Positions 1 to 54,595 of a stretch of 54,595 nucleotides of DNA are shown piece by piece. The position numbers were made by a program, and so were the translations under genes. Under the pieces are notes generated by a model that did not search any database, was not told the DNA's origin, and was given only the letters and a program-made list of their open reading frames with translations. Every line of letters starts with the position of its first letter. The stretch's first letter is position 1. Source of the DNA: an uncultured Peptococcaceae bacterium (lineage in GTDB: Bacteria > Bacillota > Peptococcia > Peptococcales > Peptococcaceae). The DNA is taken from NCBI GenBank assembly GCA_949743265.1, contig CATJSX010000049.1, positions 1 to 54,595 of the forward strand, given 5' to 3'.

Positions 1-328
1 AGGTTCCTGACTCTTCCCCATCTTCTGCCGCTTGTTTTGCAACATTGTTCGTTGAATCAACCTCATCATAAAAAACAACTTTTTTTATGATATTTTCTGA
101 TTCTTTTAATACAAGCTGGCTTTCTATCTCTTCTTTTGTCACAATATCTGGATACTGTACAATATGGTATCCCTTATTAGATACCGCCTCTATCTCATAG
201 CCTTCTGTTTTAAGCTGATTGATATATTTCCATACGGCTGTTCTTGAAATATTTAATGCATCACAAATACTTTGTCCAGATATAAATTCATCTGCATTTC
301 GTAACATTTTTAAAATTTTAGATTTCAT
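1..328 (-). CDS. birA: BirA: biotin operon repressor / biotin-protein ligase (N-terminal part only)
   Basis: Reading the minus strand from the ATG at 328 gives 109 residues that run off the left edge of the window. The first ~60 residues form a winged helix-turn-helix (HTH_11 type; MLRNADEFISGQSICDAL then SRTAVWKYINQL). They are followed by the start of the ligase domain, where the FYDEVDSTN signature that opens the biotin-binding catalytic core of bacterial BirA is visible. Known role of the family: it attaches biotin to carboxylase carrier proteins and, when the HTH is present, represses biotin genes. The catalytic GRGRxG loop lies outside the window. The 95-residue membrane-protein gene lies 23 bp upstream, so the two may be cotranscribed. 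Confidence 0.9.
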   Translation of the reverse strand, partial: MKSKILKMLRNADEFISGQSICDALNISRTAVWKYINQLKTEGYEIEAVSNKGYHIVQYPDIVTKEEIESQLVLKESENIIKKVVFYDEVDSTNNVAKQAAEDGEESGT

Positions 329-351
329 AATCCATTCCTATTCTATGCCGT

Positions 352-639
352 TTATCGTTGCAATGCACCAAGACATAAAACGGACATAATAAGTAAAACA
401 CCTGTTACAATCATCAAAATAATGCCAGACACCATTGCTCTATCCATAAATTTCTTAATTCCTGTAAGAAAATTGACCGTCGCTCCAGCGGCAAATATCA
501 GTGGAAATGCCACGCCACTTTTGCTGCGCATAAAAAGTATAATAATAAAAAGCGCTGCCACACATACCGTCAACACAATATTAGAATAGTCAATTATCAT
601 TTTTGCCTTTTTATGACTTCCACTTGTTGTATAAAACAT
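352..639 (-). CDS. Small three-helix membrane protein of unknown function
   Basis: The product has 95 residues. The ATG at 639 follows a fair ribosome binding site (GAGGA, about 4-5 nt upstream); an internal ATG at residue 14 would also leave all the membrane segments intact. Three hydrophobic stretches are visible: roughly residues 20-37 (NIVLTVCVAALFIIILF), 42-60, and 70-90 (VSGIILMIVTGVLLIMSVL). There are basic residues between helices two and three. I recognise no family. It sits 23 bp upstream of birA in the same direction, so the two are probably cotranscribed. A role in biotin metabolism cannot be inferred from this, since nothing resembling BioY is visible. Confidence 0.6.
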   Translation of the reverse strand: MFYTTSGSHKKAKMIIDYSNIVLTVCVAALFIIILFMRSKSGVAFPLIFAAGATVNFLTGIKKFMDRAMVSGIILMIVTGVLLIMSVLCLGALQR

Positions 640-942
640 ATTTTCCTCATTTCTGTACTGATTTTTTTCGCTCTTTTTATAATTTTTGTGTCAAGCAACA
701 CGCAGTCACAATTTGCTAGTTAAATGTTTCTTATTTAACTTGTGAAACAATTTATTTCTCACATTTATCATAATATTACTCCCTTTTCACAAAAATGCTG
801 TCATTGCTTAACATTTGAAATAAATGAATATTCTTACATTTGATAACTGAATTTGCAGTCATATGACAATTCTTCAAACTGAAATTTGATATCACTTTTC
901 ACACCTTATAACATTCTTCTCCCTACAATTCACACTTATTTC
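640..942. other. AT-rich intergenic region
   Basis: About 300 bp without a convincing gene on either strand. It holds a 7-bp inverted repeat at 719-739 (GTTAAAT/ATTTAAC) and, on the minus strand, a TATAAA-like -10 near 677 that could serve the membrane-protein/birA unit. No good -35 box accompanies it. I see no clear terminator for the gene at 943-1647, which would have to read leftward through this stretch. Confidence 0.4.
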
Positions 943-1647
943 TCAATCATATTCCGCACAAATATATTTGAAATCCTCAGTCTTTTGCAACGCTGACAAA
1001 GCATGTTCCTCAATATACTTCGACATAATTTCCACTGCATACTGAAAATTTTCTGATGGATAACCCTCGGCGCAACGCACCATTGTTTTCAGCATCTCAT
1101 TGTCACCCTCAATGTATTCAGATGGGTAGTTGCCAGAATTATCACAGGAATCGTCGTGACGGTATTTCTGTCTTACGGCATCCATTTGCGCTGCGGTGCC
1201 AATCACTGCATGGTAATCCATGTTATCGCCGTCACAGTAATAGTCGATAAAAAGTCTTGCTACAATATCTGTGCATTGTTGGATTTGCTCAACAATGGCA
1301 TCTGCATTTCGGATGGCAAATTTCCAAATTTCCTGCTTAGCGTGTTCCTCGTTTTCATAATGGATGTACAAAAATGTTTCGTGACCATTAAGCGAAACGG
1401 TGACATTCTGAAGTGTTTCGTCTTTGCCATAGACGGCACGCAACGTCCGAATGAGCTCATCCTCTGGCACGCTGTAAAGCGTCATCTCACGCTTGCCCTT
1501 CCCAACAGGAATGTCATAGGTGAGTATTTGATACTGTGTATCATAGTCAAAGGAAATAGCATTGTCTCCATCAATATTCTTACTAAAATCAGCAACGCTG
1601 TACACACCTTCTTTGTAAGTAAGCGGAATATCGCGTAATTCCGGCAT
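943..1647 (-). CDS. Hypothetical protein, 234 aa
   Basis: Start ATG at 1647 with AAGGAG seven bases upstream. The protein is acidic and soluble, with no signal peptide or membrane segment. The N-terminal half looks beta-rich (FDYDTQYQILTYDIPVGKGK) and the C-terminal half helical. I recognise no domain. Its style suggests a DUF-type immunity or stand-alone cytoplasmic protein, but that is only an impression. It stands alone between two AT-rich gaps, separated on the right by a leftward terminator at 1905-1933, so it is probably a single-gene transcription unit. Confidence 0.6.
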   Translation of the reverse strand: MPELRDIPLTYKEGVYSVADFSKNIDGDNAISFDYDTQYQILTYDIPVGKGKREMTLYSVPEDELIRTLRAVYGKDETLQNVTVSLNGHETFLYIHYENEEHAKQEIWKFAIRNADAIVEQIQQCTDIVARLFIDYYCDGDNMDYHAVIGTAAQMDAVRQKYRHDDSCDNSGNYPSEYIEGDNEMLKTMVRCAEGYPSENFQYAVEIMSKYIEEHALSALQKTEDFKYICAEYD

Positions 1648-1904
1648 TTGGTTCTCCTTTCTTTATCAAATTCAACTTTGTAAACTTGATAACAAAATAT
1701 TCACCTGCAACTTGTACTGTATATTTATAGGCTCTTTTTCAGTGGGTACACCATTCCGAAAAGGGAGTTATATAATTGGCAACATTTAAGACGTTTTTAT
1801 TATACCATACTTTTAAAACAACGCACGATATTTTTGTCAATCACACCGAAAGTTTAACCAAAAACTGCATAAATATTTTTGGAGGCTGTATCATTTGCTG
1901 TAAT
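1648..1904. other. Intergenic region with a possible leftward extended -10 promoter
   Basis: No convincing gene. On the minus strand a TATAAT hexamer at 1799-1804 is preceded by TGG, giving an extended -10 (TGnTATAAT) that could drive the 943-1647 gene with a ~150-nt leader. No good -35 hexamer is present at 16-18 bp. Short plus-strand ORFs across this stretch lack a ribosome binding site and look fortuitous. Confidence 0.35.
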
Positions 1905-1933
1905 AAAAAATGCTCAGATCAAAAATCTGAGCA
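1905..1933 (-). terminator. Rho-independent terminator of the rbgA operon (leftward)
   Basis: A perfect 9-bp stem, TGCTCAGAT / ATCTGAGCA, with a 5-nt loop. On the minus strand it is followed by six Ts and then ATT. It lies about 100 bp beyond the stop of the 2034-2399 gene and separates the housekeeping operon from the genes further left. Confidence 0.8.
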
Positions 1934-2033
1934 CGAAAAGTGGAGGAGATTACCCACAAGAATGCTTTCCTGTGAATATTAAGATAAGAGGAGTTTCGTT
2001 TTTAGTATCAGCTAAACGCCACTGTTTTATACA

Positions 2034-2399
2034 TTATGACTGCTTGATATATGGCAGCAGTTCTTGATAAAGTCTTACAGACAGTCGCGTCATACTTAAA
2101 CGATAATATTGAGAATCTGTTTGCAAACGCAGATAATTTTTTTCTATTGTAATAGTTAGTTGTTCTAAACGATAGCTATGCCAAGCAAAAGAAAGCGTAT
2201 TTTTGATCTTAATCTGATTGTCTTCTAATAAAATGAACGCCGGATAAACATTATTTAGCCAAGCAGCAGTAAAAATCATCATTACAGACAACCAGCGATA
2301 AACCGCCAAAGGAGGCAATACAAAACTAACTAAAAGCGGCATACCCAAAAAGAAACAGAACTTTATGGTAAAAACAATTTTCTCATTGACACGGTACAT
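2034..2399 (-). CDS. Small membrane protein with C-terminal cytoplasmic domain, unknown function
   Basis: 121 residues. Two adjacent hydrophobic segments (about residues 10-30 and 32-52, KFCFFLGMPLLVSFVLP then LSVMMIFTAAW) are followed by a ~65-residue domain predicted to be beta-rich (FILLEDNQIKIKNTL, LEQLTITIEKNYLRL). Two helices followed by a strand-rich tail resembles bacterial PH-like membrane proteins, but I cannot assign the family. The start lies 13 bp after the rbgA stop with only a weak GAAAG ribosome binding site, which suggests translational coupling. It is the last gene of the lepB-lepB-rbgA unit and occupies the place where rnhB is usual in Firmicutes. Confidence 0.55.
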   Translation of the reverse strand: MYRVNEKIVFTIKFCFFLGMPLLVSFVLPPLAVYRWLSVMMIFTAAWLNNVYPAFILLEDNQIKIKNTLSFAWHSYRLEQLTITIEKNYLRLQTDSQYYRLSMTRLSVRLYQELLPYIKQS

Positions 2400-2412
2400 T
2401 TTATCACACTTT

Positions 2413-3267
2413 CTATTCCAACGATATGCGTCCGATTTTGCCGCTTCTAAATTCAGTGATAATCATACGCGCTGTTTTGCCGAGATCAACGGCAGCGCCT
2501 TTCAACAAAAATCCACGGTTAGCACCAATCTTTTCCATGATGGTTAGCGTTTCTTTTGACCAGTCTTCTTCCTCCAATTGATACCGTTTTTGCAATTCTT
2601 GGGGATAATTTTCCCGCAAAAAGTTCAGCAACTGCCACGCTGCCTCTTCCAAATCAAATACTTCATCGCTAACGGCTCCAGAAACTGCCAATTTAAAACC
2701 AACGATAGGATCATCGAATTTAGGCCATAAAATACCGGGCGTATCCAAAAGTTCAATATCATTATCCAGCCGAATCCACTGCGTCCCTCTTGTTACGCCG
2801 GGCTTATCACCCGTTTTAGCAGATTTTTTGCCGGCTAAAATATTGATCAACGTGCTTTTGCCCACATTAGGAATACCAATAACCATACAGCGAATCGTTT
2901 GCCGCTTAACGCCTTTCTGCGCCATTTTAGTTCGTTTTTCCGCTGTCACAGACAAAAGCGCTTCTTTTAGTTTGCCAATCAACTGTTTTTTGCCCACTGT
3001 AGCATTAAAAGCAATCGCCCGACAATCCTGTTGTTGATTAAAATAATTAAGATAATAATCAGTACGACGACGGTCAGCCAAATCTTCTTTATTCAAAATC
3101 ATAATGCGCGGCTTACGCTTAGCAACTAATTCGTCCAACAAAGGATTACGACTACTTAACGGTAAACGAGCGTCGACCAGTTCTACAACCACATCGACCA
3201 TTTTCAGCTGCTCAGCAATCATGCGCTTTGTTTTTGCCATATGTCCCGGAAACCATTGTACTTCCAT
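2413..3267 (-). CDS. rbgA: RbgA (YlqF): ribosome biogenesis GTPase A
   Basis: 284 residues. It is a circularly permuted GTPase: the G4 motif (LNKEDLAD, ~residue 59) comes before G1 (GIPNVGKST, ~residue 132) and G3 (DTPG). The N-terminal VQWFPGHMAKTKR is the hallmark of YlqF/RbgA. Known role: it drives late assembly of the 50S subunit, including incorporation of L16 and other late proteins. I chose the ATG at 3267 over the in-frame TTG one codon upstream because the AGGAGGG site fits it. The start overlaps the stop of the upstream lepB by one base (TGATG), so translation is coupled. The neighbours rplS and lepB match the usual Firmicutes order. Confidence 0.96.
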   Translation of the reverse strand: MEVQWFPGHMAKTKRMIAEQLKMVDVVVELVDARLPLSSRNPLLDELVAKRKPRIMILNKEDLADRRRTDYYLNYFNQQQDCRAIAFNATVGKKQLIGKLKEALLSVTAEKRTKMAQKGVKRQTIRCMVIGIPNVGKSTLINILAGKKSAKTGDKPGVTRGTQWIRLDNDIELLDTPGILWPKFDDPIVGFKLAVSGAVSDEVFDLEEAAWQLLNFLRENYPQELQKRYQLEEEDWSKETLTIMEKIGANRGFLLKGAAVDLGKTARMIITEFRSGKIGRISLE

Positions 3268-3824
3268 CAAATCCCTCCTATCCGATCAATAGGCCAGTAA
3301 ATAAACTGACTTTTCCCGATCAATAAATCCCGTTCAACAAAGCCCCATGATCGGCTGTCACGGCTGTTTTGTCGATTGTCGCCGCACATAAAATAGCAAT
3401 TTTCCGGCACAACGATGGGACCAAAATCGCTAGTATATACATTATCCGGCAAATAATCTTCTTCTACAATTTCACCATTGATATACAGCTGATTATCCCG
3501 AAATTCCACGGTTTCATTGGGCAGACCAATCAAACGCTTGATATAGTCCACTTTGGTGTCCAACGGATATTTAAAAACAATAATATCGCCTCGCTGTGGC
3601 TCGGCAAACCAGTAACTAAATCTGGTCACAACCACCCGATCTTCCACCTGAATGGTAGGTACCATGGACGGCGAAGGAATACGAAAAATATCCACTATAA
3701 AGCTGCGCAATAAAACAGTGACGACCAAAGCAATAACAACGGCTTCAATAATTTCTCGCAACTCTGATTTCGACTTTTTTTCTTTACTATCGCTGGCTGT
3801 CATTTTTTCTTTTATTTCTTCCAT
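3267..3824 (-). CDS. lepB: Signal peptidase I (LepB), first paralogue
   Basis: 185 residues from the ATG at 3824. A longer TTG start at 3890 is possible but has no better binding site; AAGGAG lies 14 nt upstream of the ATG. One N-terminal membrane helix spans residues ~25-44. The catalytic Ser53 is in SPSMVPT and the general base Lys96 is in YIKRLIGLP. The conserved box CGDNRQNSRDSR follows. Known role: it cleaves signal peptides from exported preproteins on the outer face of the membrane. Its size and single helix match the Gram-positive SipS type. It follows a second lepB by ~110 bp and overlaps rbgA by one base. Confidence 0.95.
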   Translation of the reverse strand: MEEIKEKMTASDSKEKKSKSELREIIEAVVIALVVTVLLRSFIVDIFRIPSPSMVPTIQVEDRVVVTRFSYWFAEPQRGDIIVFKYPLDTKVDYIKRLIGLPNETVEFRDNQLYINGEIVEEDYLPDNVYTSDFGPIVVPENCYFMCGDNRQNSRDSRSWGFVERDLLIGKSQFIYWPIDRIGGI

Positions 3825-3934
3825 GATGCTGATATGTACTCCTTTCTGAACGTCTTTTATCAATTCCCCAATACTGTCGCTTATCTCCAAAACTCTATTA
3901 ACAAATCGAATACGCAGCTTTTATCCATGGGTTT

Positions 3935-4492
3935 TCACAGCATGTTCCAATGACCAAGCGGCCAATAAATCACAACGCCGCGACCAATGATTTCCTCTGC
4001 GGCGACAAATCCCCATGTGCGGCTATCGCTGCTGTAAAGCCTATTGTCGCCGCAAACGAAATATTGATTTTCCGGCACGACAATGGGTCCATAATCAAAC
4101 GTATAACTTTCCAAAGGCAAATAAGGCTCGTCTATGACAACACCGTCAATCAAAAGCTGATTGTTTTTAAAAGCAACTTCTTCGCCGGGAAGACCGATCA
4201 GTCGTTTGACTAAATTCTTGTTATCGTTTTGTGCCGATTTAAAAACGATTACATCACCTCTTTGCGGTTCCACAAACCAATAACTAAATTTAGCAACCGC
4301 CAATCTGTCACCTACACGAATTGTTGGCACCATCGACTCCGATGGCACCCAGTACATCCCCAAAAAGAAAGTTCTAATGATAACGGCCAGTATTATTGCA
4401 ATGGCAAACGCTTCGATAAACTCTCGCCAAAAAGGTTTGCGCTCGGTCGAAATAACTTCATCGGCTGTCGTTTCCGCTTGCTCTTGTTCCAA
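3935..4492 (-). CDS. lepB: Signal peptidase I (LepB), second paralogue
   Basis: 185 residues starting at a TTG (4492) placed 9 nt after a near-perfect anti-SD, GGAGGTGATC. A single membrane helix spans ~26-45. Ser53 (SESMVPT) and Lys96 (LVKRLIGLP) fall at exactly the same residue numbers as in the neighbouring paralogue, and the CGDNRLYSSDSR box is intact, so both enzymes should be active. This is a tandem duplication, common for SPase I in low-GC Gram-positives. The two differ mostly in the cytoplasmic N-terminus and the C-terminal tail. It heads the lepB-lepB-rbgA transcription unit, with its own promoter at 4523-4551. Confidence 0.95.
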   Translation of the reverse strand: MEQEQAETTADEVISTERKPFWREFIEAFAIAIILAVIIRTFFLGMYWVPSESMVPTIRVGDRLAVAKFSYWFVEPQRGDVIVFKSAQNDNKNLVKRLIGLPGEEVAFKNNQLLIDGVVIDEPYLPLESYTFDYGPIVVPENQYFVCGDNRLYSSDSRTWGFVAAEEIIGRGVVIYWPLGHWNML

Positions 4493-4522
4493 CTTTGATC
4501 ACCTCCGTTTGCATTTATGGCT

Positions 4523-4551
4523 ATTCTATCACAAAAAAACGCCCTCGTCGA
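4523..4551 (-). promoter_or_regulatory. Candidate sigma-A promoter for the lepB-lepB-rbgA unit
   Basis: Minus-strand -35 TCGACG (4546-4551), a 17-bp spacer and -10 TAGAAT (4523-4528). This puts the start point ~25 nt before the ribosome binding site of the first lepB. The rplS terminator lies just upstream, which fits a separate promoter here. Confidence 0.5.
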
Positions 4552-4584
4552 GAAAGTGAGCTTAACTTTTTGACATAAGAATAC

Positions 4585-4619
4585 AAAAAGAGTGCCGCTA
4601 TTGCTGCGACACCCTTTTT
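4585..4619 (-). terminator. Rho-independent terminator after rplS
   Basis: A 9-bp stem, GAGTGCCGC / GCGACACCC (read on the plus strand, with one mismatch and one wobble pair), lies between A-tracts and T-tracts. On the minus strand the hairpin is followed by TTTTTG. It starts right after the rplS stop codon. The flanks would also allow rightward function. Confidence 0.75.
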
Positions 4620-4620
4620 A

Positions 4621-4965
4621 TTATCGACGAACTTCTTTGATTCTAGCTGCTTTACCGAATCTATCTCTCATATAATACAATTTAGCTCGTCTTACACGAC
4701 CCTGACGAACAACTGTAATTTTATCTACTCGCGGAGAATGCAGCGGAAAACATCTTTCTACCGCTACGCCGTAAGCAACACGACGAACCGTAAACGTTTC
4801 GCTCAAGCCACCACCGCGACGTTTAATAACAACTCCTTCAAACGCCTGAATACGTTCTCTGTTTCCTTCGACTACTTTTACATCTACACGGACAGTATCG
4901 CCCGGTCTGAAGTCGGGAATATCATTTTTCATTTGCTCTTGTGCAAGTGCTCTGATAATATCCAT
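4621..4965 (-). CDS. rplS: Ribosomal protein L19
   Basis: 114 residues, the usual length. The N-terminal [27 protein letters not shown], the middle [15 protein letters not shown] and the C-terminal [22 protein letters not shown] are diagnostic of L19, which sits at the 30S-50S interface near helix 14. The start ATG has GGAGG nine bases upstream. It has its own promoter (5049-5077) and terminator (4585-4619), so it appears to be transcribed mainly as a single gene. In most Firmicutes it follows trmD directly; here trmD lies on the opposite strand 3.4 kb away. Confidence 0.98.
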
Positions 4966-5048
4966 TTTATATTTCCTCCTCCCTTTCTAGTCGTTCTTAT
5001 TTTACCCTTTTTGCAAAACAGAGGACCGACCTTCTCAAAACATGGATT

Positions 5049-5077
5049 ATTGTATCACAACTTTTGGCAGAATACAA
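5049..5077 (-). promoter_or_regulatory. Promoter of rplS
   Basis: Minus strand: -35 TTGTAT (5072-5077), a 17-bp spacer and -10 TACAAT (5049-5054). The predicted leader is about 75-80 nt and AT-rich, with no obvious autoregulatory structure that I can identify. Confidence 0.65.
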
Positions 5078-5249
5078 GATTTTTTTGTTGACGCTCTCTG
5101 ATAACATCATAAAAATTCCAAATTGAAGCAATGAAAGATAGACCAATTATTGTCGCCAAAAATAAAGCGTGCCACCAGAATTTCCTCCAATGCGCACACT
5201 TTACCCTGTTCTATCAGCAGATTTTTTAATCCAATAACGACTGATGCCG

Positions 5250-5477
5250 TTAAATATTGGCTTGAATGTATTCAACCACAGCGCCAATATTTTTTATCTG
5301 TTCAACTTCTTCATCAGGAATTTCAAGATCAAATTCTTGTTCCAAAGCCATAATGACTTCGACCACATCAAGAGAATCAGCATTTAAATCTTCAAATCTC
5401 GTTTCTGTCGTAATTTGCTCTTTATCAATTGCCAAACAATCTGCAATGATGATTTTTACCTTATCAAAAACGTCCAT
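5250..5477 (-). CDS. acpP: Acyl carrier protein
   Basis: 75 residues, normal size. The 4'-phosphopantetheine attachment serine is Ser35 in the NADSLDVVE motif. The acidic helix II that docks fatty-acid synthase enzymes ([20 protein letters not shown]) is intact. I chose the ATG at 5477 because AAAGGAGG lies ten bases upstream; an earlier in-frame ATG lies inside that site. It follows plsX by 83 bp in the FapR operon. No fabD, fabG or fabF is present between or after these genes, which is unusually compact. Confidence 0.96.
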
Positions 5478-5560
5478 TATCCCGACACCTCCTTTCACAG
5501 ATGGTAATGTTTATTCATGAAAACGCTTAAAGTTTCCTGCTAACACATAAAGAGTAACCA

Positions 5561-6559
5561 TCACGGCTGCGTTTCCGTTTTCAAATTGGCTTTGATTTGT
5601 TCCACAAAATCTTTTTGATAGCATTCATATGCTACACGAATAGCATTTTTAATAGCTGGCGCTTTAGAACTGCCGTGACAAACGATGCTAATGCCGTCAA
5701 CACCCAATAACGGTGCGCCACCATACTCAGCATAATCCATTTTAGCTTTCAAATTTTTTAAAGCCGGTTTCATCAACACGGCTCCCAATTTAGCTTTAGT
5801 TGATTTCATCACTTCTTCAGTCAGCATGTTGATGATAGTCTTGCCCATGCCTTCCATAGTTTTTAAAACGATATTGCCAGTAAAACCGTCGCAAGTCATA
5901 ACATCGGCTATACCTAAAGGAATTTCTCGTCCTTCGATATTGCCCATAAAATTGATTGACGGCGTATTTTTTAACGCTTGATAGGCTTTTTGTGTCAATT
6001 CGCTGCCTTTGCTTTCTTCAGAGCCATTATTGATCAAGCCCACTCTAGGCGAGGCAATGCCCATGATACTGCGCATATAAATACTGCCCATTTGAGCAAA
6101 CTGCACCAAATTTTCCTCATTAACACTGGTATTAGCACCGGCATCGACTAATAATTTGCCGCCGTTAGCCGTAGGAATAACACAGCCAATAGCTGGTCGG
6201 CCAACGCCTTTGATTCGTCCAAGTCCAAAAAGTGCAGCTACCATTTGACCGCCCGTACTGCCAGCAGAAACGACAGCATCAGCAACACCCTCTTTGACTA
6301 AGCGCGTCGCTACTGTAATCGAAGCGTTTTTTTTGCGCCGATAAGCAGTAGCAGGATGATCACCCATTTCAATCAATTCATCAGCTGTTATGATTTCCAA
6401 TTTATCATGAAATTTAACAAGCAGCGGTTCAATTTCTTTATTTTTGCCTACAAGATAAATTTTTTCCAGATAATCATAATTTTCTAAAGCTGCAATAGCG
6501 CCAGCAACCATTTCTTTAGCGCCATGATCACCGCCGGCAGCATCTAATGCAATTTTCAT
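5561..6559 (-). CDS. plsX: PlsX: phosphate acyltransferase (acyl-ACP to acyl-phosphate)
   Basis: 332 residues, the normal length. The N-terminal MKIALDAAGGDHGAKEMVAGA, GDHPATAYRRKKNASI, VSAGSTGGQMVAALFGLGRI, and VMTCDGFTGNIVLKTMEGMG are classic PlsX signatures. Known role: it makes acyl-phosphate from acyl-ACP at the membrane surface for PlsY, starting phospholipid synthesis. The ATG overlaps the fapR stop by four bases (ATGA). Being behind fapR, it should be repressed by FapR and induced by malonyl-CoA. The next gene, acpP, supplies the substrate carrier. Confidence 0.96.
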   Translation of the reverse strand: MKIALDAAGGDHGAKEMVAGAIAALENYDYLEKIYLVGKNKEIEPLLVKFHDKLEIITADELIEMGDHPATAYRRKKNASITVATRLVKEGVADAVVSAGSTGGQMVAALFGLGRIKGVGRPAIGCVIPTANGGKLLVDAGANTSVNEENLVQFAQMGSIYMRSIMGIASPRVGLINNGSEESKGSELTQKAYQALKNTPSINFMGNIEGREIPLGIADVMTCDGFTGNIVLKTMEGMGKTIINMLTEEVMKSTKAKLGAVLMKPALKNLKAKMDYAEYGGAPLLGVDGISIVCHGSSKAPAIKNAIRVAYECYQKDFVEQIKANLKTETQP

Positions 6560-7146
6560 TTTGTCTCCCCTTTCAACAACCCGCCGTTATTAGCGATGGA
6601 GACAACGATAAATTTACCGATAAAAACTTCTTCACCGCCAACGGTAGTAACTACTTTGACCAAATGTTTATTAGATTTCGTTCTAGCCCAAGTTGCTGTT
6701 GCTACCATTTTTTCGCCTAAAAAAACGGGACGTTTGTATTTGACGCGCGCTGTTCCAGTCAAAACCATATCAGCGTCAATAAGCGTCATTGTTAATACAT
6801 TGGCTTGAGCGAAAATATGATGACCTCGGCAAACTTTGCTGCGTTCTGAAACCATACTCTCCACTACTTCCAAAACCGATACCGCTTTAACGCCCAATTC
6901 CAAACTAATTAACTGACCAACAAATTCATTATTATTCAGTGAACGAACTTTGCTGTAATTTTCACTAGCAATCGCTTTCAAGCGCTCTCTAACTTCGGGA
7001 ATTTTTAATTCGAGTCGATCCATACGAATGGTTTGTATACTGCAAGCAAAATGTTTGGCTAATTCTTCATCAGTAGCAAAAGGAATCTCTTGGAGATAAG
7101 ACTGCAAATTTTCCTGACGGACAATTTTAGCGTTCCGTTTCGCCAT
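6556..7146 (-). CDS. fapR: FapR: malonyl-CoA-responsive repressor of fatty acid and phospholipid genes
   Basis: 196 residues from the ATG at 7146, which has GGGAGGTGA upstream; an upstream in-frame start would include that site. The N-terminal ~60 residues form a DeoR-like HTH (FATDEELAKHFACSIQTIRMDRLELKIPEVRERL). A linker helix follows, then a hot-dog effector domain (~95-190) that binds malonyl-CoA. GHHIFAQANVLTMTLIDADMVLTG and the later VVSIANN match FapR. It heads the operon with plsX and acpP. A promoter with an overlapping palindrome resembling FapR sites lies just upstream, consistent with autoregulation. Confidence 0.95.
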   Translation of the reverse strand: MAKRNAKIVRQENLQSYLQEIPFATDEELAKHFACSIQTIRMDRLELKIPEVRERLKAIASENYSKVRSLNNNEFVGQLISLELGVKAVSVLEVVESMVSERSKVCRGHHIFAQANVLTMTLIDADMVLTGTARVKYKRPVFLGEKMVATATWARTKSNKHLVKVVTTVGGEEVFIGKFIVVSIANNGGLLKGETK

Positions 7147-7170
7147 TTCTGTCACCTCCCAAAATCTAAG

Positions 7171-7190
7171 ACCTGATAATAATATCAAGT
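7171..7190 (-). promoter_or_regulatory. Probable FapR operator
   Basis: A 20-bp imperfect palindrome, ACCTGATA-ATAA-TATCAAGT on the plus strand with one mismatched pair. It overlaps the -10 of the fapR promoter and the start-point region. The half-site resembles the known FapR box core. Its position would allow steric repression of fapR-plsX-acpP. Confidence 0.55.
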
Positions 7191-7216
7191 ATAGCTAATC
7201 ATGGCTAATTTAGCAA
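7188..7216 (-). promoter_or_regulatory. Promoter of fapR-plsX-acpP
   Basis: Minus strand: -35 TTGCTA (7211-7216), 17-bp spacer and -10 TATACT (7188-7193). A short palindrome ATTGGC-TTT-GCCAAT lies upstream at 7230-7244. Confidence 0.65.
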
Positions 7217-7347
7217 GTAAAATTTTTATTGGCTTTGCCAATCCTTTAGGCACAAACCGAACCACTCAGTTATTTCCTATAATAATCAACATGTGTGCTG
7301 ATTTTTTAGCATCGTAATTTTTTTCAATAAAGATTTGCTATTGCCTC

Positions 7348-7376
7348 TTGAAATAGCGCACGCAGTCCTTTATCAT
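7348..7376 (+). promoter_or_regulatory. Promoter of ylqD-rimM-trmD-methyltransferase operon
   Basis: Plus strand: -35 TTGAAA (7348-7353), exactly 17 bp and -10 TATCAT (7371-7376), about 33 bp before the ylqD start. It is divergent from the fapR promoter. Confidence 0.6.
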
Positions 7377-7409
7377 TAGTAAGTAAAGTGACGATAGGAG
7401 GAAGATATC

Positions 7410-7817
7410 ATGGAAAGTTTGCAAATGATGGGAAAAGTTTTAATCAAGCAAGTTGTGACAGAAAATTATAAGGTAAAAGCCAGCGCTGAATTTCAAAAAG
7501 CAATCGCTAAAGTTGACGAAGAACTGGCTGTTTTTGATAAGGAAATGCAGAAAACGTTAACAGAACTGACGTTAAAAGCGCATCCGCAAGTTGAACAGCT
7601 ACGTCGACAATTCAATCTGGAGAGAGAAAAAATTTCTATCTACAAAGAACAGCTTCTGGCGAGCGTCAAAGAAGTGGCTGATTTAGAATTGGGCGCTTTA
7701 GTAGACGGTGGTGAAGGGAATTTTATCAAAGAAATCAAAATCGGCGATAATTTTACCCAAAACAGTACTTGCGAAATCATTTTAAAAGACGACGTCGTTA
7801 TTGAAATCAAAGATTAA
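7410..7817 (+). CDS. ylqD: YlqD family protein
   Basis: 135 residues. The start ATG at 7410 has AGGAGG nine bases upstream. The middle (~residues 25-90) is a long charged helix predicted to form a coiled coil (DEELAVFDKEMQKTLTELTLKAHPQVEQLRRQFNL is its core region). It is followed by a short beta domain (GDNFTQNSTCEIILKDDVVIEI). Length, layout and position directly before rimM and trmD match Bacillus YlqD, a protein of unknown function conserved in this cluster. A hairpin follows it, so downstream genes may be expressed at a different level. Confidence 0.8.
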   Translation: MESLQMMGKVLIKQVVTENYKVKASAEFQKAIAKVDEELAVFDKEMQKTLTELTLKAHPQVEQLRRQFNLEREKISIYKEQLLASVKEVADLELGALVDGGEGNFIKEIKIGDNFTQNSTCEIILKDDVVIEIKD

Positions 7818-7825
7818 AAACGTTA

Positions 7826-7867
7826 AAAGGGCTTTTTGGGCATAGCCAGAAGAGCCCTTTCATTTTT
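7826..7867 (+). terminator. Terminator-like hairpin between ylqD and rimM
   Basis: Outer stem AAAGGGCT / AGCCCTTT with an inner TGGC..GCCA stem, then CATTTTTA. The U-run is short and interrupted, so it probably acts as a partial terminator or RNA-stabilising hairpin within the operon. Confidence 0.5.
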
Positions 7868-7887
7868 ACAAAAGGAGAAACAGCCCT

Positions 7888-8391
7888 ATGACCATGCTGC
7901 GTATTGGCAAAATCATTAACAGTCACGGACACAAAGGCGAATTAAAAATCCTGCCGTTGACTGATGACGTTAGCCGTTTTAAAAAACTTAAAGAAGTTTA
8001 TTTGGAGCTAGACGATGAACACTATAAACTGTTGCATCCTGTAATGGCTAGAGAACACAAAAATTCAGTACTGCTCACTATCGAAGAAGTCACTGATATG
8101 ACGATGGCGGAACAGTTAAAAAATTATTATCTTTGCGTGGATCGCAAAGACGCCATCAAACTGCCAAAAGATCACTATTTCATTTATGAAATCATCGGTT
8201 TAGAAGTCATTGAAAATGGCGTTTCTTTAGGACGAATCAAAGAAGTGCTGCAAACGGGTGGTAACGATGTTTATGTTGTACAAACTAATGAGCGTGATTT
8301 TTATTTGCCAGCTTTAAAATCGGTAGTGCAGAGTATTGACTTAGACAAACAGCAGATGATAGTCGCTTTGCCTGACGGATTATTAGATTAA
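7888..8391 (+). CDS. rimM: RimM: 16S rRNA processing / 30S maturation factor
   Basis: 167 residues, normal length. The N-terminal beta-barrel domain begins LRIGKIINSHGHKGELKILPLTDD, the RimM signature that binds ribosomal protein S19. The C-terminal PRC-barrel-like domain contains the HYFIYEIIGLEV motif and the closing FYLPALKSVV. Known role: assembly of the 30S head. AAAGGAG lies upstream of the ATG at 7888. It is 13 bp before trmD, and the rimM-trmD pairing is conserved across bacteria. Confidence 0.95.
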   Translation: MTMLRIGKIINSHGHKGELKILPLTDDVSRFKKLKEVYLELDDEHYKLLHPVMAREHKNSVLLTIEEVTDMTMAEQLKNYYLCVDRKDAIKLPKDHYFIYEIIGLEVIENGVSLGRIKEVLQTGGNDVYVVQTNERDFYLPALKSVVQSIDLDKQQMIVALPDGLLD

Positions 8392-8404
8392 AGGAGGCAG
8401 CGAA

Positions 8405-9157
8405 GTGGAAATCACCATTTTTTCAATTTTCCCCGAAATGTTTGCGCCATTAAACGCCAGTTTGCTGGGCAAGGCACAAGAAAAAGGCGTTATTTCTCTG
8501 GAAATAGTAGATTTTCGTCATTATTCATTGGATAAACACCGAGCAGTTGATGATTATCCTTTTGGCGGCGGTGCAGGTATGGTGCTAACGCCTCAACCTA
8601 TTGTTGACGCTTTGCGGGACAAACTGAACACAACTGCTGACGACGACCTCGAAATTATCATGCTTTCGCCACAAGGACAAGTCTTTGATCAGCAAGCGGC
8701 GCGAAGACTTGCACAAAAGAAAAAACTGGCTTTTGTTTGCGGTCATTACGAAGGTTTTGACGAACGGATTCGTTCTTTTGTAGATAGCGAATATACCATT
8801 GGCGATTATGTGCTTACTGGCGGAGAACTACCGGCAATGGTGATGATTGACGCTATTTGCCGTTTGATTCCAGGCGTAATCAAAGAACAAGCATCATTCG
8901 AAGAAGATTCTTTTTATCAAGGGCTGTTGGAATATCCTCAATATACGAGACCACGAATCTTTGAAGGCATGGAAGTGCCGGAAATATTGATTGGCGGTCA
9001 CCATGAAAAAATTCGTCTTTGGCGTAAAAAACAGTCGCTTTTACGTACATTGCTGCGACGTCCCGATTTATTGCATCAATATCCGCTGAATCAAGAAGAA
9101 GAAAAACTATTGGCAGAAATCAAAATGGATTTAGCAGTCGGAGAAAATCATGAATAA
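8405..9157 (+). CDS. trmD: TrmD: tRNA (guanine-37-N1)-methyltransferase
   Basis: 250 residues, GTG start at 8405 after AAGGAGG. SPOUT-class trefoil-knot enzyme: the N-terminus ITIFSIFPEMFAPL, the YPFGGGAGMVLTPQP loop, the SAM-binding knot (CGHYEGFDERI and YTIGDYVLTGGELPAMVMID) and the C-terminal HHEKIRLWRKKQSLLRT are all typical. Known role: it makes m1G37 in tRNAs reading CNN codons and prevents +1 frameshifting. The stop overlaps the next methyltransferase gene by 8 bp, so the two are translationally coupled. Confidence 0.97.
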   Translation: MEITIFSIFPEMFAPLNASLLGKAQEKGVISLEIVDFRHYSLDKHRAVDDYPFGGGAGMVLTPQPIVDALRDKLNTTADDDLEIIMLSPQGQVFDQQAARRLAQKKKLAFVCGHYEGFDERIRSFVDSEYTIGDYVLTGGELPAMVMIDAICRLIPGVIKEQASFEEDSFYQGLLEYPQYTRPRIFEGMEVPEILIGGHHEKIRLWRKKQSLLRTLLRRPDLLHQYPLNQEEEKLLAEIKMDLAVGENHE

Positions 9158-9710
9158 ACTCTATTTAGGTTTGGTACATTACCCTGTTTGCAACAAAAAC
9201 GGACAAATCGTCACGACTTCCGTGACCAATTTGGATCTGCATGATATTGGACGCTTGGCGGTAACTTTTGGTATTGAAAAATATTTTATCATTCAGCCGC
9301 AGCTCTCTCAACAACTGATTGTACAAGAATTGATTGATTTTTGGCATACCGGCGGCGGCAAAAATTACAATCCCCACCGACAAGCGGCTTTTTCCAAAAT
9401 CGCTCTGATCGATTCGTTGGAGAGTTGTTTAGCAGAAATTGCCCAAACCAAGAAAACGCCCAAAATCATCGTTACTGACGCCAAAATTTATCCCCATTCC
9501 ATCAGCTACGAAGCTATGCGTCAAATACTTGTTGAAAATGATAATGATTATCTTTTGCTTTTCGGCACTGGTTGGGGACTAGCGCCAGAAATTATGGCAC
9601 AAGCCGATTATTGTTTATATCCCATTATGGGAACAAGCGACTACAACCATCTGTCGGTTCGTTCAGCGGCGGCGATAATCTTAGACAGACTGTGCGGACA
9701 CAATAATTAA
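9150..9710 (+). CDS. SPOUT-type RNA methyltransferase (Methyltrn_RNA_4 family, PF09936-like)
   Basis: 186 residues. The N-terminal MNKLYLGLVHYPVCNKNGQIVTTSVTNLDLHDIGR and the later LLFGTGWGLAPEIM and SDYNHLSVRSAAAIILDRL are the hallmarks of the small TrmD-associated RNA methyltransferase family seen in Thermotogae, Deltaproteobacteria and some Firmicutes. The GTGWGL and LSVRSA segments form the SAM knot. The RNA target is not known to me. The ATG lies inside the end of trmD with an 8-bp overlap, which strongly suggests coordinated production with TrmD. A strong terminator follows. Confidence 0.85.
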   Translation: MNKLYLGLVHYPVCNKNGQIVTTSVTNLDLHDIGRLAVTFGIEKYFIIQPQLSQQLIVQELIDFWHTGGGKNYNPHRQAAFSKIALIDSLESCLAEIAQTKKTPKIIVTDAKIYPHSISYEAMRQILVENDNDYLLLFGTGWGLAPEIMAQADYCLYPIMGTSDYNHLSVRSAAAIILDRLCGHNN

Positions 9711-9748
9711 ACGAAATAAAATCAATCATTATTTTTTAAAGCGCAAAC

Positions 9749-9809
9749 AAAAAATAAGCGTTTTTAAAGATCAAAAATCTCCTTAAAAACGCTTATTTTT
9801 TATTTTTTT
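9749..9809. terminator. Bidirectional terminator between the trmD operon and mqo
   Basis: A perfect 19-bp stem (9749-9767 with 9783-9801) contains the core AATAAGCGTTTTTAA. A-rich and T-rich flanks on both sides give U-runs in both directions. It separates two convergent transcription units. Confidence 0.9.
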
Positions 9810-9833
9810 CTTGACAACTGCTTACTATACATA

Positions 9834-11294
9834 TTATATCAACTTCAAAGCATGTCCTGTGGACTGCTGAATTTCTTGTAACATTTCAGGGTGTTCAGCC
9901 AATTTTATACCGTAAGACGGAATCATTTCTTGAATCTTAGGCATCCATTGCGACATATACTGCGGGAAACAACGTTTTAACAAATCCAACATAATATCAA
10001 CTACTACTGACGCTCCCGGCGAAGCGCCTAACAAAGCGGCAATAGATCCATCGACGGCATGTACCAATTCCGTACCGAATTTTAATCCGCTGGCGTCAAT
10101 AACTTGCACTCGCTGACCAGCAACAATCAATCGCCAATCTTCTAATTGCGCTGTAGGAACAAATTCCTGCAAATCTTTTAAGCGCGCTTCATCACTGAGC
10201 AACAGCTGCTGAATCAAATATTTGACTAGCGACAATTCCGACAAACCGCATTTCATCATATTGATCATGTTGTGTGGTTTGACCGAAAGAGGCAAATCAA
10301 GAAAAGCTCCGCTTTTCAAAAACTTAGGTGAAAATCCGGCGAACGGACCAAACAACAAAGATTTCTGCCCTTCAATATAGCGAGTATCTAAATGAGGAAC
10401 CGACATGGGCGGTGCACCGACTTGAGCTTTACCATAAACTTTAGCATTATGTTTATCGGCTAGTTTAGGATTATCACAAACCAAGAAAACACCGCTGACC
10501 GGAAAACCGCCGATACCGCGACTTTCAGGAATACCGGATTTTTGCAAAAGATGCAGACTGCCGCCACCGCCGCCGATGAAAACGAAATTCGCCAAATAAT
10601 TTTCAGTTTCTCCAAACTCATTGCGTACCTTGACTTCCCACAATCCCTCTTTGGTACGAGTTAAATCTTTGACCAAATGATTATAATGCACTTCAGCGCC
10701 ATTTTGCGCCAGCTGCTGAAGCAAAATGCGCGTTAACGCGCCAAAATTAACGTCAGTTCCTTTGTCAATTTTAGTTGCCGCTAAAACTTCTCGACTCTGA
10801 CGCCCTTCCATCACTAATGGCATCCATTCTTGCAAGATTGACGGATCATTGCTGTAGGACATACCGCGAAACAACGGGCTTTCACTCAGCGCACGAAATC
10901 TTTTTAGCAAAAAAGCAGCGTCTTTTTCACCATGCACTAAACTGATATGAGCAAGCGGTCGGATAAACGCCTCCGGCTGCGCTATCTGTCCCTTTTGCAC
11001 CAGATATGCCCAAAACTGTCGGGATATTTGGAACTGTTCATTTATTTTCAGCGCTTTGCCAATATCCATCGTTCCATCTGGTTTTTCTACTGTATAATTG
11101 AGCTCGCATAACGCGCTATGTCCTGTGCCAGCATTGTTCCACTCATTAGAGCTTTCCAATCCAGCGGCAGAAAGTTTTTCAAAAACCGTTATATCCCACT
11201 CCGGGGCTAATTCTTTCAATAGGGTTCCCAGTGTTGCGCTCATAACACCGGCGCCAATTAAAACAACATTGGTCTTTTTAGGTTGACTGCTCAT
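9834..11294 (-). CDS. mqo: Malate:quinone oxidoreductase
   Basis: 486 residues, typical length. The N-terminal FAD-binding fold is [20 protein letters not shown]. The block following it ([31 protein letters not shown]) is diagnostic of Mqo, as are [20 protein letters not shown] and the C-terminal [17 protein letters not shown]. Known role: a peripheral membrane flavoprotein that oxidises malate to oxaloacetate and passes electrons to quinone. The gene has AGGAGG upstream and its own promoter. In an anaerobe it may connect malate to menaquinone or run with fumarate reduction; that is inference. Confidence 0.96.
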
Positions 11295-11364
11295 TTACCT
11301 TAAAACCTCCTCAATTTTGTCTGATTCCGAAAATTTTCGCTAATATATTCAGATGCTTCTTTTA

Positions 11365-11393
11365 AGTATATAAGATTCTTCTAGCCTTGACAA
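11365..11393 (-). promoter_or_regulatory. Promoter of mqo
   Basis: Minus strand: -35 TTGTCA (11388-11393), 17-bp spacer and -10 TATACT (11365-11370). Upstream, 11400-11440 holds TGTACA/TGTCTACACA-type short repeats that could be a regulator site. Confidence 0.65.
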
Positions 11394-11493
11394 TACTAAA
11401 CGTTTTGTCTACACAATTTTTGTACAAACATTGGTATAAATTTGTGCAGACCTTAGCAAAGCTATTTTCACTACTTTTTTGATACACCAATCC

Positions 11494-12705
11494 TTAGACT
11501 TGCTTGCCACGTCGAAGCATAATCATGGTAAAAAGAGAAACTGCCAACGCGCTGGCAAAAAGTCCAGCAAAAATAAACATGGTATTTTGGTAGCTGTTAG
11601 TCACACTTTTTGCCCATGCAATCACCGCCGGACCGGCAATCCCTGCCATTGCCCACGCTGTCAAGATGCGACCATGAATAGCGCTAAGCTGTTTGGTGCC
11701 ATAAACATCACTCAAATAAGCGGGAATACAAGAAAAACCACCGCCATAGCAAGTCATCACAATAAAGAGCAATATTTGGAACAAAATAGCGTGATTCATT
11801 ATTCCTAATAAAAACATAGCGACAATTTCTAAACAAAAAAATAAGGTATAAACCACATCGCGCCCCAAATAATCAGAAATAGTCGCCCACACCAAACGCC
11901 CGCCGCCATTAAACAGCCCCATAATACCAACAATACTAGCTGCCGCTAAGGCGGAAATTCCAGTAGTTTCCTGCAATAAAGGCGATGCGACAGAAAGTAG
12001 TGCGATTCCGCAGGTAATATTGATAAAAAGCATAAACCACAACGTATAAAATTGCCATGTCCGCATGGCTTCTTTGACCGTGTACTGTTTTTTGCGATAA
12101 TGATAGTTTTCTGGCTGCTCATTTTGGTCATGATTTATCGGTGCTGGTTTAATGCACAACGAAGACATCATAATAACGGTAAAATAGAGAACGCCTAAAA
12201 TATAAAACGTACTGACTAACGTTGTCCGATCAATCAAAAAATTGATCAATGGTCCTGCTACTGCGCTGGCAAAACCAAATCCCATAATTGCCAAACCTGT
12301 CGCTAAGCCCGGGCGATCATAAAACCAGTTGACTAGCGTTTTAACTGGCGTAATATACCCAACGCCCAAACCAATGCCACCAATAACGCCATAAAACAGA
12401 TACAGTAAAAGCAAAGACTGCTGGCTAATAGCAAAACCGCTGCCAATCAATCCACAGCCGTAACAAATTCCGCAAATAACGCCAGATTTGCGGGGACCGA
12501 TTTTCTCAACAAATTCTCCCAAAAAAGCTGCCGACATGCCTAAAAAGAAAATTGCAATACTAAAAGCCCATTGGACTTCAGAAAGGCTGGCGCCTAATAC
12601 ATCGGTGACAGGCAAAGTAAAAACAGACCATGCATAAACCGCGCCAATACTGATGTGAATGCCGATTGCTGGGAATGCGCCGTTAATCCAGCGGTTGGTT
12701 GCCAT
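11494..12705 (-). CDS. MFS transporter, oxalate/formate antiporter (OFA) family
   Basis: 403 residues from the ATG at 12705, which has AAGGAGG nine bases upstream; the longer ORF start has none. Twelve membrane segments can be counted. The N-terminal NRWINGAFPAIGIHISIGAVYAWSVF, the DVLG/SEVQW loop and YGVIGGIGLGVGYITPVKTLVNWF are typical of the OFA family (e.g. OxlT, YhjX). Members carry oxalate/formate, pyruvate or other small carboxylates; the substrate here cannot be read from sequence. It lies upstream of mqo in the same direction with a 200-bp gap containing the mqo promoter, so a link to carboxylate metabolism is plausible. Confidence 0.88.
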   Translation of the reverse strand: MATNRWINGAFPAIGIHISIGAVYAWSVFTLPVTDVLGASLSEVQWAFSIAIFFLGMSAAFLGEFVEKIGPRKSGVICGICYGCGLIGSGFAISQQSLLLLYLFYGVIGGIGLGVGYITPVKTLVNWFYDRPGLATGLAIMGFGFASAVAGPLINFLIDRTTLVSTFYILGVLYFTVIMMSSLCIKPAPINHDQNEQPENYHYRKKQYTVKEAMRTWQFYTLWFMLFINITCGIALLSVASPLLQETTGISALAAASIVGIMGLFNGGGRLVWATISDYLGRDVVYTLFFCLEIVAMFLLGIMNHAILFQILLFIVMTCYGGGFSCIPAYLSDVYGTKQLSAIHGRILTAWAMAGIAGPAVIAWAKSVTNSYQNTMFIFAGLFASALAVSLFTMIMLRRGKQV

Positions 12706-12751
12706 GTAGATTACCTCCTTAAAAATATAGAAAAAATTAAACAATGTCTCT

Positions 12752-12780
12752 ATCATATACTAGCGCGGGTACAGTGGCAA
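12752..12780 (-). promoter_or_regulatory. Promoter of the OFA transporter
   Basis: Minus strand: -35 TTGCCA (12775-12780), 17-bp spacer and -10 TATGAT (12752-12757), giving a short ~30-nt leader. Confidence 0.6.
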
Positions 12781-12973
12781 TAACTTTTTCGATAAAAATA
12801 TTTTTATGAGAAAAACGAGAAATTTTGGTTTCATTGTCAAAAATTTCGCATTGCTGTCATAAGACTACTTCTGATCTCTTCTGCAAAATCGCGGACACGT
12901 ATAAAAACGAAGCAAAAGAGTCATATTAGATGTGTGGCTTGAAGTTTCATTTTTGTTTAAGGAGCGTGATTTC

Positions 12974-13810
12974 GTGAAAAAGCTCATAGTGACTATGTTA
13001 TGCAGTGTTTTTTGGTTGACCAATGCTCATATGGCGTTAGCTGATGAATTAGTGCTACCGGCTTCTTGTTATCAAGGCAGTACCTTTATTGGTTATACAG
13101 TCAAAGATGGTGATAGTCTATACAAGATTGGACTGCATTATGGTTTTGACGCTTATACCTTAGCGGCAATCAATGATATTATTGACCCTAGAGTAATCGA
13201 AGTAGGTCAACAATTAAAAATTCCCGCCACTGAAGACGTCAGTCATGAGATTATCGCTGGCGATTCACTGTATTCTCTAGCTAATCTTTACGGTATGACT
13301 CCAATGGAAATTGCTATGGCCAATGATTTATGGGATACAGAAGTATTACCTGTAGGCGTTTCTCTGTCCATTCCCGGTCTAAGCCGAGCGCAGGCAGTAA
13401 GTTTGCAGCTTTCAGCTCGAGCAGAGTTGCCGTTTGTCTTGCAATATCCCGTTGATGGCGTTATTTCTTCTGGCTACGGTCAACGCAGCAACGAATTTCA
13501 TACTGGTACGGATATTGCTTGCGAATACGGCAGTGAAGTAAAAGCCGCTCAAAGCGGGCAAGTAGTTTCTGCTGGTTGGGATGGCAATTATGGTTACGCC
13601 GTTGTAATTGATCACAAAAATGGCTACAAAACACGTTATGCACATAACAGTCAATTATTAGTGGAAGCCGGTGATGTCGTTGCTGTCGGTCAAACCATTG
13701 CTTTAGCCGGCAGCACAGGACGTTCAACTGGTCCTCACGTCCATCTGGAAGTATTAAAAGCAACCGGTGGCACAGAAAATCCTATGCGTTTTTTAACAAA
13801 AGAAAAATAG
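12974..13810 (+). CDS. Exported LysM-LysM-M23 peptidoglycan hydrolase
   Basis: 278 residues from a GTG at 12974 with AAGGAG nine bases before it. A Sec signal peptide covers residues 1-23 (KKLIVTMLCSVFWLTNAHMALA). Two LysM repeats follow (~39-83, YTVKDGDSLYKIG...; ~88-132, HEIIAGDSLYSLANLYG...), and an M23 metallopeptidase domain covers ~160-275. The zinc ligands are visible as HTGTD and HVHLE. Known role of such proteins: binding peptidoglycan through LysM and cutting peptide cross-bridges, or activating other hydrolases during growth and division. It appears monocistronic, with a terminator directly downstream. Confidence 0.92.
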   Translation: MKKLIVTMLCSVFWLTNAHMALADELVLPASCYQGSTFIGYTVKDGDSLYKIGLHYGFDAYTLAAINDIIDPRVIEVGQQLKIPATEDVSHEIIAGDSLYSLANLYGMTPMEIAMANDLWDTEVLPVGVSLSIPGLSRAQAVSLQLSARAELPFVLQYPVDGVISSGYGQRSNEFHTGTDIACEYGSEVKAAQSGQVVSAGWDGNYGYAVVIDHKNGYKTRYAHNSQLLVEAGDVVAVGQTIALAGSTGRSTGPHVHLEVLKATGGTENPMRFLTKEK

Positions 13811-13830
13811 CTAGATACTGCGTCAGTCTT

Positions 13831-13863
13831 AATATGCGGGCTGGCGTATTCTTTTGATTTTTT
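13831..13863 (+). terminator. Terminator after the M23 peptidase
   Basis: Stem AATATGC / GCGTATT with a 6-nt loop, followed by CTTTTGATTTTTT, 20 bp after the stop codon. Confidence 0.65.
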
Positions 13864-14086
13864 CAAATTGCCATTGTGATAAAAATAAAACTCTGCTAAG
13901 AATAAAACATTTATTTTTGAACATCTTTTTGCCCTATTTGCTCATAATTAAAATGAAACTTAATATTTTTCAATTTTTTCATAGTCCAATAAACCAAACA
14001 TGCGATAAAATGATTCTTTTTATCAGCAAATAAGAAAAAATTATAAAATAATCAAGATGATTTGTGTGTATACATGTCGCAAAACA
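13864..14086. other. AT-rich upstream region of the peptide-binding protein gene
   Basis: About 220 bp with no gene on either strand. It contains AT-rich tracts only; I see no riboswitch, T-box or clear operator. The promoter of the following gene starts at 14087. Confidence 0.4.
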
Positions 14087-14115
14087 TTGATTTGTTAAGA
14101 ATTCTATATTATAAT
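14087..14115 (+). promoter_or_regulatory. Promoter of the peptide-binding protein gene
   Basis: -35 TTGATT (14087-14092), 17-bp spacer and a perfect -10 TATAAT (14110-14115), about 66 bp upstream of the start codon. GGGGAGG precedes the ATG. Confidence 0.7.
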
Positions 14116-14181
14116 TAAATAGCACACGTTGGTTTTTTATGAGGTTGGCGGTGCAGAAAATATTAGGGGAGGAATTATTTT

Positions 14182-15801
14182 ATGCGTAAAAAAAGTTTGA
14201 AACTGACAGCGCTTGTTTTGATGTTGGCTTTTGCCAGCTTGGCGTTGTTTGGTTGCGGCGGCGACAAACAAGGTCAGGACGCTCAACAACAAGGCGGTCA
14301 GCCATCTGATAACGACGGGGCTGCAGTAGCCGAAGCGTTGACGTTTGCTCAAGGAGCAGAACCAAGAGGTTTGGACCCCGCATTGGTTGATGATGGAGAA
14401 TCATCAAAAGTTATCGTCAATATCTATGAAGGTTTAGTTGCTTTTGCTGACGATTCAACGGAAATCGTACCTTGCTTAGCAACTGATTGGAAACTTAGCG
14501 ACGATGGCAAAATTTATACCTTTAATTTAAGAAAAGACGTTACTTTCCACGACGGCACGCCGTTTAATGCTGATGCTGTCAAATTTAACGTTGATCGTCA
14601 AACCATAAACAAAACAGCTGATATGGGTTATGCCGATTTTGTTTATGGTGCCGTAGCAGAATGTAATGTTGTTGATGAATACACTGTTGAATTTGTTTTG
14701 AAAAATCCTTCTACGCCATTTTTAAACAATTTGGCTATGAGTTTGGGCGCACCAATCGTTAGCCCGAAAGCTTTACAGGATAGTGAAAACAATGTTAACC
14801 AAGCGCCAGTCGGAACAGGTCCTTATCAGTTTGTTGAATGGAATCCTGATGAAAACATTATCTTAAGCAGATATGACGGTTATTGGGGTGAAAAAGCCGC
14901 TACCGAAAAAATCTTGTTTAAATTCATCAAAGACAATTCCGCTCGCGTTATGGCTCTAGTAAACGGTGAAACCGATATGTTAGACGGTATTGACGCTAAC
15001 GTTGTCGGTGAAATCGAAAAAGCCAACATGACGTTGTATAAAGTTCAAGGAATGAACGTCAATTACATGGCTTACAATATGGAAAGACCGCTGATGCAAG
15101 ATAAAGAAGTTCGCGTCGCTCTATCACAAGCTATCAATGTACCAGAAATGGTAGAAGGTTTATATCAAGGTTACGCTACGCTTGCTACCAGTATTCTGCC
15201 AGACTTTATGCCCGGCTACAGCGCTGACGTCACACAAATCGCTTATGATCCTGAAGCTGCTAAAGCAACTTTAACCGCTAAAGGCGTTAACAAATTGAAA
15301 ATTATTACCTATACTAATCCAAGACCATACAACACCATTGGTGGTCAAGCATTGGCAGAAGCTATTCAAAGTTACTTAGCCGCTGCCGGCGTAACAGAAA
15401 TACAAATTGATTCTTATGACTGGACAACTTATAAAGAAATGATCAAAAATAGAGATTTCGACATCTGTTTCTATGGCTGGAATGGTGATAATGGAGATGC
15501 TGACAACTTCATGAGTTTATTGGGTACAGTAGATAATTCTACACCAGATCCTACGATGAACGTTGCGATGTATAATAATCCTGAATTCAACGCTATGTTA
15601 GCTGAAGCTGCTACCATACCAAATGGAGAAGAACGCAATGCGCTATACGCTAAAATGGAACAATTCGTTGCTGACGAAGCCGTATGGCTGCCAATTTCTC
15701 ATAGCGAAAGTTTATCCGCTCATAACCCTGCTGTAGAAAATTACAGTTACCATGTAACGGGTAATATTTTCTTCAAAGCAATGAGCAAACCTGCTAAATA
15801 A
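14182..15801 (+). CDS. Peptide/solute-binding lipoprotein of an ABC importer (SBP family 5, OppA/DppA-like)
   Basis: 539 residues. A lipoprotein signal peptide ends in the lipobox ALFGC, with Cys25 the predicted lipidated residue. A Gly/Gln/Asp-rich linker follows. The mature part carries family-5 hallmarks: EPRGLDPALVDDGESSKVIVNIYEGL, YTFNLRKDVTFHDGTPFNADAV, and GTGPYQFVEWN. Known role: captures peptides or related solutes outside the membrane for the permease. The substrate is not readable; glutathione, dipeptides or similar are possible. A terminator after this gene (15819-15870) separates it from the permease genes, which would favour excess binding protein. Confidence 0.93.
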   Translation: MRKKSLKLTALVLMLAFASLALFGCGGDKQGQDAQQQGGQPSDNDGAAVAEALTFAQGAEPRGLDPALVDDGESSKVIVNIYEGLVAFADDSTEIVPCLATDWKLSDDGKIYTFNLRKDVTFHDGTPFNADAVKFNVDRQTINKTADMGYADFVYGAVAECNVVDEYTVEFVLKNPSTPFLNNLAMSLGAPIVSPKALQDSENNVNQAPVGTGPYQFVEWNPDENIILSRYDGYWGEKAATEKILFKFIKDNSARVMALVNGETDMLDGIDANVVGEIEKANMTLYKVQGMNVNYMAYNMERPLMQDKEVRVALSQAINVPEMVEGLYQGYATLATSILPDFMPGYSADVTQIAYDPEAAKATLTAKGVNKLKIITYTNPRPYNTIGGQALAEAIQSYLAAAGVTEIQIDSYDWTTYKEMIKNRDFDICFYGWNGDNGDADNFMSLLGTVDNSTPDPTMNVAMYNNPEFNAMLAEAATIPNGEERNALYAKMEQFVADEAVWLPISHSESLSAHNPAVENYSYHVTGNIFFKAMSKPAK

Positions 15802-15818
15802 TTAAATGATTTGATGAT

Positions 15819-15870
15819 GCCAGAAATGATTTCTATCGTCGTTGAAATTGTTTCTGGCTTCTGTTTTTTA
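15819..15870 (+). terminator. Terminator between binding protein and permease genes
   Basis: Stem GCCAGAAA / TTTCTGGC with a further imperfect inner stem, followed by TTCTGTTTTTTA. It starts 18 bp after the stop codon. Read-through or a new promoter must feed the permease genes. Confidence 0.7.
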
Positions 15871-15915
15871 ACTAAAATTGTATTGTTTGTATTTGGGTGT
15901 GCGTTATCTTTTATG

Positions 15916-15989
15916 TCATGATTTGTTAGACACAGTAATTTGTACAAAAAAGAGCTGAAAAACGATAGTTACCAATCGTTTTTCAGCTC
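15916..15989 (-). repeat. Dispersed 74-bp hairpin repeat, copy A
   Basis: In reverse complement this matches 36167-36240 base for base in length. It holds a 38-nt hairpin (GAGCTGAAAAACGA arm at one end, TTTTTCAGCTC at the other), then TTTTTT, then a conserved tail containing ACAAATTACTGTGTCTAA and ATCATGA. By hand, 59 of 61 positions outside the 13-nt hairpin loop agree, while the loop itself is unrelated. The T-run lies on the minus strand, where there is no gene to terminate here. Confidence 0.8.
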
Positions 15990-16159
15990 AAAATAAACAG
16001 TCTATAAAAGTATACTTTAAGATACAGCTGTCAATCCGTATCTATAATATAAGAAATTTATTTCAAGTGACATCCAAATAAAACATTGTTGTACATACCT
16101 GTCAAAGATAGGAAAAATAACCCCAAAAATTTGTTTTTTAAAAGAAAGGTTTTGTGTGT
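15990..16159. other. Intergenic region before the permease operon
   Basis: No gene. A TATAAT hexamer near 16044-16049 on the plus strand could be the -10 of a promoter for the permease operon, but no good -35 is seen at 16-18 bp. A modest AAAGG ribosome binding site precedes the first permease gene. Confidence 0.35.
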
Positions 16160-17176
16160 ATGCTGCGCTATGTCCTTAAACGGCTGCTCCAAGTTATACC
16201 GGTTTTAATTGGAGTATCCATTATTGTTTTCACTATTCTCAGGGTATTTTCACCGGATCCAGCGCCTGTAGTTTTGGGTCAGCACGCTACCGCTGAAGCA
16301 GTAACAGAATGGCGCAACGCCAACGGACTAAACGATCCATTGCCGATACAGTATTTCAATTTTATTAAGGGAATTTTTACTGGCGATCTGGGCACCTCTT
16401 ATTACACTAAAAAACCGGTATTGGACGAAATTACCAGCCGCTTCCCAGCTACTATTGAATTAGCGGTATTAGCTACTATATTTGCTTCGATTTTCGGCAT
16501 ATTGATTGGCGTCGTTACAGCAGTCAAGAAAAATTCCATTTGGGACAATCTGGGCATGTTTTTCGCCTTAATTGGTGTATCCATTCCAATCTTTTGGTTA
16601 GGGATCATGCTGATTATTGTTTTTTCCGGTACGTTAGGTTGGCTCCCCAGCGGTCAGCGCATTGATCCGCTTTTGCGTCCCAATAAAATTACGGGTTTGT
16701 ATTTGATTGATACCTTACTAAAAGGTGATTTACGTGCCTTTAAAGACGCTGCTCTTCATTTAGTATTGCCGGTTTGCGCTTTAGGAATGTACTCTATGGC
16801 AATCATTGCCCGTATGACTCGTTCCAGTATGTTGGAAACGTTAAATCAAGATTATATTCGTACGGCAAGAGCCAAAGGCGTTATCAAAAATCGCGTTATC
16901 ATTCATCATGCACTACGCAACGCGTTAATTCCTATTGTTACTGTTATTGGTTTACAATTAGGCGCTTTGTTGGGTGGTTCAGTATTGACTGAAACGGTTT
17001 TTTCATGGCCCGGTATTGGCTCCTATACAGTGAATTGTATTTTGAAATCGGATTTTCCTGTTGTGCAAGGCGTGGTCATGCTCATCGCTATTATTTTTGT
17101 GCTGATGAATTTGCTAGTGGATATTATCTATGCATTTCTTGATCCTCGCATTAAATATTCTAAGAAAGAAGGGTAG
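16160..17176 (+). CDS. ABC transporter permease, DppB/OppB type
   Basis: 338 residues from the ATG at 16160; a GTG two codons earlier is less well spaced. The N-terminal LRYVLKRLLQVIPVLIGVSIIVF is the standard DppB opening. Six membrane segments follow. The EAA loop that contacts the ATPases is visible around RTARAKGVIKNRVIIHHALRNALIPIVT. Known role: one half of the membrane channel of peptide-type ABC importers. It is 6 bp upstream of the second permease gene, in a four-gene run with two ATPases. Confidence 0.92.
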   Translation: MLRYVLKRLLQVIPVLIGVSIIVFTILRVFSPDPAPVVLGQHATAEAVTEWRNANGLNDPLPIQYFNFIKGIFTGDLGTSYYTKKPVLDEITSRFPATIELAVLATIFASIFGILIGVVTAVKKNSIWDNLGMFFALIGVSIPIFWLGIMLIIVFSGTLGWLPSGQRIDPLLRPNKITGLYLIDTLLKGDLRAFKDAALHLVLPVCALGMYSMAIIARMTRSSMLETLNQDYIRTARAKGVIKNRVIIHHALRNALIPIVTVIGLQLGALLGGSVLTETVFSWPGIGSYTVNCILKSDFPVVQGVVMLIAIIFVLMNLLVDIIYAFLDPRIKYSKKEG

Positions 17177-17182
17177 CCTGTT

Positions 17183-18091
17183 ATGGAAAAGAAAGATAAT
17201 GCCACCTTATCGGCTAATGATATACAAGCTGCCGCTGTATTAGAAAAACCAGAATCGCAGCTTTTAGAAATGTGGCGAACTTTATTAGAAAATAAAGCGG
17301 CTGTTTTAGGTTTAGTGATTATTGTATTTTTGATTTTTATTGCTGTTTTCGGTCGGTTTTTAATGCCTTACGAACCAAATGCTGCCGATATGACCAATAC
17401 TTTTGCTAAACCCTCTGCTGAGCACTGGTTTGGCACTGATCAACAAGGACGAGATATTTTTTCTCGAGTTATTGACGGCACCAAAATTTCTTTGCGCGTC
17501 GGTCTTTCAGCTGTCGCTATTGCTTTATCCGTAGGAACGGTATTAGGAGCGCTTGCCGGCTATTACGGTGGCAAAATTGACACGATTATTATGCGTATTA
17601 TGGACATTATGCTCTCTATCCCGTCAATTTTGTTAGCGATTACTTTTATGGCGGCACTCGGCAAAGGAATTGACAAAGCCATTATTGCGATTGGGCTGGT
17701 CAGTATACCAGAATATGCTCGTATTGTTCGCGGTTCAATCCTCTCCATCAAAGAGAACGATTATGTCCAAGCGGCCAAAGTGATTGGCAACAAAGACAGC
17801 GTGATTATTTTCAAGCATATTTTGCCCAATGTTCTTTCCTCATTGATTGTTAGAGCAACATTAGGGATTTCTATGGCAGTCTTGGATACAGCAGCGCTAG
17901 GCTTTTTGGGATTAGGTGTACAACCGCCTTATGCTGAATGGGGCGATATGCTGGGACGTTCCAGAGGGTTTATTTTTTCAGCGCCACATACGCTTATTTT
18001 TCCGGGATTAGCTATTACTATAACGGTACTGGCATTTAATCTGTTAGGCGACGGTCTGCGCGATGCGATTGACCCTAAATCAAGAAAGTAA
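17183..18091 (+). CDS. ABC transporter permease, DppC/OppC type
   Basis: 302 residues. A ~45-residue cytoplasmic lead is followed by the first helix (AAVLGLVIIVFLIFIAVFG). The conserved HWFGTDQQGRDIFSRVIDGTKISLRVG follows in the OppC N-terminal domain. The EAA loop is at YVQAAKVIGNKDSVIIFKHILPNVLSSLIV. Known role: partner of the DppB-type subunit in the channel. The gene starts 6 bp after its partner and ends 13 bp before the first ATPase gene. Confidence 0.93.
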   Translation: MEKKDNATLSANDIQAAAVLEKPESQLLEMWRTLLENKAAVLGLVIIVFLIFIAVFGRFLMPYEPNAADMTNTFAKPSAEHWFGTDQQGRDIFSRVIDGTKISLRVGLSAVAIALSVGTVLGALAGYYGGKIDTIIMRIMDIMLSIPSILLAITFMAALGKGIDKAIIAIGLVSIPEYARIVRGSILSIKENDYVQAAKVIGNKDSVIIFKHILPNVLSSLIVRATLGISMAVLDTAALGFLGLGVQPPYAEWGDMLGRSRGFIFSAPHTLIFPGLAITITVLAFNLLGDGLRDAIDPKSRK

Positions 18092-18104
18092 AGGCGGTAT
18101 TGAC

Positions 18105-19070
18105 ATGCTTTTAGAAGTAAAAAATTTAACGACAAAATTTAAGTCAAAAAAAGGAACCACTACCGCAGTAAATCAGGTCAGTTTCCATGTTAACGAGGGT
18201 GAAATATTAGCGATCGTTGGCGAATCTGGCTCAGGTAAAAGCGTAACCTCGCTTTCCATTATGGGTTTAACGCCCGGCGAAGTGAGCGGTGAAATTATTT
18301 TTAAAGGTGAAGACTTAAAGCAAAAGAGCGATAAAGAAATGCAAAAAATACGTGGAGATAAAATTTCCATGATTTTTCAGGAACCGATGACTTCTTTAAA
18401 TCCAGTGCATCGTATTAAAGATCAGCTGATGGAAACCATTTTAACCCACATGGATATGAATAAAGAAGAAGCGTTGAAACGAGCCATTACCATGTTGGAT
18501 TTAGTCGGAATTCCTTCGCCAGAAAAGCGCATCAACGATTATCCACATCAAATGAGCGGCGGTATGCGCCAGCGAGTAATGATTGCTATGGCGCTTTCTT
18601 GCCGACCAGAATTACTAATCGCTGACGAACCTACAACGGCACTTGATGTGACGATTCAAGCACAGATTATGGAACTTTTGTATCGACTACGTCAGAAATT
18701 TAATATGGCAGTTATGCTGATTACTCATGACTTAGGTGTTGTAGCTGAATCCGCTGATCGTGTAATCGTTATGTACTGCGGACGTATTGTAGAAGAAGCA
18801 CCGGTTATCGAACTTTTTGAAACGCCTAAGCACCCTTATACACGAGGATTGCTAGATTCTATTCCTAAAATTGATGAAGACAAAGATCGTTTATTTATGA
18901 TTGACGGTATGGTGCCCAATCCTTTGCATATGCCTAAAGGTTGTACCTTTTCTGATCGCTGCGATAAATGTATGGACATTTGTCGTCAAATGATGCCAGC
19001 TTTAGTAACAGACGGCAATCGTTCTGTGCGGTGCTTCTTGTATCATAACGAAGTGGAGGTGAGCGAATAA
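18105..19070 (+). CDS. ABC transporter ATP-binding protein, DppD/OppD type
   Basis: 321 residues from the ATG at 18105 (AAAGGCGG upstream). Walker A GESGSGKS, signature MSGGMRQRV, Walker [14 protein letters not shown] and the H-loop ITHDLG are all present. The C-terminal oligopeptide-ABC extension ([12 protein letters not shown]...) ends in a cysteine-bearing patch ([17 protein letters not shown]), which in relatives can hold an iron-sulfur cluster. Known role: one of two ATPases that power import. The stop overlaps the next start by one base (TAATG). Confidence 0.93.
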
Positions 19071-20077
19071 TGGCACAGGAAACAAAGACTTCAGCAGAAG
19101 GCTCTGATGAAATATTGCTTTCTGTAAAACATTTATCCAAATATTTTGCAGCTGATACCAATTTTTTTGGCAAAACGACTTCGGTTTTAAAAGCTGTTGA
19201 TGATTTAAACTTGGATATCTACAAAAAAGAAGCCTTAGGTTTAGTTGGCGAATCAGGCTGTGGCAAAACGACCATCGGTAAAATGATTGCCAACTTATAT
19301 CGCCCGACTTCCGGTGAAATTCTTTATGACGGCAAAGATCTGACCAAGCTCACCGAAAATGAACGAAGAGCTTACTGCAAAGATATTCAGCTAATTTTTC
19401 AAGATCCCTATGCTTCCTTAAATCCGCGTATGACTATTGGGGATATCATCGCTGAACCCATTAAAACCAACAAACTTCTGCCCAAGGATAAAATTGAGGA
19501 ACGAGTAACTTATTTGTTAAACTGTGTCGGTTTGGCTAATCATCATCGCAACCGCTTTCCCCACGAATTTTCCGGCGGTCAAAGACAGCGTGTCGGCATT
19601 GCCAGAGCTTTAGCTGTCGAACCAAAATTGATTGTTTGCGACGAGCCCGTATCAGCCCTTGACGTATCTATTCAAGCACAGGTATTAAACTTGCTGGATG
19701 ATTTAAAAGATGAATTTGGTTTGACCTATCTTTTTATCGCCCACGGACTTAATGTTGTTAAACACATTAGCGACCGCGTCGGCGTAATGTATTTGGGTAA
19801 GCTAGTAGAGATTGCTGATAAACATGAGTTGTATAATAATCCGCAGCATCCTTATACGAAAGCACTGTTATCAGCTATTCCTAATATCAACCCTCGAGTC
19901 AAAAAAGAACGTATTATTTTAAAAGGCGACGTTCCCAGTCCCATAGATCCCAAGGATAATTGTCGTTTTTGTAGCCGTTGCTATCAAAAACTGGATATGT
20001 GTGAAAACAGCCCTTATCCTTCTATGCGGGAAGTCGCGCCAAAACATTTTGTAGCCTGTCATTTGTATGACGAATAA
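19070..20077 (+). CDS. ABC transporter ATP-binding protein, DppF/OppF type
   Basis: 335 residues with GGAGGTGAG upstream. Walker A GESGCGKT, signature [15 protein letters not shown], Walker [14 protein letters not shown] and switch IAHGLN are visible; Gly replaces the usual Asp after the H-loop His, a mild variant. The C-terminal [12 protein letters not shown] and a cysteine patch ([15 protein letters not shown]) match the DppF type. It completes the importer: binding protein, two permeases, two ATPases. A strong bidirectional terminator follows. Confidence 0.93.
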
Positions 20078-20170
20078 AAATGAGCTATTTCCCAAAAAAT
20101 GATTTGAGCAACATTATTGTTTTTACGAAAAAACGACTGATCATGACCGCTAATAATTTCTTTAGCAAAT

Positions 20171-20219
20171 AAATAAAAAGTCTTCTAGCTGAGCGTTGCA
20201 GCTAGAAGACTTTTTATTT
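20171..20219. terminator. Bidirectional terminator between the peptide importer and purC
   Basis: A perfect 20-bp stem (20171-20190 with 20200-20219) around a 9-nt loop, core AGTCTTCTAGCT, flanked by A/T tracts that give U-runs in both directions. It overlaps the purC stop codon. Confidence 0.9.
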
Positions 20220-20898
20220 ATTCTGCGAATACTAATTGCGCTAAATCCATTGGATCAACAATTTTGCCATCTTTATAAACACGCATATTACCAGAAGCAA
20301 TTTCATCAATCAAGATCACTTCATCGCCATAAAAACCAAATTCAAATTTAATATCGTATAAATCCAATCCTTTTTGAGCCAAAGTATCTTTGACGACGCC
20401 AGCGACTTTTTTGGTCATGGTTCTTAAGGCATCGTATTGTGCATTGGTCATAATACCTAACGCTGCTAAACCATCAGGCGTTACTAAAGGATCGCCCAGC
20501 GCATCATCTTTCAGCGTCGTTTCTACATAAGCGTCCAAAGCAGCTCCTTCGGCAATGTAAGCACCATAACGACGATAAAAACTGCCTACCGCCCGATAAC
20601 GACAAATAACTTCCAAGCCATGACCGAAAGTTTTTACTGGCAAAACTTCCATAGTAGCATTGTCCAAATCAGCGCTAACATAGTGCGTAGTAATACCAGC
20701 TTTTTTCAAAATTTCAAAGAAGTATACTGACATTTTCAAATTTGCTTTGCCTACGCCTTCAATACTCAAACCAACAGTATTAGCACCGGGATCAAATACG
20801 CCGTTTTCGCCAGTAACATCATCTTTGAATTTTAACAGATAATGTCCGTTCTCTAAATCAAATACATTTTTAGTTTTGCCTTGGTAAATTTCTTTCAT
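20218..20898 (-). CDS. purC: PurC: phosphoribosylaminoimidazole-succinocarboxamide synthase
   Basis: 226 residues, slightly shorter than the usual ~235-240. The N-terminal [31 protein letters not shown] is the SAICAR synthetase nucleotide-binding start. [35 protein letters not shown] and a terminal catalytic segment are present, so it looks complete. Known role: ATP-dependent joining of aspartate to CAIR in purine synthesis. AGGAGG lies upstream of the ATG. No other pur genes are nearby, so it is a stand-alone unit; a hairpin in its leader may attenuate it. Confidence 0.95.
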
Positions 20899-21029
20899 CG
20901 TGTGTGTAACCTCCTGTTTTTCTAACTGATAAAAATAAGCAACGCTTTAAAATTTGCAGTTTTTGCATTGCACTCATCAATCAAATACCCATCACTGTTT
21001 AAATTATTGGTCAGTATTACGGCGAAATT

Positions 21030-21059
21030 ATTATATCACATCTTGCTTTTAATTATCAA
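21030..21059 (-). promoter_or_regulatory. Promoter of purC
   Basis: Minus strand: -35 TTGATA (21054-21059), 18-bp spacer and -10 TATAAT (21030-21035). The ~125-nt leader contains a GCAATGC / GCGTTGC hairpin (20939-20970) followed by TTATTTTT, which could act as a weak attenuator. I see no purine riboswitch core. Confidence 0.6.
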
Positions 21060-21195
21060 CATCAAATAGAAACGGTGTAATTATTCCACGAAATAAATTT
21101 GTCGTTATTATTATTATTCGCTGCATTTATTCTGGACACGTAAAGTCGAATTGGAACAAAATCATTCACCAAAAACTATTGCGCAAGGCTATCAT

Positions 21196-22575
21196 CTATT
21201 TTTCGGTCGTCTCTTTTTCATGATATTGCGGTAAACGCACAGTAAATATAGTACCTTTGCCTAAAGTACTTCGCACAGTAATCGTTCCCTGATGAGCTTC
21301 AACAAAACCTTTAGTTATTGCTAAACCCAAGCCGCTACCGCCAGTGGCACGATCACGCGATTTATCAGCTCGATAAAATCGTTGAAAAATATAAGGCAAA
21401 TCGTCTTCACTAATGCCAACACCATTATCTTCTACTTCAAAAACGAAATAATCCCCTTCTTCAAAAGCCCGCAAAGAAACCTCACCGCCTTCTGGCGTAT
21501 AACGCAGCGCATTATTGACCAAATTCAAAACGATTTGTCGCAATCGTTGAGAATCAGCATAACAATATTTCACCGATGGCGATTGTTCCATAGTCAGGGT
21601 AATCTGCCTATCCTCAGCTTCAGCAGCTAATAAAACGAAAAAATCACTGAAATAAGCACCAAAATCAATCAACGTTTTATTGAGAACAACTTGTCCTGCT
21701 TCTAGCTTGCTTAAATCTTGCAATTCTTGGACTAGCCCTTTGAGCCGAATGACTTCATCATAAAGCATAGCTGTTTCCACAGGATCTAAGGGTTCATTTC
21801 TCTCTAAAGTCATTTCCAGCTTGCTGCCCAGTACAGTCAATGGCGTACGCAATTCATGACTAATATCAGCAAACATTTGCCTGCGCAAACGCATATTTTC
21901 ATCAATCTCATGCGCCATTATATTAAAAGCAGTGGACAACTCGCCAATTTCATCGTTGGAATAAACGGGAAGCGGCTCATCAAAATGATTTTTTGCCATT
22001 CGTTTTACCGCGCTAGTCAAACTTTTTAAGGGAATCACCAAATGTTGCGACATGGCTAACCCCAACACCACTGCAAAAAGACTGGTAAAAAATGTTCCTT
22101 TAACGGCTGCTTTAGCAACTTTTTGAGCAAAATTTTCTTCTAATGCCCAGAATCTCGGATCAAAATAATCCATTGGCAGCAAAACGCCAATAAATTCATT
22201 ATGACTTTGCAGATATAAACCACGTCGCATAATTTCTTCAGAAAGTTTTTTGCCAATATAAGCGCTTTCTGGATGATATAATATAAAACCGTCGCGATCA
22301 GCTAAAACCACACTGCTCTTACTACTCACAATCATAAAAGGCGTAATAGCAGTGCTATAATGACGATAGTATTCTACGCCTTCCCAACTATTGTTGTTAT
22401 TCTCATAATACTTGGTATAATTGTCTGCCCATTCACCCAACTGCACTTCCCGCATTTTCAAAATATATTCGTCAAAAGACTTCGTCGTTGTTTCTACGCT
22501 TAAAAATCCCACCAAAAGACCACTTACTGTAACCATACAAACCATCAATACGCTGATCTTAGTTGACAACTTCAT
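21196..22575 (-). CDS. Sensor histidine kinase (membrane-bound, HAMP)
   Basis: 459 residues from the ATG at 22575, which overlaps the end of the response regulator gene by 17 bp. Membrane helix 1 spans ~8-28. An extracytoplasmic sensor region spans ~29-160, with a PAS-like segment (SSVVLADRDGFILYHPES). Helix 2 spans ~163-183, HAMP ~184-236, and HisKA has His240 in ADISHELRTPL. The HATPase domain has N box (LVNNALRYTP), G1 (VEDNGVGI), F box and G2 (GGSGLGLAI). The signal is unknown. It pairs with the adjacent OmpR-type regulator. Confidence 0.93.
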   Translation of the reverse strand: MKLSTKISVLMVCMVTVSGLLVGFLSVETTTKSFDEYILKMREVQLGEWADNYTKYYENNNNSWEGVEYYRHYSTAITPFMIVSSKSSVVLADRDGFILYHPESAYIGKKLSEEIMRRGLYLQSHNEFIGVLLPMDYFDPRFWALEENFAQKVAKAAVKGTFFTSLFAVVLGLAMSQHLVIPLKSLTSAVKRMAKNHFDEPLPVYSNDEIGELSTAFNIMAHEIDENMRLRRQMFADISHELRTPLTVLGSKLEMTLERNEPLDPVETAMLYDEVIRLKGLVQELQDLSKLEAGQVVLNKTLIDFGAYFSDFFVLLAAEAEDRQITLTMEQSPSVKYCYADSQRLRQIVLNLVNNALRYTPEGGEVSLRAFEEGDYFVFEVEDNGVGISEDDLPYIFQRFYRADKSRDRATGGSGLGLAITKGFVEAHQGTITVRSTLGKGTIFTVRLPQYHEKETTEK

Positions 22576-23266
22576 ATTGATCACCAAATTTGTAACCCAA
22601 GCCATAAACGGTCAAAATATAAACTGGTTTTTGTGGATTACGTTCAATTTTTTTGCGCAAATTGCTGACATGCGTATCAATAGCCCGTTCATAACCAGCA
22701 TAACTTTCACCCAAAGTAGCATTGAGCAGCTGCAAGCGACTATATGGTCGTCCTACATTTTGACATAAAGTCGTCAAAATGGCATATTCAGAAGGCGTCA
22801 AATCCACTACTTTACCGTCAAGACGTACCTCGCGACGTTCAGTGTTAACTTCTAAGCTACCAAAAACCATTTTTTCTTCTTGCAATTCGATAGACTGTGT
22901 ATTTTTTGTCCGTCGCAATACGGCTTTAATACGAGCTTTTAACTCCCGCAAACTAAAAGGTTTCGTTAAATAATCGTCTGCGCCTAACTCCAAACCCAAC
23001 AGCTTATCAATTTCTTCATCTCTAGCTGTTGCCATAATAATGGGCGCCATGGAATTTTGTCGGATACGCTTGCAAACTTCCAAGCCATCAATTTTAGGCA
23101 GCATCAAATCCAGCACTACAATATCTGGTTTGTTTTCATCAAACAAAGCAATAGCCTCTTCCCCATCTTTTGCCATAATAGTTTCATAACCTTCTTTTTG
23201 CAAAAACTCAGCAATATTTGCTCTAATATTGTCTTCATCTTCCACTACCATAATTAAATCAGCCAT
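22559..23266 (-). CDS. OmpR/PhoB-family response regulator
   Basis: 235 residues. The receiver domain has the acidic pair in VVEDED, phosphoacceptor Asp53 (VVLDLMLPKIDG) and Lys in YLTKPF. The winged-helix DNA-binding domain occupies ~130-230 (LTPSEYAILTTLCQNVGRPYSR, AIDTHVSNLRKKIE, YGLGYKF). Ribosome binding site AAAGGTGGG. It is transcribed with the histidine kinase gene downstream; the order regulator-kinase with overlapping ends is standard. Target genes cannot be inferred. Confidence 0.94.
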   Translation of the reverse strand: MADLIMVVEDEDNIRANIAEFLQKEGYETIMAKDGEEAIALFDENKPDIVVLDLMLPKIDGLEVCKRIRQNSMAPIIMATARDEEIDKLLGLELGADDYLTKPFSLRELKARIKAVLRRTKNTQSIELQEEKMVFGSLEVNTERREVRLDGKVVDLTPSEYAILTTLCQNVGRPYSRLQLLNATLGESYAGYERAIDTHVSNLRKKIERNPQKPVYILTVYGLGYKFGDQYEVVN

Positions 23267-23432
23267 TTTATTCCCACCTTTTTATGAACTGGATTCCGTC
23301 AAATTGATCGTCTGCCTCTATAAGAATGAACATTGCCTCTTATTGGGTCTATTGATATTTTACATAAATGCTTTCATAATTGCTACAGAAACTTATATTT
23401 TTTCTTTCATTGTTAACGTTTCTTAAATTTTT

Positions 23433-23473
23433 ATAAAAAAACAGCCGGCGATTCTTGCTTTCACCGGCTGTTT
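23433..23473 (-). terminator. Terminator of the thioredoxin-reductase-like gene (leftward)
   Basis: Stem AAACAGCCGG / CCGGCTGTTT (23439-23448 with 23464-23473). On the minus strand it is followed by TTTTTTTATAA. The remaining 23267-23432 stretch is AT-rich and holds only weak -10-like hexamers for the two-component operon. Confidence 0.8.
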
Positions 23474-23575
23474 ATCAGCAACTATCATCTTGTAGACATA
23501 TTTTTTCTAAATTATTACTAAAGAACCATTTATTGCTTTCTTTATACAAAACTTGTTTCAAGCTGATATTGCTTA

Positions 23576-24787
23576 TTATTGTAACTGACCACGAACATCA
23601 TCATTTAAAGAAATCTCACGCACGAATTCCCCTTTATTAACTTCAATAACGCGCGCTGAACGGTCAGCATCAATAACAATGTCATACTTTTTAGCGATGC
23701 CTTTTTTACGAGATACGTCAAATTCTAAAAATTTGTATTTATTGTTGCAAGCAATATTAGCTTCATCAACTTTGCCCATTTTATCCAAGCTATCTTTGTA
23801 TTCTGGACTCCAAAAACCTAATAATACTGGCTGAGTCGCTTCAACAACATTACGATTGAAATCTTCTTGTTCTTCAATATAGCGTTCAGCTGCTGTAGCT
23901 GCCGTAGCGCCATCACCAACAGCAGTGGAAACCTGTCTTAAAAATTTATCGCGGATATCGCCAACAGCATAAACACCCGGAGCGGAAGTTTCCATCATTT
24001 CTGTAGTATGAACATAACCTCTCTTATCTAATTCGATATGACCTTCTAAGAATTTAGTGCCCGGTACCATACCAACAAAGAAGAATACGCCCTGACATTC
24101 CAAATCGGTTATTTCACCGGTTTTCATATTTTTAATCTTGACGCCTTCCACTTCTTCTTCGCCAACGATAGAATCCAAAACAGAATTCCAAACGAAATTC
24201 ATTTTCGGATGAGCAAATGCTTTTTCAGCAGACTGTTTGTTGCAGTCTAAAATCCCTTCATCATGGAGAACGACAACGGTAATTTTGCTGGCAAATTTAG
24301 CGATGTACATACCTTCTTCAATAGCTTGGTCACCGCTGCCAACAACAACAACATGCTGATCTTCAAAGAATTCTGCATCGCAAGTCGCGCAATAAGCGAC
24401 GCCTTGTCCAGTCAATTCTCTTTCGCCCGGAATACCCAATACTCTTGATTCTGTACCGGTAGCGACGATAACCGCTTTTGCTTGATATTCGTTCTTTTTA
24501 GTTTTGATAACTTTAATATCGCCAGAAAAATCAACGTCAACGACTTCTTCTTTAGCAACTTCTACACCAAAACTTTTAGCATGTTCCGCTAAAGCGCCTG
24601 TTAATTCTGGTCCTGTAGAATTATTATAACCGGGATAATTAACGATTTCTCTAGTGGTAAAAGCACGACCACCCATAGCGCCTTTTTCGATCAATAACGT
24701 TTTCAAACGTGCACGACCGCCATAAACCCCTGCTGCTAATCCACCGGGACCTCCACCAATAATAATAAGATCATATACTTCTGACAT
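23576..24787 (-). CDS. trxB: Thioredoxin reductase with C-terminal cysteine-free thioredoxin-like domain
   Basis: 403 residues, ~90 longer than ordinary TrxB. Residues 1-305 form a complete low-molecular-weight TrxB: FAD motif GGGPGGLAAG, redox pair Cys133/Cys136 in AYCATCDAEF, NADPH motif VVVGSGDQAIEEG and the closing YAVGDIRDKFLRQV. Residues ~313-403 look like a thioredoxin fold. VLLGFWSPEYKDSL aligns with the canonical FWAPWCGPCK segment, but both cysteines are missing (Tyr330 and Ser333 by my alignment). Known role of TrxB: NADPH-dependent reduction of thioredoxin. The tail may be a docking or regulatory module. AGGAGG precedes the ATG. Confidence 0.9.
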   Translation of the reverse strand: MSEVYDLIIIGGGPGGLAAGVYGGRARLKTLLIEKGAMGGRAFTTREIVNYPGYNNSTGPELTGALAEHAKSFGVEVAKEEVVDVDFSGDIKVIKTKKNEYQAKAVIVATGTESRVLGIPGERELTGQGVAYCATCDAEFFEDQHVVVVGSGDQAIEEGMYIAKFASKITVVVLHDEGILDCNKQSAEKAFAHPKMNFVWNSVLDSIVGEEEVEGVKIKNMKTGEITDLECQGVFFFVGMVPGTKFLEGHIELDKRGYVHTTEMMETSAPGVYAVGDIRDKFLRQVSTAVGDGATAATAAERYIEEQEDFNRNVVEATQPVLLGFWSPEYKDSLDKMGKVDEANIACNNKYKFLEFDVSRKKGIAKKYDIVIDADRSARVIEVNKGEFVREISLNDDVRGQLQ

Positions 24788-24829
24788 GCAAAACGCCTCC
24801 TAAAATTATTTTAAAATGACCATATCTAT

Positions 24830-24838
24830 ATTATAACA
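24830..24838 (-). promoter_or_regulatory. Extended -10 promoter of the trxB-like gene
   Basis: Minus strand TGTTATAAT (TATAAT at 24830-24835 with TG one base upstream). A weak TTGCTG lies 19 bp further up. The leader is ~40 nt. Confidence 0.5.
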
Positions 24839-24960
24839 AACATTTTCGATTTTACAGCAATGGTTTAAAAAAATTACGAAAAAGTTTATTATAGATTGTC
24901 CTAATCGTTTTGTTCTGAAAATCACATAGCGCTTTAATTATCCATCTTTTACAAAAATAA

Positions 24961-25185
24961 TTATATATTGGCTGGTTTAACTTTAATTTTGTTCAAATAC
25001 TCCCATCCCATGCTAACTTGAGTGTAACCGATCTGCACCAACCATTGAGCCGCCTTATGCAAAATAACCACTGACATTCCCCTGCTAGCGCCAAATTCAT
25101 GAAAAATAGCCTCATCTTGTTCCAGATCAACGATTTCGCCCAGTTCTCCTACTGGAAAATCACATAAATCCACCACTTTTGACAT
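24961..25185 (-). CDS. FeoA-like domain protein
   Basis: 74 residues from the ATG at 25185, with AGGAG eight bases upstream. The small SH3-like beta-barrel pattern of FeoA is recognisable: GELGEIVDLEQDEAIFHEFGASRGMSVVILHKA, then QIGYTQVSMGWEYLNKIKV. FeoA domains partner with the FeoB ferrous iron transporter or occur in metal-dependent regulators. No feoB is nearby, so the partner is unknown. It is ~85 bp downstream of the PRC-barrel gene; the hairpin between them may partly insulate it. Confidence 0.6.
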   Translation of the reverse strand: MSKVVDLCDFPVGELGEIVDLEQDEAIFHEFGASRGMSVVILHKAAQWLVQIGYTQVSMGWEYLNKIKVKPANI

Positions 25186-25236
25186 GACATACACTCCTAT
25201 CATTATTTTACTCCTTCAATCAAGCGCGGATTTATG

Positions 25237-25263
25237 AGGGCTTTTGATTTTGCCAAAAGCCCT
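25237..25263 (-). terminator. Hairpin after the PRC-barrel gene
   Basis: A 10-bp perfect stem, AGGGCTTTTG / CAAAAGCCCT, with a 7-nt loop. No proper U-run follows on the minus strand (CATAAATCC), so it may be an mRNA end-stabilising hairpin or a weak terminator. Confidence 0.4.
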
Positions 25264-25270
25264 ATTGCCA

Positions 25271-26389
25271 TTACTGTTGATTATCCGCCGCCTCTTGGTT
25301 GCTTTCGACGCTTTCTGTCAAATTCCCTGCTTGAGCACATTTTTCTTCATCAATTTTGACTTCGCTTTCTTCGCTAAAAGGTACCGCTAAATCAAGCAAC
25401 TCTTGAAGTTTGCCGCACTGAATGGCTTCTTTCACTTCTGCCTGACCAATAACCTGTCCCGGCCAAACAATCACATTTCCGCCAGCGTCTAATAATGGTT
25501 TAGCAACTGTCATATCGCTTAATTGCTCCACAATTTTTGCTGCCAAATCTTCTTCTGCATTATTTTTGTGCGTTTTAGCTTTAAACTCATCCAAATTCCA
25601 ATCCGCCAGCTTGCTATTTTTTAAGCGTTCTTTCATCAAACCCCAAAAATTTTTGGTTTCTTCATTTAATCTATCCGCTTGCTCTTTAAATTTATCGGCT
25701 AATTCTTCCGTATTAACCTCCCTGATGCATTCGGCAATATTCTCTATCGTTTTATTCAAACGATTAGTAAACTCGTCAAACCGCTCTTCATAAGCTGTAT
25801 TTTCGGTCGTATGCTCTTTTGCGTCAGCAAATTCTTCGCTGCCATTTTCTTCATCTAAATCAGCCAAAATATCGTCTATTTCTTGCCATTTGCCATAAAC
25901 ATCATGATCGACTTGCAGTAAATCATCTTCAGTAACGCCTAGAGCGGCAATAATAACGTCTTTACCAATACTTTTCACTTTTTCAGCTGATAAAACCATC
26001 TTTTGAGCTAAAGCGCCTTTAATAATACCATCTGTCAAAATATATTCGGCAATTTCTCCCGTCGACGTAAACGTGTAATCAAAAACTCGCCCTAATACCG
26101 TTCCATCAATAGTAACAATGGGCATAGCCACAATATCTTTTCCATTTACGGTTACCAAATTGCTGATAGTATTGATAGTGACAGCATGACTGCCGAAAGC
26201 CTTAACGACGCTATAAGGCGCCATATTTTTACCATTTAAACGCCCTTTTTGCTTAAGCTGCAAGCCAATAATACATTTTGTTTCCTCATCAATCAGCAAA
26301 TTTTGGACTTTACCAGCAAATGTTCCATCCTCTAAATTCAACACTTCTTTGCCAATAACACTACCTGCATTGATCAGTTGTTCTTCCAT
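25271..26389 (-). CDS. PRC-barrel domain protein with long charged C-terminal region
   Basis: 372 residues, no signal peptide or membrane segment. Two consecutive PRC-barrel-like units are visible. The first is ~8-75 (GSVIGKEVLNLEDGTFAGKVQNLLIDEE); the second is ~85-150 (PIVTIDGTVLGRVFDYTFTSTGEIAEYIL). Residues ~190-270 are acidic and helical, with heptad-like spacing suggesting a coiled coil. A third short PRC-like segment (DAGGNVIVWPGQVIGQAEVKEAI) lies near 310. Function unknown; PRC barrels typically bind RNA or proteins. It starts 21 bp after tatC, so it is probably part of the tat operon. Confidence 0.75.
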   Translation of the reverse strand: MEEQLINAGSVIGKEVLNLEDGTFAGKVQNLLIDEETKCIIGLQLKQKGRLNGKNMAPYSVVKAFGSHAVTINTISNLVTVNGKDIVAMPIVTIDGTVLGRVFDYTFTSTGEIAEYILTDGIIKGALAQKMVLSAEKVKSIGKDVIIAALGVTEDDLLQVDHDVYGKWQEIDDILADLDEENGSEEFADAKEHTTENTAYEERFDEFTNRLNKTIENIAECIREVNTEELADKFKEQADRLNEETKNFWGLMKERLKNSKLADWNLDEFKAKTHKNNAEEDLAAKIVEQLSDMTVAKPLLDAGGNVIVWPGQVIGQAEVKEAIQCGKLQELLDLAVPFSEESEVKIDEEKCAQAGNLTESVESNQEAADNQQ

Positions 26390-26410
26390 AATAAAAACCC
26401 CCTTTGTTTT

Positions 26411-27160
26411 TTAGGATCCTTTTTGCGCTTCTTTAGCCATTTTTTTCATCCTTTTTTTATATACCACTGATGATATTTTTATGCTGCATTCGTATAAAAA
26501 CAACATCGGTATGGCCAGTAAAATCTGGCTAATCACATCAGGCGGCGTCAAAACAGCGGCCAAAACTAAAATTACCAGCAGGATATATTTGCGTTTTTCC
26601 TTTAACATCACTGGATTAACGATTCCTACCTTGGTCAAAAAATAAACAAATAAAGGAATTTCAAAAATCAAACCAAAAGGAATGAGAAAACACAATACAA
26701 AATTAACGTAACTGCTTACTGAAATGACTGGTGTTAAATCACCGCTAAACGTGAATAAAAGCGCATTTAGCCCCAAGGTAATCACAAAAAAATACCCAAA
26801 AGCAATGCCTGTCACAAACAAGACAATAGTAAAAAAAATCAAAAGGAAAAAAATCCTTCGCTCATGTTTATAAAGCGCCGGCAAGATAAAACTGATAATT
26901 TGCCACAATATCACCGGACTGGCAATAATAGCCCCTGCTAAAAGCGCTACTTTTAAATGTGCCATAAATCCTTCTGTGACCTGCAAAAAATTAAGTTCTA
27001 CATTAAGAGCATCAATAGGCGCCATGACCAACGCCATGACCCAGTCCAGCAAAAATGCATAGGTAATGATTGTCCCTATAACTAAAGCGATAGCCGAAAC
27101 AATAAATACTTTACGCAGTTCATTCAAATGCTCCATCAATGGCGCATTCATATCTTCCAT
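26411..27160 (-). CDS. tatC: TatC: twin-arginine translocase core subunit
   Basis: 249 residues, normal size, six membrane helices. The N-terminal PLMEHLNELRKVFIVSA contains the conserved MEHLxELRxR-type motif that recognises twin-arginine signals. The FxxFxxPALYKHERR segment (ISFILPALYKHERR) and AAVLTPPDVISQILLAIPM are diagnostic. Known role: receptor of the Tat pathway exporting folded, often cofactor-bearing proteins. AGGTGATC precedes the start. It lies downstream of tatA, with a terminator-like hairpin between. Confidence 0.95.
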   Translation of the reverse strand: MEDMNAPLMEHLNELRKVFIVSAIALVIGTIITYAFLLDWVMALVMAPIDALNVELNFLQVTEGFMAHLKVALLAGAIIASPVILWQIISFILPALYKHERRIFFLLIFFTIVLFVTGIAFGYFFVITLGLNALLFTFSGDLTPVISVSSYVNFVLCFLIPFGLIFEIPLFVYFLTKVGIVNPVMLKEKRKYILLVILVLAAVLTPPDVISQILLAIPMLFLYECSIKISSVVYKKRMKKMAKEAQKGS

Positions 27161-27194
27161 ATTTGATCACCTGACAATTCCTAAACTTCCTTAA

Positions 27195-27226
27195 AGAAAA
27201 AAGCAAGCAGCTAAATCCAGCCGCTT
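27195..27226 (-). terminator. Terminator-like hairpin between tatA and tatC
   Basis: Stem AAGCAGCT / AGCCGCTT (one wobble pair) with a 6-nt loop, followed on the minus strand by GCTTTTTTCTTT. Partial termination here would give more TatA than TatC, matching the known excess of TatA in the translocase. Confidence 0.6.
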
Positions 27227-27237
27227 CTAGCTTGTAA

Positions 27238-27579
27238 TTATGGGTGTTGTTTGCTCAAAGAAACATTGTTGTCTTTTGGAGTTTCTTTAGCAGTAAGATC
27301 AAAAGTCTCAGCAGCCGCTTTTTTTAAGCTTTCTTCTGCCTTAGACAAATCCATCATGTTCTTGACTTCTGCAATATCTTTTAATTCCTCCAAATTAGCC
27401 GCGTCTTTGATCTCATTAACTTCTTTTTTGATATCTTCATCAATTTTATTAACTGCTGATTTGAATTCTCTGACCGTTTTACCTACCGCTTTGCCTACTT
27501 CCGGCAATTTGCCCGGTCCAAAAATAACCAAAGCAACAATCAAAATAATGATCATTTCTGCAACGCCGATATTAAACAT
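27238..27579 (-). CDS. tatA: TatA/TatE family translocase subunit
   Basis: 113 residues from the ATG at 27579, with AAGGAG eight bases upstream; a GTG three codons earlier is too close to that site. One N-terminal helix (VAEMIIILIVALVIFGPGKLPEVGKAVGK) with the conserved FGPGKLPE hinge, then the amphipathic helix (TVREFKSAVNKIDEDIKKEV) and a charged tail. Known role: TatA forms the pore or membrane-weakening patch of the Tat pathway. As the only TatA-like protein here, with no tatB, this is the minimal TatAC system usual in Gram-positives. Confidence 0.94.
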   Translation of the reverse strand: MFNIGVAEMIIILIVALVIFGPGKLPEVGKAVGKTVREFKSAVNKIDEDIKKEVNEIKDAANLEELKDIAEVKNMMDLSKAEESLKKAAAETFDLTAKETPKDNNVSLSKQHP

Positions 27580-27609
27580 TATGTTCACTCCTTAGCCGCT
27601 TTTATCATC

Positions 27610-27638
27610 ATCATAGCATACTTAACGCCGTTTGACCA
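27610..27638 (-). promoter_or_regulatory. Promoter of tatA-tatC
   Basis: Minus strand: -35 TGGTCA (27633-27638), 17-bp spacer and -10 TATGAT (27610-27615), about 30 bp before the tatA start. Confidence 0.6.
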
Positions 27639-27714
27639 TCTTTTCTTTTGATGCTTTAGCAAAATCCTGCTTTGATTTCATTTTACCCAAGCTATCGTTT
27701 TCATAAACCTTCAT
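27622..27714 (-). CDS. Possible 30-residue basic peptide after the metallophosphoesterase
   Basis: A 30-codon ORF whose ATG overlaps the metallophosphoesterase stop by four bases (ATGA), a typical translational-coupling arrangement. The product is very basic (MKVYENDSLGKMKSK... ending MVKRR) with no hydrophobic segment. It has no ribosome binding site of its own beyond the coupling, and it overlaps the tatA -35 region. It could be a real small protein or chance. Confidence 0.25.
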   Translation of the reverse strand: MKVYENDSLGKMKSKQDFAKASKEKMVKRR

Positions 27715-28577
27715 GGCAGCAAATCTACCACTACAATCTCCGGCGGATTATTGAATCGAAACGGAAAAGTACTGTTACCCAAACCGCGATTAACGACCAA
27801 ATACGGTCCGCTGCCATAAACGCCTGCTGTATATTGCGGCAAAATTCCTTGTCCCGGCGCATACAAACCGCCAAACGGTTTCAAACGGAACTGACCGCCA
27901 TGAGCATGACCGGCAAACATCACATCAAATGCATACTGATTATAACTTTTATCGCCAGCTAACGCAAAATTTTCTGGATGATGACTCAGCACCAATTTTA
28001 TTCCTTTTTGTTGCGTTAATAAAGATAACGCTTGACGATAGTCTCGATAAACATTCTGCCCACGCTTCATAGCACGGTAAGCGCCTCTGGAATACTGCTT
28101 GTCATCAATGCCTAAAAGATGAATTTTTTCCCCTTTTATCGTTAAAGAAACCATTTCATTGAGCAGTACTTGAATATTATTTTGTTTCAGCTTTTGAACC
28201 AATTCCCAAAAACGTCCGCAACAATGATCATGATTGCCCGCACTCCAGTAGAGAGGCGTTTTTTGCGCTAGTAATGCTAAAAAATCAACGCACTCCTGCA
28301 AATGACGCCCGTTATCTTTTAACAAATCACCGGTAAAAAAAATCAAATCAGCATTTTGCTCTGCTATTATTTGCTGTAAACGGCAATTTTGACGGCCAAA
28401 CTGTGCGCCATGCAAATCAGAAAGATGAACAATACGTAACGGTATTCGACTTGATACGTTTAAAGAAAGCCGATTGACCATTAATCGTTTATTTTGCTTA
28501 TAATAAACGTCAGCTGCTCCAACTGCCATTGCCGCTAGTAATAAAATCGTTCTTCGTTTTTGCCAAATATGTTTCAT
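27711..28577 (-). CDS. Membrane-anchored metallophosphoesterase (YkuE/YaeI-like)
   Basis: 288 residues from the ATG at 28577 (AGGTGA upstream; the longer ORF start has no site). An N-terminal helix (RTILLLAAMAVGAADVYY) acts as anchor or signal. All calcineurin-type metal motifs are present in order: HLSDLHG, FTGDLL, GNHDHC, LSHHPE and GHAHGGQ. Close relatives include Bacillus YkuE, a Tat-exported cell-wall enzyme, and the UDP-diacylglucosamine hydrolase-like YaeI. Here I see only RR in QKRRTILLL, which could be a short Tat-like signal. It lies directly upstream of tatA-tatC, making a Tat substrate an attractive idea. Confidence 0.88.
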   Translation of the reverse strand: MKHIWQKRRTILLLAAMAVGAADVYYKQNKRLMVNRLSLNVSSRIPLRIVHLSDLHGAQFGRQNCRLQQIIAEQNADLIFFTGDLLKDNGRHLQECVDFLALLAQKTPLYWSAGNHDHCCGRFWELVQKLKQNNIQVLLNEMVSLTIKGEKIHLLGIDDKQYSRGAYRAMKRGQNVYRDYRQALSLLTQQKGIKLVLSHHPENFALAGDKSYNQYAFDVMFAGHAHGGQFRLKPFGGLYAPGQGILPQYTAGVYGSGPYLVVNRGLGNSTFPFRFNNPPEIVVVDLLP

Positions 28578-28753
28578 TGCATCACCTGCTTTTTTTCTTG
28601 AAATCATTCTACTAAAAAATATTACCAAAAGCAATGCTCGCCTTTCATTCAATTAAACCACTATTAAAATGAAAAAATTTTGCTCACGCATAATGAAAAC
28701 GATTTTTATGGGAAATTTTTGAAAATAGCCGGCGACGATTTCTCAACATTACA

Positions 28754-28773
28754 AATAATAATTGATTATTATT
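28754..28773 (+). promoter_or_regulatory. Perfect inverted repeat before AlkP copy 1 (possible LysR operator)
   Basis: Arms AATAATAAT / ATTATTATT around TG. It touches a -35-like TTGACT (28772-28777) followed 16 bp later by TATGTT (28794-28799). An AT-only palindrome can occur by chance in such AT-rich DNA, but the position directly on the -35 fits an operator. Confidence 0.4.
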
Positions 28774-28878
28774 GACTTCAACAGAAAATAATATATGTTA
28801 TACAAAAAAATTGTGATGTGCTACAATCAAGTCATATCAAAAATGAATGTTAAAACTATTTTTCAAGGAGTGATAATT

Positions 28879-30933
28879 ATGCAAAGAAAAGCAACATCAA
28901 ACAAATTGATCATTTTAGGTGTAGACGGCATGGATCCCAAACTAACAAAAAAATATATCGCTATGGGACTTATGCCAAATACAGAAAAATTCATCAAACG
29001 CGGCTCAGCCAGAGAAGATCTCGTACTTTTAGGTGGACAACCAACTGTCACACCACCAATGTGGACAACATTAGCTACAGGCGCTTATCCAATGACACAT
29101 GGTATTACTGGTTTTAACGGACAGCATCCCATGCGCTTAGACCGATTGGTATATAATATCGATTCCAGACGTTGCAAGGCAGAACCTTTGTGGAATGTTT
29201 TCGCCGAAGCAGGCAAAAAAACTTTAGTCTGGCATTGGCCTGGCTCTTCATGGCCCCCTACCAGTAACAATCCCAATCTTTCCGTTGTCGACGGTACAAC
29301 GCCTACTGTCGTAAACTCAGTGGCACAAGTTGAATATGAAGCCATGCTAATCGCTAGCGTCAATACGCCAACAGCAACTTATAGAGAAAAAGCCGCCTCT
29401 GATGCAAATGTTCCTTGTGTCATCAACGATTTAGGCAAAAGCGCTCAAGATAGAGAATATACGAAAACTATGGCGGACGGTTTTAAACCATTAGTTTATG
29501 AAGAAGGTAATTACGACGAACCCAATCGATATTTGATTTTAACGCGAGAAGATGGCGAACATACCTTGAGCGAGCAGCCTTTTGACGTCATGCTTTCACC
29601 AATCAAAGAGGCTGAAGGCTGGATAAATGCTCCTCATGGTGCCAAAGAAATTACCTTCCTTTTTGCCAAAGGTAAAATTAGACGACTAGGTTTAATTCTC
29701 CCCAATGAACAAGGAATTTTTGACCATGTAGCGATATTTAAATCAAAAAAGTCAACTGAACCGATTGCCGTTTTGGAAAAAGACGTTTTTTACAAAAATT
29801 ATCTTGACGAAAGTATGGATTATTTTGACAATAAAGTATTGTGCAACAGACATATGCGCATTTTAGAATTAGCAGAAGACGGCTCTTATCTAAAAATATG
29901 GCTAAGCGCTGGCATGGACGTTAACAATGATATGGTATGGCACCCTAAAGAATTATTCAAAAGAGTAACCAAACATGCGGGTTATCCGCAACCATCATCC
30001 ATTGTTGGTGGTGGCAATATGAAACTGATTACCGACTGCATGGGCGTAGCATGGGATACTGTCTGTGATTACTATGCTAAAGCACTTAATTACTGTATTG
30101 AACAAGAAGGATATGAAGTCATATTCTCTCATCTGCACAATATTGATTTGCAAGGACATATGTTTTTGAAACATTTAAAATACCATGAAGGCGCAAAAAT
30201 CAGCGAAGCCGATGCTGAATTAGCTTTACGGCGTGTTTATGTCCAGACTGATCAATATTTAGGACAATTTTTACACTTACTAGATGAAGACTGGACGGTA
30301 ATGATCGTTTCTGATCATGCTGCGGTTGCATCTCAAAATGAACCATTATTTATCGGCGATATTACCGGCATCAACGTGCGTTTAATGGAAGAACTGGGCT
30401 TCACAGCACTAAAAAAAGATGAACATGGCAACGACCTTTATCAAATCGATTGGAGCAAAACCAAAGCAGTTGCCAGCCGCTCCAATCATATTTACCTTAA
30501 TCTAAAAGGCAGAGAACGGTATGGCATTGTCGAGTCAGAGGATCAGTATGAAGTGGAAGAAGAAATCATAACAGCTTTATATGGTTACAAACATCCCCAA
30601 ACAGGTAAACGAGTAATTGCTTTAGCCTTGCGAAATAAAGATGCTGTGCTTTTGGGACTAGGAGGACCAGAAAGTGGTGATATTTGTTATTGGAACGCCG
30701 AGGGCTATAATTATGATCATTCCGATTCGCTTTCCACAACATTGGGCTATCAAGATACTTCTGTGTCACCAATTTTTATCGGCGCCGGCAAAGGGATTAA
30801 AGAAGGTTTTACTTTACCGCTTTATATTCGCCAAGTTGATATTGCACCAACAATGGCTGTCTTGGGCGGCGTTAGAATGCCTCGTGAATGTGAAGGCGCT
30901 CCAGCTTATCAAATCTTAACTGAAGCCTATTAA
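28879..30933 (+). CDS. AlkP-superfamily phosphodiesterase/phosphohydrolase, copy 1 (COG3379-like)
   Basis: 684 residues from the ATG at 28879 (AAGGAG upstream; the longer ORF start lacks one). No signal peptide, so probably cytoplasmic. Alkaline-phosphatase/type I phosphodiesterase metal site: Asp16 in GVDGMDP, probable nucleophile Thr58 in QPTVTPPMWTTLATG, Asp423 and His427 in HLHNIDLQGH, Asp479-His480 in VSDHA, His614 in YDHSDSLSTT. About 340 residues between nucleophile and the second site form a large extra domain unlike compact family members. Two paralogues are at 34003 and 52511. Substrate unknown. Three LysR genes converge on it from the right. Confidence 0.8.
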   Translation: MQRKATSNKLIILGVDGMDPKLTKKYIAMGLMPNTEKFIKRGSAREDLVLLGGQPTVTPPMWTTLATGAYPMTHGITGFNGQHPMRLDRLVYNIDSRRCKAEPLWNVFAEAGKKTLVWHWPGSSWPPTSNNPNLSVVDGTTPTVVNSVAQVEYEAMLIASVNTPTATYREKAASDANVPCVINDLGKSAQDREYTKTMADGFKPLVYEEGNYDEPNRYLILTREDGEHTLSEQPFDVMLSPIKEAEGWINAPHGAKEITFLFAKGKIRRLGLILPNEQGIFDHVAIFKSKKSTEPIAVLEKDVFYKNYLDESMDYFDNKVLCNRHMRILELAEDGSYLKIWLSAGMDVNNDMVWHPKELFKRVTKHAGYPQPSSIVGGGNMKLITDCMGVAWDTVCDYYAKALNYCIEQEGYEVIFSHLHNIDLQGHMFLKHLKYHEGAKISEADAELALRRVYVQTDQYLGQFLHLLDEDWTVMIVSDHAAVASQNEPLFIGDITGINVRLMEELGFTALKKDEHGNDLYQIDWSKTKAVASRSNHIYLNLKGRERYGIVESEDQYEVEEEIITALYGYKHPQTGKRVIALALRNKDAVLLGLGGPESGDICYWNAEGYNYDHSDSLSTTLGYQDTSVSPIFIGAGKGIKEGFTLPLYIRQVDIAPTMAVLGGVRMPRECEGAPAYQILTEAY

Positions 30934-30940
30934 ATCCATT

Positions 30941-30976
30941 AGAGAAGCGTTTCTTATAATGAAGAAACGCTTCTCT
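30941..30976. terminator. Long hairpin between convergent AlkP copy 1 and LysR gene
   Basis: A perfect 15-bp stem, AGAGAAGCGTTTCTT / AAGAAACGCTTCTCT, with a 6-nt loop, sitting between two converging stop codons. There is no U-run on either side, so it may stop transcription only weakly or protect mRNA ends. Confidence 0.5.
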
Positions 30977-31871
30977 ACCATAAATGGTCGCAAAAGATCG
31001 GAATAAAAGGATTGCTATGATAATTTTCTTCACGGACAACATAGCCAAAAGTAATATGAACCGATTGTTCCAGTGGGCGCGTCGTTATATAAGGGCTGAT
31101 GCTCTGGGGCGTTATAAAATCAGCAATGGGATTAAAAAATGCACAACCAAGATCATCTTTGATCATTTGAGCAAATAATTGCTCTGTTTCGGCAATAATC
31201 ACTTTAGGAAAGTGTTCAGGCTGAAAAATTTTGTAAATAATATCTTCTTTACTATTGGGATTTTTAAGCAAAATGATAGTTTGTTCTTCTAGTTGCTCAA
31301 CGGACAATTTTTTATATTTCGCTAATGAAGAGGTCACATTAAACATAACGTCCATGGCAGAAGCAAATAAAGGCACATAGCTTAAACCTTCGACAAGCGC
31401 AAGGTCAGATTGAGCATTGATAATTAGTTCTGAAAGAAAACCCAGCTCAGCCCGATCATTGATCATATCCTGCAAAATCTCGGCAGAAGTTTTCACAGAA
31501 ACGTTAATCGTTATTTCAGGGAAGTTTTTATAAAAATAACTGATGGGTTTATTAAGCAAATAATGTTGTGCTACCGAAGTGCTAGAAATATTAAAATAAG
31601 TCGCTGGTACAATTTGTTGTTGTAAAAAATGATTACGAATATTTTCTGAAATAGCAATGATTTTATCGCCTTCTTTGAGGACAAATTCACCTTCAACAGT
31701 GAGGCTGACACCTGATTTACTGCGATTGAGCAAAAAAACGCCCAATTCTTTTTCCAATTTGATTATAGACTGACTCAACGCTTGCTGAGTAATAAAAAGA
31801 TTTTTGCTAGCAAGATTAATGGAGCCAGTTTCCGCTATTTTTTTTAAATGAATTAGTTGTTCAATACGCAT
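30975..31871 (-). CDS. LysR-family transcriptional regulator (first of three in tandem)
   Basis: 298 residues from the ATG at 31871 with GAGG upstream. The N-terminal winged HTH reads MRIEQLIHLKKIAETGSINLASKNLFITQQALSQSIIKLEKELG, the LysR signature. The effector-binding domain follows (~90-295). The ligand is unknown. It is transcribed leftward with two further LysR genes and converges on AlkP copy 1. A role in controlling the AlkP/permease genes is inferred from position only. Confidence 0.88.
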   Translation of the reverse strand: MRIEQLIHLKKIAETGSINLASKNLFITQQALSQSIIKLEKELGVFLLNRSKSGVSLTVEGEFVLKEGDKIIAISENIRNHFLQQQIVPATYFNISSTSVAQHYLLNKPISYFYKNFPEITINVSVKTSAEILQDMINDRAELGFLSELIINAQSDLALVEGLSYVPLFASAMDVMFNVTSSLAKYKKLSVEQLEEQTIILLKNPNSKEDIIYKIFQPEHFPKVIIAETEQLFAQMIKDDLGCAFFNPIADFITPQSISPYITTRPLEQSVHITFGYVVREENYHSNPFIPIFCDHLW

Positions 31872-31902
31872 GATTACGACCTCTTTGAGATAATAATTTA
31901 GA

Positions 31903-32820
31903 TCAACAGTGATAAAAATGACGTGCAAAGGCAATAAAGTTTTGCAAAAGTGTTTGTTCAGCCGTTTGAGCAGCATAAACAAAACCAGTATGATAACACA
32001 ACGGTTTTTGAGGGAAAAAAATTACTTGCGAACGAATGTCAAAAAACTGTGTGGGCAGTCGCTGATTAATATATGGAATAAGCGTCAGATAATCCTGCTC
32101 ATTCACCATATGCGCAAGATAATTGGTATTTTGCGTAAAATATACTTTTTGCGTTGATTGCGTTGAAAAAGCGGTAAGCAGCGGATTATCTGCAACTGCT
32201 TCATGTACATATAAAATTAAGGGATAATTTTTTAAAAACACTGAACCAATGGAGCGTTTTTTCTTCTTGGCTAAAGGATGGTTCTTATGCGCCATAAAAA
32301 CAAAATCGTATGTGATGAAACGTTCAAAAATGAGATCAGGATGCTTTTGGGCATATATTGCTTCATCTTTTTCAGTCAAATGCAAATAACCAAGATCAAT
32401 TTTCTGAGCAGAAACTTGCTGCAAAATATCCTCTGCTGTCAATGACTGAAAAGTTAAAATCAACTGAGAACATTCCATCATTACCGTTGTTAAAAACGGC
32501 GATAAAACAAAAGGAAAAATTCCTGCAATAGCGGCTAAATGGAGCTGTCCCGCTAAATGAAACTGTGAAGCATAAAAATGACAGCGGCTGCTATCTATAA
32601 GCGTCAATATTTCTTGAGCCGCTTCATAAAAAAGAACGCCTTCTGCCGTTAATTCAAACGCTCCAGAAGATTTTTTGGACAAAGACGTTTGCAGCTCGTC
32701 GGATAATTGCTGTAAAACGACACTGATGGTCGCTGGACTGACACCGCAAAAACGAGCTGCTTGTCTGACCGAGCGTGTTTGAGCAGTAGTAATAAAATAT
32801 AATAATTGCTGTGTATTCAT
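31903..32820 (-). CDS. LysR-family transcriptional regulator (second of three)
   Basis: 305 residues from the ATG at 32820, with GGAGG eight bases upstream. HTH: NTQQLLYFITTAQTRSVRQAARFCGVSPATISVVLQQLSDELQ. The sequence differs clearly from its two neighbours, so this is not a recent duplication. The effector domain shows the usual two-lobe pattern (DLGYLHL; FVFMAHKNHPLAKKK). It is 31 bp upstream of the next LysR gene and 45 bp downstream of the previous one, so the three probably form one operon. Target and ligand unknown. Confidence 0.88.
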   Translation of the reverse strand: MNTQQLLYFITTAQTRSVRQAARFCGVSPATISVVLQQLSDELQTSLSKKSSGAFELTAEGVLFYEAAQEILTLIDSSRCHFYASQFHLAGQLHLAAIAGIFPFVLSPFLTTVMMECSQLILTFQSLTAEDILQQVSAQKIDLGYLHLTEKDEAIYAQKHPDLIFERFITYDFVFMAHKNHPLAKKKKRSIGSVFLKNYPLILYVHEAVADNPLLTAFSTQSTQKVYFTQNTNYLAHMVNEQDYLTLIPYINQRLPTQFFDIRSQVIFFPQKPLCYHTGFVYAAQTAEQTLLQNFIAFARHFYHC

Positions 32821-32865
32821 CGTATCGTCCTCCATTATCCATTAAATAATCGGTTCAATATAACA

Positions 32866-33780
32866 TCATAAAACAAGAAGCGATTCCATAATGGTACAAA
32901 GCCTTTGACCAAAATTGTCAGAACGGTCTTCAAACAAACCATATGTTTGCAATAAAAGCGGCGGTGTACAAGTAGCAAATTGTACAGTGGTAGGAAAGAA
33001 AGCAATATCGTCAGCTAATTCAATAGTATATGTATGAGCAGAAGACAACGCGCTGATACACTGGAGCTGTGATTTGACAGGTATTACATCAAAATATTGC
33101 TGTAATTGTACAATAAAATCATTCGTTAGCGCAAAATCACGCTCATTTACCATTAATATTGGTGTAAATAGATTATTTTCTTTGGGCAAAAATTCGGCAC
33201 AAGATAGATTTGATGCACAACCGAGCAAAAGTTCACTACTTTTTAACGGATAAACCGTCATTGCTGGATACATAGACAGCTGATGCCCTGTCGTCATCGG
33301 AAAAGTAAATAAACCGATAACATTTGGCATACTTGTCATCGTCTGCAAAAAAAATTCATAACTATCCGGCCATTGGCTCATTGAGCAATGCAGGTTTTCC
33401 ATGATGGTTACTTGCAAAGAAAGATCAGGATATTGTTTTTGCAAATAAGGCGCAATTTTAGTGAAAAATTTTGCATGAGTGAAATGATCCATGAAAATAA
33501 CGCCCTCACCTTTCAATTGCTGAACACTTGAAAGCAATGTGTTTTCTAGCGTTGCCAAAATTTGCGCGATTTCCGCTGAGATTTGGCAAAGATATTGTCC
33601 ATTTTCTGTCAATGTAATGCCTTCATTACAACGATTAACTAATGATGTATTCAATTCTTTTTCCATTGAGACGACCATTTTGCTCAAGCCTTGATGAGAA
33701 ATAAATAAATCTTGGCTGGCTTGATTGAACGAAGTATATGATTGCAGTCGTGCAAACTGTAATAAGTGATTGATTTTCAT
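32866..33780 (-). CDS. LysR-family transcriptional regulator (third of three), divergent from AlkP copy 2
   Basis: 304 residues, ATG at 33780 with AGGAGT upstream. HTH: NHLLQFARLQSYTSFNQASQDLFISHQGLSKMVVSMEKELN. The effector domain is poorly conserved by eye but of normal length. It is head-to-head with AlkP copy 2 across a 222-bp gap holding an 8-bp-arm inverted repeat (33877-33903). This is the classic LysR arrangement, where the regulator controls the divergent gene. It is therefore the best candidate activator of AlkP copy 2. Confidence 0.88.
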   Translation of the reverse strand: MKINHLLQFARLQSYTSFNQASQDLFISHQGLSKMVVSMEKELNTSLVNRCNEGITLTENGQYLCQISAEIAQILATLENTLLSSVQQLKGEGVIFMDHFTHAKFFTKIAPYLQKQYPDLSLQVTIMENLHCSMSQWPDSYEFFLQTMTSMPNVIGLFTFPMTTGHQLSMYPAMTVYPLKSSELLLGCASNLSCAEFLPKENNLFTPILMVNERDFALTNDFIVQLQQYFDVIPVKSQLQCISALSSAHTYTIELADDIAFFPTTVQFATCTPPLLLQTYGLFEDRSDNFGQRLCTIMESLLVL

Positions 33781-33876
33781 AACAATGACTCCTGTAATGA
33801 AAATGATTTGTTTTCAGCATATCATGATCATTGCCAAATAGCAATAGATTTGCGTTATATTGCAACAAAAACTAAA

Positions 33877-33903
33877 CACTAAATCAACAACGTTCATTTA
33901 GTG
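33877..33903 (+). promoter_or_regulatory. Inverted repeat, probable LysR binding site for AlkP copy 2
   Basis: Perfect arms CACTAAAT / ATTTAGTG separated by 11 bp, ending five bases before the -35 of the AlkP copy 2 promoter. Placement and symmetry fit a LysR recognition site between divergent regulator and target. Confidence 0.55.
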
Positions 33904-33907
33904 ATTC

Positions 33908-33936
33908 TGGTCAAATATCAAAAATGTCATTATAAT
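33908..33936 (+). promoter_or_regulatory. Promoter of AlkP copy 2
   Basis: -35-like TGGTCA (33908-33913), 17-bp spacer and -10 TATAAT (33931-33936). The weak -35 fits an activator-dependent promoter. Confidence 0.5.
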
Positions 33937-34002
33937 TTTCATAACGCTATAGCGAAAGAAAATCATAATCATCAATTGAATCAGAGGAGAATTTTTAAAA
34001 AC

Positions 34003-36072
34003 ATGGAAAAATTATCAAACAAAATTTTGGTATTAGGCATTGACGGCATGGACCCTCGTTTAACCAAAAAATATTTACGTTTGGGTAAAATGCCCAATAT
34101 AGCAGCGTTGATTAAACGAGGAGCGACAAGAGAAGATCTCGTCATGCTAGGCGCTCAGCCTACTATTACGCCGCCTATGTGGACAACACTTTCTACCGGC
34201 GCTTATCCCATGACGCACGGTATTACAGATTTTTGGCTACCAACAGAAGATATTTTAACCCATTTTAAATATAGCATGAACTCGCATCACTGTAAAGCCG
34301 AACCTTTATGGAATATTTTTGCTGAGAGTGGCAAAAAGACATTAGTCTGGCATTGGCCTGGCAACTCATGGCCTCCAACTTCTGAAAATGAAAATTTGAT
34401 GGTCGTTGACGGTTTGCAACCCACTTCTATCAACACCGTAATCAGTCGAGTAGATTGGGAAACCGTTGTATGGGCGCAGCAAAATTTGGATCTCAACGAA
34501 GTCAACACCTTTGAAGTACAACGCGGCGAAAGCGGCGCTGGTTGTGTTATTGATGAACTGGAAATAGAAAATGATGCGTCACAATCTTCAACTGCCGCAC
34601 AAGAAGGGATGGATATGTTTAATGATTCCTTCAGTAGCACATGCGATACTTTACTGATGAATCACAATGAAGGAGAAGGCGTCATTGCTTTTACCAAGCA
34701 TCAATATGGCAATCAAACGGCGTATACTTATGCCAAAATCAAACCTGCTAATGATTGGGCGCAAGCGCCTAAAAATGCTTTGGAATTTTCTCTGACCGTC
34801 AATAATGGTTTGGAACGCCGCCCATGTTTATTAGTACCTGATGAGCATGGCGAATATGGCGCTGTTTGGGTCTATCAATCCAAAAATGAACAGCAACCCT
34901 TAGTTATTTTAGCCAAACCCAATCATTTATACAACGATATCTTGGAAACCGTTATGATTGATGGCATGCCAACATTATGTTCTCGCCAGTATTTGCTCTA
35001 TGATGTCGCCAAAGATGGCAGTAGCGTTAAAATTTATCTTTCCGCTGCAATGAATACAACAAAGCCCGATTTATTTCATCCTCATACTTTATATAATGAA
35101 ATTAGAGAAAATGTCGGCGAAGTTCCTTATGCGCCTATTATGGTTGGCAGCAGTGTTGAAGCTTTTCAAAATGCAATTTTTCCTTCGTGGGACCATTATA
35201 TCGACTGGCAGGCAAAATGTCTTCACTACATGATTGAGCAAAAAGACGTTGAAATTATTTTTTCTCATCTACACAATGTCGACTATTGCGGTCATTCAAT
35301 TTGGTATGATTGTGTCAAACGCATTGGCGTCAATTCCAACCCAGAAGAAATGCAATCATTGATGCAGTATGTGTATGAACAGACTGATACCTATATTGGA
35401 AAATTCTTGCATTTATTGGAAGAAGGCTGGACTATATTTTTAGTCAGTGATCACGGCTTATTGACTTCTTACGAGGAAGATGCCCCTAGTATTGGCGATG
35501 CTTTTGGTACCAATATCGGTGTTATGAAAGAATTAGGTTATACCGTACTTAAAAAAGATGCCAATGGCAATGACCTTAAAGAAATTGATTGGAGCCGCAC
35601 AAAAGCTGTCGCCGCTAGAGGGATTTACATCTATATCAATCTGATGGGACGCAATTCCACCGGTATTGTACCACCGGAAGAAAAATACGAATTAGAGCGC
35701 CAGATTATTGATGATTTGTATAACTATCGCGATGCTGCTACTGGAAAGCGCGTGATCAATTTGGCTATGCGCAATAAAGAAGCAGTACTTTTAGGCATTG
35801 GCGGTGAAGACTGCGGAGATATTATTTATTTCTGCGAAGAAGGATTCAATCGCAATCACGGCGATGCTATTTCAACCACTTTAGGCTATCTGGAAACATC
35901 GGTATCGCCTATATTTATCGCAGCGGGGAACGGAATCAAAGAAAATTTCACCACAAAACGCATCATTCGCGAAGTAGACGTCGCGCCAACTGTCGCTACT
36001 GTTGGTGGCGTCAGAATGCCTAATGAATGTGAAGGTGCGCCAGTCTATCAAATTATTGATTACGACGCTTAA
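34003..36072 (+). CDS. AlkP-superfamily phosphodiesterase/phosphohydrolase, copy 2 (COG3379-like)
   Basis: 689 residues from the ATG at 34003 (GAGGAG upstream, with a longish spacing). No signal peptide. Catalytic set as in copy 1: Asp14 (GIDGMDP), Thr56 nucleophile (PTITPPMW), Asp/His in HLHNVDYCGH, Asp-His in VSDHG, and His in RNHGDAISTT. The extra mid-domain is present (conserved RRPCLLVPDEHGEYGAVWVYQSKNEQ block). The C-terminus ends CEGAPVYQI like its paralogues. It is the only copy followed by a transporter gene (36279), which makes a transport-then-hydrolysis pathway plausible. Substrate unknown. Confidence 0.8.
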   Translation: MEKLSNKILVLGIDGMDPRLTKKYLRLGKMPNIAALIKRGATREDLVMLGAQPTITPPMWTTLSTGAYPMTHGITDFWLPTEDILTHFKYSMNSHHCKAEPLWNIFAESGKKTLVWHWPGNSWPPTSENENLMVVDGLQPTSINTVISRVDWETVVWAQQNLDLNEVNTFEVQRGESGAGCVIDELEIENDASQSSTAAQEGMDMFNDSFSSTCDTLLMNHNEGEGVIAFTKHQYGNQTAYTYAKIKPANDWAQAPKNALEFSLTVNNGLERRPCLLVPDEHGEYGAVWVYQSKNEQQPLVILAKPNHLYNDILETVMIDGMPTLCSRQYLLYDVAKDGSSVKIYLSAAMNTTKPDLFHPHTLYNEIRENVGEVPYAPIMVGSSVEAFQNAIFPSWDHYIDWQAKCLHYMIEQKDVEIIFSHLHNVDYCGHSIWYDCVKRIGVNSNPEEMQSLMQYVYEQTDTYIGKFLHLLEEGWTIFLVSDHGLLTSYEEDAPSIGDAFGTNIGVMKELGYTVLKKDANGNDLKEIDWSRTKAVAARGIYIYINLMGRNSTGIVPPEEKYELERQIIDDLYNYRDAATGKRVINLAMRNKEAVLLGIGGEDCGDIIYFCEEGFNRNHGDAISTTLGYLETSVSPIFIAAGNGIKENFTTKRIIREVDVAPTVATVGGVRMPNECEGAPVYQIIDYDA

Positions 36073-36166
36073 AATGCTTGCATTTGTGCGTCAAAATAAT
36101 TGATTTTGAAAAATAGCAAAAAATTTCGCTGTCAAAAATACTATGATTTATTAGATAGTCAATTTC

Positions 36167-36240
36167 GAGCTGAAAAACGACGACGTTTCGCTGTTTTTCA
36201 GCTCTTTTTTATACAAATTACTGTGTCTAATAAATCATGA
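36167..36240 (+). repeat. Dispersed 74-bp hairpin repeat, copy B (also a terminator for AlkP copy 2)
   Basis: Matches 15916-15989 in inverted orientation. The hairpin (36167-36204) is followed by TTTTTTATAC on the plus strand, so here it can terminate the AlkP copy 2 transcript. The sequence to its left (36141-36160, ATGATTTATTAGATAGTC) resembles the reverse complement of its right tail, so the whole 36141-36240 block is an imperfect ~100-bp palindrome. Confidence 0.8.
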
Positions 36241-36252
36241 TTTTTTAGACAC
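36223..36252 (+). promoter_or_regulatory. 30-bp near-perfect palindrome before the permease gene
   Basis: Half-sites GTGTCTAA and TTAGACAC flank ATCATGAT-like centre sequence, with a single mismatched pair. It begins inside repeat copy B and ends 12 bp before the AGGAGGG site. It may be an operator for the permease; copy A of the repeat carries only one half of it. Confidence 0.5.
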
Positions 36253-36278
36253 CGATTGATTTTTAGGAGGGAAGCGTT

Positions 36279-37715
36279 ATGAAAGCTAATACATCATCAA
36301 AAATATTTAACAGTCAATATTTTCATTATGCTCTTGTCTTTTTCTTTTGCTTTCTGTTTCGGTTTATTCCACCGTTTGCAGTCGTAACACCCTACGGTAT
36401 GGGCATCATTGGCTGTTTTATCGGCGTTATTTATGGTTGGTCAACCCTCAATATGTTTATCCCCAGTTTAATTGCGCTCGTCGGTTTATCCCTTTCTATT
36501 GGTACACTACCATTGATTGCTGCGGCATTTGGTAATATGACGGTAGCTGGCATGTTTTTTGTTTTTATGGTCATGGGTGTTGCTATCGAAGTCGGTGGTA
36601 TTGATTGGCTGGTAAATAAATTGCTGCGCAGCAAATTATTTATGGGCAAAGCATGGTTTACAGTATGGTTCTTTTTGTTTCTTTGTTTTATTTTAGGCAA
36701 TTTTGGTGCGATTTTCTTAGTGTTAATCGTTTGTCAATTTATCGCTAGTCTTTTAAAACAGATAGATGCTAAACCATATAGTTCACTAACCTGTTTATTA
36801 TTTTTAGGCGTTGCCTATTGCTTAATGATGGGACAAGTGGTTTTCCCTTATTTAGGTTTAGGTATCACTTTGACTAGTGCTTATACAGCAATGTGTCCCA
36901 TTCCGTTAGACATGGGAAAATATATGTTGTTTGGTTTACCGTTGGGAACAATCATGACAATTGTTTATGTCTTAATCATGCGTTTCATTTTTCGAGCAGA
37001 TGTCACACCATTTCAAAATTTGACCGAAGACGTTTTGGGAGAAGCTAAGCCTTGCACTGCTGATCAAAAAAAAGCCTTATACGCTCTGCTCGCCATGATT
37101 GTTTTCAATATTTGTTCTGCATTTCCTTTCTTAGGTCCGCTCTATCAGGCAACAGCTTATTTGACCATGTTTGGTAATGCTATCGTTCTTCTAATCATTA
37201 TGGGATTACTAAAACGAACAGACGGCACACCATTATTTGACCCGAAAAAAGCGTCAGGTTATGTCGCGTGGGATATTATTCTTTTAACGGCTTTTATTAT
37301 GGTCATTTCCAATTACATGACAGCGTCAGAAACGGGTATCATGGATTCTTTGTTCATATTTTTACAACCGATGACACAATTTTCACCATGGATATTTGTA
37401 GTGCTTCTCATCGCTGTTGCCGCCATCATTACCAATTTTGCTAACAACTTAGTATTGACAATCGCTTTACTGCCTTTTATGATAACTTATTTGACACAAG
37501 TAGGTCTCTCACCTACAGGACCAGTGATTTTATTTTTTATTTCTTGTCAAATGGCACTTTGCACACCAGGCGGCAGCCCTATGACAGCAGTTGCTTTTTC
37601 TATGAAAGATTGGGTAGAACCTAAAATGATGATGCACTACGGATTATATCTATTACCGCTGTTATTATTTTTTGATTTGCTCTTTGGTATTCCGTTAAGC
37701 ATAATCCTATTTTAA
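36279..37715 (+). CDS. SLC13/DASS-type anion permease (ion transporter superfamily)
   Basis: 478 residues with ~11-12 hydrophobic segments and AGGAGGG upstream of the ATG. The repeat architecture and the paired motifs of the ion-transporter superfamily are suggested by GNFGAIFLVLIVCQF in the first half and NFANNLVLTIALLPFMI plus ALCTPGGSPMTAVAFS in the second. Such carriers move dicarboxylates, sulfate or similar anions with sodium or protons. The exact substrate is not readable. Position after AlkP copy 2 suggests it imports the AlkP substrate or exports a product. It has a strong terminator downstream. Confidence 0.75.
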   Translation: MKANTSSKIFNSQYFHYALVFFFCFLFRFIPPFAVVTPYGMGIIGCFIGVIYGWSTLNMFIPSLIALVGLSLSIGTLPLIAAAFGNMTVAGMFFVFMVMGVAIEVGGIDWLVNKLLRSKLFMGKAWFTVWFFLFLCFILGNFGAIFLVLIVCQFIASLLKQIDAKPYSSLTCLLFLGVAYCLMMGQVVFPYLGLGITLTSAYTAMCPIPLDMGKYMLFGLPLGTIMTIVYVLIMRFIFRADVTPFQNLTEDVLGEAKPCTADQKKALYALLAMIVFNICSAFPFLGPLYQATAYLTMFGNAIVLLIIMGLLKRTDGTPLFDPKKASGYVAWDIILLTAFIMVISNYMTASETGIMDSLFIFLQPMTQFSPWIFVVLLIAVAAIITNFANNLVLTIALLPFMITYLTQVGLSPTGPVILFFISCQMALCTPGGSPMTAVAFSMKDWVEPKMMMHYGLYLLPLLLFFDLLFGIPLSIILF

Positions 37716-37780
37716 AAAGTTTGTTGGCATAACGGCTTAAATTCTAATAACTGAATTGCGACGTTTTAATTTTAAATGTT

Positions 37781-37815
37781 AAAAAACTGCCCTTTTTTCA
37801 AAAGGGCAGTTTTTT
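37781..37815. terminator. Bidirectional terminator after the permease
   Basis: Perfect 16-bp stem built on ACTGCCCTTTT / AAAAGGGCAGT with A6 and T6 flanks, giving U-runs in both directions between converging genes. Confidence 0.9.
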
Positions 37816-37817
37816 AA

Positions 37818-38360
37818 TTAGATACGCTTTGACAAAAGACCTTTGTCACGCGCTATTTTTGTTCGCGCAGGCAATTTTTGATATGCATTAGAACGAACAA
37901 ATTTTTGATGTTCATCAGTAAGCAATTTCATTTCAGCAGTTAAACCACCCACTTGCAAATTACTGCTGCCTTGACGAGAATTGGCATGAGCAGCCGCTTG
38001 TATCAACGTATTCATCTTACGTTCATAATGACATTGCACTTCTTGTTGACTGCGACACTGTTGCAAAGATTGTTTATATACACGACGCATACGCTCTTGT
38101 TTTAACGCCTCGCTATAAAGTTCCGGCGCATTTTGACGAGCATATTGCAATTCAGCAGCAGTAAGTGCCTTACCGTTTGAGAGTTTAATAGAAAGATTGC
38201 TGCGACGATTGGCGGCGATATTTTTCTGTGCAAATTGCACAATCTTCGTTTGTTGCCGCGTTATTTCATCATCAGACTCATCTTTAACCAAAACAACTTC
38301 CGAATAAATATCTATTGGCGATTGAGTGATAAATTTAGGCCCAGTCACTATATCGTTCAC
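37818..38360 (-). CDS. Hypothetical protein, 180 aa, paired with the upstream 381-aa gene
   Basis: GTG start at 38360 with GGAGG seven bases upstream; an in-frame TTG earlier would include that site. The protein is very polar and helical, rich in Gln, Arg and Lys, with long helices (AAELQYARQNAPELYSEALKQERMRRVYKQSLQQ, region ~90-125) and no membrane segment. I recognise no family. It begins 14 bp after the 381-residue gene, so the two are cotranscribed and probably work together. Confidence 0.6.
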   Translation of the reverse strand: MNDIVTGPKFITQSPIDIYSEVVLVKDESDDEITRQQTKIVQFAQKNIAANRRSNLSIKLSNGKALTAAELQYARQNAPELYSEALKQERMRRVYKQSLQQCRSQQEVQCHYERKMNTLIQAAAHANSRQGSSNLQVGGLTAEMKLLTDEHQKFVRSNAYQKLPARTKIARDKGLLSKRI

Positions 38361-38374
38361 ACTGACGCCTCCTT

Positions 38375-39520
38375 TCAAACGGACAAATCCATCGTGCCGG
38401 CAGAAACGTCAGCAACGGTGCTTTCAACTGATAAAGACGTTGATGGTATTGATAAATAGTTTCCGACAGCCTCATAACGATTGTCATTAGCATATAGCTG
38501 ATACTTAAGCGGCACAAATTGATCACGAATCTGACCATATTCCCGACTTTTGCGCAAAGTACGACGTCGCTTTAACTCTTGTGCCAAAGCGCGGGCTTCT
38601 TCCAATTCTTGTCGTTTCAAAGCATTTTTACGACGGATATCCAACTGTCCTTCTTCACTCAAACGCTTCAATTTCGTTTGTGCGCGATTGATAACACCTT
38701 TCATTTGCGCTACAGCCAAACGAATCTCATCTTCATCTAATGATTTATCAGCTTTTGCACGGTTAATCTGTCCACGAAGATTACCAATAAGCCCTTTGAC
38801 GTTACCACTATTGCTGATACGTGCCAATCTCGCCAAATCTTTGCCGGGACGATAATTAAGCCGTTTGGTAAATACAAAGCGTATCGTTCCGTCAGGCGTT
38901 TCGATCTCTGTAATATTGCGACCGCCTTTTTCTTTGTAGTGACGCACAGACCCTTTATAAGCCAAATCAAAAAATCGTTGCTGATAAGTATCTTCCTTAG
39001 GCGCTACCTGATCCACCCAAATAGTCGGCTCGCCGTTTTCACTGACAGCTGCTGTAATTCTAGCTTGATAGCCTTGCTGACCGAAATCTTTTTGCACTTC
39101 TTCCAACTGTGTATAAAGTTCTTTCAGCAACTGCACGCTTTGGTCAAATGATTCTTTACTTACTGCTGCCTGCTCCAAAAAACTCTGACTGACAATGATA
39201 TGCGTATCGCCAGCATTTAATTTTTGAGCATAAACTTGCTGTGCGGCAATATCGTCACCAGTTAAAAAATGTAGTTTAACGTCGGACAACGCTTTTTGCA
39301 GATTCTCTGCACACTGCTTCAGCGTATCCTGCCATAACGCTTCTTCATCAACAGCAGGTAAAGAAGCAGAATAAATTTCGCTAGGATAATTTCCGCCACT
39401 TATTCGTTGATCCTGAACAGTTTTGGTTACTGGCAATGATGATGGAGCAGGTGTAGAAATTTTGGACAGATTTGAAATTTTTTTAGGCTCAGTAGTCATT
39501 GAACAACCAGTAAGCATCAT
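38375..39520 (-). CDS. Hypothetical protein, 381 aa, helical and basic in its second half
   Basis: Start ATG at 39520 after AAGGAGG. The N-terminus MMLTGCSMTTEPKK contains LTGC, but there is no hydrophobic signal before it, so it is not a convincing lipoprotein. Residues ~60-200 look like a mixed alpha/beta domain (DTHIIVSQSFLEQAAVS; ARITAAVSENGEPTIWVDQV). Residues ~215-340 are long, strongly charged helices likely to form a coiled coil (AQMKGVINRAQTKLKRLSEEG; ALKRQELEEARALAQELKRRR). No family recognised. An extended -10 (TGATATAAT, 39551-39559) lies just upstream. Heads a two-gene unit. Confidence 0.6.
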   Translation of the reverse strand: MMLTGCSMTTEPKKISNLSKISTPAPSSLPVTKTVQDQRISGGNYPSEIYSASLPAVDEEALWQDTLKQCAENLQKALSDVKLHFLTGDDIAAQQVYAQKLNAGDTHIIVSQSFLEQAAVSKESFDQSVQLLKELYTQLEEVQKDFGQQGYQARITAAVSENGEPTIWVDQVAPKEDTYQQRFFDLAYKGSVRHYKEKGGRNITEIETPDGTIRFVFTKRLNYRPGKDLARLARISNSGNVKGLIGNLRGQINRAKADKSLDEDEIRLAVAQMKGVINRAQTKLKRLSEEGQLDIRRKNALKRQELEEARALAQELKRRRTLRKSREYGQIRDQFVPLKYQLYANDNRYEAVGNYLSIPSTSLSVESTVADVSAGTMDLSV

Positions 39521-39550
39521 TGTATCCTCCTTTCTTCCTTGAAAATGTTT

Positions 39551-39576
39551 ATTATATCAATCGGCAAATTTGTCAA
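39551..39576 (-). promoter_or_regulatory. Promoter of the 381/180-aa gene pair
   Basis: Minus strand extended -10 TGATATAAT (TATAAT at 39551-39556). TTGACA occurs at 39571-39576 but only 14 bp away, too close for a standard pair, so the extended -10 may carry the promoter. Confidence 0.4.
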
Positions 39577-39718
39577 AAAATCAAGAAGACTTAGCTTTTT
39601 CTTTTTAGTATTTTTTTAACGCGCCCATTAAACAAAAACAAATTTTTAGAAATGCCTTAAGAAAAACCAAAAGACACCACTTGATAGTGTATGAATTTTA
39701 TTCAAAGAGTGAACAATA

Positions 39719-39747
39719 TTGACAGGATATTATTTTAATGGTATGTT
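39719..39747 (+). promoter_or_regulatory. Promoter of rnr
   Basis: Consensus -35 TTGACA (39719-39724), 17-bp spacer and -10 TATGTT (39742-39747), 40 bp before the start codon. Confidence 0.7.
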
Positions 39748-39786
39748 TTGAAAGCGGCACTTGAAAAGAAAGAAGGTTGACCTTAG

Positions 39787-42078
39787 ATGATCGACAAAGA
39801 ACGATTATTAACATTGATGAAAGAAGAAGCGACACGCCCCCTGAGCGAGAGCGAACTCATTGAACAATTACAGTTAGAAAGCGTCGAAGAAATGGTAACG
39901 CTGAAAAGTTTGCTGAAAGAATTGGAAAATGAAGGAGCATTAGTACTTACCCGTAAAAACCGCTATGGTTTGCCAGAACAATTAAATTTATTTGTAGGTC
40001 GGCTGATTCGTCATCCCAAAGGATTTGGTTTTTTAGCTATTGATGGCGTCGACGAAGATTTATATATCAACAGCAATGATCTGCATGGCGCAATGCACAA
40101 CGATCGAGTTATTGCCCGCGTTAAACGTCCAGCAGTCGTTGACAAACGAACAGGCGCAACTTATCGCGCAGAAGGGGAAGTTATCCGTATTTTAGTGCGC
40201 AATACCGAACGAGTTTTGGGTACCTTTGAAAAAAGTCACTATTTTGGCTTTGTCACGCCTGATGATAAACGTTTTGGCAGTGATATTTTTATCTCCAAAG
40301 ATGACATGATGGACGCGCAAAGCGGCATGAAAGTTATGGTAGAAATTACCCGTTGGCCAGAAAATAATCGCAGTGCCGAAGGAAAAATCGTAGAAGTTAT
40401 TGGTGTTAAAGGCGATCCAGGTATTGACGTTATTTCCGTTGTGTACAAGCACAATCTGCCGCAAAATTTTCCTCAAAACGTGCAAAATGCCGCCCAAGAA
40501 GTCCCAGAAAGCGTATTATCTTATGAATTAACTGGTCGACGAGATTTGCGAAATTTACCGATGATTACTATTGATGGCGATGATGCCAAAGATTTAGATG
40601 ATGCTGTAACGCTAGAAAAATTGGAGAATGGTTTATACCGCCTAGGCGTTCATATTGCTGACGTTGGACATTATGTGCCAGCAGAAAGTATTTTGGATCA
40701 AGAAGCATTGAAGCGAGCGACCAGTATTTATTTAGTCGATCGTGTTATTCCCATGCTACCGCAACGACTCAGCAATGGTATTTGCAGTTTAAATGCCGGA
40801 GTTGATCGTTTGGCAATGACTTGTTTTATGGATATTGATCATAAAGGTGTTGTTGTTAATCACGAAATTTGCGAGTCAGTTATTCATGTGGATTACCGTA
40901 TGACGTACAAAGATGTCAACAAAATTATCGTTGATGAAGATAAATCGCTGCGTGAACAATATCATTCTATTGTGCCTATGCTGGAAGAAATGGCTAAGTT
41001 GCAAAGCATTTTGCAAAAGAAACGTATGCGACGCGGAGCGATAGAATTTGACGTACCAGAAAGTAAAGTATTTTTAGACGAAAATGGTAAACCATTGCGT
41101 ATTGAATGGCGGGAAAGGCTTTTAGCCGACCAAATCATCGAAGAATTCATGCTTTGCGCCAATGAAACAGTAGCCGAACATTATTTTTGGCTGGACGTTC
41201 CTTTTTTATATCGCGTACACGAAGAACCCAAAAGTGAAAATTTGCTTGACGTCAATAAATTCTTGCAAGTCTTTGGCTATCATTTGAAAGGCGTTGGCGG
41301 AGCTATGCATCCTAAAGCCTATCAATCTATTGTAGAAGCTGTTCGTGGCGAAAAAGAAGAAAAGACAATCAATACTATTCTGCTGCGCTCTATGCAGCAC
41401 GCTCGTTACAGTACAGAAGCCCTAGGACATTTCGGCTTGGCAGCTAAATACTATGCCCATTTTACTTCACCTATCCGTCGCTATCCTGACCTAGCCATTC
41501 ATCGCGTCATTAAAGAATGTTTGCATCATGGCGAAAAATTATCTGCTGAACGCAACCATTATTGGGCAAATAAAATGAGCGAGTATGCAGAAATATCTTC
41601 CATGCGGGAAAAAATCGCCGAAGAAGCAGAGCGAGAAAGCGTTGATATGAAAAAAGTAGAATATATGCTTCCTTTCGAAGGCGAAATTTTTAACGGCGTC
41701 ATCAGTGGTGTTACCAACTTTGGTTTTTTTGTACAACTGGAAAATTCTGTAGAAGGATTAGTCCATATTTCCAGCTTAATTGACGACTTTTATCAATTTG
41801 AGCCTACTACTTATACTCTTTTAGGAGAACACACCCGCAACCAGTATCAGCTGGGACAAGAAGTTACCGTTCGTTTAGTAAAGGTCAATGTCGACGAACG
41901 CCAGCTTGATTTTGAAATCATCCGTAAAAATAAAAAGAAGAAAAACAACACTAATGCTTCATCAAACCAAAAAAGCCGCATTGAAACCAAAAAAAGAGTT
42001 CATCCCAAGGATCATAAAAAATCCAACAAAAGTAAAAAGAAAATGAAGAAGCGCCACATTGACAACAATAAATGGTAA
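39787..42078 (+). CDS. rnr: RNase R: 3'-5' exoribonuclease
   Basis: 763 residues. An N-terminal HTH-like region (~1-60) is followed by two cold-shock domains (~65-130 GRLIRHPKGFGFLAIDG; ~140-205 GTFEKSHYFGFVTPDD). The RNB catalytic domain has the metal-binding aspartates in TIDGDDAKDLDDAV (~262-274). An S1 domain (~640-720, FNGVISGVTNFGFFVQLENSVEGLVHISSL) and a Lys-rich tail follow. Known role: degradation of structured RNA, and of tmRNA-tagged transcripts with SmpB. In many Firmicutes smpB follows rnr; it does not here. Confidence 0.96.
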   Translation: MIDKERLLTLMKEEATRPLSESELIEQLQLESVEEMVTLKSLLKELENEGALVLTRKNRYGLPEQLNLFVGRLIRHPKGFGFLAIDGVDEDLYINSNDLHGAMHNDRVIARVKRPAVVDKRTGATYRAEGEVIRILVRNTERVLGTFEKSHYFGFVTPDDKRFGSDIFISKDDMMDAQSGMKVMVEITRWPENNRSAEGKIVEVIGVKGDPGIDVISVVYKHNLPQNFPQNVQNAAQEVPESVLSYELTGRRDLRNLPMITIDGDDAKDLDDAVTLEKLENGLYRLGVHIADVGHYVPAESILDQEALKRATSIYLVDRVIPMLPQRLSNGICSLNAGVDRLAMTCFMDIDHKGVVVNHEICESVIHVDYRMTYKDVNKIIVDEDKSLREQYHSIVPMLEEMAKLQSILQKKRMRRGAIEFDVPESKVFLDENGKPLRIEWRERLLADQIIEEFMLCANETVAEHYFWLDVPFLYRVHEEPKSENLLDVNKFLQVFGYHLKGVGGAMHPKAYQSIVEAVRGEKEEKTINTILLRSMQHARYSTEALGHFGLAAKYYAHFTSPIRRYPDLAIHRVIKECLHHGEKLSAERNHYWANKMSEYAEISSMREKIAEEAERESVDMKKVEYMLPFEGEIFNGVISGVTNFGFFVQLENSVEGLVHISSLIDDFYQFEPTTYTLLGEHTRNQYQLGQEVTVRLVKVNVDERQLDFEIIRKNKKKKNNTNASSNQKSRIETKKRVHPKDHKKSNKSKKKMKKRHIDNNKW

Positions 42079-42156
42079 CCCTTGCCAATAAAAAATTCGC
42101 GGTAATCATGCGGCATAAAATTGTCGATTTTTTTCCTTCATTCCATTTCATAGCCA

Positions 42157-42209
42157 TAAAAATACCCAAGAAACAAGCAGCTTTTCCTCGTGCTTATTTC
42201 TTGGGTATT
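42157..42209. terminator. Terminator between rnr and the amino-acid ABC operon
   Basis: 13-bp perfect outer stem AATACCCAAGAAA / TTTCTTGGGTATT with an inner AAGCA/TGCTT pairing. The minus strand reads on into TTTTTATGG (terminating the ABC operon); the plus side has a weaker U-run. Confidence 0.75.
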
Positions 42210-42241
42210 ATCTTGTGTTGTTTATTTTTACTGCTGATTTT

Positions 42242-42964
42242 CTACAGAACTTTAGCCAAAAAATCTTGCGTTCGTTTTAATTGCGGCTTACTGAATAAAT
42301 CAGCTGGTTTGCCTTGTTCCATAACAATGCCTTCATCCATAAAAAACACGCGATCACTGACTTCACGGGCAAAGCCCATTTCGTGAGTAACGATAATCAT
42401 GGTCATACCCTCTTTGGTCAAATCACGAATAACATTCAGCACTTCGCCAACCATTTCTGGATCTAAAGCGGAAGTTGGTTCATCAAAGAGCATGATTTTA
42501 GGCTGCATTGCCAAAGCGCGAGCAATCGCTACACGCTGTTGTTGTCCACCCGATAAGGTATTGGGGTAAACGTTGGCTTTTTCCGCTAAGCCAACTTTTT
42601 GCAGCAACTGCAAACCAATGTTTTCCGCTTCACTTTTGCCCATGCCTTTAACTTTGCGGGGAGCTAAAGTAATATTATCCATTACTGTCATATGAGGAAA
42701 TAAATTGAACCGCTGAAACACCATACCCAAATTTTCCCGCATTTTATTAACGTTATGAGATTTATCAGTAATGCTTTCGCCATTAATAACGATCTCGCCA
42801 CAAGTTGGCTCTTCCAATAGATTGATACAACGCAAAAATGTACTTTTACCGGAGCCAGAAGGACCAATAACAGAAACAATTTCTTTTTCAGCAATAGTTT
42901 CCGTCACTCCTTTAAGGACTTCCAAATGACCAAAACTTTTGTGCAGATTCTTAATTTCTATCAT
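42242..42964 (-). CDS. Polar amino-acid ABC transporter ATPase (GlnQ/HisP type)
   Basis: 240 residues from the ATG at 42964, with AAGGAG nine bases upstream. Walker [11 protein letters not shown]-loop [17 protein letters not shown], signature [15 protein letters not shown], Walker [15 protein letters not shown] and H-loop [21 protein letters not shown] are all present, and the wording of these is typical of glutamine/histidine family ATPases. It is the last gene of binding protein-permease-ATPase. Known role: powers uptake of a polar amino acid; which one is not readable. Confidence 0.94.
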
Positions 42965-42968
42965 GATA

Positions 42969-43694
42969 CTAGACTCCTTTCCGACTAGCTTTTGCTTTTT
43001 TAGGACGGCGATGACTGTCGCCAGCCGAAATTTTCCGCTCTGTCCAATTAACAAACCGTGTAATCACAAAAGTAAGCGCTAGATAAACGGTAGCGACACC
43101 CAAATAGGTAGGAAAAGGCGCCATATGTACTGAAGTATAGATTTTTCCTGCCTGAAAAATTTCTGTTAAACCAATTGCTGATAATAAGGAAGTATCTTTC
43201 AGCAAAACAACAAATTCATTACCTAAAGGCGGAATAGCTTGTTTGACAGCTTGAGGTAAGACAACATAAAACATGGCTTTGGTGTGACTCATACCCAAAG
43301 AGCGAGCTGCTTCCATTTGTCCTTTATCTACTGATTGAATCCCCGCACGGAAAATTTCTGCAACATAAGCACCGCTGTTCAAACCACAGACAACAATAGC
43401 CGTCGTCATAATCTGAAAAGAAAAAGGCTGTCCAATAAATTCTTTAATCAACGAAGATACGCCATAATGAAACAAGAAAATCTGCACAAATAACGGTGTT
43501 CCTCGCAGACATTCAATATAAATATTGGCTGGAATCTTGAGCCAAAGATGCTTGCTCATTTTTGCCAAAGCCATTAACATACCAATGATAATCCCGATAA
43601 TAACTGCAATGATTGTGATCTTGATGGTATATTCGGCGCCGCCAACCAATTTTGGCAGCACAGCCCAATAATTTTCCCAAAAATTGTTCATCAT
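42969..43694 (-). CDS. Polar amino-acid ABC transporter permease (HisM/GlnP type)
   Basis: 241 residues; ATG ATG start at 43694/43691, the second being better spaced from AGGTGA. Five or six membrane segments. The family signature is clear in [46 protein letters not shown] (EAA loop) and [24 protein letters not shown] Lys/Arg-rich tail follows. As a single permease gene it would form a homodimer. It starts just 4 bp upstream of the ATPase gene and is separated from the binding-protein gene by a terminator. Confidence 0.94.
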
Positions 43695-43719
43695 TCACCT
43701 GACCTCTCATTGTGTTAGC

Positions 43720-43758
43720 AAAAAACCTCGTTAAACACCAATCATTTAACGAGGTTTT
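43720..43758 (-). terminator. Internal terminator between binding protein and permease genes
   Basis: Perfect 14-bp stem AAAACCTCGTTAAA / TTTAACGAGGTTTT, followed on the minus strand by a T-run (TTTTTTGCT). Partial read-through would give excess binding protein over the membrane parts. Confidence 0.8.
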
Positions 43759-43787
43759 CGTAAAAACTATGCTTAAGCAATGTTGTT

Positions 43788-44612
43788 TTATTCAGCACCC
43801 ATTTCATCAGCAATACCATACTGCTGATATAATTTGTCGTAAGTTCCATTTTCCATTACATTGGCTAAACCAGTATCCAACATGGTTTTTAATTCTTCAT
43901 TCCCCTTTTGAATACCAAAACCATAACTATCACTAACAATAGCTTCACCAGTCATTTTGATGGTATCTGGCTGTTTGTCGATATAAGCTCTGGTAACAGG
44001 GACATCATTGATAACCGCATCAACACTGCCGTTGGTTAATTCCAACATACATAAATCATAATCCTGCAAAAGTTTAACTTCTGCTACTTTGCCTTCTTCG
44101 TATAAAGCATTGCATTGATCAGCACCAGTCGTACCGATTTGAGCAGCGACCACTTTGCCAACTAAATCATCAGGACCGTTGATATCTTCATTGTCAATGC
44201 TGACAGCAATAGCCAAGCTGGCCTTTACATACGGATCACTAAAATCAATTTGCTCTAAACGAGGTTTGGTAATAGACATCCCTGAAGCGATAACATCAAT
44301 CGTGCCATTTAATAATTCCTGTGTTAAAGCATCAAATTCCATGCTTCTAATTTCGACTTCATAGCCTTGATCAGCAGCAATAGCCGTAATCAAGTCAATA
44401 TCAAAACCGCTGATATTGCCGTCGTCGTCTTGAAATTCAAAAGGCGCAAAAGTAGGATTCGTTCCAACGATGATGGTTTTAGTTTCCGTTTGTTGCTGAT
44501 CGTCATTGCCGCCGTTTTGTGCCGGTGCTTTTTCCCCGCTGTTGCAGCCCGCCATCAACAACATCGTGCCCATCAACAAAGATGAAACCAACACCTTACT
44601 TAATTTTTTCAT
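43788..44612 (-). CDS. Polar amino-acid-binding lipoprotein (SBP family 3)
   Basis: 274 residues from the ATG at 44612, with GGGGGAG six bases upstream. Lipobox LLMAGC with Cys23. The mature protein carries the family-3 signature: IIVGTNPTFAPFEFQDDDGNISGFDIDLITAIAADQGYEVEIRSMEFDALTQELLNG followed by MSITKPRLEQIDFSDPY. Known role: extracellular capture of a polar amino acid for the adjacent permease. It has its own promoter (44657-44685). Upstream is the DnaA-box cluster at 44759-44841. Confidence 0.94.
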   Translation of the reverse strand: MKKLSKVLVSSLLMGTMLLMAGCNSGEKAPAQNGGNDDQQQTETKTIIVGTNPTFAPFEFQDDDGNISGFDIDLITAIAADQGYEVEIRSMEFDALTQELLNGTIDVIASGMSITKPRLEQIDFSDPYVKASLAIAVSIDNEDINGPDDLVGKVVAAQIGTTGADQCNALYEEGKVAEVKLLQDYDLCMLELTNGSVDAVINDVPVTRAYIDKQPDTIKMTGEAIVSDSYGFGIQKGNEELKTMLDTGLANVMENGTYDKLYQQYGIADEMGAE

Positions 44613-44656
44613 TTGTAACTCCCCCATAAAAAGTTATATTTAGTAAGCTGTTTATA

Positions 44657-44685
44657 ATTATACGGGGCAATGCATAAAATTGCAA
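44657..44685 (-). promoter_or_regulatory. Promoter of the amino-acid ABC operon
   Basis: Minus strand: -35 TTGCAA (44680-44685), 17-bp spacer and perfect -10 TATAAT (44657-44662). Confidence 0.7.
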
Positions 44686-44758
44686 TAATTTTTTTGCAGT
44701 TTATCATTTTTTTGTTTTTAACGACAGTAAATTTTGCCTTCAAATCAAAATCTGCTGT

Positions 44759-44841
44759 TGTGGATAATGTGGATAAGTCGGTGGATAACTGACAATAAGT
44801 CATTTTTCGTTGTGGATTCAGCTCAAGAATATTGTGGATAA
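44759..44841. other. Cluster of DnaA-box-like 9-mers
   Basis: On the plus strand TGTGGATAA (reverse complement of the consensus DnaA box TTATCCACA) occurs perfectly at 44759-44767, 44768-44776 and 44833-44841. A one-mismatch copy (GGTGGATAA) is at 44780-44788 and a two-mismatch copy (TGTGGATTC) at 44811-44819. All have the same orientation, within 83 bp. The flanks are AT-rich. No dnaA or dnaN is adjacent. Confidence 0.75.
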
Positions 44842-45166
44842 GCTGTGAAAAGTTTTACCAAAAATTTGAACGCCATAAATTTCGGCTAAAAAATTTCTTG
44901 GCGCTACTGGTGGTTTAAATTATGTTCTTGTTTTTCTTAGATTGCACCATCATAATCCGTTTAGTTTTTCCAACGCCATGACTTTTCTTCTTTATGTCTT
45001 GTTACTATGATGTTTTCTATTTTTTTGCAGATGGTTATCCTTGAATTTATACAGATTTCTATTTCATATGAAACATTTTTTTGTTAAAATAAAAGATACC
45101 CTGCTTATTGCTAATATATCAATAAAAGACTTGAGCGTTTTCGTTTTTTTCAAAGGAGATTTTGTC
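44842..45166. other. Intergenic region right of the DnaA-box cluster
   Basis: AT-rich stretch before the next gene. It includes a perfect 12-bp palindrome TTTCATATGAAA near 45062-45073 and TAAAAT-like -10 hexamers with poor -35 partners. An in-frame upward extension of the next ORF across this stretch lacks a ribosome binding site, so I treat it as non-coding. Confidence 0.4.
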
Positions 45167-45991
45167 ATGGATAAAGTCATCGACCAAGCCAAAGCTGCCA
45201 CAGAGATCTTACAAAATTACCGCCAACAGACAAAGGACGACTTATTTTGCCGTCATTTTCATTTTCGAGTAAACCGCAATGATTACACTATTGTCGCCAC
45301 CACACATCCTAATTATTATTGGCACTATCTGCTTTGTAATCGTGCAGCACTACCAATACATATAGAGCAATTAGATGATTATGTACGGAGCGGACGCTAT
45401 TTAACGGTTTCTCTAAAAGAAATCGGTTTTGTGCCTTTTGTTGGCAGGCTCAGTTGCCAGCAGGCGCAATACCGCTGTGCGCTAATCAATACCATGAGTA
45501 CGCATCAACCGCTTTTAGAAGCATTGGCATTATCATCGCTTCATTTTATCACCTCGGAATTATCGTTGTATCGTCATGATGACAGCACCAGTCCTCTCAT
45601 TGTCAAATTGGATCAATGGCGTCAAAAACATCTTGGCGAAATTTGTCCAACTACTGGATTTAGACGTAAACTGGATTTATTGGCTCACGGTGTAACGCTA
45701 TCGGGTGAAGATATTTTATTGATTTTTACAATATGTTCATCGGCTGAAGCAGTCCCCAAAGCCAAAAAAGAACTACATGATTATCGGGCATATTTAGCCA
45801 TCCCTGATAAAGCAGCTTTACTAAAAGCGCTTTTAGCCGTTTATCCCGTTCACCAGCTATCATCATTTACGCAGGTCCGTTATGTGGTCTTATGCGGTTT
45901 TGATGAAACGATTGACCGAGTAAAAAGCGATCGACGAGGCTTTACTACGGTTTATTTTCACATGACTGATGAGCCAAAAACCAAAAAATAA
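45167..45991 (+). CDS. Hypothetical protein, 274 aa, upstream of uvrC
   Basis: Start ATG at 45167, AAAGGAG eight bases upstream; earlier in-frame starts have no site. Soluble, mixed alpha/beta composition, no signal peptide. It has four scattered cysteines and several His/Tyr clusters (CRHFHFRVNRNDYTIVATTHPNYYWHYL), none forming a metal motif that I recognise. No family assigned. It is 29 bp upstream of uvrC in the same direction, so the two are probably cotranscribed. A DNA-repair role would be guesswork. Confidence 0.65.
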   Translation: MDKVIDQAKAATEILQNYRQQTKDDLFCRHFHFRVNRNDYTIVATTHPNYYWHYLLCNRAALPIHIEQLDDYVRSGRYLTVSLKEIGFVPFVGRLSCQQAQYRCALINTMSTHQPLLEALALSSLHFITSELSLYRHDDSTSPLIVKLDQWRQKHLGEICPTTGFRRKLDLLAHGVTLSGEDILLIFTICSSAEAVPKAKKELHDYRAYLAIPDKAALLKALLAVYPVHQLSSFTQVRYVVLCGFDETIDRVKSDRRGFTTVYFHMTDEPKTKK

Positions 45992-46020
45992 AATTTTGTC
46001 AAAAGGAGGTATACTTTGCT

Positions 46021-47901
46021 ATGGATTTACAGACTAAATTAGACAATTTGCCGACCAAACCGGGCGTCTATCTGATGAAAAACGAAGACAATCAAATTAT
46101 TTATGTAGGCAAAGCGGTCAATTTAAAAAATCGCGTTCGTTCTTATTTTCGCAAACAGCCCAAAGAAGCCGCCAAAACACGCGCTTTAGTCAATCATATC
46201 AGAGATTTGGAATATATTGTTGTAGACAGTGAGCTGGAAGCGCTAATTTTAGAATGTAACTTGATCAAAAAATATCGTCCTAAATATAATATTAGCCTTA
46301 AAGATGACAAAACATATCCTTATATCAAAATTACCAAAGAAGATTATCCCCGTGTGCTCATCACTCGCCGAATCCAAAAAGACGGCGCTCGTTATTTTGG
46401 TCCTTACCCCAGCGCTGGTATGCTGAAAGATACGCTGGAGTTGGTGCGAAAGGTTTTCCCTTTTCGCAGCTGCCAGCAAAAAGTATTCACCAACAGTCGT
46501 CCTTGTTTAAATGGCTATATTCAGAAATGCTATGCGCCCTGTGTAGGCAAAATCACTAAAGAAGATTATCAAAAGCTGATTGAGGAAATCGTACAATTTT
46601 TCGAAGGAAAGCAAGAGCAACTACTGACCAAACTTTCACAAGAAATGAATGATGCAGCAGAAGCGCTAGAATTTGAGCGGGCAGCCCGACTACGAGATCA
46701 ACTCCAAGGGATTCAGCAAATCATCACAACACAAAAAGCAGCGTTAGCCAGTGAAAATGACGAAGACATCATCGCTATGGCAAGAGGCATTGGTGAAGCC
46801 TCTGTACAAATTTTTTTCGTGCGGGGCGGCAAAATTATCGGCAGAGAAAATTATTTTCTCAGCAATACTGATGAAAGCAGCCGCAGCGAAATACTGACTT
46901 CTTTCGTCAAGCAGTTCTATATGAATAGCCAGTTTGTACCGCCGGCCATTTTAGTGGAAACTGACTTAGAAGAAAAAGACTTGCTGACGCAATGGCTTAG
47001 CGAAAAACGAGGGACTAAAGTTACTATCAAAATTCCCAAACGCGGTCAGCAAAAAGATTTGCTGGAAATGGTTGGTAAAAATGCTTTGGAGGCCTTGTCT
47101 AAAAAAGAAATGGAATTGGAACATCAAAAAATACGTACAATCGGCGCTTTAGAAGAATTAAAACGTTATTTAGGATTAGACGTTTTGCCTAAACGCATAG
47201 AATGCTACGATATTTCTAATACACAAGGAACAGAAAGCGTCGGTTCTATGGTGGTTTTTGAAGATGGCAAGCCCAAAAAAGATCAATATCGCCGTTTCAG
47301 AATCAAAACTGTGCAAGGTGCTAATGATTTTGCCAGTATGTACGAAGTATTGACGCGCCGCTTCGCTCATGCTAAAACCGACCACGAAAAAGGCAATGAT
47401 GACGGTAAGTTTGCACGATTACCTGATCTTGTTATCATTGACGGCGGTAAAGGTCAGCTGCAATTTGCTCGCCGCGCAATGGCAGAGCAAGGTTTTAGCG
47501 CTATTGCTACTTATGGCTTAGCCAAAAAAGAAGAATTACTCTTTCGCGAAGATGAACCGGATCCCATTGTGCTGCCCAGAAATTCGCAAAGTTTGTTTTT
47601 GATTCAGCGAATCCGCGATGAAGCGCACCGTTTTGCTATCACTTATCACCGGTCTTTGCGAGGCAAGCGCAATTTGGCTTCCATATTAGATGATATTCCC
47701 GGCGTCGGTGAAAAACGCAAAAAAAACCTTTTGCAGCATTTCGGTTCTTTTAGTAAAATTCAGGAAGCCTCTGTAGAACAGTTGGCTGAAGTAGAAGGTA
47801 TCAGCCATACCGTTGCTGAAGAAATTTATCACTATCTGCAAACTCATCAAGATTTGCAAGCCCGCCTGAAACAAATAAAACCAGAGGAAAGGAAGAATTA
47901 A
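46021..47901 (+). CDS. uvrC: UvrC: excinuclease ABC subunit C
   Basis: 626 residues, normal length, AAAGGAGG upstream. Domains in order: GIY-YIG nuclease (~12-95; GVYLMKNEDNQIIYVGKAVNLKNRVRSYF), a cysteine-containing segment (SRPCLNGYIQKCYAPCVG) that in relatives holds an iron-sulfur cluster, UVR motif (~200-235), RNase H-like C-terminal nuclease (YDISNTQGTESVGSMVVF, LVIIDGGKGQL) and helix-hairpin-helix pair (~560-615). Known role: makes the 3' and 5' cuts in nucleotide excision repair. The stop is one base before the next start. Confidence 0.97.
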   Translation: MDLQTKLDNLPTKPGVYLMKNEDNQIIYVGKAVNLKNRVRSYFRKQPKEAAKTRALVNHIRDLEYIVVDSELEALILECNLIKKYRPKYNISLKDDKTYPYIKITKEDYPRVLITRRIQKDGARYFGPYPSAGMLKDTLELVRKVFPFRSCQQKVFTNSRPCLNGYIQKCYAPCVGKITKEDYQKLIEEIVQFFEGKQEQLLTKLSQEMNDAAEALEFERAARLRDQLQGIQQIITTQKAALASENDEDIIAMARGIGEASVQIFFVRGGKIIGRENYFLSNTDESSRSEILTSFVKQFYMNSQFVPPAILVETDLEEKDLLTQWLSEKRGTKVTIKIPKRGQQKDLLEMVGKNALEALSKKEMELEHQKIRTIGALEELKRYLGLDVLPKRIECYDISNTQGTESVGSMVVFEDGKPKKDQYRRFRIKTVQGANDFASMYEVLTRRFAHAKTDHEKGNDDGKFARLPDLVIIDGGKGQLQFARRAMAEQGFSAIATYGLAKKEELLFREDEPDPIVLPRNSQSLFLIQRIRDEAHRFAITYHRSLRGKRNLASILDDIPGVGEKRKKNLLQHFGSFSKIQEASVEQLAEVEGISHTVAEEIYHYLQTHQDLQARLKQIKPEERKN

Positions 47902-47902
47902 C

Positions 47903-48244
47903 ATGAAACATCTTATAGTCAAAATTTTAGTTAACGGTTTAGCGCTGATGATTACCGCCAACGTCATCAGCGGCATTTATGCCGACGGCTTTATAGCCGT
48001 TTTTCTGGCAGCGTTAGTCTTGGGTATTATTAACGCTATTATCAGACCGCTGGTCTTAGTGCTGACACTACCATTAAATGTAGCAACGTTAGGACTATTA
48101 ACTTTTGTCATTAACGGTTTTATGCTCAAATTAACCAGTATTGCTGTATCGGGATTTGAAGTCAGCGGCTTTTGGGCAGCAACATTGGGAGCATTGGTCT
48201 TATCGGTGGTCAGTACCGTGCTGAACTGGTTGATTGTCGACTAA
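47903..48244 (+). CDS. YvlD/phage-holin-IV-like four-helix membrane protein
   Basis: 113 residues, nearly all hydrophobic, with four membrane helices. Conserved family text is seen in LVLGIINAIIRPLVLVLTLPLNVATLGLLTFVINGFMLKLTS, typical of the PF04020 family (once named mycobacterial 4-TM holin; Bacillus YvlD). Most members are chromosomal membrane proteins linked to envelope stress, not phage holins. It starts one base after the uvrC stop, so it is translationally coupled; the functional reason is unclear. Confidence 0.85.
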   Translation: MKHLIVKILVNGLALMITANVISGIYADGFIAVFLAALVLGIINAIIRPLVLVLTLPLNVATLGLLTFVINGFMLKLTSIAVSGFEVSGFWAATLGALVLSVVSTVLNWLIVD

Positions 48245-48289
48245 AATCAAAACCGTTATTCCATCATTTTCAATTAAAACATTCTCATC

Positions 48290-48340
48290 AAAAAGAGCGC
48301 TTTCGATGGTTATTAAAACCGGAAAGCGCTCTTTTTGTTT
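48290..48340 (+). terminator. Terminator after uvrC and the YvlD-like gene
   Basis: 15-bp stem AAAAAGAGCGCTTTC / GAAAGCGCTCTTTTT with a 17-nt loop, followed by GTTTTCC. The rest of the 48245-48517 gap is AT-rich and holds no gene that I can support. Confidence 0.8.
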
Positions 48341-48517
48341 TCCAGCAAATTTTTCAAATGCCAAGTTATCCTCACATCATTGAGCAACCGCTTCTTATGA
48401 GCAATTATTTTTGAGACGCACGGTATACTGAAGAATTTTATTTTCAAGTAGCAACCGTTTTTCCAATGACCACCAAACGCAAACTACTATTATTCAAATA
48501 AAAAAGTACTTAGCAAG

Positions 48518-48754
48518 CTATTTCAACAGTTCATCATAAGTTGTTTTTAAAATGTCGCGAATGGCTCGCAGTTGTGTGGCATAAATATGCTGTGTTCCCC
48601 GCTCAATTTTAACCAACGTTTCGCGGGTCATGTTGACGCCTGACAGCTGTAATTTTCGAATCAACTCCGTTTGTCCAATGCCATTAGAAATACGTAATGC
48701 GCGAATATTTTTCCCTATAAAGATTTGATCTTGTTTAATTTTCTGTTCTTTCAT
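48518..48754 (-). CDS. Small XRE-family HTH regulator
   Basis: 78 residues, essentially one Cro/CI-type helix-turn-helix (IGKNIRALRISNGIGQTELIRKLQLSGVNMTRETLVKIERGTQHI). No effector domain. GGAGG sits five bases upstream of the ATG. It is single-gene and directly follows a perfect 16-bp palindrome, with a second related palindrome 54 bp further up (centre to centre), so autoregulation is likely. Its short length and stand-alone state resemble regulators of mobile or toxin-linked modules, but no partner gene is evident. Confidence 0.8.
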   Translation of the reverse strand: MKEQKIKQDQIFIGKNIRALRISNGIGQTELIRKLQLSGVNMTRETLVKIERGTQHIYATQLRAIRDILKTTYDELLK

Positions 48755-48767
48755 GACGCCTCCGGTG

Positions 48768-48783
48768 GACCAATATTGGTCCT
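48768..48783. promoter_or_regulatory. Operator 1 of the XRE regulator
   Basis: Perfect 16-bp palindrome GGACCAATATTGGTCC, immediately upstream of the XRE ribosome binding site. Confidence 0.65.
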
Positions 48784-48814
48784 TTTTGGCTTTATTTTAG
48801 AACAGTACCATGGT

Positions 48815-48837
48815 ATAATGGGACTAGTTCTGGTCCA
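48815..48837. promoter_or_regulatory. Extended -10 promoter (rightward) overlapped by operator 2
   Basis: Plus strand TGGTATAAT (TATAAT at 48815-48820) is followed at once by GGACTAGTTCTGGTCC (48822-48837), a palindrome sharing GGAC..GTCC ends with operator 1. The rightward transcript would enter the 3' end of the oppositely oriented 325-aa gene; no plus-strand gene fits well. Confidence 0.5.
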
Positions 48838-48910
48838 CTATGGATAACTTTGCTATCTTATAGGATGCATTGCTCAAGAAAAATTATGCGCGGCATGAAA
48901 TCGGAGCAAT

Positions 48911-48934
48911 AAAAAAACCGCTCGTTAAGAGCGG
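48911..48934 (-). terminator. Terminator of the zinc-ribbon/ABC/325-aa operon
   Basis: 6-bp GC-rich stem CCGCTC / GAGCGG with a 5-nt loop, followed on the minus strand by seven Ts; 36 bp beyond the stop of the 325-aa gene. Confidence 0.8.
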
Positions 48935-48969
48935 AAAAAGAAAATATTTCTTATTAAGTTTAGCCAAAG

Positions 48970-49947
48970 CTAAAGGACATTCCATAAATAACCATAATAA
49001 CGAAACGCTTCTAAAGCAGTTGCGCTGCCAGCAGCCGTTATTTGTTCCAAATAATCACGATAACGTTTGACATCGACGCTTGCTGGCAACGTTCGCAGTA
49101 TTGCCATAAGTTTTAAATAGCGCTCGCCTAAATAAGTTCTCAACGCGTTATCAAACGTTTGTCGAGAATTTTCGAGATGTTGAAACGAATCGGCATAATA
49201 AGTAACGGTCAATACTGGTGTAACCAAATAGCCTTTGCAGAGAAACAATCGTTGTTTTTCCATGCTCATATAAGGAAACGCATCACAGAAATAAGCTATG
49301 CTGCCATCTGGCTTTTGATAGGCAAAACCAGCATAAGTACGACGATAGTCGCCAGAAGCTACCGGTTCGACGGCAATTTTCTCATATTCTTTATCGAGCC
49401 ATTGTTTCAATAGCCAATAACCTTCTTGCGTTAGTAATCGTCCTTGTAATAGCCGATGGGCTAAACTATCAAACAGTTGTAATTGATGAAAGTCAAAAGA
49501 ACTGTCTAATTGCTCACAGAGTCCTTTCATCAGTCCAAAAGCGCTATTGGCAGCCAATGGTTTGGTTAATTCATCAAGAGCTGTAAAAAACACTGGTGGA
49601 TAAGTCGCTCGTAATTTTCGAGCAACTTCCAGTCGAAACTGATGCTGAACTTCTTCTTCTGTTTGGTTAACCAAATCATAACGTTTAAAAAAATATTTGA
49701 CTGGCGCTGGATAAATATTTTGATTGTAACACTGGTGCATAAATTGCGTTATGCGATTCTCTTTAGCAGAAATATAATAATGTCGCTCGCCATTTTTATG
49801 ATAAACTGTGCCATAAACGGCAGTTTCATATTCTAAATAACCGATTTGCAAAAGTTTTCCCGCTTGTGCAATGCATACCGCATCATGATCGGTAATGCTT
49901 TCATCAGGATTTAGATCATACTGGACGATATCAGCGTCATTTAGCAT
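48970..49947 (-). CDS. Hypothetical protein, 325 aa, downstream of ABC ATPase
   Basis: Soluble, no signal peptide or membrane helices. The N-terminal ~100 residues look beta-rich (GKLLQIGYLEYETAVYGTVYHKNGERHYYIS), the remainder helical with many aromatic residues. I do not recognise a family. GGAGG lies upstream and the start overlaps the end of the ATPase gene by 7 bp, so it is tightly coupled to it. The operon is zinc-ribbon protein, ATPase, then this gene. Because the ATPase has no permease here, this protein could be a substrate or effector partner; that is inference. Confidence 0.65.
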   Translation of the reverse strand: MLNDADIVQYDLNPDESITDHDAVCIAQAGKLLQIGYLEYETAVYGTVYHKNGERHYYISAKENRITQFMHQCYNQNIYPAPVKYFFKRYDLVNQTEEEVQHQFRLEVARKLRATYPPVFFTALDELTKPLAANSAFGLMKGLCEQLDSSFDFHQLQLFDSLAHRLLQGRLLTQEGYWLLKQWLDKEYEKIAVEPVASGDYRRTYAGFAYQKPDGSIAYFCDAFPYMSMEKQRLFLCKGYLVTPVLTVTYYADSFQHLENSRQTFDNALRTYLGERYLKLMAILRTLPASVDVKRYRDYLEQITAAGSATALEAFRYYGYLWNVL

Positions 49948-50771
49948 CGTAGTTGACCTCCTTCGCTGTTGGTGTAAGGATCAATGGCTGATGAATCAAT
50001 AGCAAAATTGAAACGCTCACTTCCGCTAATTTGTACAGGATAGCTGAAAAAGTCGGACATGACTTCGCTGGTAAAAAGTGCTTTTGTTTTGCCTTTTTGA
50101 TAAACAGCACCATTTCTTAAGAGTAAACATTGATCAAAAGAAGGCAAAATTTCTTCAGGATAATGTGTAACATAAATAATGGTCGTATCTTGAGCAATGG
50201 CCAACGCTTTAATAGTCGCTAAAAGTTTTTCACGAGCCAACACATCCAAACCAGTTCCCGGCTCGTCCAAAATCAGAATTTCAGGATCCGTCATAAAAGC
50301 GCGAGCAATTAAAACATGTTGCCGCTCGCCTTTGGAAAGTTTATCAAAAGGCGCGTCTATTTTGCTTTTTAATCCTAATTCGCTTAGCAAGGCTTTTGCC
50401 TTTTTAATTTGACTGTTGGTAGTCGTGAATTCTAAGCCTAAAGCGCCAGAAAGGCTGGCAAGTACAATATCCAATACCATTTCTTGGGTGTAATAATTGT
50501 CAAAGAAAGAACTAGAAATCCAGCCAATACGCTTGCGCAGTGACAAGATATTTTCAGCGGTATAGCTTTCGCCAAAAACTTCCAAAGTACCGCCAGAAAA
50601 ACTCTTATAGCCGGCGATAATGCTCAGCAACGTCGTTTTGCCACAGCCATTGCGTCCAAAAACAACCCATTGCTCACCACGATTGACTTGCCATGAAATG
50701 TTATTGAGCAAAAAATGTGAACCGGATAAACAGGAAAGATTTTTGACATTGATAACCGTATCAGCGCCCAT
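49941..50771 (-). CDS. Stand-alone ABC ATPase (ModF/YlmA-like, COG1119 type)
   Basis: 276 residues from the ATG at 50771 (AAGGAG eight bases upstream; longer start lacks one). Walker A GRNGCGKTT, signature LSKGERQHVLIARAF (the usual Ser-Gly-Gly replaced by Ser-Lys-Gly), Walker B EILILDEPGTGLD and H-loop VTHYPEEI are intact. The GEQWVVFGRNGCGKTTL and DEPGTGLD wording is typical of the ModF/PhrA and Bacillus YlmA group, which lack partner permeases and whose role is unclear. Coupled to the 325-aa gene by overlap and 4 bp after the zinc-ribbon gene. Confidence 0.85.
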   Translation of the reverse strand: MGADTVINVKNLSCLSGSHFLLNNISWQVNRGEQWVVFGRNGCGKTTLLSIIAGYKSFSGGTLEVFGESYTAENILSLRKRIGWISSSFFDNYYTQEMVLDIVLASLSGALGLEFTTTNSQIKKAKALLSELGLKSKIDAPFDKLSKGERQHVLIARAFMTDPEILILDEPGTGLDVLAREKLLATIKALAIAQDTTIIYVTHYPEEILPSFDQCLLLRNGAVYQKGKTKALFTSEVMSDFFSYPVQISGSERFNFAIDSSAIDPYTNSEGGQLRC

Positions 50772-50775
50772 AAGA

Positions 50776-51243
50776 TCACTCCTTATCCAGCTGAGCCAAA
50801 TCACTTTCGCTGATAGCGAAAGCTTCGGTCAAAGTATCTTCATCTAAGGCGATAGAGCAAGTAAAGCCTTCCGCCTGCAACAAACCGGTATTTTTGAAGC
50901 CCCAGTTCAAAATATCGCAGATCATGGCGATATTCATACGTCTTTTACGAACAGATTCATCTAAATTGGGGTAATGATCGTATTGGATCTCGTCAATAAA
51001 ATACTGAGCAACTTGATAAATCTCTGGTTCAGTACCAAATTCAATACGACCGCAATGCTCGCAAAAAATTTCAATCTTAGCTTCATCATAAGCAGCATAA
51101 GTGATTTTGCGCAAAGATAAAGGATTGCCGCAATAACGGCAAACACAACGAGCAGCACGCTGACGCAGCATTTGCAGACGCTTAGTTTGTTCTTTTTGTT
51201 CGCGGAAATTAATGCCCATTTCAGCTAAAGAAATATCGGACAT
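50776..51243 (-). CDS. Zinc-ribbon protein of unknown function
   Basis: 155 residues. Three ATGs in a row (51249, 51246, 51243); the last is eight bases after AGGAG. Two CxxC pairs, CRYCGN and FCEHCG, ~26 residues apart (around residues 35 and 61), should bind zinc. The C-terminal half is helical and acidic (SVRKRRMNIAMICDILNWGFKNTGLL). No family recognised. It is the first gene of a three-gene operon with the ABC ATPase and the 325-aa protein, with the ATPase 4 bp downstream. Divergent from the LysR gene of AlkP copy 3. Confidence 0.65.
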   Translation of the reverse strand: MSDISLAEMGINFREQKEQTKRLQMLRQRAARCVCRYCGNPLSLRKITYAAYDEAKIEIFCEHCGRIEFGTEPEIYQVAQYFIDEIQYDHYPNLDESVRKRRMNIAMICDILNWGFKNTGLLQAEGFTCSIALDEDTLTEAFAISESDLAQLDKE

Positions 51244-51397
51244 CATCATCACTCCTGTCATAAAGTCTATACCGTTTTTCAAACAGTAAAATAATATTTA
51301 GTATTATTATAACCGATACTGTCATGTTGAGTGTAAGAGGCTTTCTATGACTGAAAACAATATCTAGTAGGAAATATCTTTATCAGAGGTGATCGCT

Positions 51398-52321
51398 TTG
51401 AGAATTGAGCAATTATACTATTTTTTGGAAGCGGCAAAAGCAGGCAGTTTTACCAAAGCTGCGAAAAATTTATATTTACAACAGCCGTCATTACGCGATG
51501 GTATCATCAATTTAGAAAATGAACTGGGGCGGCCCTTATTTGAACGCACCAGACGAGGGGTCAAGTTAACCGATTACGGTGAGAAATGTTTACCTCATAT
51601 TCAGCAAATGGTTGATACATACGAAATGCTAACCGATAATCCCCTTATAGAAAACAGCGACCACAAAATCTTGCATATTGAAGCCAACAGCGTCTATGCG
51701 ATGGGCAGCAATATCGCTGTAAGCGACGAATTGTATTGTCGCAGCGCCAAAGGCAGAGAATGTCGCATCAGTATCAACGATAATAAAACAGAGGTAATCA
51801 ACAAAGTTATTAAACAAGATATTGACATCGGCTTGATTATTTATTTTCAAGAAGAATTGGCGCAAAATGAAATTTTGATGAAGCAGCTAGACCGCGCTTA
51901 CCGTTTAGTAGAATTAAGAAAACATGAAATTCTGGTCTATATGCGTCAAGATCACCCTTTAGCCAGAAAAAAACAAATCACCGTCAAAGATGCCGCCGAT
52001 TATCTTTTAATTTTTGCGATGGTGTCCAATCCGCTAATTAAAGAATTATTTAACGTTGAATTAGGCAAAGGAAATTTTAACTATACGCATGTTACTGATA
52101 TGAAACTGGTCAGTAAATACTGTCTGAGAGAAAATAGTTTATTTTTCGTTCCGGCAGGCGTTAATAATATTTTGGACGATGGGCTGATTTATCGCGTTTT
52201 TGACAAACGATATGTTCAGCATTATGCAGCAGTCGTTCAAGCCAAAGCGCTCAGTGATGACGTTACGAAATACATCGAAATTATAAAAACATTGATACAA
52301 ACTGGTACGATTACTGGTTGA
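51398..52321 (+). CDS. LysR-family transcriptional regulator upstream of AlkP copy 3
   Basis: 307 residues from a TTG at 51398, which has AGAGGTGATC eight bases upstream and begins MRIEQLYYFLEAAKAGSFTKAAKNLYLQQPSLRDGIINLENELG, the standard LysR HTH. A GTG three codons earlier would overlap that site. The effector domain contains the usual KHEILVYMRQDHPLARKK motif. It precedes AlkP copy 3 in the same direction, separated by a terminator and a 160-bp promoter region with two inverted repeats, and is the natural candidate regulator. Ligand unknown. Confidence 0.88.
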   Translation: MRIEQLYYFLEAAKAGSFTKAAKNLYLQQPSLRDGIINLENELGRPLFERTRRGVKLTDYGEKCLPHIQQMVDTYEMLTDNPLIENSDHKILHIEANSVYAMGSNIAVSDELYCRSAKGRECRISINDNKTEVINKVIKQDIDIGLIIYFQEELAQNEILMKQLDRAYRLVELRKHEILVYMRQDHPLARKKQITVKDAADYLLIFAMVSNPLIKELFNVELGKGNFNYTHVTDMKLVSKYCLRENSLFFVPAGVNNILDDGLIYRVFDKRYVQHYAAVVQAKALSDDVTKYIEIIKTLIQTGTITG

Positions 52322-52348
52322 AACCTGTCTGAAAAGGCAGGTTTTTTT
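52321..52348 (+). terminator. Terminator after the LysR gene
   Basis: Stem AAACCTGTC / GGCAGGTTT with a short loop, then TTTTATT. It overlaps the stop codon, so AlkP copy 3 must have its own promoter. Confidence 0.8.
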
Positions 52349-52396
52349 ATTGTTTTCATTAAGTAGCAGTATATTTCTACTAAAAATTTTGCCGAT

Positions 52397-52474
52397 GGTA
52401 GAATTCTGCCTATACCTTGAGTCGATAAAAGCAAATTATAATACAGCCAAGATATAACGCAGAATAATTTCTGC
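52397..52474 (+). promoter_or_regulatory. Inverted repeats in the promoter region of AlkP copy 3
   Basis: GGTAGAATTCTGCC (52397-52410, one mismatch) and GCAGAA-TAAT-TTCTGC (52459-52474, perfect) share the AGAA/TTCTGC half-site. A TATAAT at ~52436-52441 lies between them without a good -35. The layout fits regulator control, for example by the adjacent LysR. Confidence 0.45.
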
Positions 52475-52510
52475 ACAACTTTATCTAAACTCAGAAAAGG
52501 AGATGGCAAC

Positions 52511-54586
52511 ATGCTTAGAAACAAAGTATTATCCGAAAAAATGATGGTTTTAGGCGTTGATGGCATGGATCCACGTCTAACCCGCAAGTACATCGATGAA
52601 GGCAAAGTGCCGAATTTGAAAAAACTGGTAGAAGCAGGCGCGCAACGTCACGATTTGGTCATGTTAGGCGCACAACCAACCGTAACGCCGCCACAATGGA
52701 CAACATTAGCTACCGGCGCTAATCCTTGCGTACATGGTATTACTCAGTTTGGTCGTTGTATTCCCGGCAAAATCAACCAAAACGGCTACAATGTCGATTC
52801 TCGTTTATGCAAAGCTGAACCGGCATGGAACTGTTTTGTAGAAGCCGGCAAAAAAACTTTAGTTTTTCACTGGCCCGGCGGCGCTTGGCCCCCAACCTCT
52901 GATAGCGAAAATTTATTTGTCATTGATGGTTCTGCGCCAGGCTCTGTCGGCTCAGCAGCCATGCAGATCGATACGGAATTGATTGTCGGCGCTGGCAGTA
53001 CGATTCCCGAAGTTACGTTTATTACACGCGAGATTACCGATGCCGTCGCGCCTTGCGTCATTAACAAATTGCCCGACAATGTCCTACAAGCCAGCGATAC
53101 CGCCGTTGGTATGCGTATGAGCAGCAAACTAGATGAACAAGTAACCAGCCAGTTACAAGCCGCTGGTCAGGATACCATCAATTTAATTATGAATGACAAC
53201 GAAGGCTTTGGTACCCGCGCTGGTGATTTCCGCCAAAATCTAAATACGGCGGTCTCTCCTATTAAAGAAGCTACTAATTGGGCTTCCGCACCGGCTGGCG
53301 CTAAAGAATTTACTGTTTTACTTTGCAAAGGCATGATTCGCCGCGTAGGTTTAATTTTGCCTAACGAAAAAGGCGTTTATGATAGCGTTGCTATTTACAA
53401 ATCGAAAAAAGAAACGACCCCGCTCGTTGTTTGTCCATTGGGTAAAATGGTTTACAACGTTGTTGACGAAGTTATTTTTGAAGAAAAAAATTATACCGCT
53501 AATCGTCACTATAAATTGATGAAATTGAATGAGGATGGCAGCGAATTAAAATTGTATATTTCAGCAGCGATGGATATGAATTGCGATACCGTCATTCATC
53601 CCAAACGGTTAAAAATCGCCTTAAATGAAAATGTCGGACCTTTTCCACCGCAATCGCAGATGTATACGCAAGACGCCGATATGCAAGACGCTATGATTGA
53701 TGTCTGGGATTATGTTATCGACTGGTATGTCAAAGTTATTCACTACATGATCGAAAATGAAGGCATCGATATTATTTTCAGCCATTTGCATTCCGTTGAT
53801 TTTGTAGAACATACTTTCATTCGCCATATGAAAGACATTGGTTTCAACCAACACGACGAATCGGTTTACGCTTTTTGGATGGAAAGATTGTATCAGCAAG
53901 TTGACCGTTATGTAGGTGATTTGCTGCATTATTTGGACGAAGATTGGACCATCATGATGACAGCCGACCACGCGCAGGTAGCGCCCAGTCACATCCCACC
54001 AGCTGCTGGCGATATGTGCGGCGTAAATGTCGGCTTGATGAAAGAATTAGGCTATACTGTACTGCAAAAAGATGAAAACGGCAATGAAATTCGCAAAATT
54101 GATTGGACCAAAACGCGAGCTATCCAATCACAAGGGAACGATATTTATATCAATTTGAAAGGCAGAGAACCGCAAGGTATCGTTGATCCTGCTGATCAAT
54201 ACGAATTGGAAGAACAAATCATGACCGATTTGTACAACTATAAGCATCCTGATACCCAAAAAAGAGTTATCGCTATGGCGCTAAGAAATAAAGACGCCAT
54301 TTTATTGGGATATGGCGGACCGACTGCGGGAGATATTTGTATCTGGATTGCTGAAGGCTATAATTACGACCATACGGATTCTCTCTCGACAACTTACGGC
54401 GAAGGATCTACTTCTTCATCACCAATCTTTATTGCTGTCGGCAAAGGCTTGAAAAAAGGCTTTGAAACAGACCGTATCATTCGTCAGGTGGATTTGGTAC
54501 CAACTATGTGCGTTATGGGTGGCGTTCGTGTACCAGCACAGTGTGAAGGCGCACCAATTTATCAAATTTTAGCAGAAGAATTCTAA
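52511..54586 (+). CDS. AlkP-superfamily phosphodiesterase/phosphohydrolase, copy 3 (COG3379-like)
   Basis: 691 residues, ATG at 52511 with AAAAGGAG upstream. No signal peptide. Metal and nucleophile residues: Asp17 (GVDGMDP), Thr59 (PTVTPPQW), Asp/His in HLHSVDFVEH (Glu where the other copies have Gly), Asp-His in TADHA, and His in YDHTDSLSTT. The extra mid-domain with the block AGAKEFTVLLCKG and VGLILPNEKGVYDSVAIYKSKK matches copy 1 closely. C-terminus CEGAPIYQILAEEF. It has its own LysR neighbour but no transporter within the window, which ends nine bases after the stop. Substrate unknown. Confidence 0.8.
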   Translation: MLRNKVLSEKMMVLGVDGMDPRLTRKYIDEGKVPNLKKLVEAGAQRHDLVMLGAQPTVTPPQWTTLATGANPCVHGITQFGRCIPGKINQNGYNVDSRLCKAEPAWNCFVEAGKKTLVFHWPGGAWPPTSDSENLFVIDGSAPGSVGSAAMQIDTELIVGAGSTIPEVTFITREITDAVAPCVINKLPDNVLQASDTAVGMRMSSKLDEQVTSQLQAAGQDTINLIMNDNEGFGTRAGDFRQNLNTAVSPIKEATNWASAPAGAKEFTVLLCKGMIRRVGLILPNEKGVYDSVAIYKSKKETTPLVVCPLGKMVYNVVDEVIFEEKNYTANRHYKLMKLNEDGSELKLYISAAMDMNCDTVIHPKRLKIALNENVGPFPPQSQMYTQDADMQDAMIDVWDYVIDWYVKVIHYMIENEGIDIIFSHLHSVDFVEHTFIRHMKDIGFNQHDESVYAFWMERLYQQVDRYVGDLLHYLDEDWTIMMTADHAQVAPSHIPPAAGDMCGVNVGLMKELGYTVLQKDENGNEIRKIDWTKTRAIQSQGNDIYINLKGREPQGIVDPADQYELEEQIMTDLYNYKHPDTQKRVIAMALRNKDAILLGYGGPTAGDICIWIAEGYNYDHTDSLSTTYGEGSTSSSPIFIAVGKGLKKGFETDRIIRQVDLVPTMCVMGGVRVPAQCEGAPIYQILAEEF

Positions 54587-54595
54587 AAGAAAATC

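Follow-up and report, generated by a model that had tools for sequence, protein, structure and literature searches.

A conserved DnaA-box module outside oriC in Peptococcaceae and their relatives, a probable replication-timing control site

Introduction

In Bacillus subtilis, deletion of six DnaA-box clusters located outside oriC results in early initiation (PMC5295017, PMC13220808), and, according to a 2017 review, these clusters are strongly effective only upon removal of all six (PMC5295017). One of the major regions of DnaA binding in this species, with 10 boxes and a preference for ATP-DnaA, is located between gcp (tsaD) and ydiF: at 55 nM, 16-fold more of its DNA was recovered with ATP-DnaA than with ADP-DnaA (PMC4447404). 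The datA, DARS1, and DARS2 sites of Escherichia coli are non-coding and carry conserved boxes at a conserved relative distance from oriC (PMC4585315).

The window analysed here, a 54,595-nucleotide stretch (contig CATJSX010000049.1, referred to below as C49) from the genome of an uncultured member of the Peptococcaceae (assembly GCA_949743265.1), contains a box cluster that, judged by its sequence, is a strongly conserved, fixed-geometry variant of the same type of element, a DnaA-box cluster outside oriC. Similarly to the B. subtilis clusters, particularly the one at gcp/ydiF, it consists of dense intergenic boxes away from dnaA, sister copies are found beside tsaD (gcp), and in the relatives the module tends to be proximal to oriC. 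The window copy differs in its location, a comF/fliT-[ABC operon]-hpf locus that none of the eight major B. subtilis regions occupies (PMC4447404). A further trait of the module is its constant 31/12/9 spacing, the comparison with the B. subtilis 168 cluster being one of locus. No description of a conserved module of this kind was found in the literature searched, which did not extend to Okumura 2012, the main B. subtilis cluster paper, so an earlier description is possible.

Results

The box cluster and its surroundings. An earlier note, made from the sequence of the window, had reported four boxes in the same orientation within 83 bp, three of them perfect and one with a single mismatch, plus a weaker fifth box, and had considered a chance origin very unlikely. 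The search for boxes recovered the same set on the minus strand, namely, perfect TTATCCACA boxes at 44759-44767, 44768-44776, and 44833-44841 and a TTATCCACC box with one mismatch at 44780-44788. Composition-based Poisson estimates give ∼43 perfect boxes expected by chance per 3.04-Mb genome and ∼1e-7 clusters of such density per genome, in agreement with that judgement. In the entire genome, same-strand TTATCCACA/TTATCCAC pairs separated by at most 60 bp are found only in the dnaA-dnaN region, in the window cluster, and at 98150-98323 of contig C152. The flanks are as AT-rich as had been stated, with 25% GC at 44628-44758 and 33% GC at 44842-45040.

Alignment of 33 copies revealed a conserved module of ∼62 bp (44758-44819, minus strand) with four same-strand boxes, whose 5' ends are separated by 31 bp (box 1 to box 2), 12 bp (box 2 to box 3), and 9 bp (box 3 to box 4). 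The weak fifth box of the earlier note, GAATCCACA at 44811-44819, turned out to be box 1 of this module, its position being conserved in the alignment. Box 2 (44780-44788) is the single-mismatch box, located 3 bp from box 3 (44768-44776), which directly abuts box 4 (44759-44767) with a 0-bp spacer. The third perfect box (44833-44841) does not belong to the conserved module and lies 22 bp upstream of box 1. The spacer between boxes 1 and 2 consists of an A-tract followed by a T-rich stretch (roughly AAAAnnCCnnnTnTT) and is partly conserved; it is possibly a bend or the site of a partner protein.

Downstream of the cluster, all on the minus strand, are a promoter of the ABC operon predicted from a consensus match (TTGCAA-17-TATAAT, 44657-44685, ∼73 bp from box 4) and the genes for an amino-acid ABC transporter substrate-binding protein (43788-44627; matches to the glutamine/arginine/cystine-type families with scores under the curated cut-offs), a permease (42969-43694), and a GlnQ-like ATPase (42242-43054). 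On the other side, on the plus strand, an open reading frame for a 274-aa protein (45167-45991; ATG start, AAAGGAGA upstream) precedes uvrC (46021-47901). The 274-aa product had 0 NCBIfam matches, and its gene was not found adjoining the module in relatives. The place of uvrC beside the module is not conserved either, and a link of the cluster to uvrC or DNA damage was rejected: the gene families that flank the module in relatives exclude the uvrC of the window.

Conservation and geometry. The earlier note had proposed conservation in relatives as a check on the cluster. Within the family, order, and class, DnaA boxes are present ∼120 to 550 bp upstream of most genes orthologous to that of the downstream substrate-binding protein, and its paralogs lack them. 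With the abutting pair as the anchor of the alignment, the 31/12/9 spacing is shared by most of these upstream regions; three or four species, all from a single genus of the family, have retained the abutting pair alone, with an inverted box after it. Of the 46 class genomes, 28 contain the abutting pair itself (TTATNCACNTTATNCACA) and none (0 of 46) contains the reversed control pattern. A sequence-only search model built from the 33 copies detected the module in 42 of the 46 class genomes, every best E-value being below 1e-6, and in 143 of the 199 sampled genomes of the phylum at E ≤ 0.001 (about 100, by hand count, at E ≤ 1e-6), usually in one to three copies per genome. The model matches the window copy at 44758-44817 with 52 bits, the window being one of the training copies; these copies had been selected via the abutting pair, so the score of boxes 3 and 4 is partly a matter of construction. 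Independent support comes from the copy on C152, from genomes outside the training set, and from the recurring loci.

The C152 copy (98172-98231, 45 bits), which was outside the training set, is the second one in the same genome and lies between yigZ and a thioredoxin-like gene; the surrounding segment, 98150-98323 (L010:7150-7325), carries four further boxes on the opposite strand. Several other members of the family also have a module copy at yigZ/trx. Two loci (L151, in G016:C144, and L221, in G013:C101) contain two or three module copies within ∼2 kb around a nitrilase/acetyltransferase-like gene adjoining the transporter, as if this stretch had been duplicated. The outgroup cyanobacterium (Leptolyngbya) had no module match at E ≤ 0.01. 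A second intended outgroup control, WTXA01000002.1 (L055), labelled as a Fusobacteria bacterium, was dropped; its contig has the same length (861,263) as G141:C2, from a genome assigned to the phylum of the window, and its label looks wrong.

Loci of the module. The 27 strongest phylum-wide copies fall mainly into two loci: 13 are located beside tsaD (gcp), 11 in the comF/fliT-[ABC operon]-cspA-hpf interval, and 3 elsewhere. The yigZ/trx location constitutes a third locus within the class. The window represents the comF/fliT-hpf locus after a rearrangement that kept the ABC operon and the module, with the gene for the 274-aa protein and uvrC now upstream. Positional orthology with the known B. 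subtilis cluster holds for the sister copies at tsaD/gcp, the window copy being at another locus. Beyond the phylum sample, matches beside tsaD were found in three Oceanobacillus species, Siminovitchia terrae, Phascolarctobacterium faecium, and Desulforadius tongensis. Their E-values range from 2.5e-9 to 4e-4, some being weak taken singly, and it is the position common to all of them that makes them credible. The 12/9 spacing is recognizable by eye in the tsaD copies of Oceanobacillus and Siminovitchia (Bacillaceae); in Phascolarctobacterium, the order of the boxes is different.

Chromosomal position. The genome of the window is split into 208 contigs, and the position of the module was assessed in 28 single- or few-contig relatives, with dnaA mapped separately and genome sizes rounded to 0.1 Mb (except for G037). 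Of the 30 non-oriC copies, 25 are in the chromosome half nearer dnaA (P = 1.6e-4), as are 18 of 21 when one copy per genome is counted (P = 7e-4); the loci are shared by descent, so these counts are less independent than the P values assume. The proximity of the tsaD and comF/hpf loci to oriC may also have causes independent of the module. Transporter-linked copies are located 387 kb (G037) and 484 kb (G154) from dnaA. The orientation of the module relative to fork movement showed no bias (13 of 28 co-directional). In addition to dnaA, four genomes (G065, G166, G196, and G221) encode a second, shorter protein (∼325 to 353 aa) with the DnaA C-terminal DNA-binding domain.

Discussion

The best explanation of the cluster is that it represents one copy of a conserved module for DnaA binding, which would act as a DnaA-box cluster outside oriC and limit or condition the DnaA available for initiation, a reading to which a probability of about 0.7 can be attached. 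Several strong boxes lie close together away from oriC, as expected for a DBC-type cluster, and a box set of fixed geometry recurs at the same few loci in many relatives, which makes it a probable control site for replication timing. What stays constant across the loci is the module and its place, and what varies is the adjacent transcription unit; a locus of the B. subtilis type fits this pattern. The earlier note had pointed to such clusters, and this part of it is supported by the copies at tsaD/gcp, the phylum-wide conservation, and the preference for the oriC half in relatives. DnaA would assemble at the module, away from the origin, and the assembly would limit or condition the DnaA that is available to start replication. 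The boxes keep constant distances, which points to an ordered DnaA oligomer that this spacing could seed, and the 3-bp gap between boxes 2 and 3 matches the preference of E. coli DnaA for box pairs 2 to 3 bp apart (PMC11317965). Doubling of the site after passage of the fork might then draw DnaA off oriC and restrain re-initiation. Counting against this explanation, a simple sink would need less than a fixed spacing, and the module in the window is close upstream of a predicted promoter.

A displaced replication origin element, as suggested in the earlier note, could account for the dense boxes and the AT-rich flanks, and weak module-like matches do occur at the oriC of a few genomes. However, there is hardly any likelihood that the window cluster is a displaced or secondary origin. 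The dnaA gene of this genome is located on another contig (C33), flanked by oriC-type box clusters, and its dnaA-dnaN region has TAGx7 beside a box, that is, a DnaA-trio array, whereas no DnaA-trio was found at 44501-45100. Within the window, the sign of the GC skew flips in short blocks with no lasting switch at 44.8 kb, and in the relatives the module lies hundreds of kilobases from dnaA. The idea of a displaced oriC was therefore rejected. The oriC of the same genome (rpmH/rnpA-dnaA-dnaN) does share with the module the 9-mer and the 12-bp box 2-box 3 pair (16 bits; 24 bits at the oriC of G037), but it differs in carrying the TAG trio array and in the absence of the complete module with the abutting pair. 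The weak matches at G081:C1:1569-1629 and G217:C1:1687-1820 lie just downstream of the region coding for the C terminus of DnaA, i.e., at oriC, hinting at an origin subregion as a possible source of the module. Accidental resemblance of the boxes to the sites of some other protein is also highly improbable. Boxes 1 and 2 are degenerate, as such a reading would allow, but their variation follows TTATNCACA/TTATNAACA, as is typical of DnaA boxes; the oriC of both this genome and G037 also has the box 2-box 3 pair, and the tsaD copies coincide with a region of proven DnaA binding in B. subtilis (PMC4447404).

The remaining alternatives accept DnaA as the ligand and concern what its binding does. 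Activation or repression of the promoter at 44657-44685, coupling amino-acid uptake to the replication cycle, would resemble the DnaA-regulated promoters, such as that of B. subtilis sda, in having boxes upstream of a gene start with a predicted promoter, here 73 bp downstream of box 4. The orthologous gene of many relatives is preceded by boxes oriented towards it, the paralogs lack them, and the upstream neighbours of the gene vary between families; transporter-specific regulation was favoured at the first comparison. It lost ground once the module was found without the transporter. In contrast to such promoters, the module is kept without the gene and is absent from some carriers of the gene: at least 10 loci (in G030, G035, G026, G034, G031, and G042, plus four more loci in the phylum) retain it between fliT/comF and cspA-hpf and lack a transporter within the stretch examined; conversely, a transporter ortholog without boxes is found in G001, G003, and several phylum genomes. 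Joint conservation of cluster and transporter was thus not observed, the two being separable both ways, and a locus that sequesters DnaA or controls its state is favoured over a regulator dedicated to the transporter. The distance from the boxes to the start codon is also variable (∼120 to 550 bp), and at tsaD and yigZ/trx the genes next to the module are unrelated ones. The case for regulation of the amino-acid operon is thereby weakened, and dedicated control of this operon appears unlikely. Given the predicted promoter, the nearby operon could still be regulated in this genome as a secondary effect. A more tenable, albeit tentative, alternative is a variant of the best explanation that differs in the chemistry involved: a datA- or DARS-like site would change the nucleotide state of DnaA instead of just sequestering it. 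This is the most interesting reading, since the constant spacing suggests ordered DnaA assembly. The distances among the four boxes do not change between families and loci, conservation extends in part to the A/T-rich spacer that separates boxes 1 and 2, the gcp region of B. subtilis yielded 16-fold more DNA with ATP-DnaA (PMC4447404), and the E. coli sites are similar to the module in being non-coding DnaA-box sites, with a comparable 12-bp direct pair in DARS2. However, the match to DARS2 is a weak partial one of 12 bits that spans this pair, DARS2 has no abutting pair, and identity with DARS2 appears unlikely. The datA site is known to require IHF. B. subtilis, for its part, does without IHF, Hda, and other E. 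coli regulators (PMC13220808). The phylum-wide 31/12/9 module at tsaD and comF/fliT-hpf might, with the odds against it, be an active regulator of the DnaA state and not a passive titration sink, which would make it the equivalent of datA/DARS in bacteria where no such site is thought to exist.

On the preferred reading, that of a DnaA-box control locus outside oriC, the module probably helps set replication timing and is neither a second origin nor a private switch of the transporter, and it would account for an otherwise odd box cluster beside a transporter. The finding bears on the question of initiation control by chromosomal DnaA-box clusters in bacteria other than E. coli, and on the mode of such control, sequestration of DnaA or a change in its nucleotide state. 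A discrete module of constant spacing, found at the same loci across the phylum and at tsaD/gcp in Bacillaceae, may offer a short sequence in which the spacing can be varied to separate the two modes.
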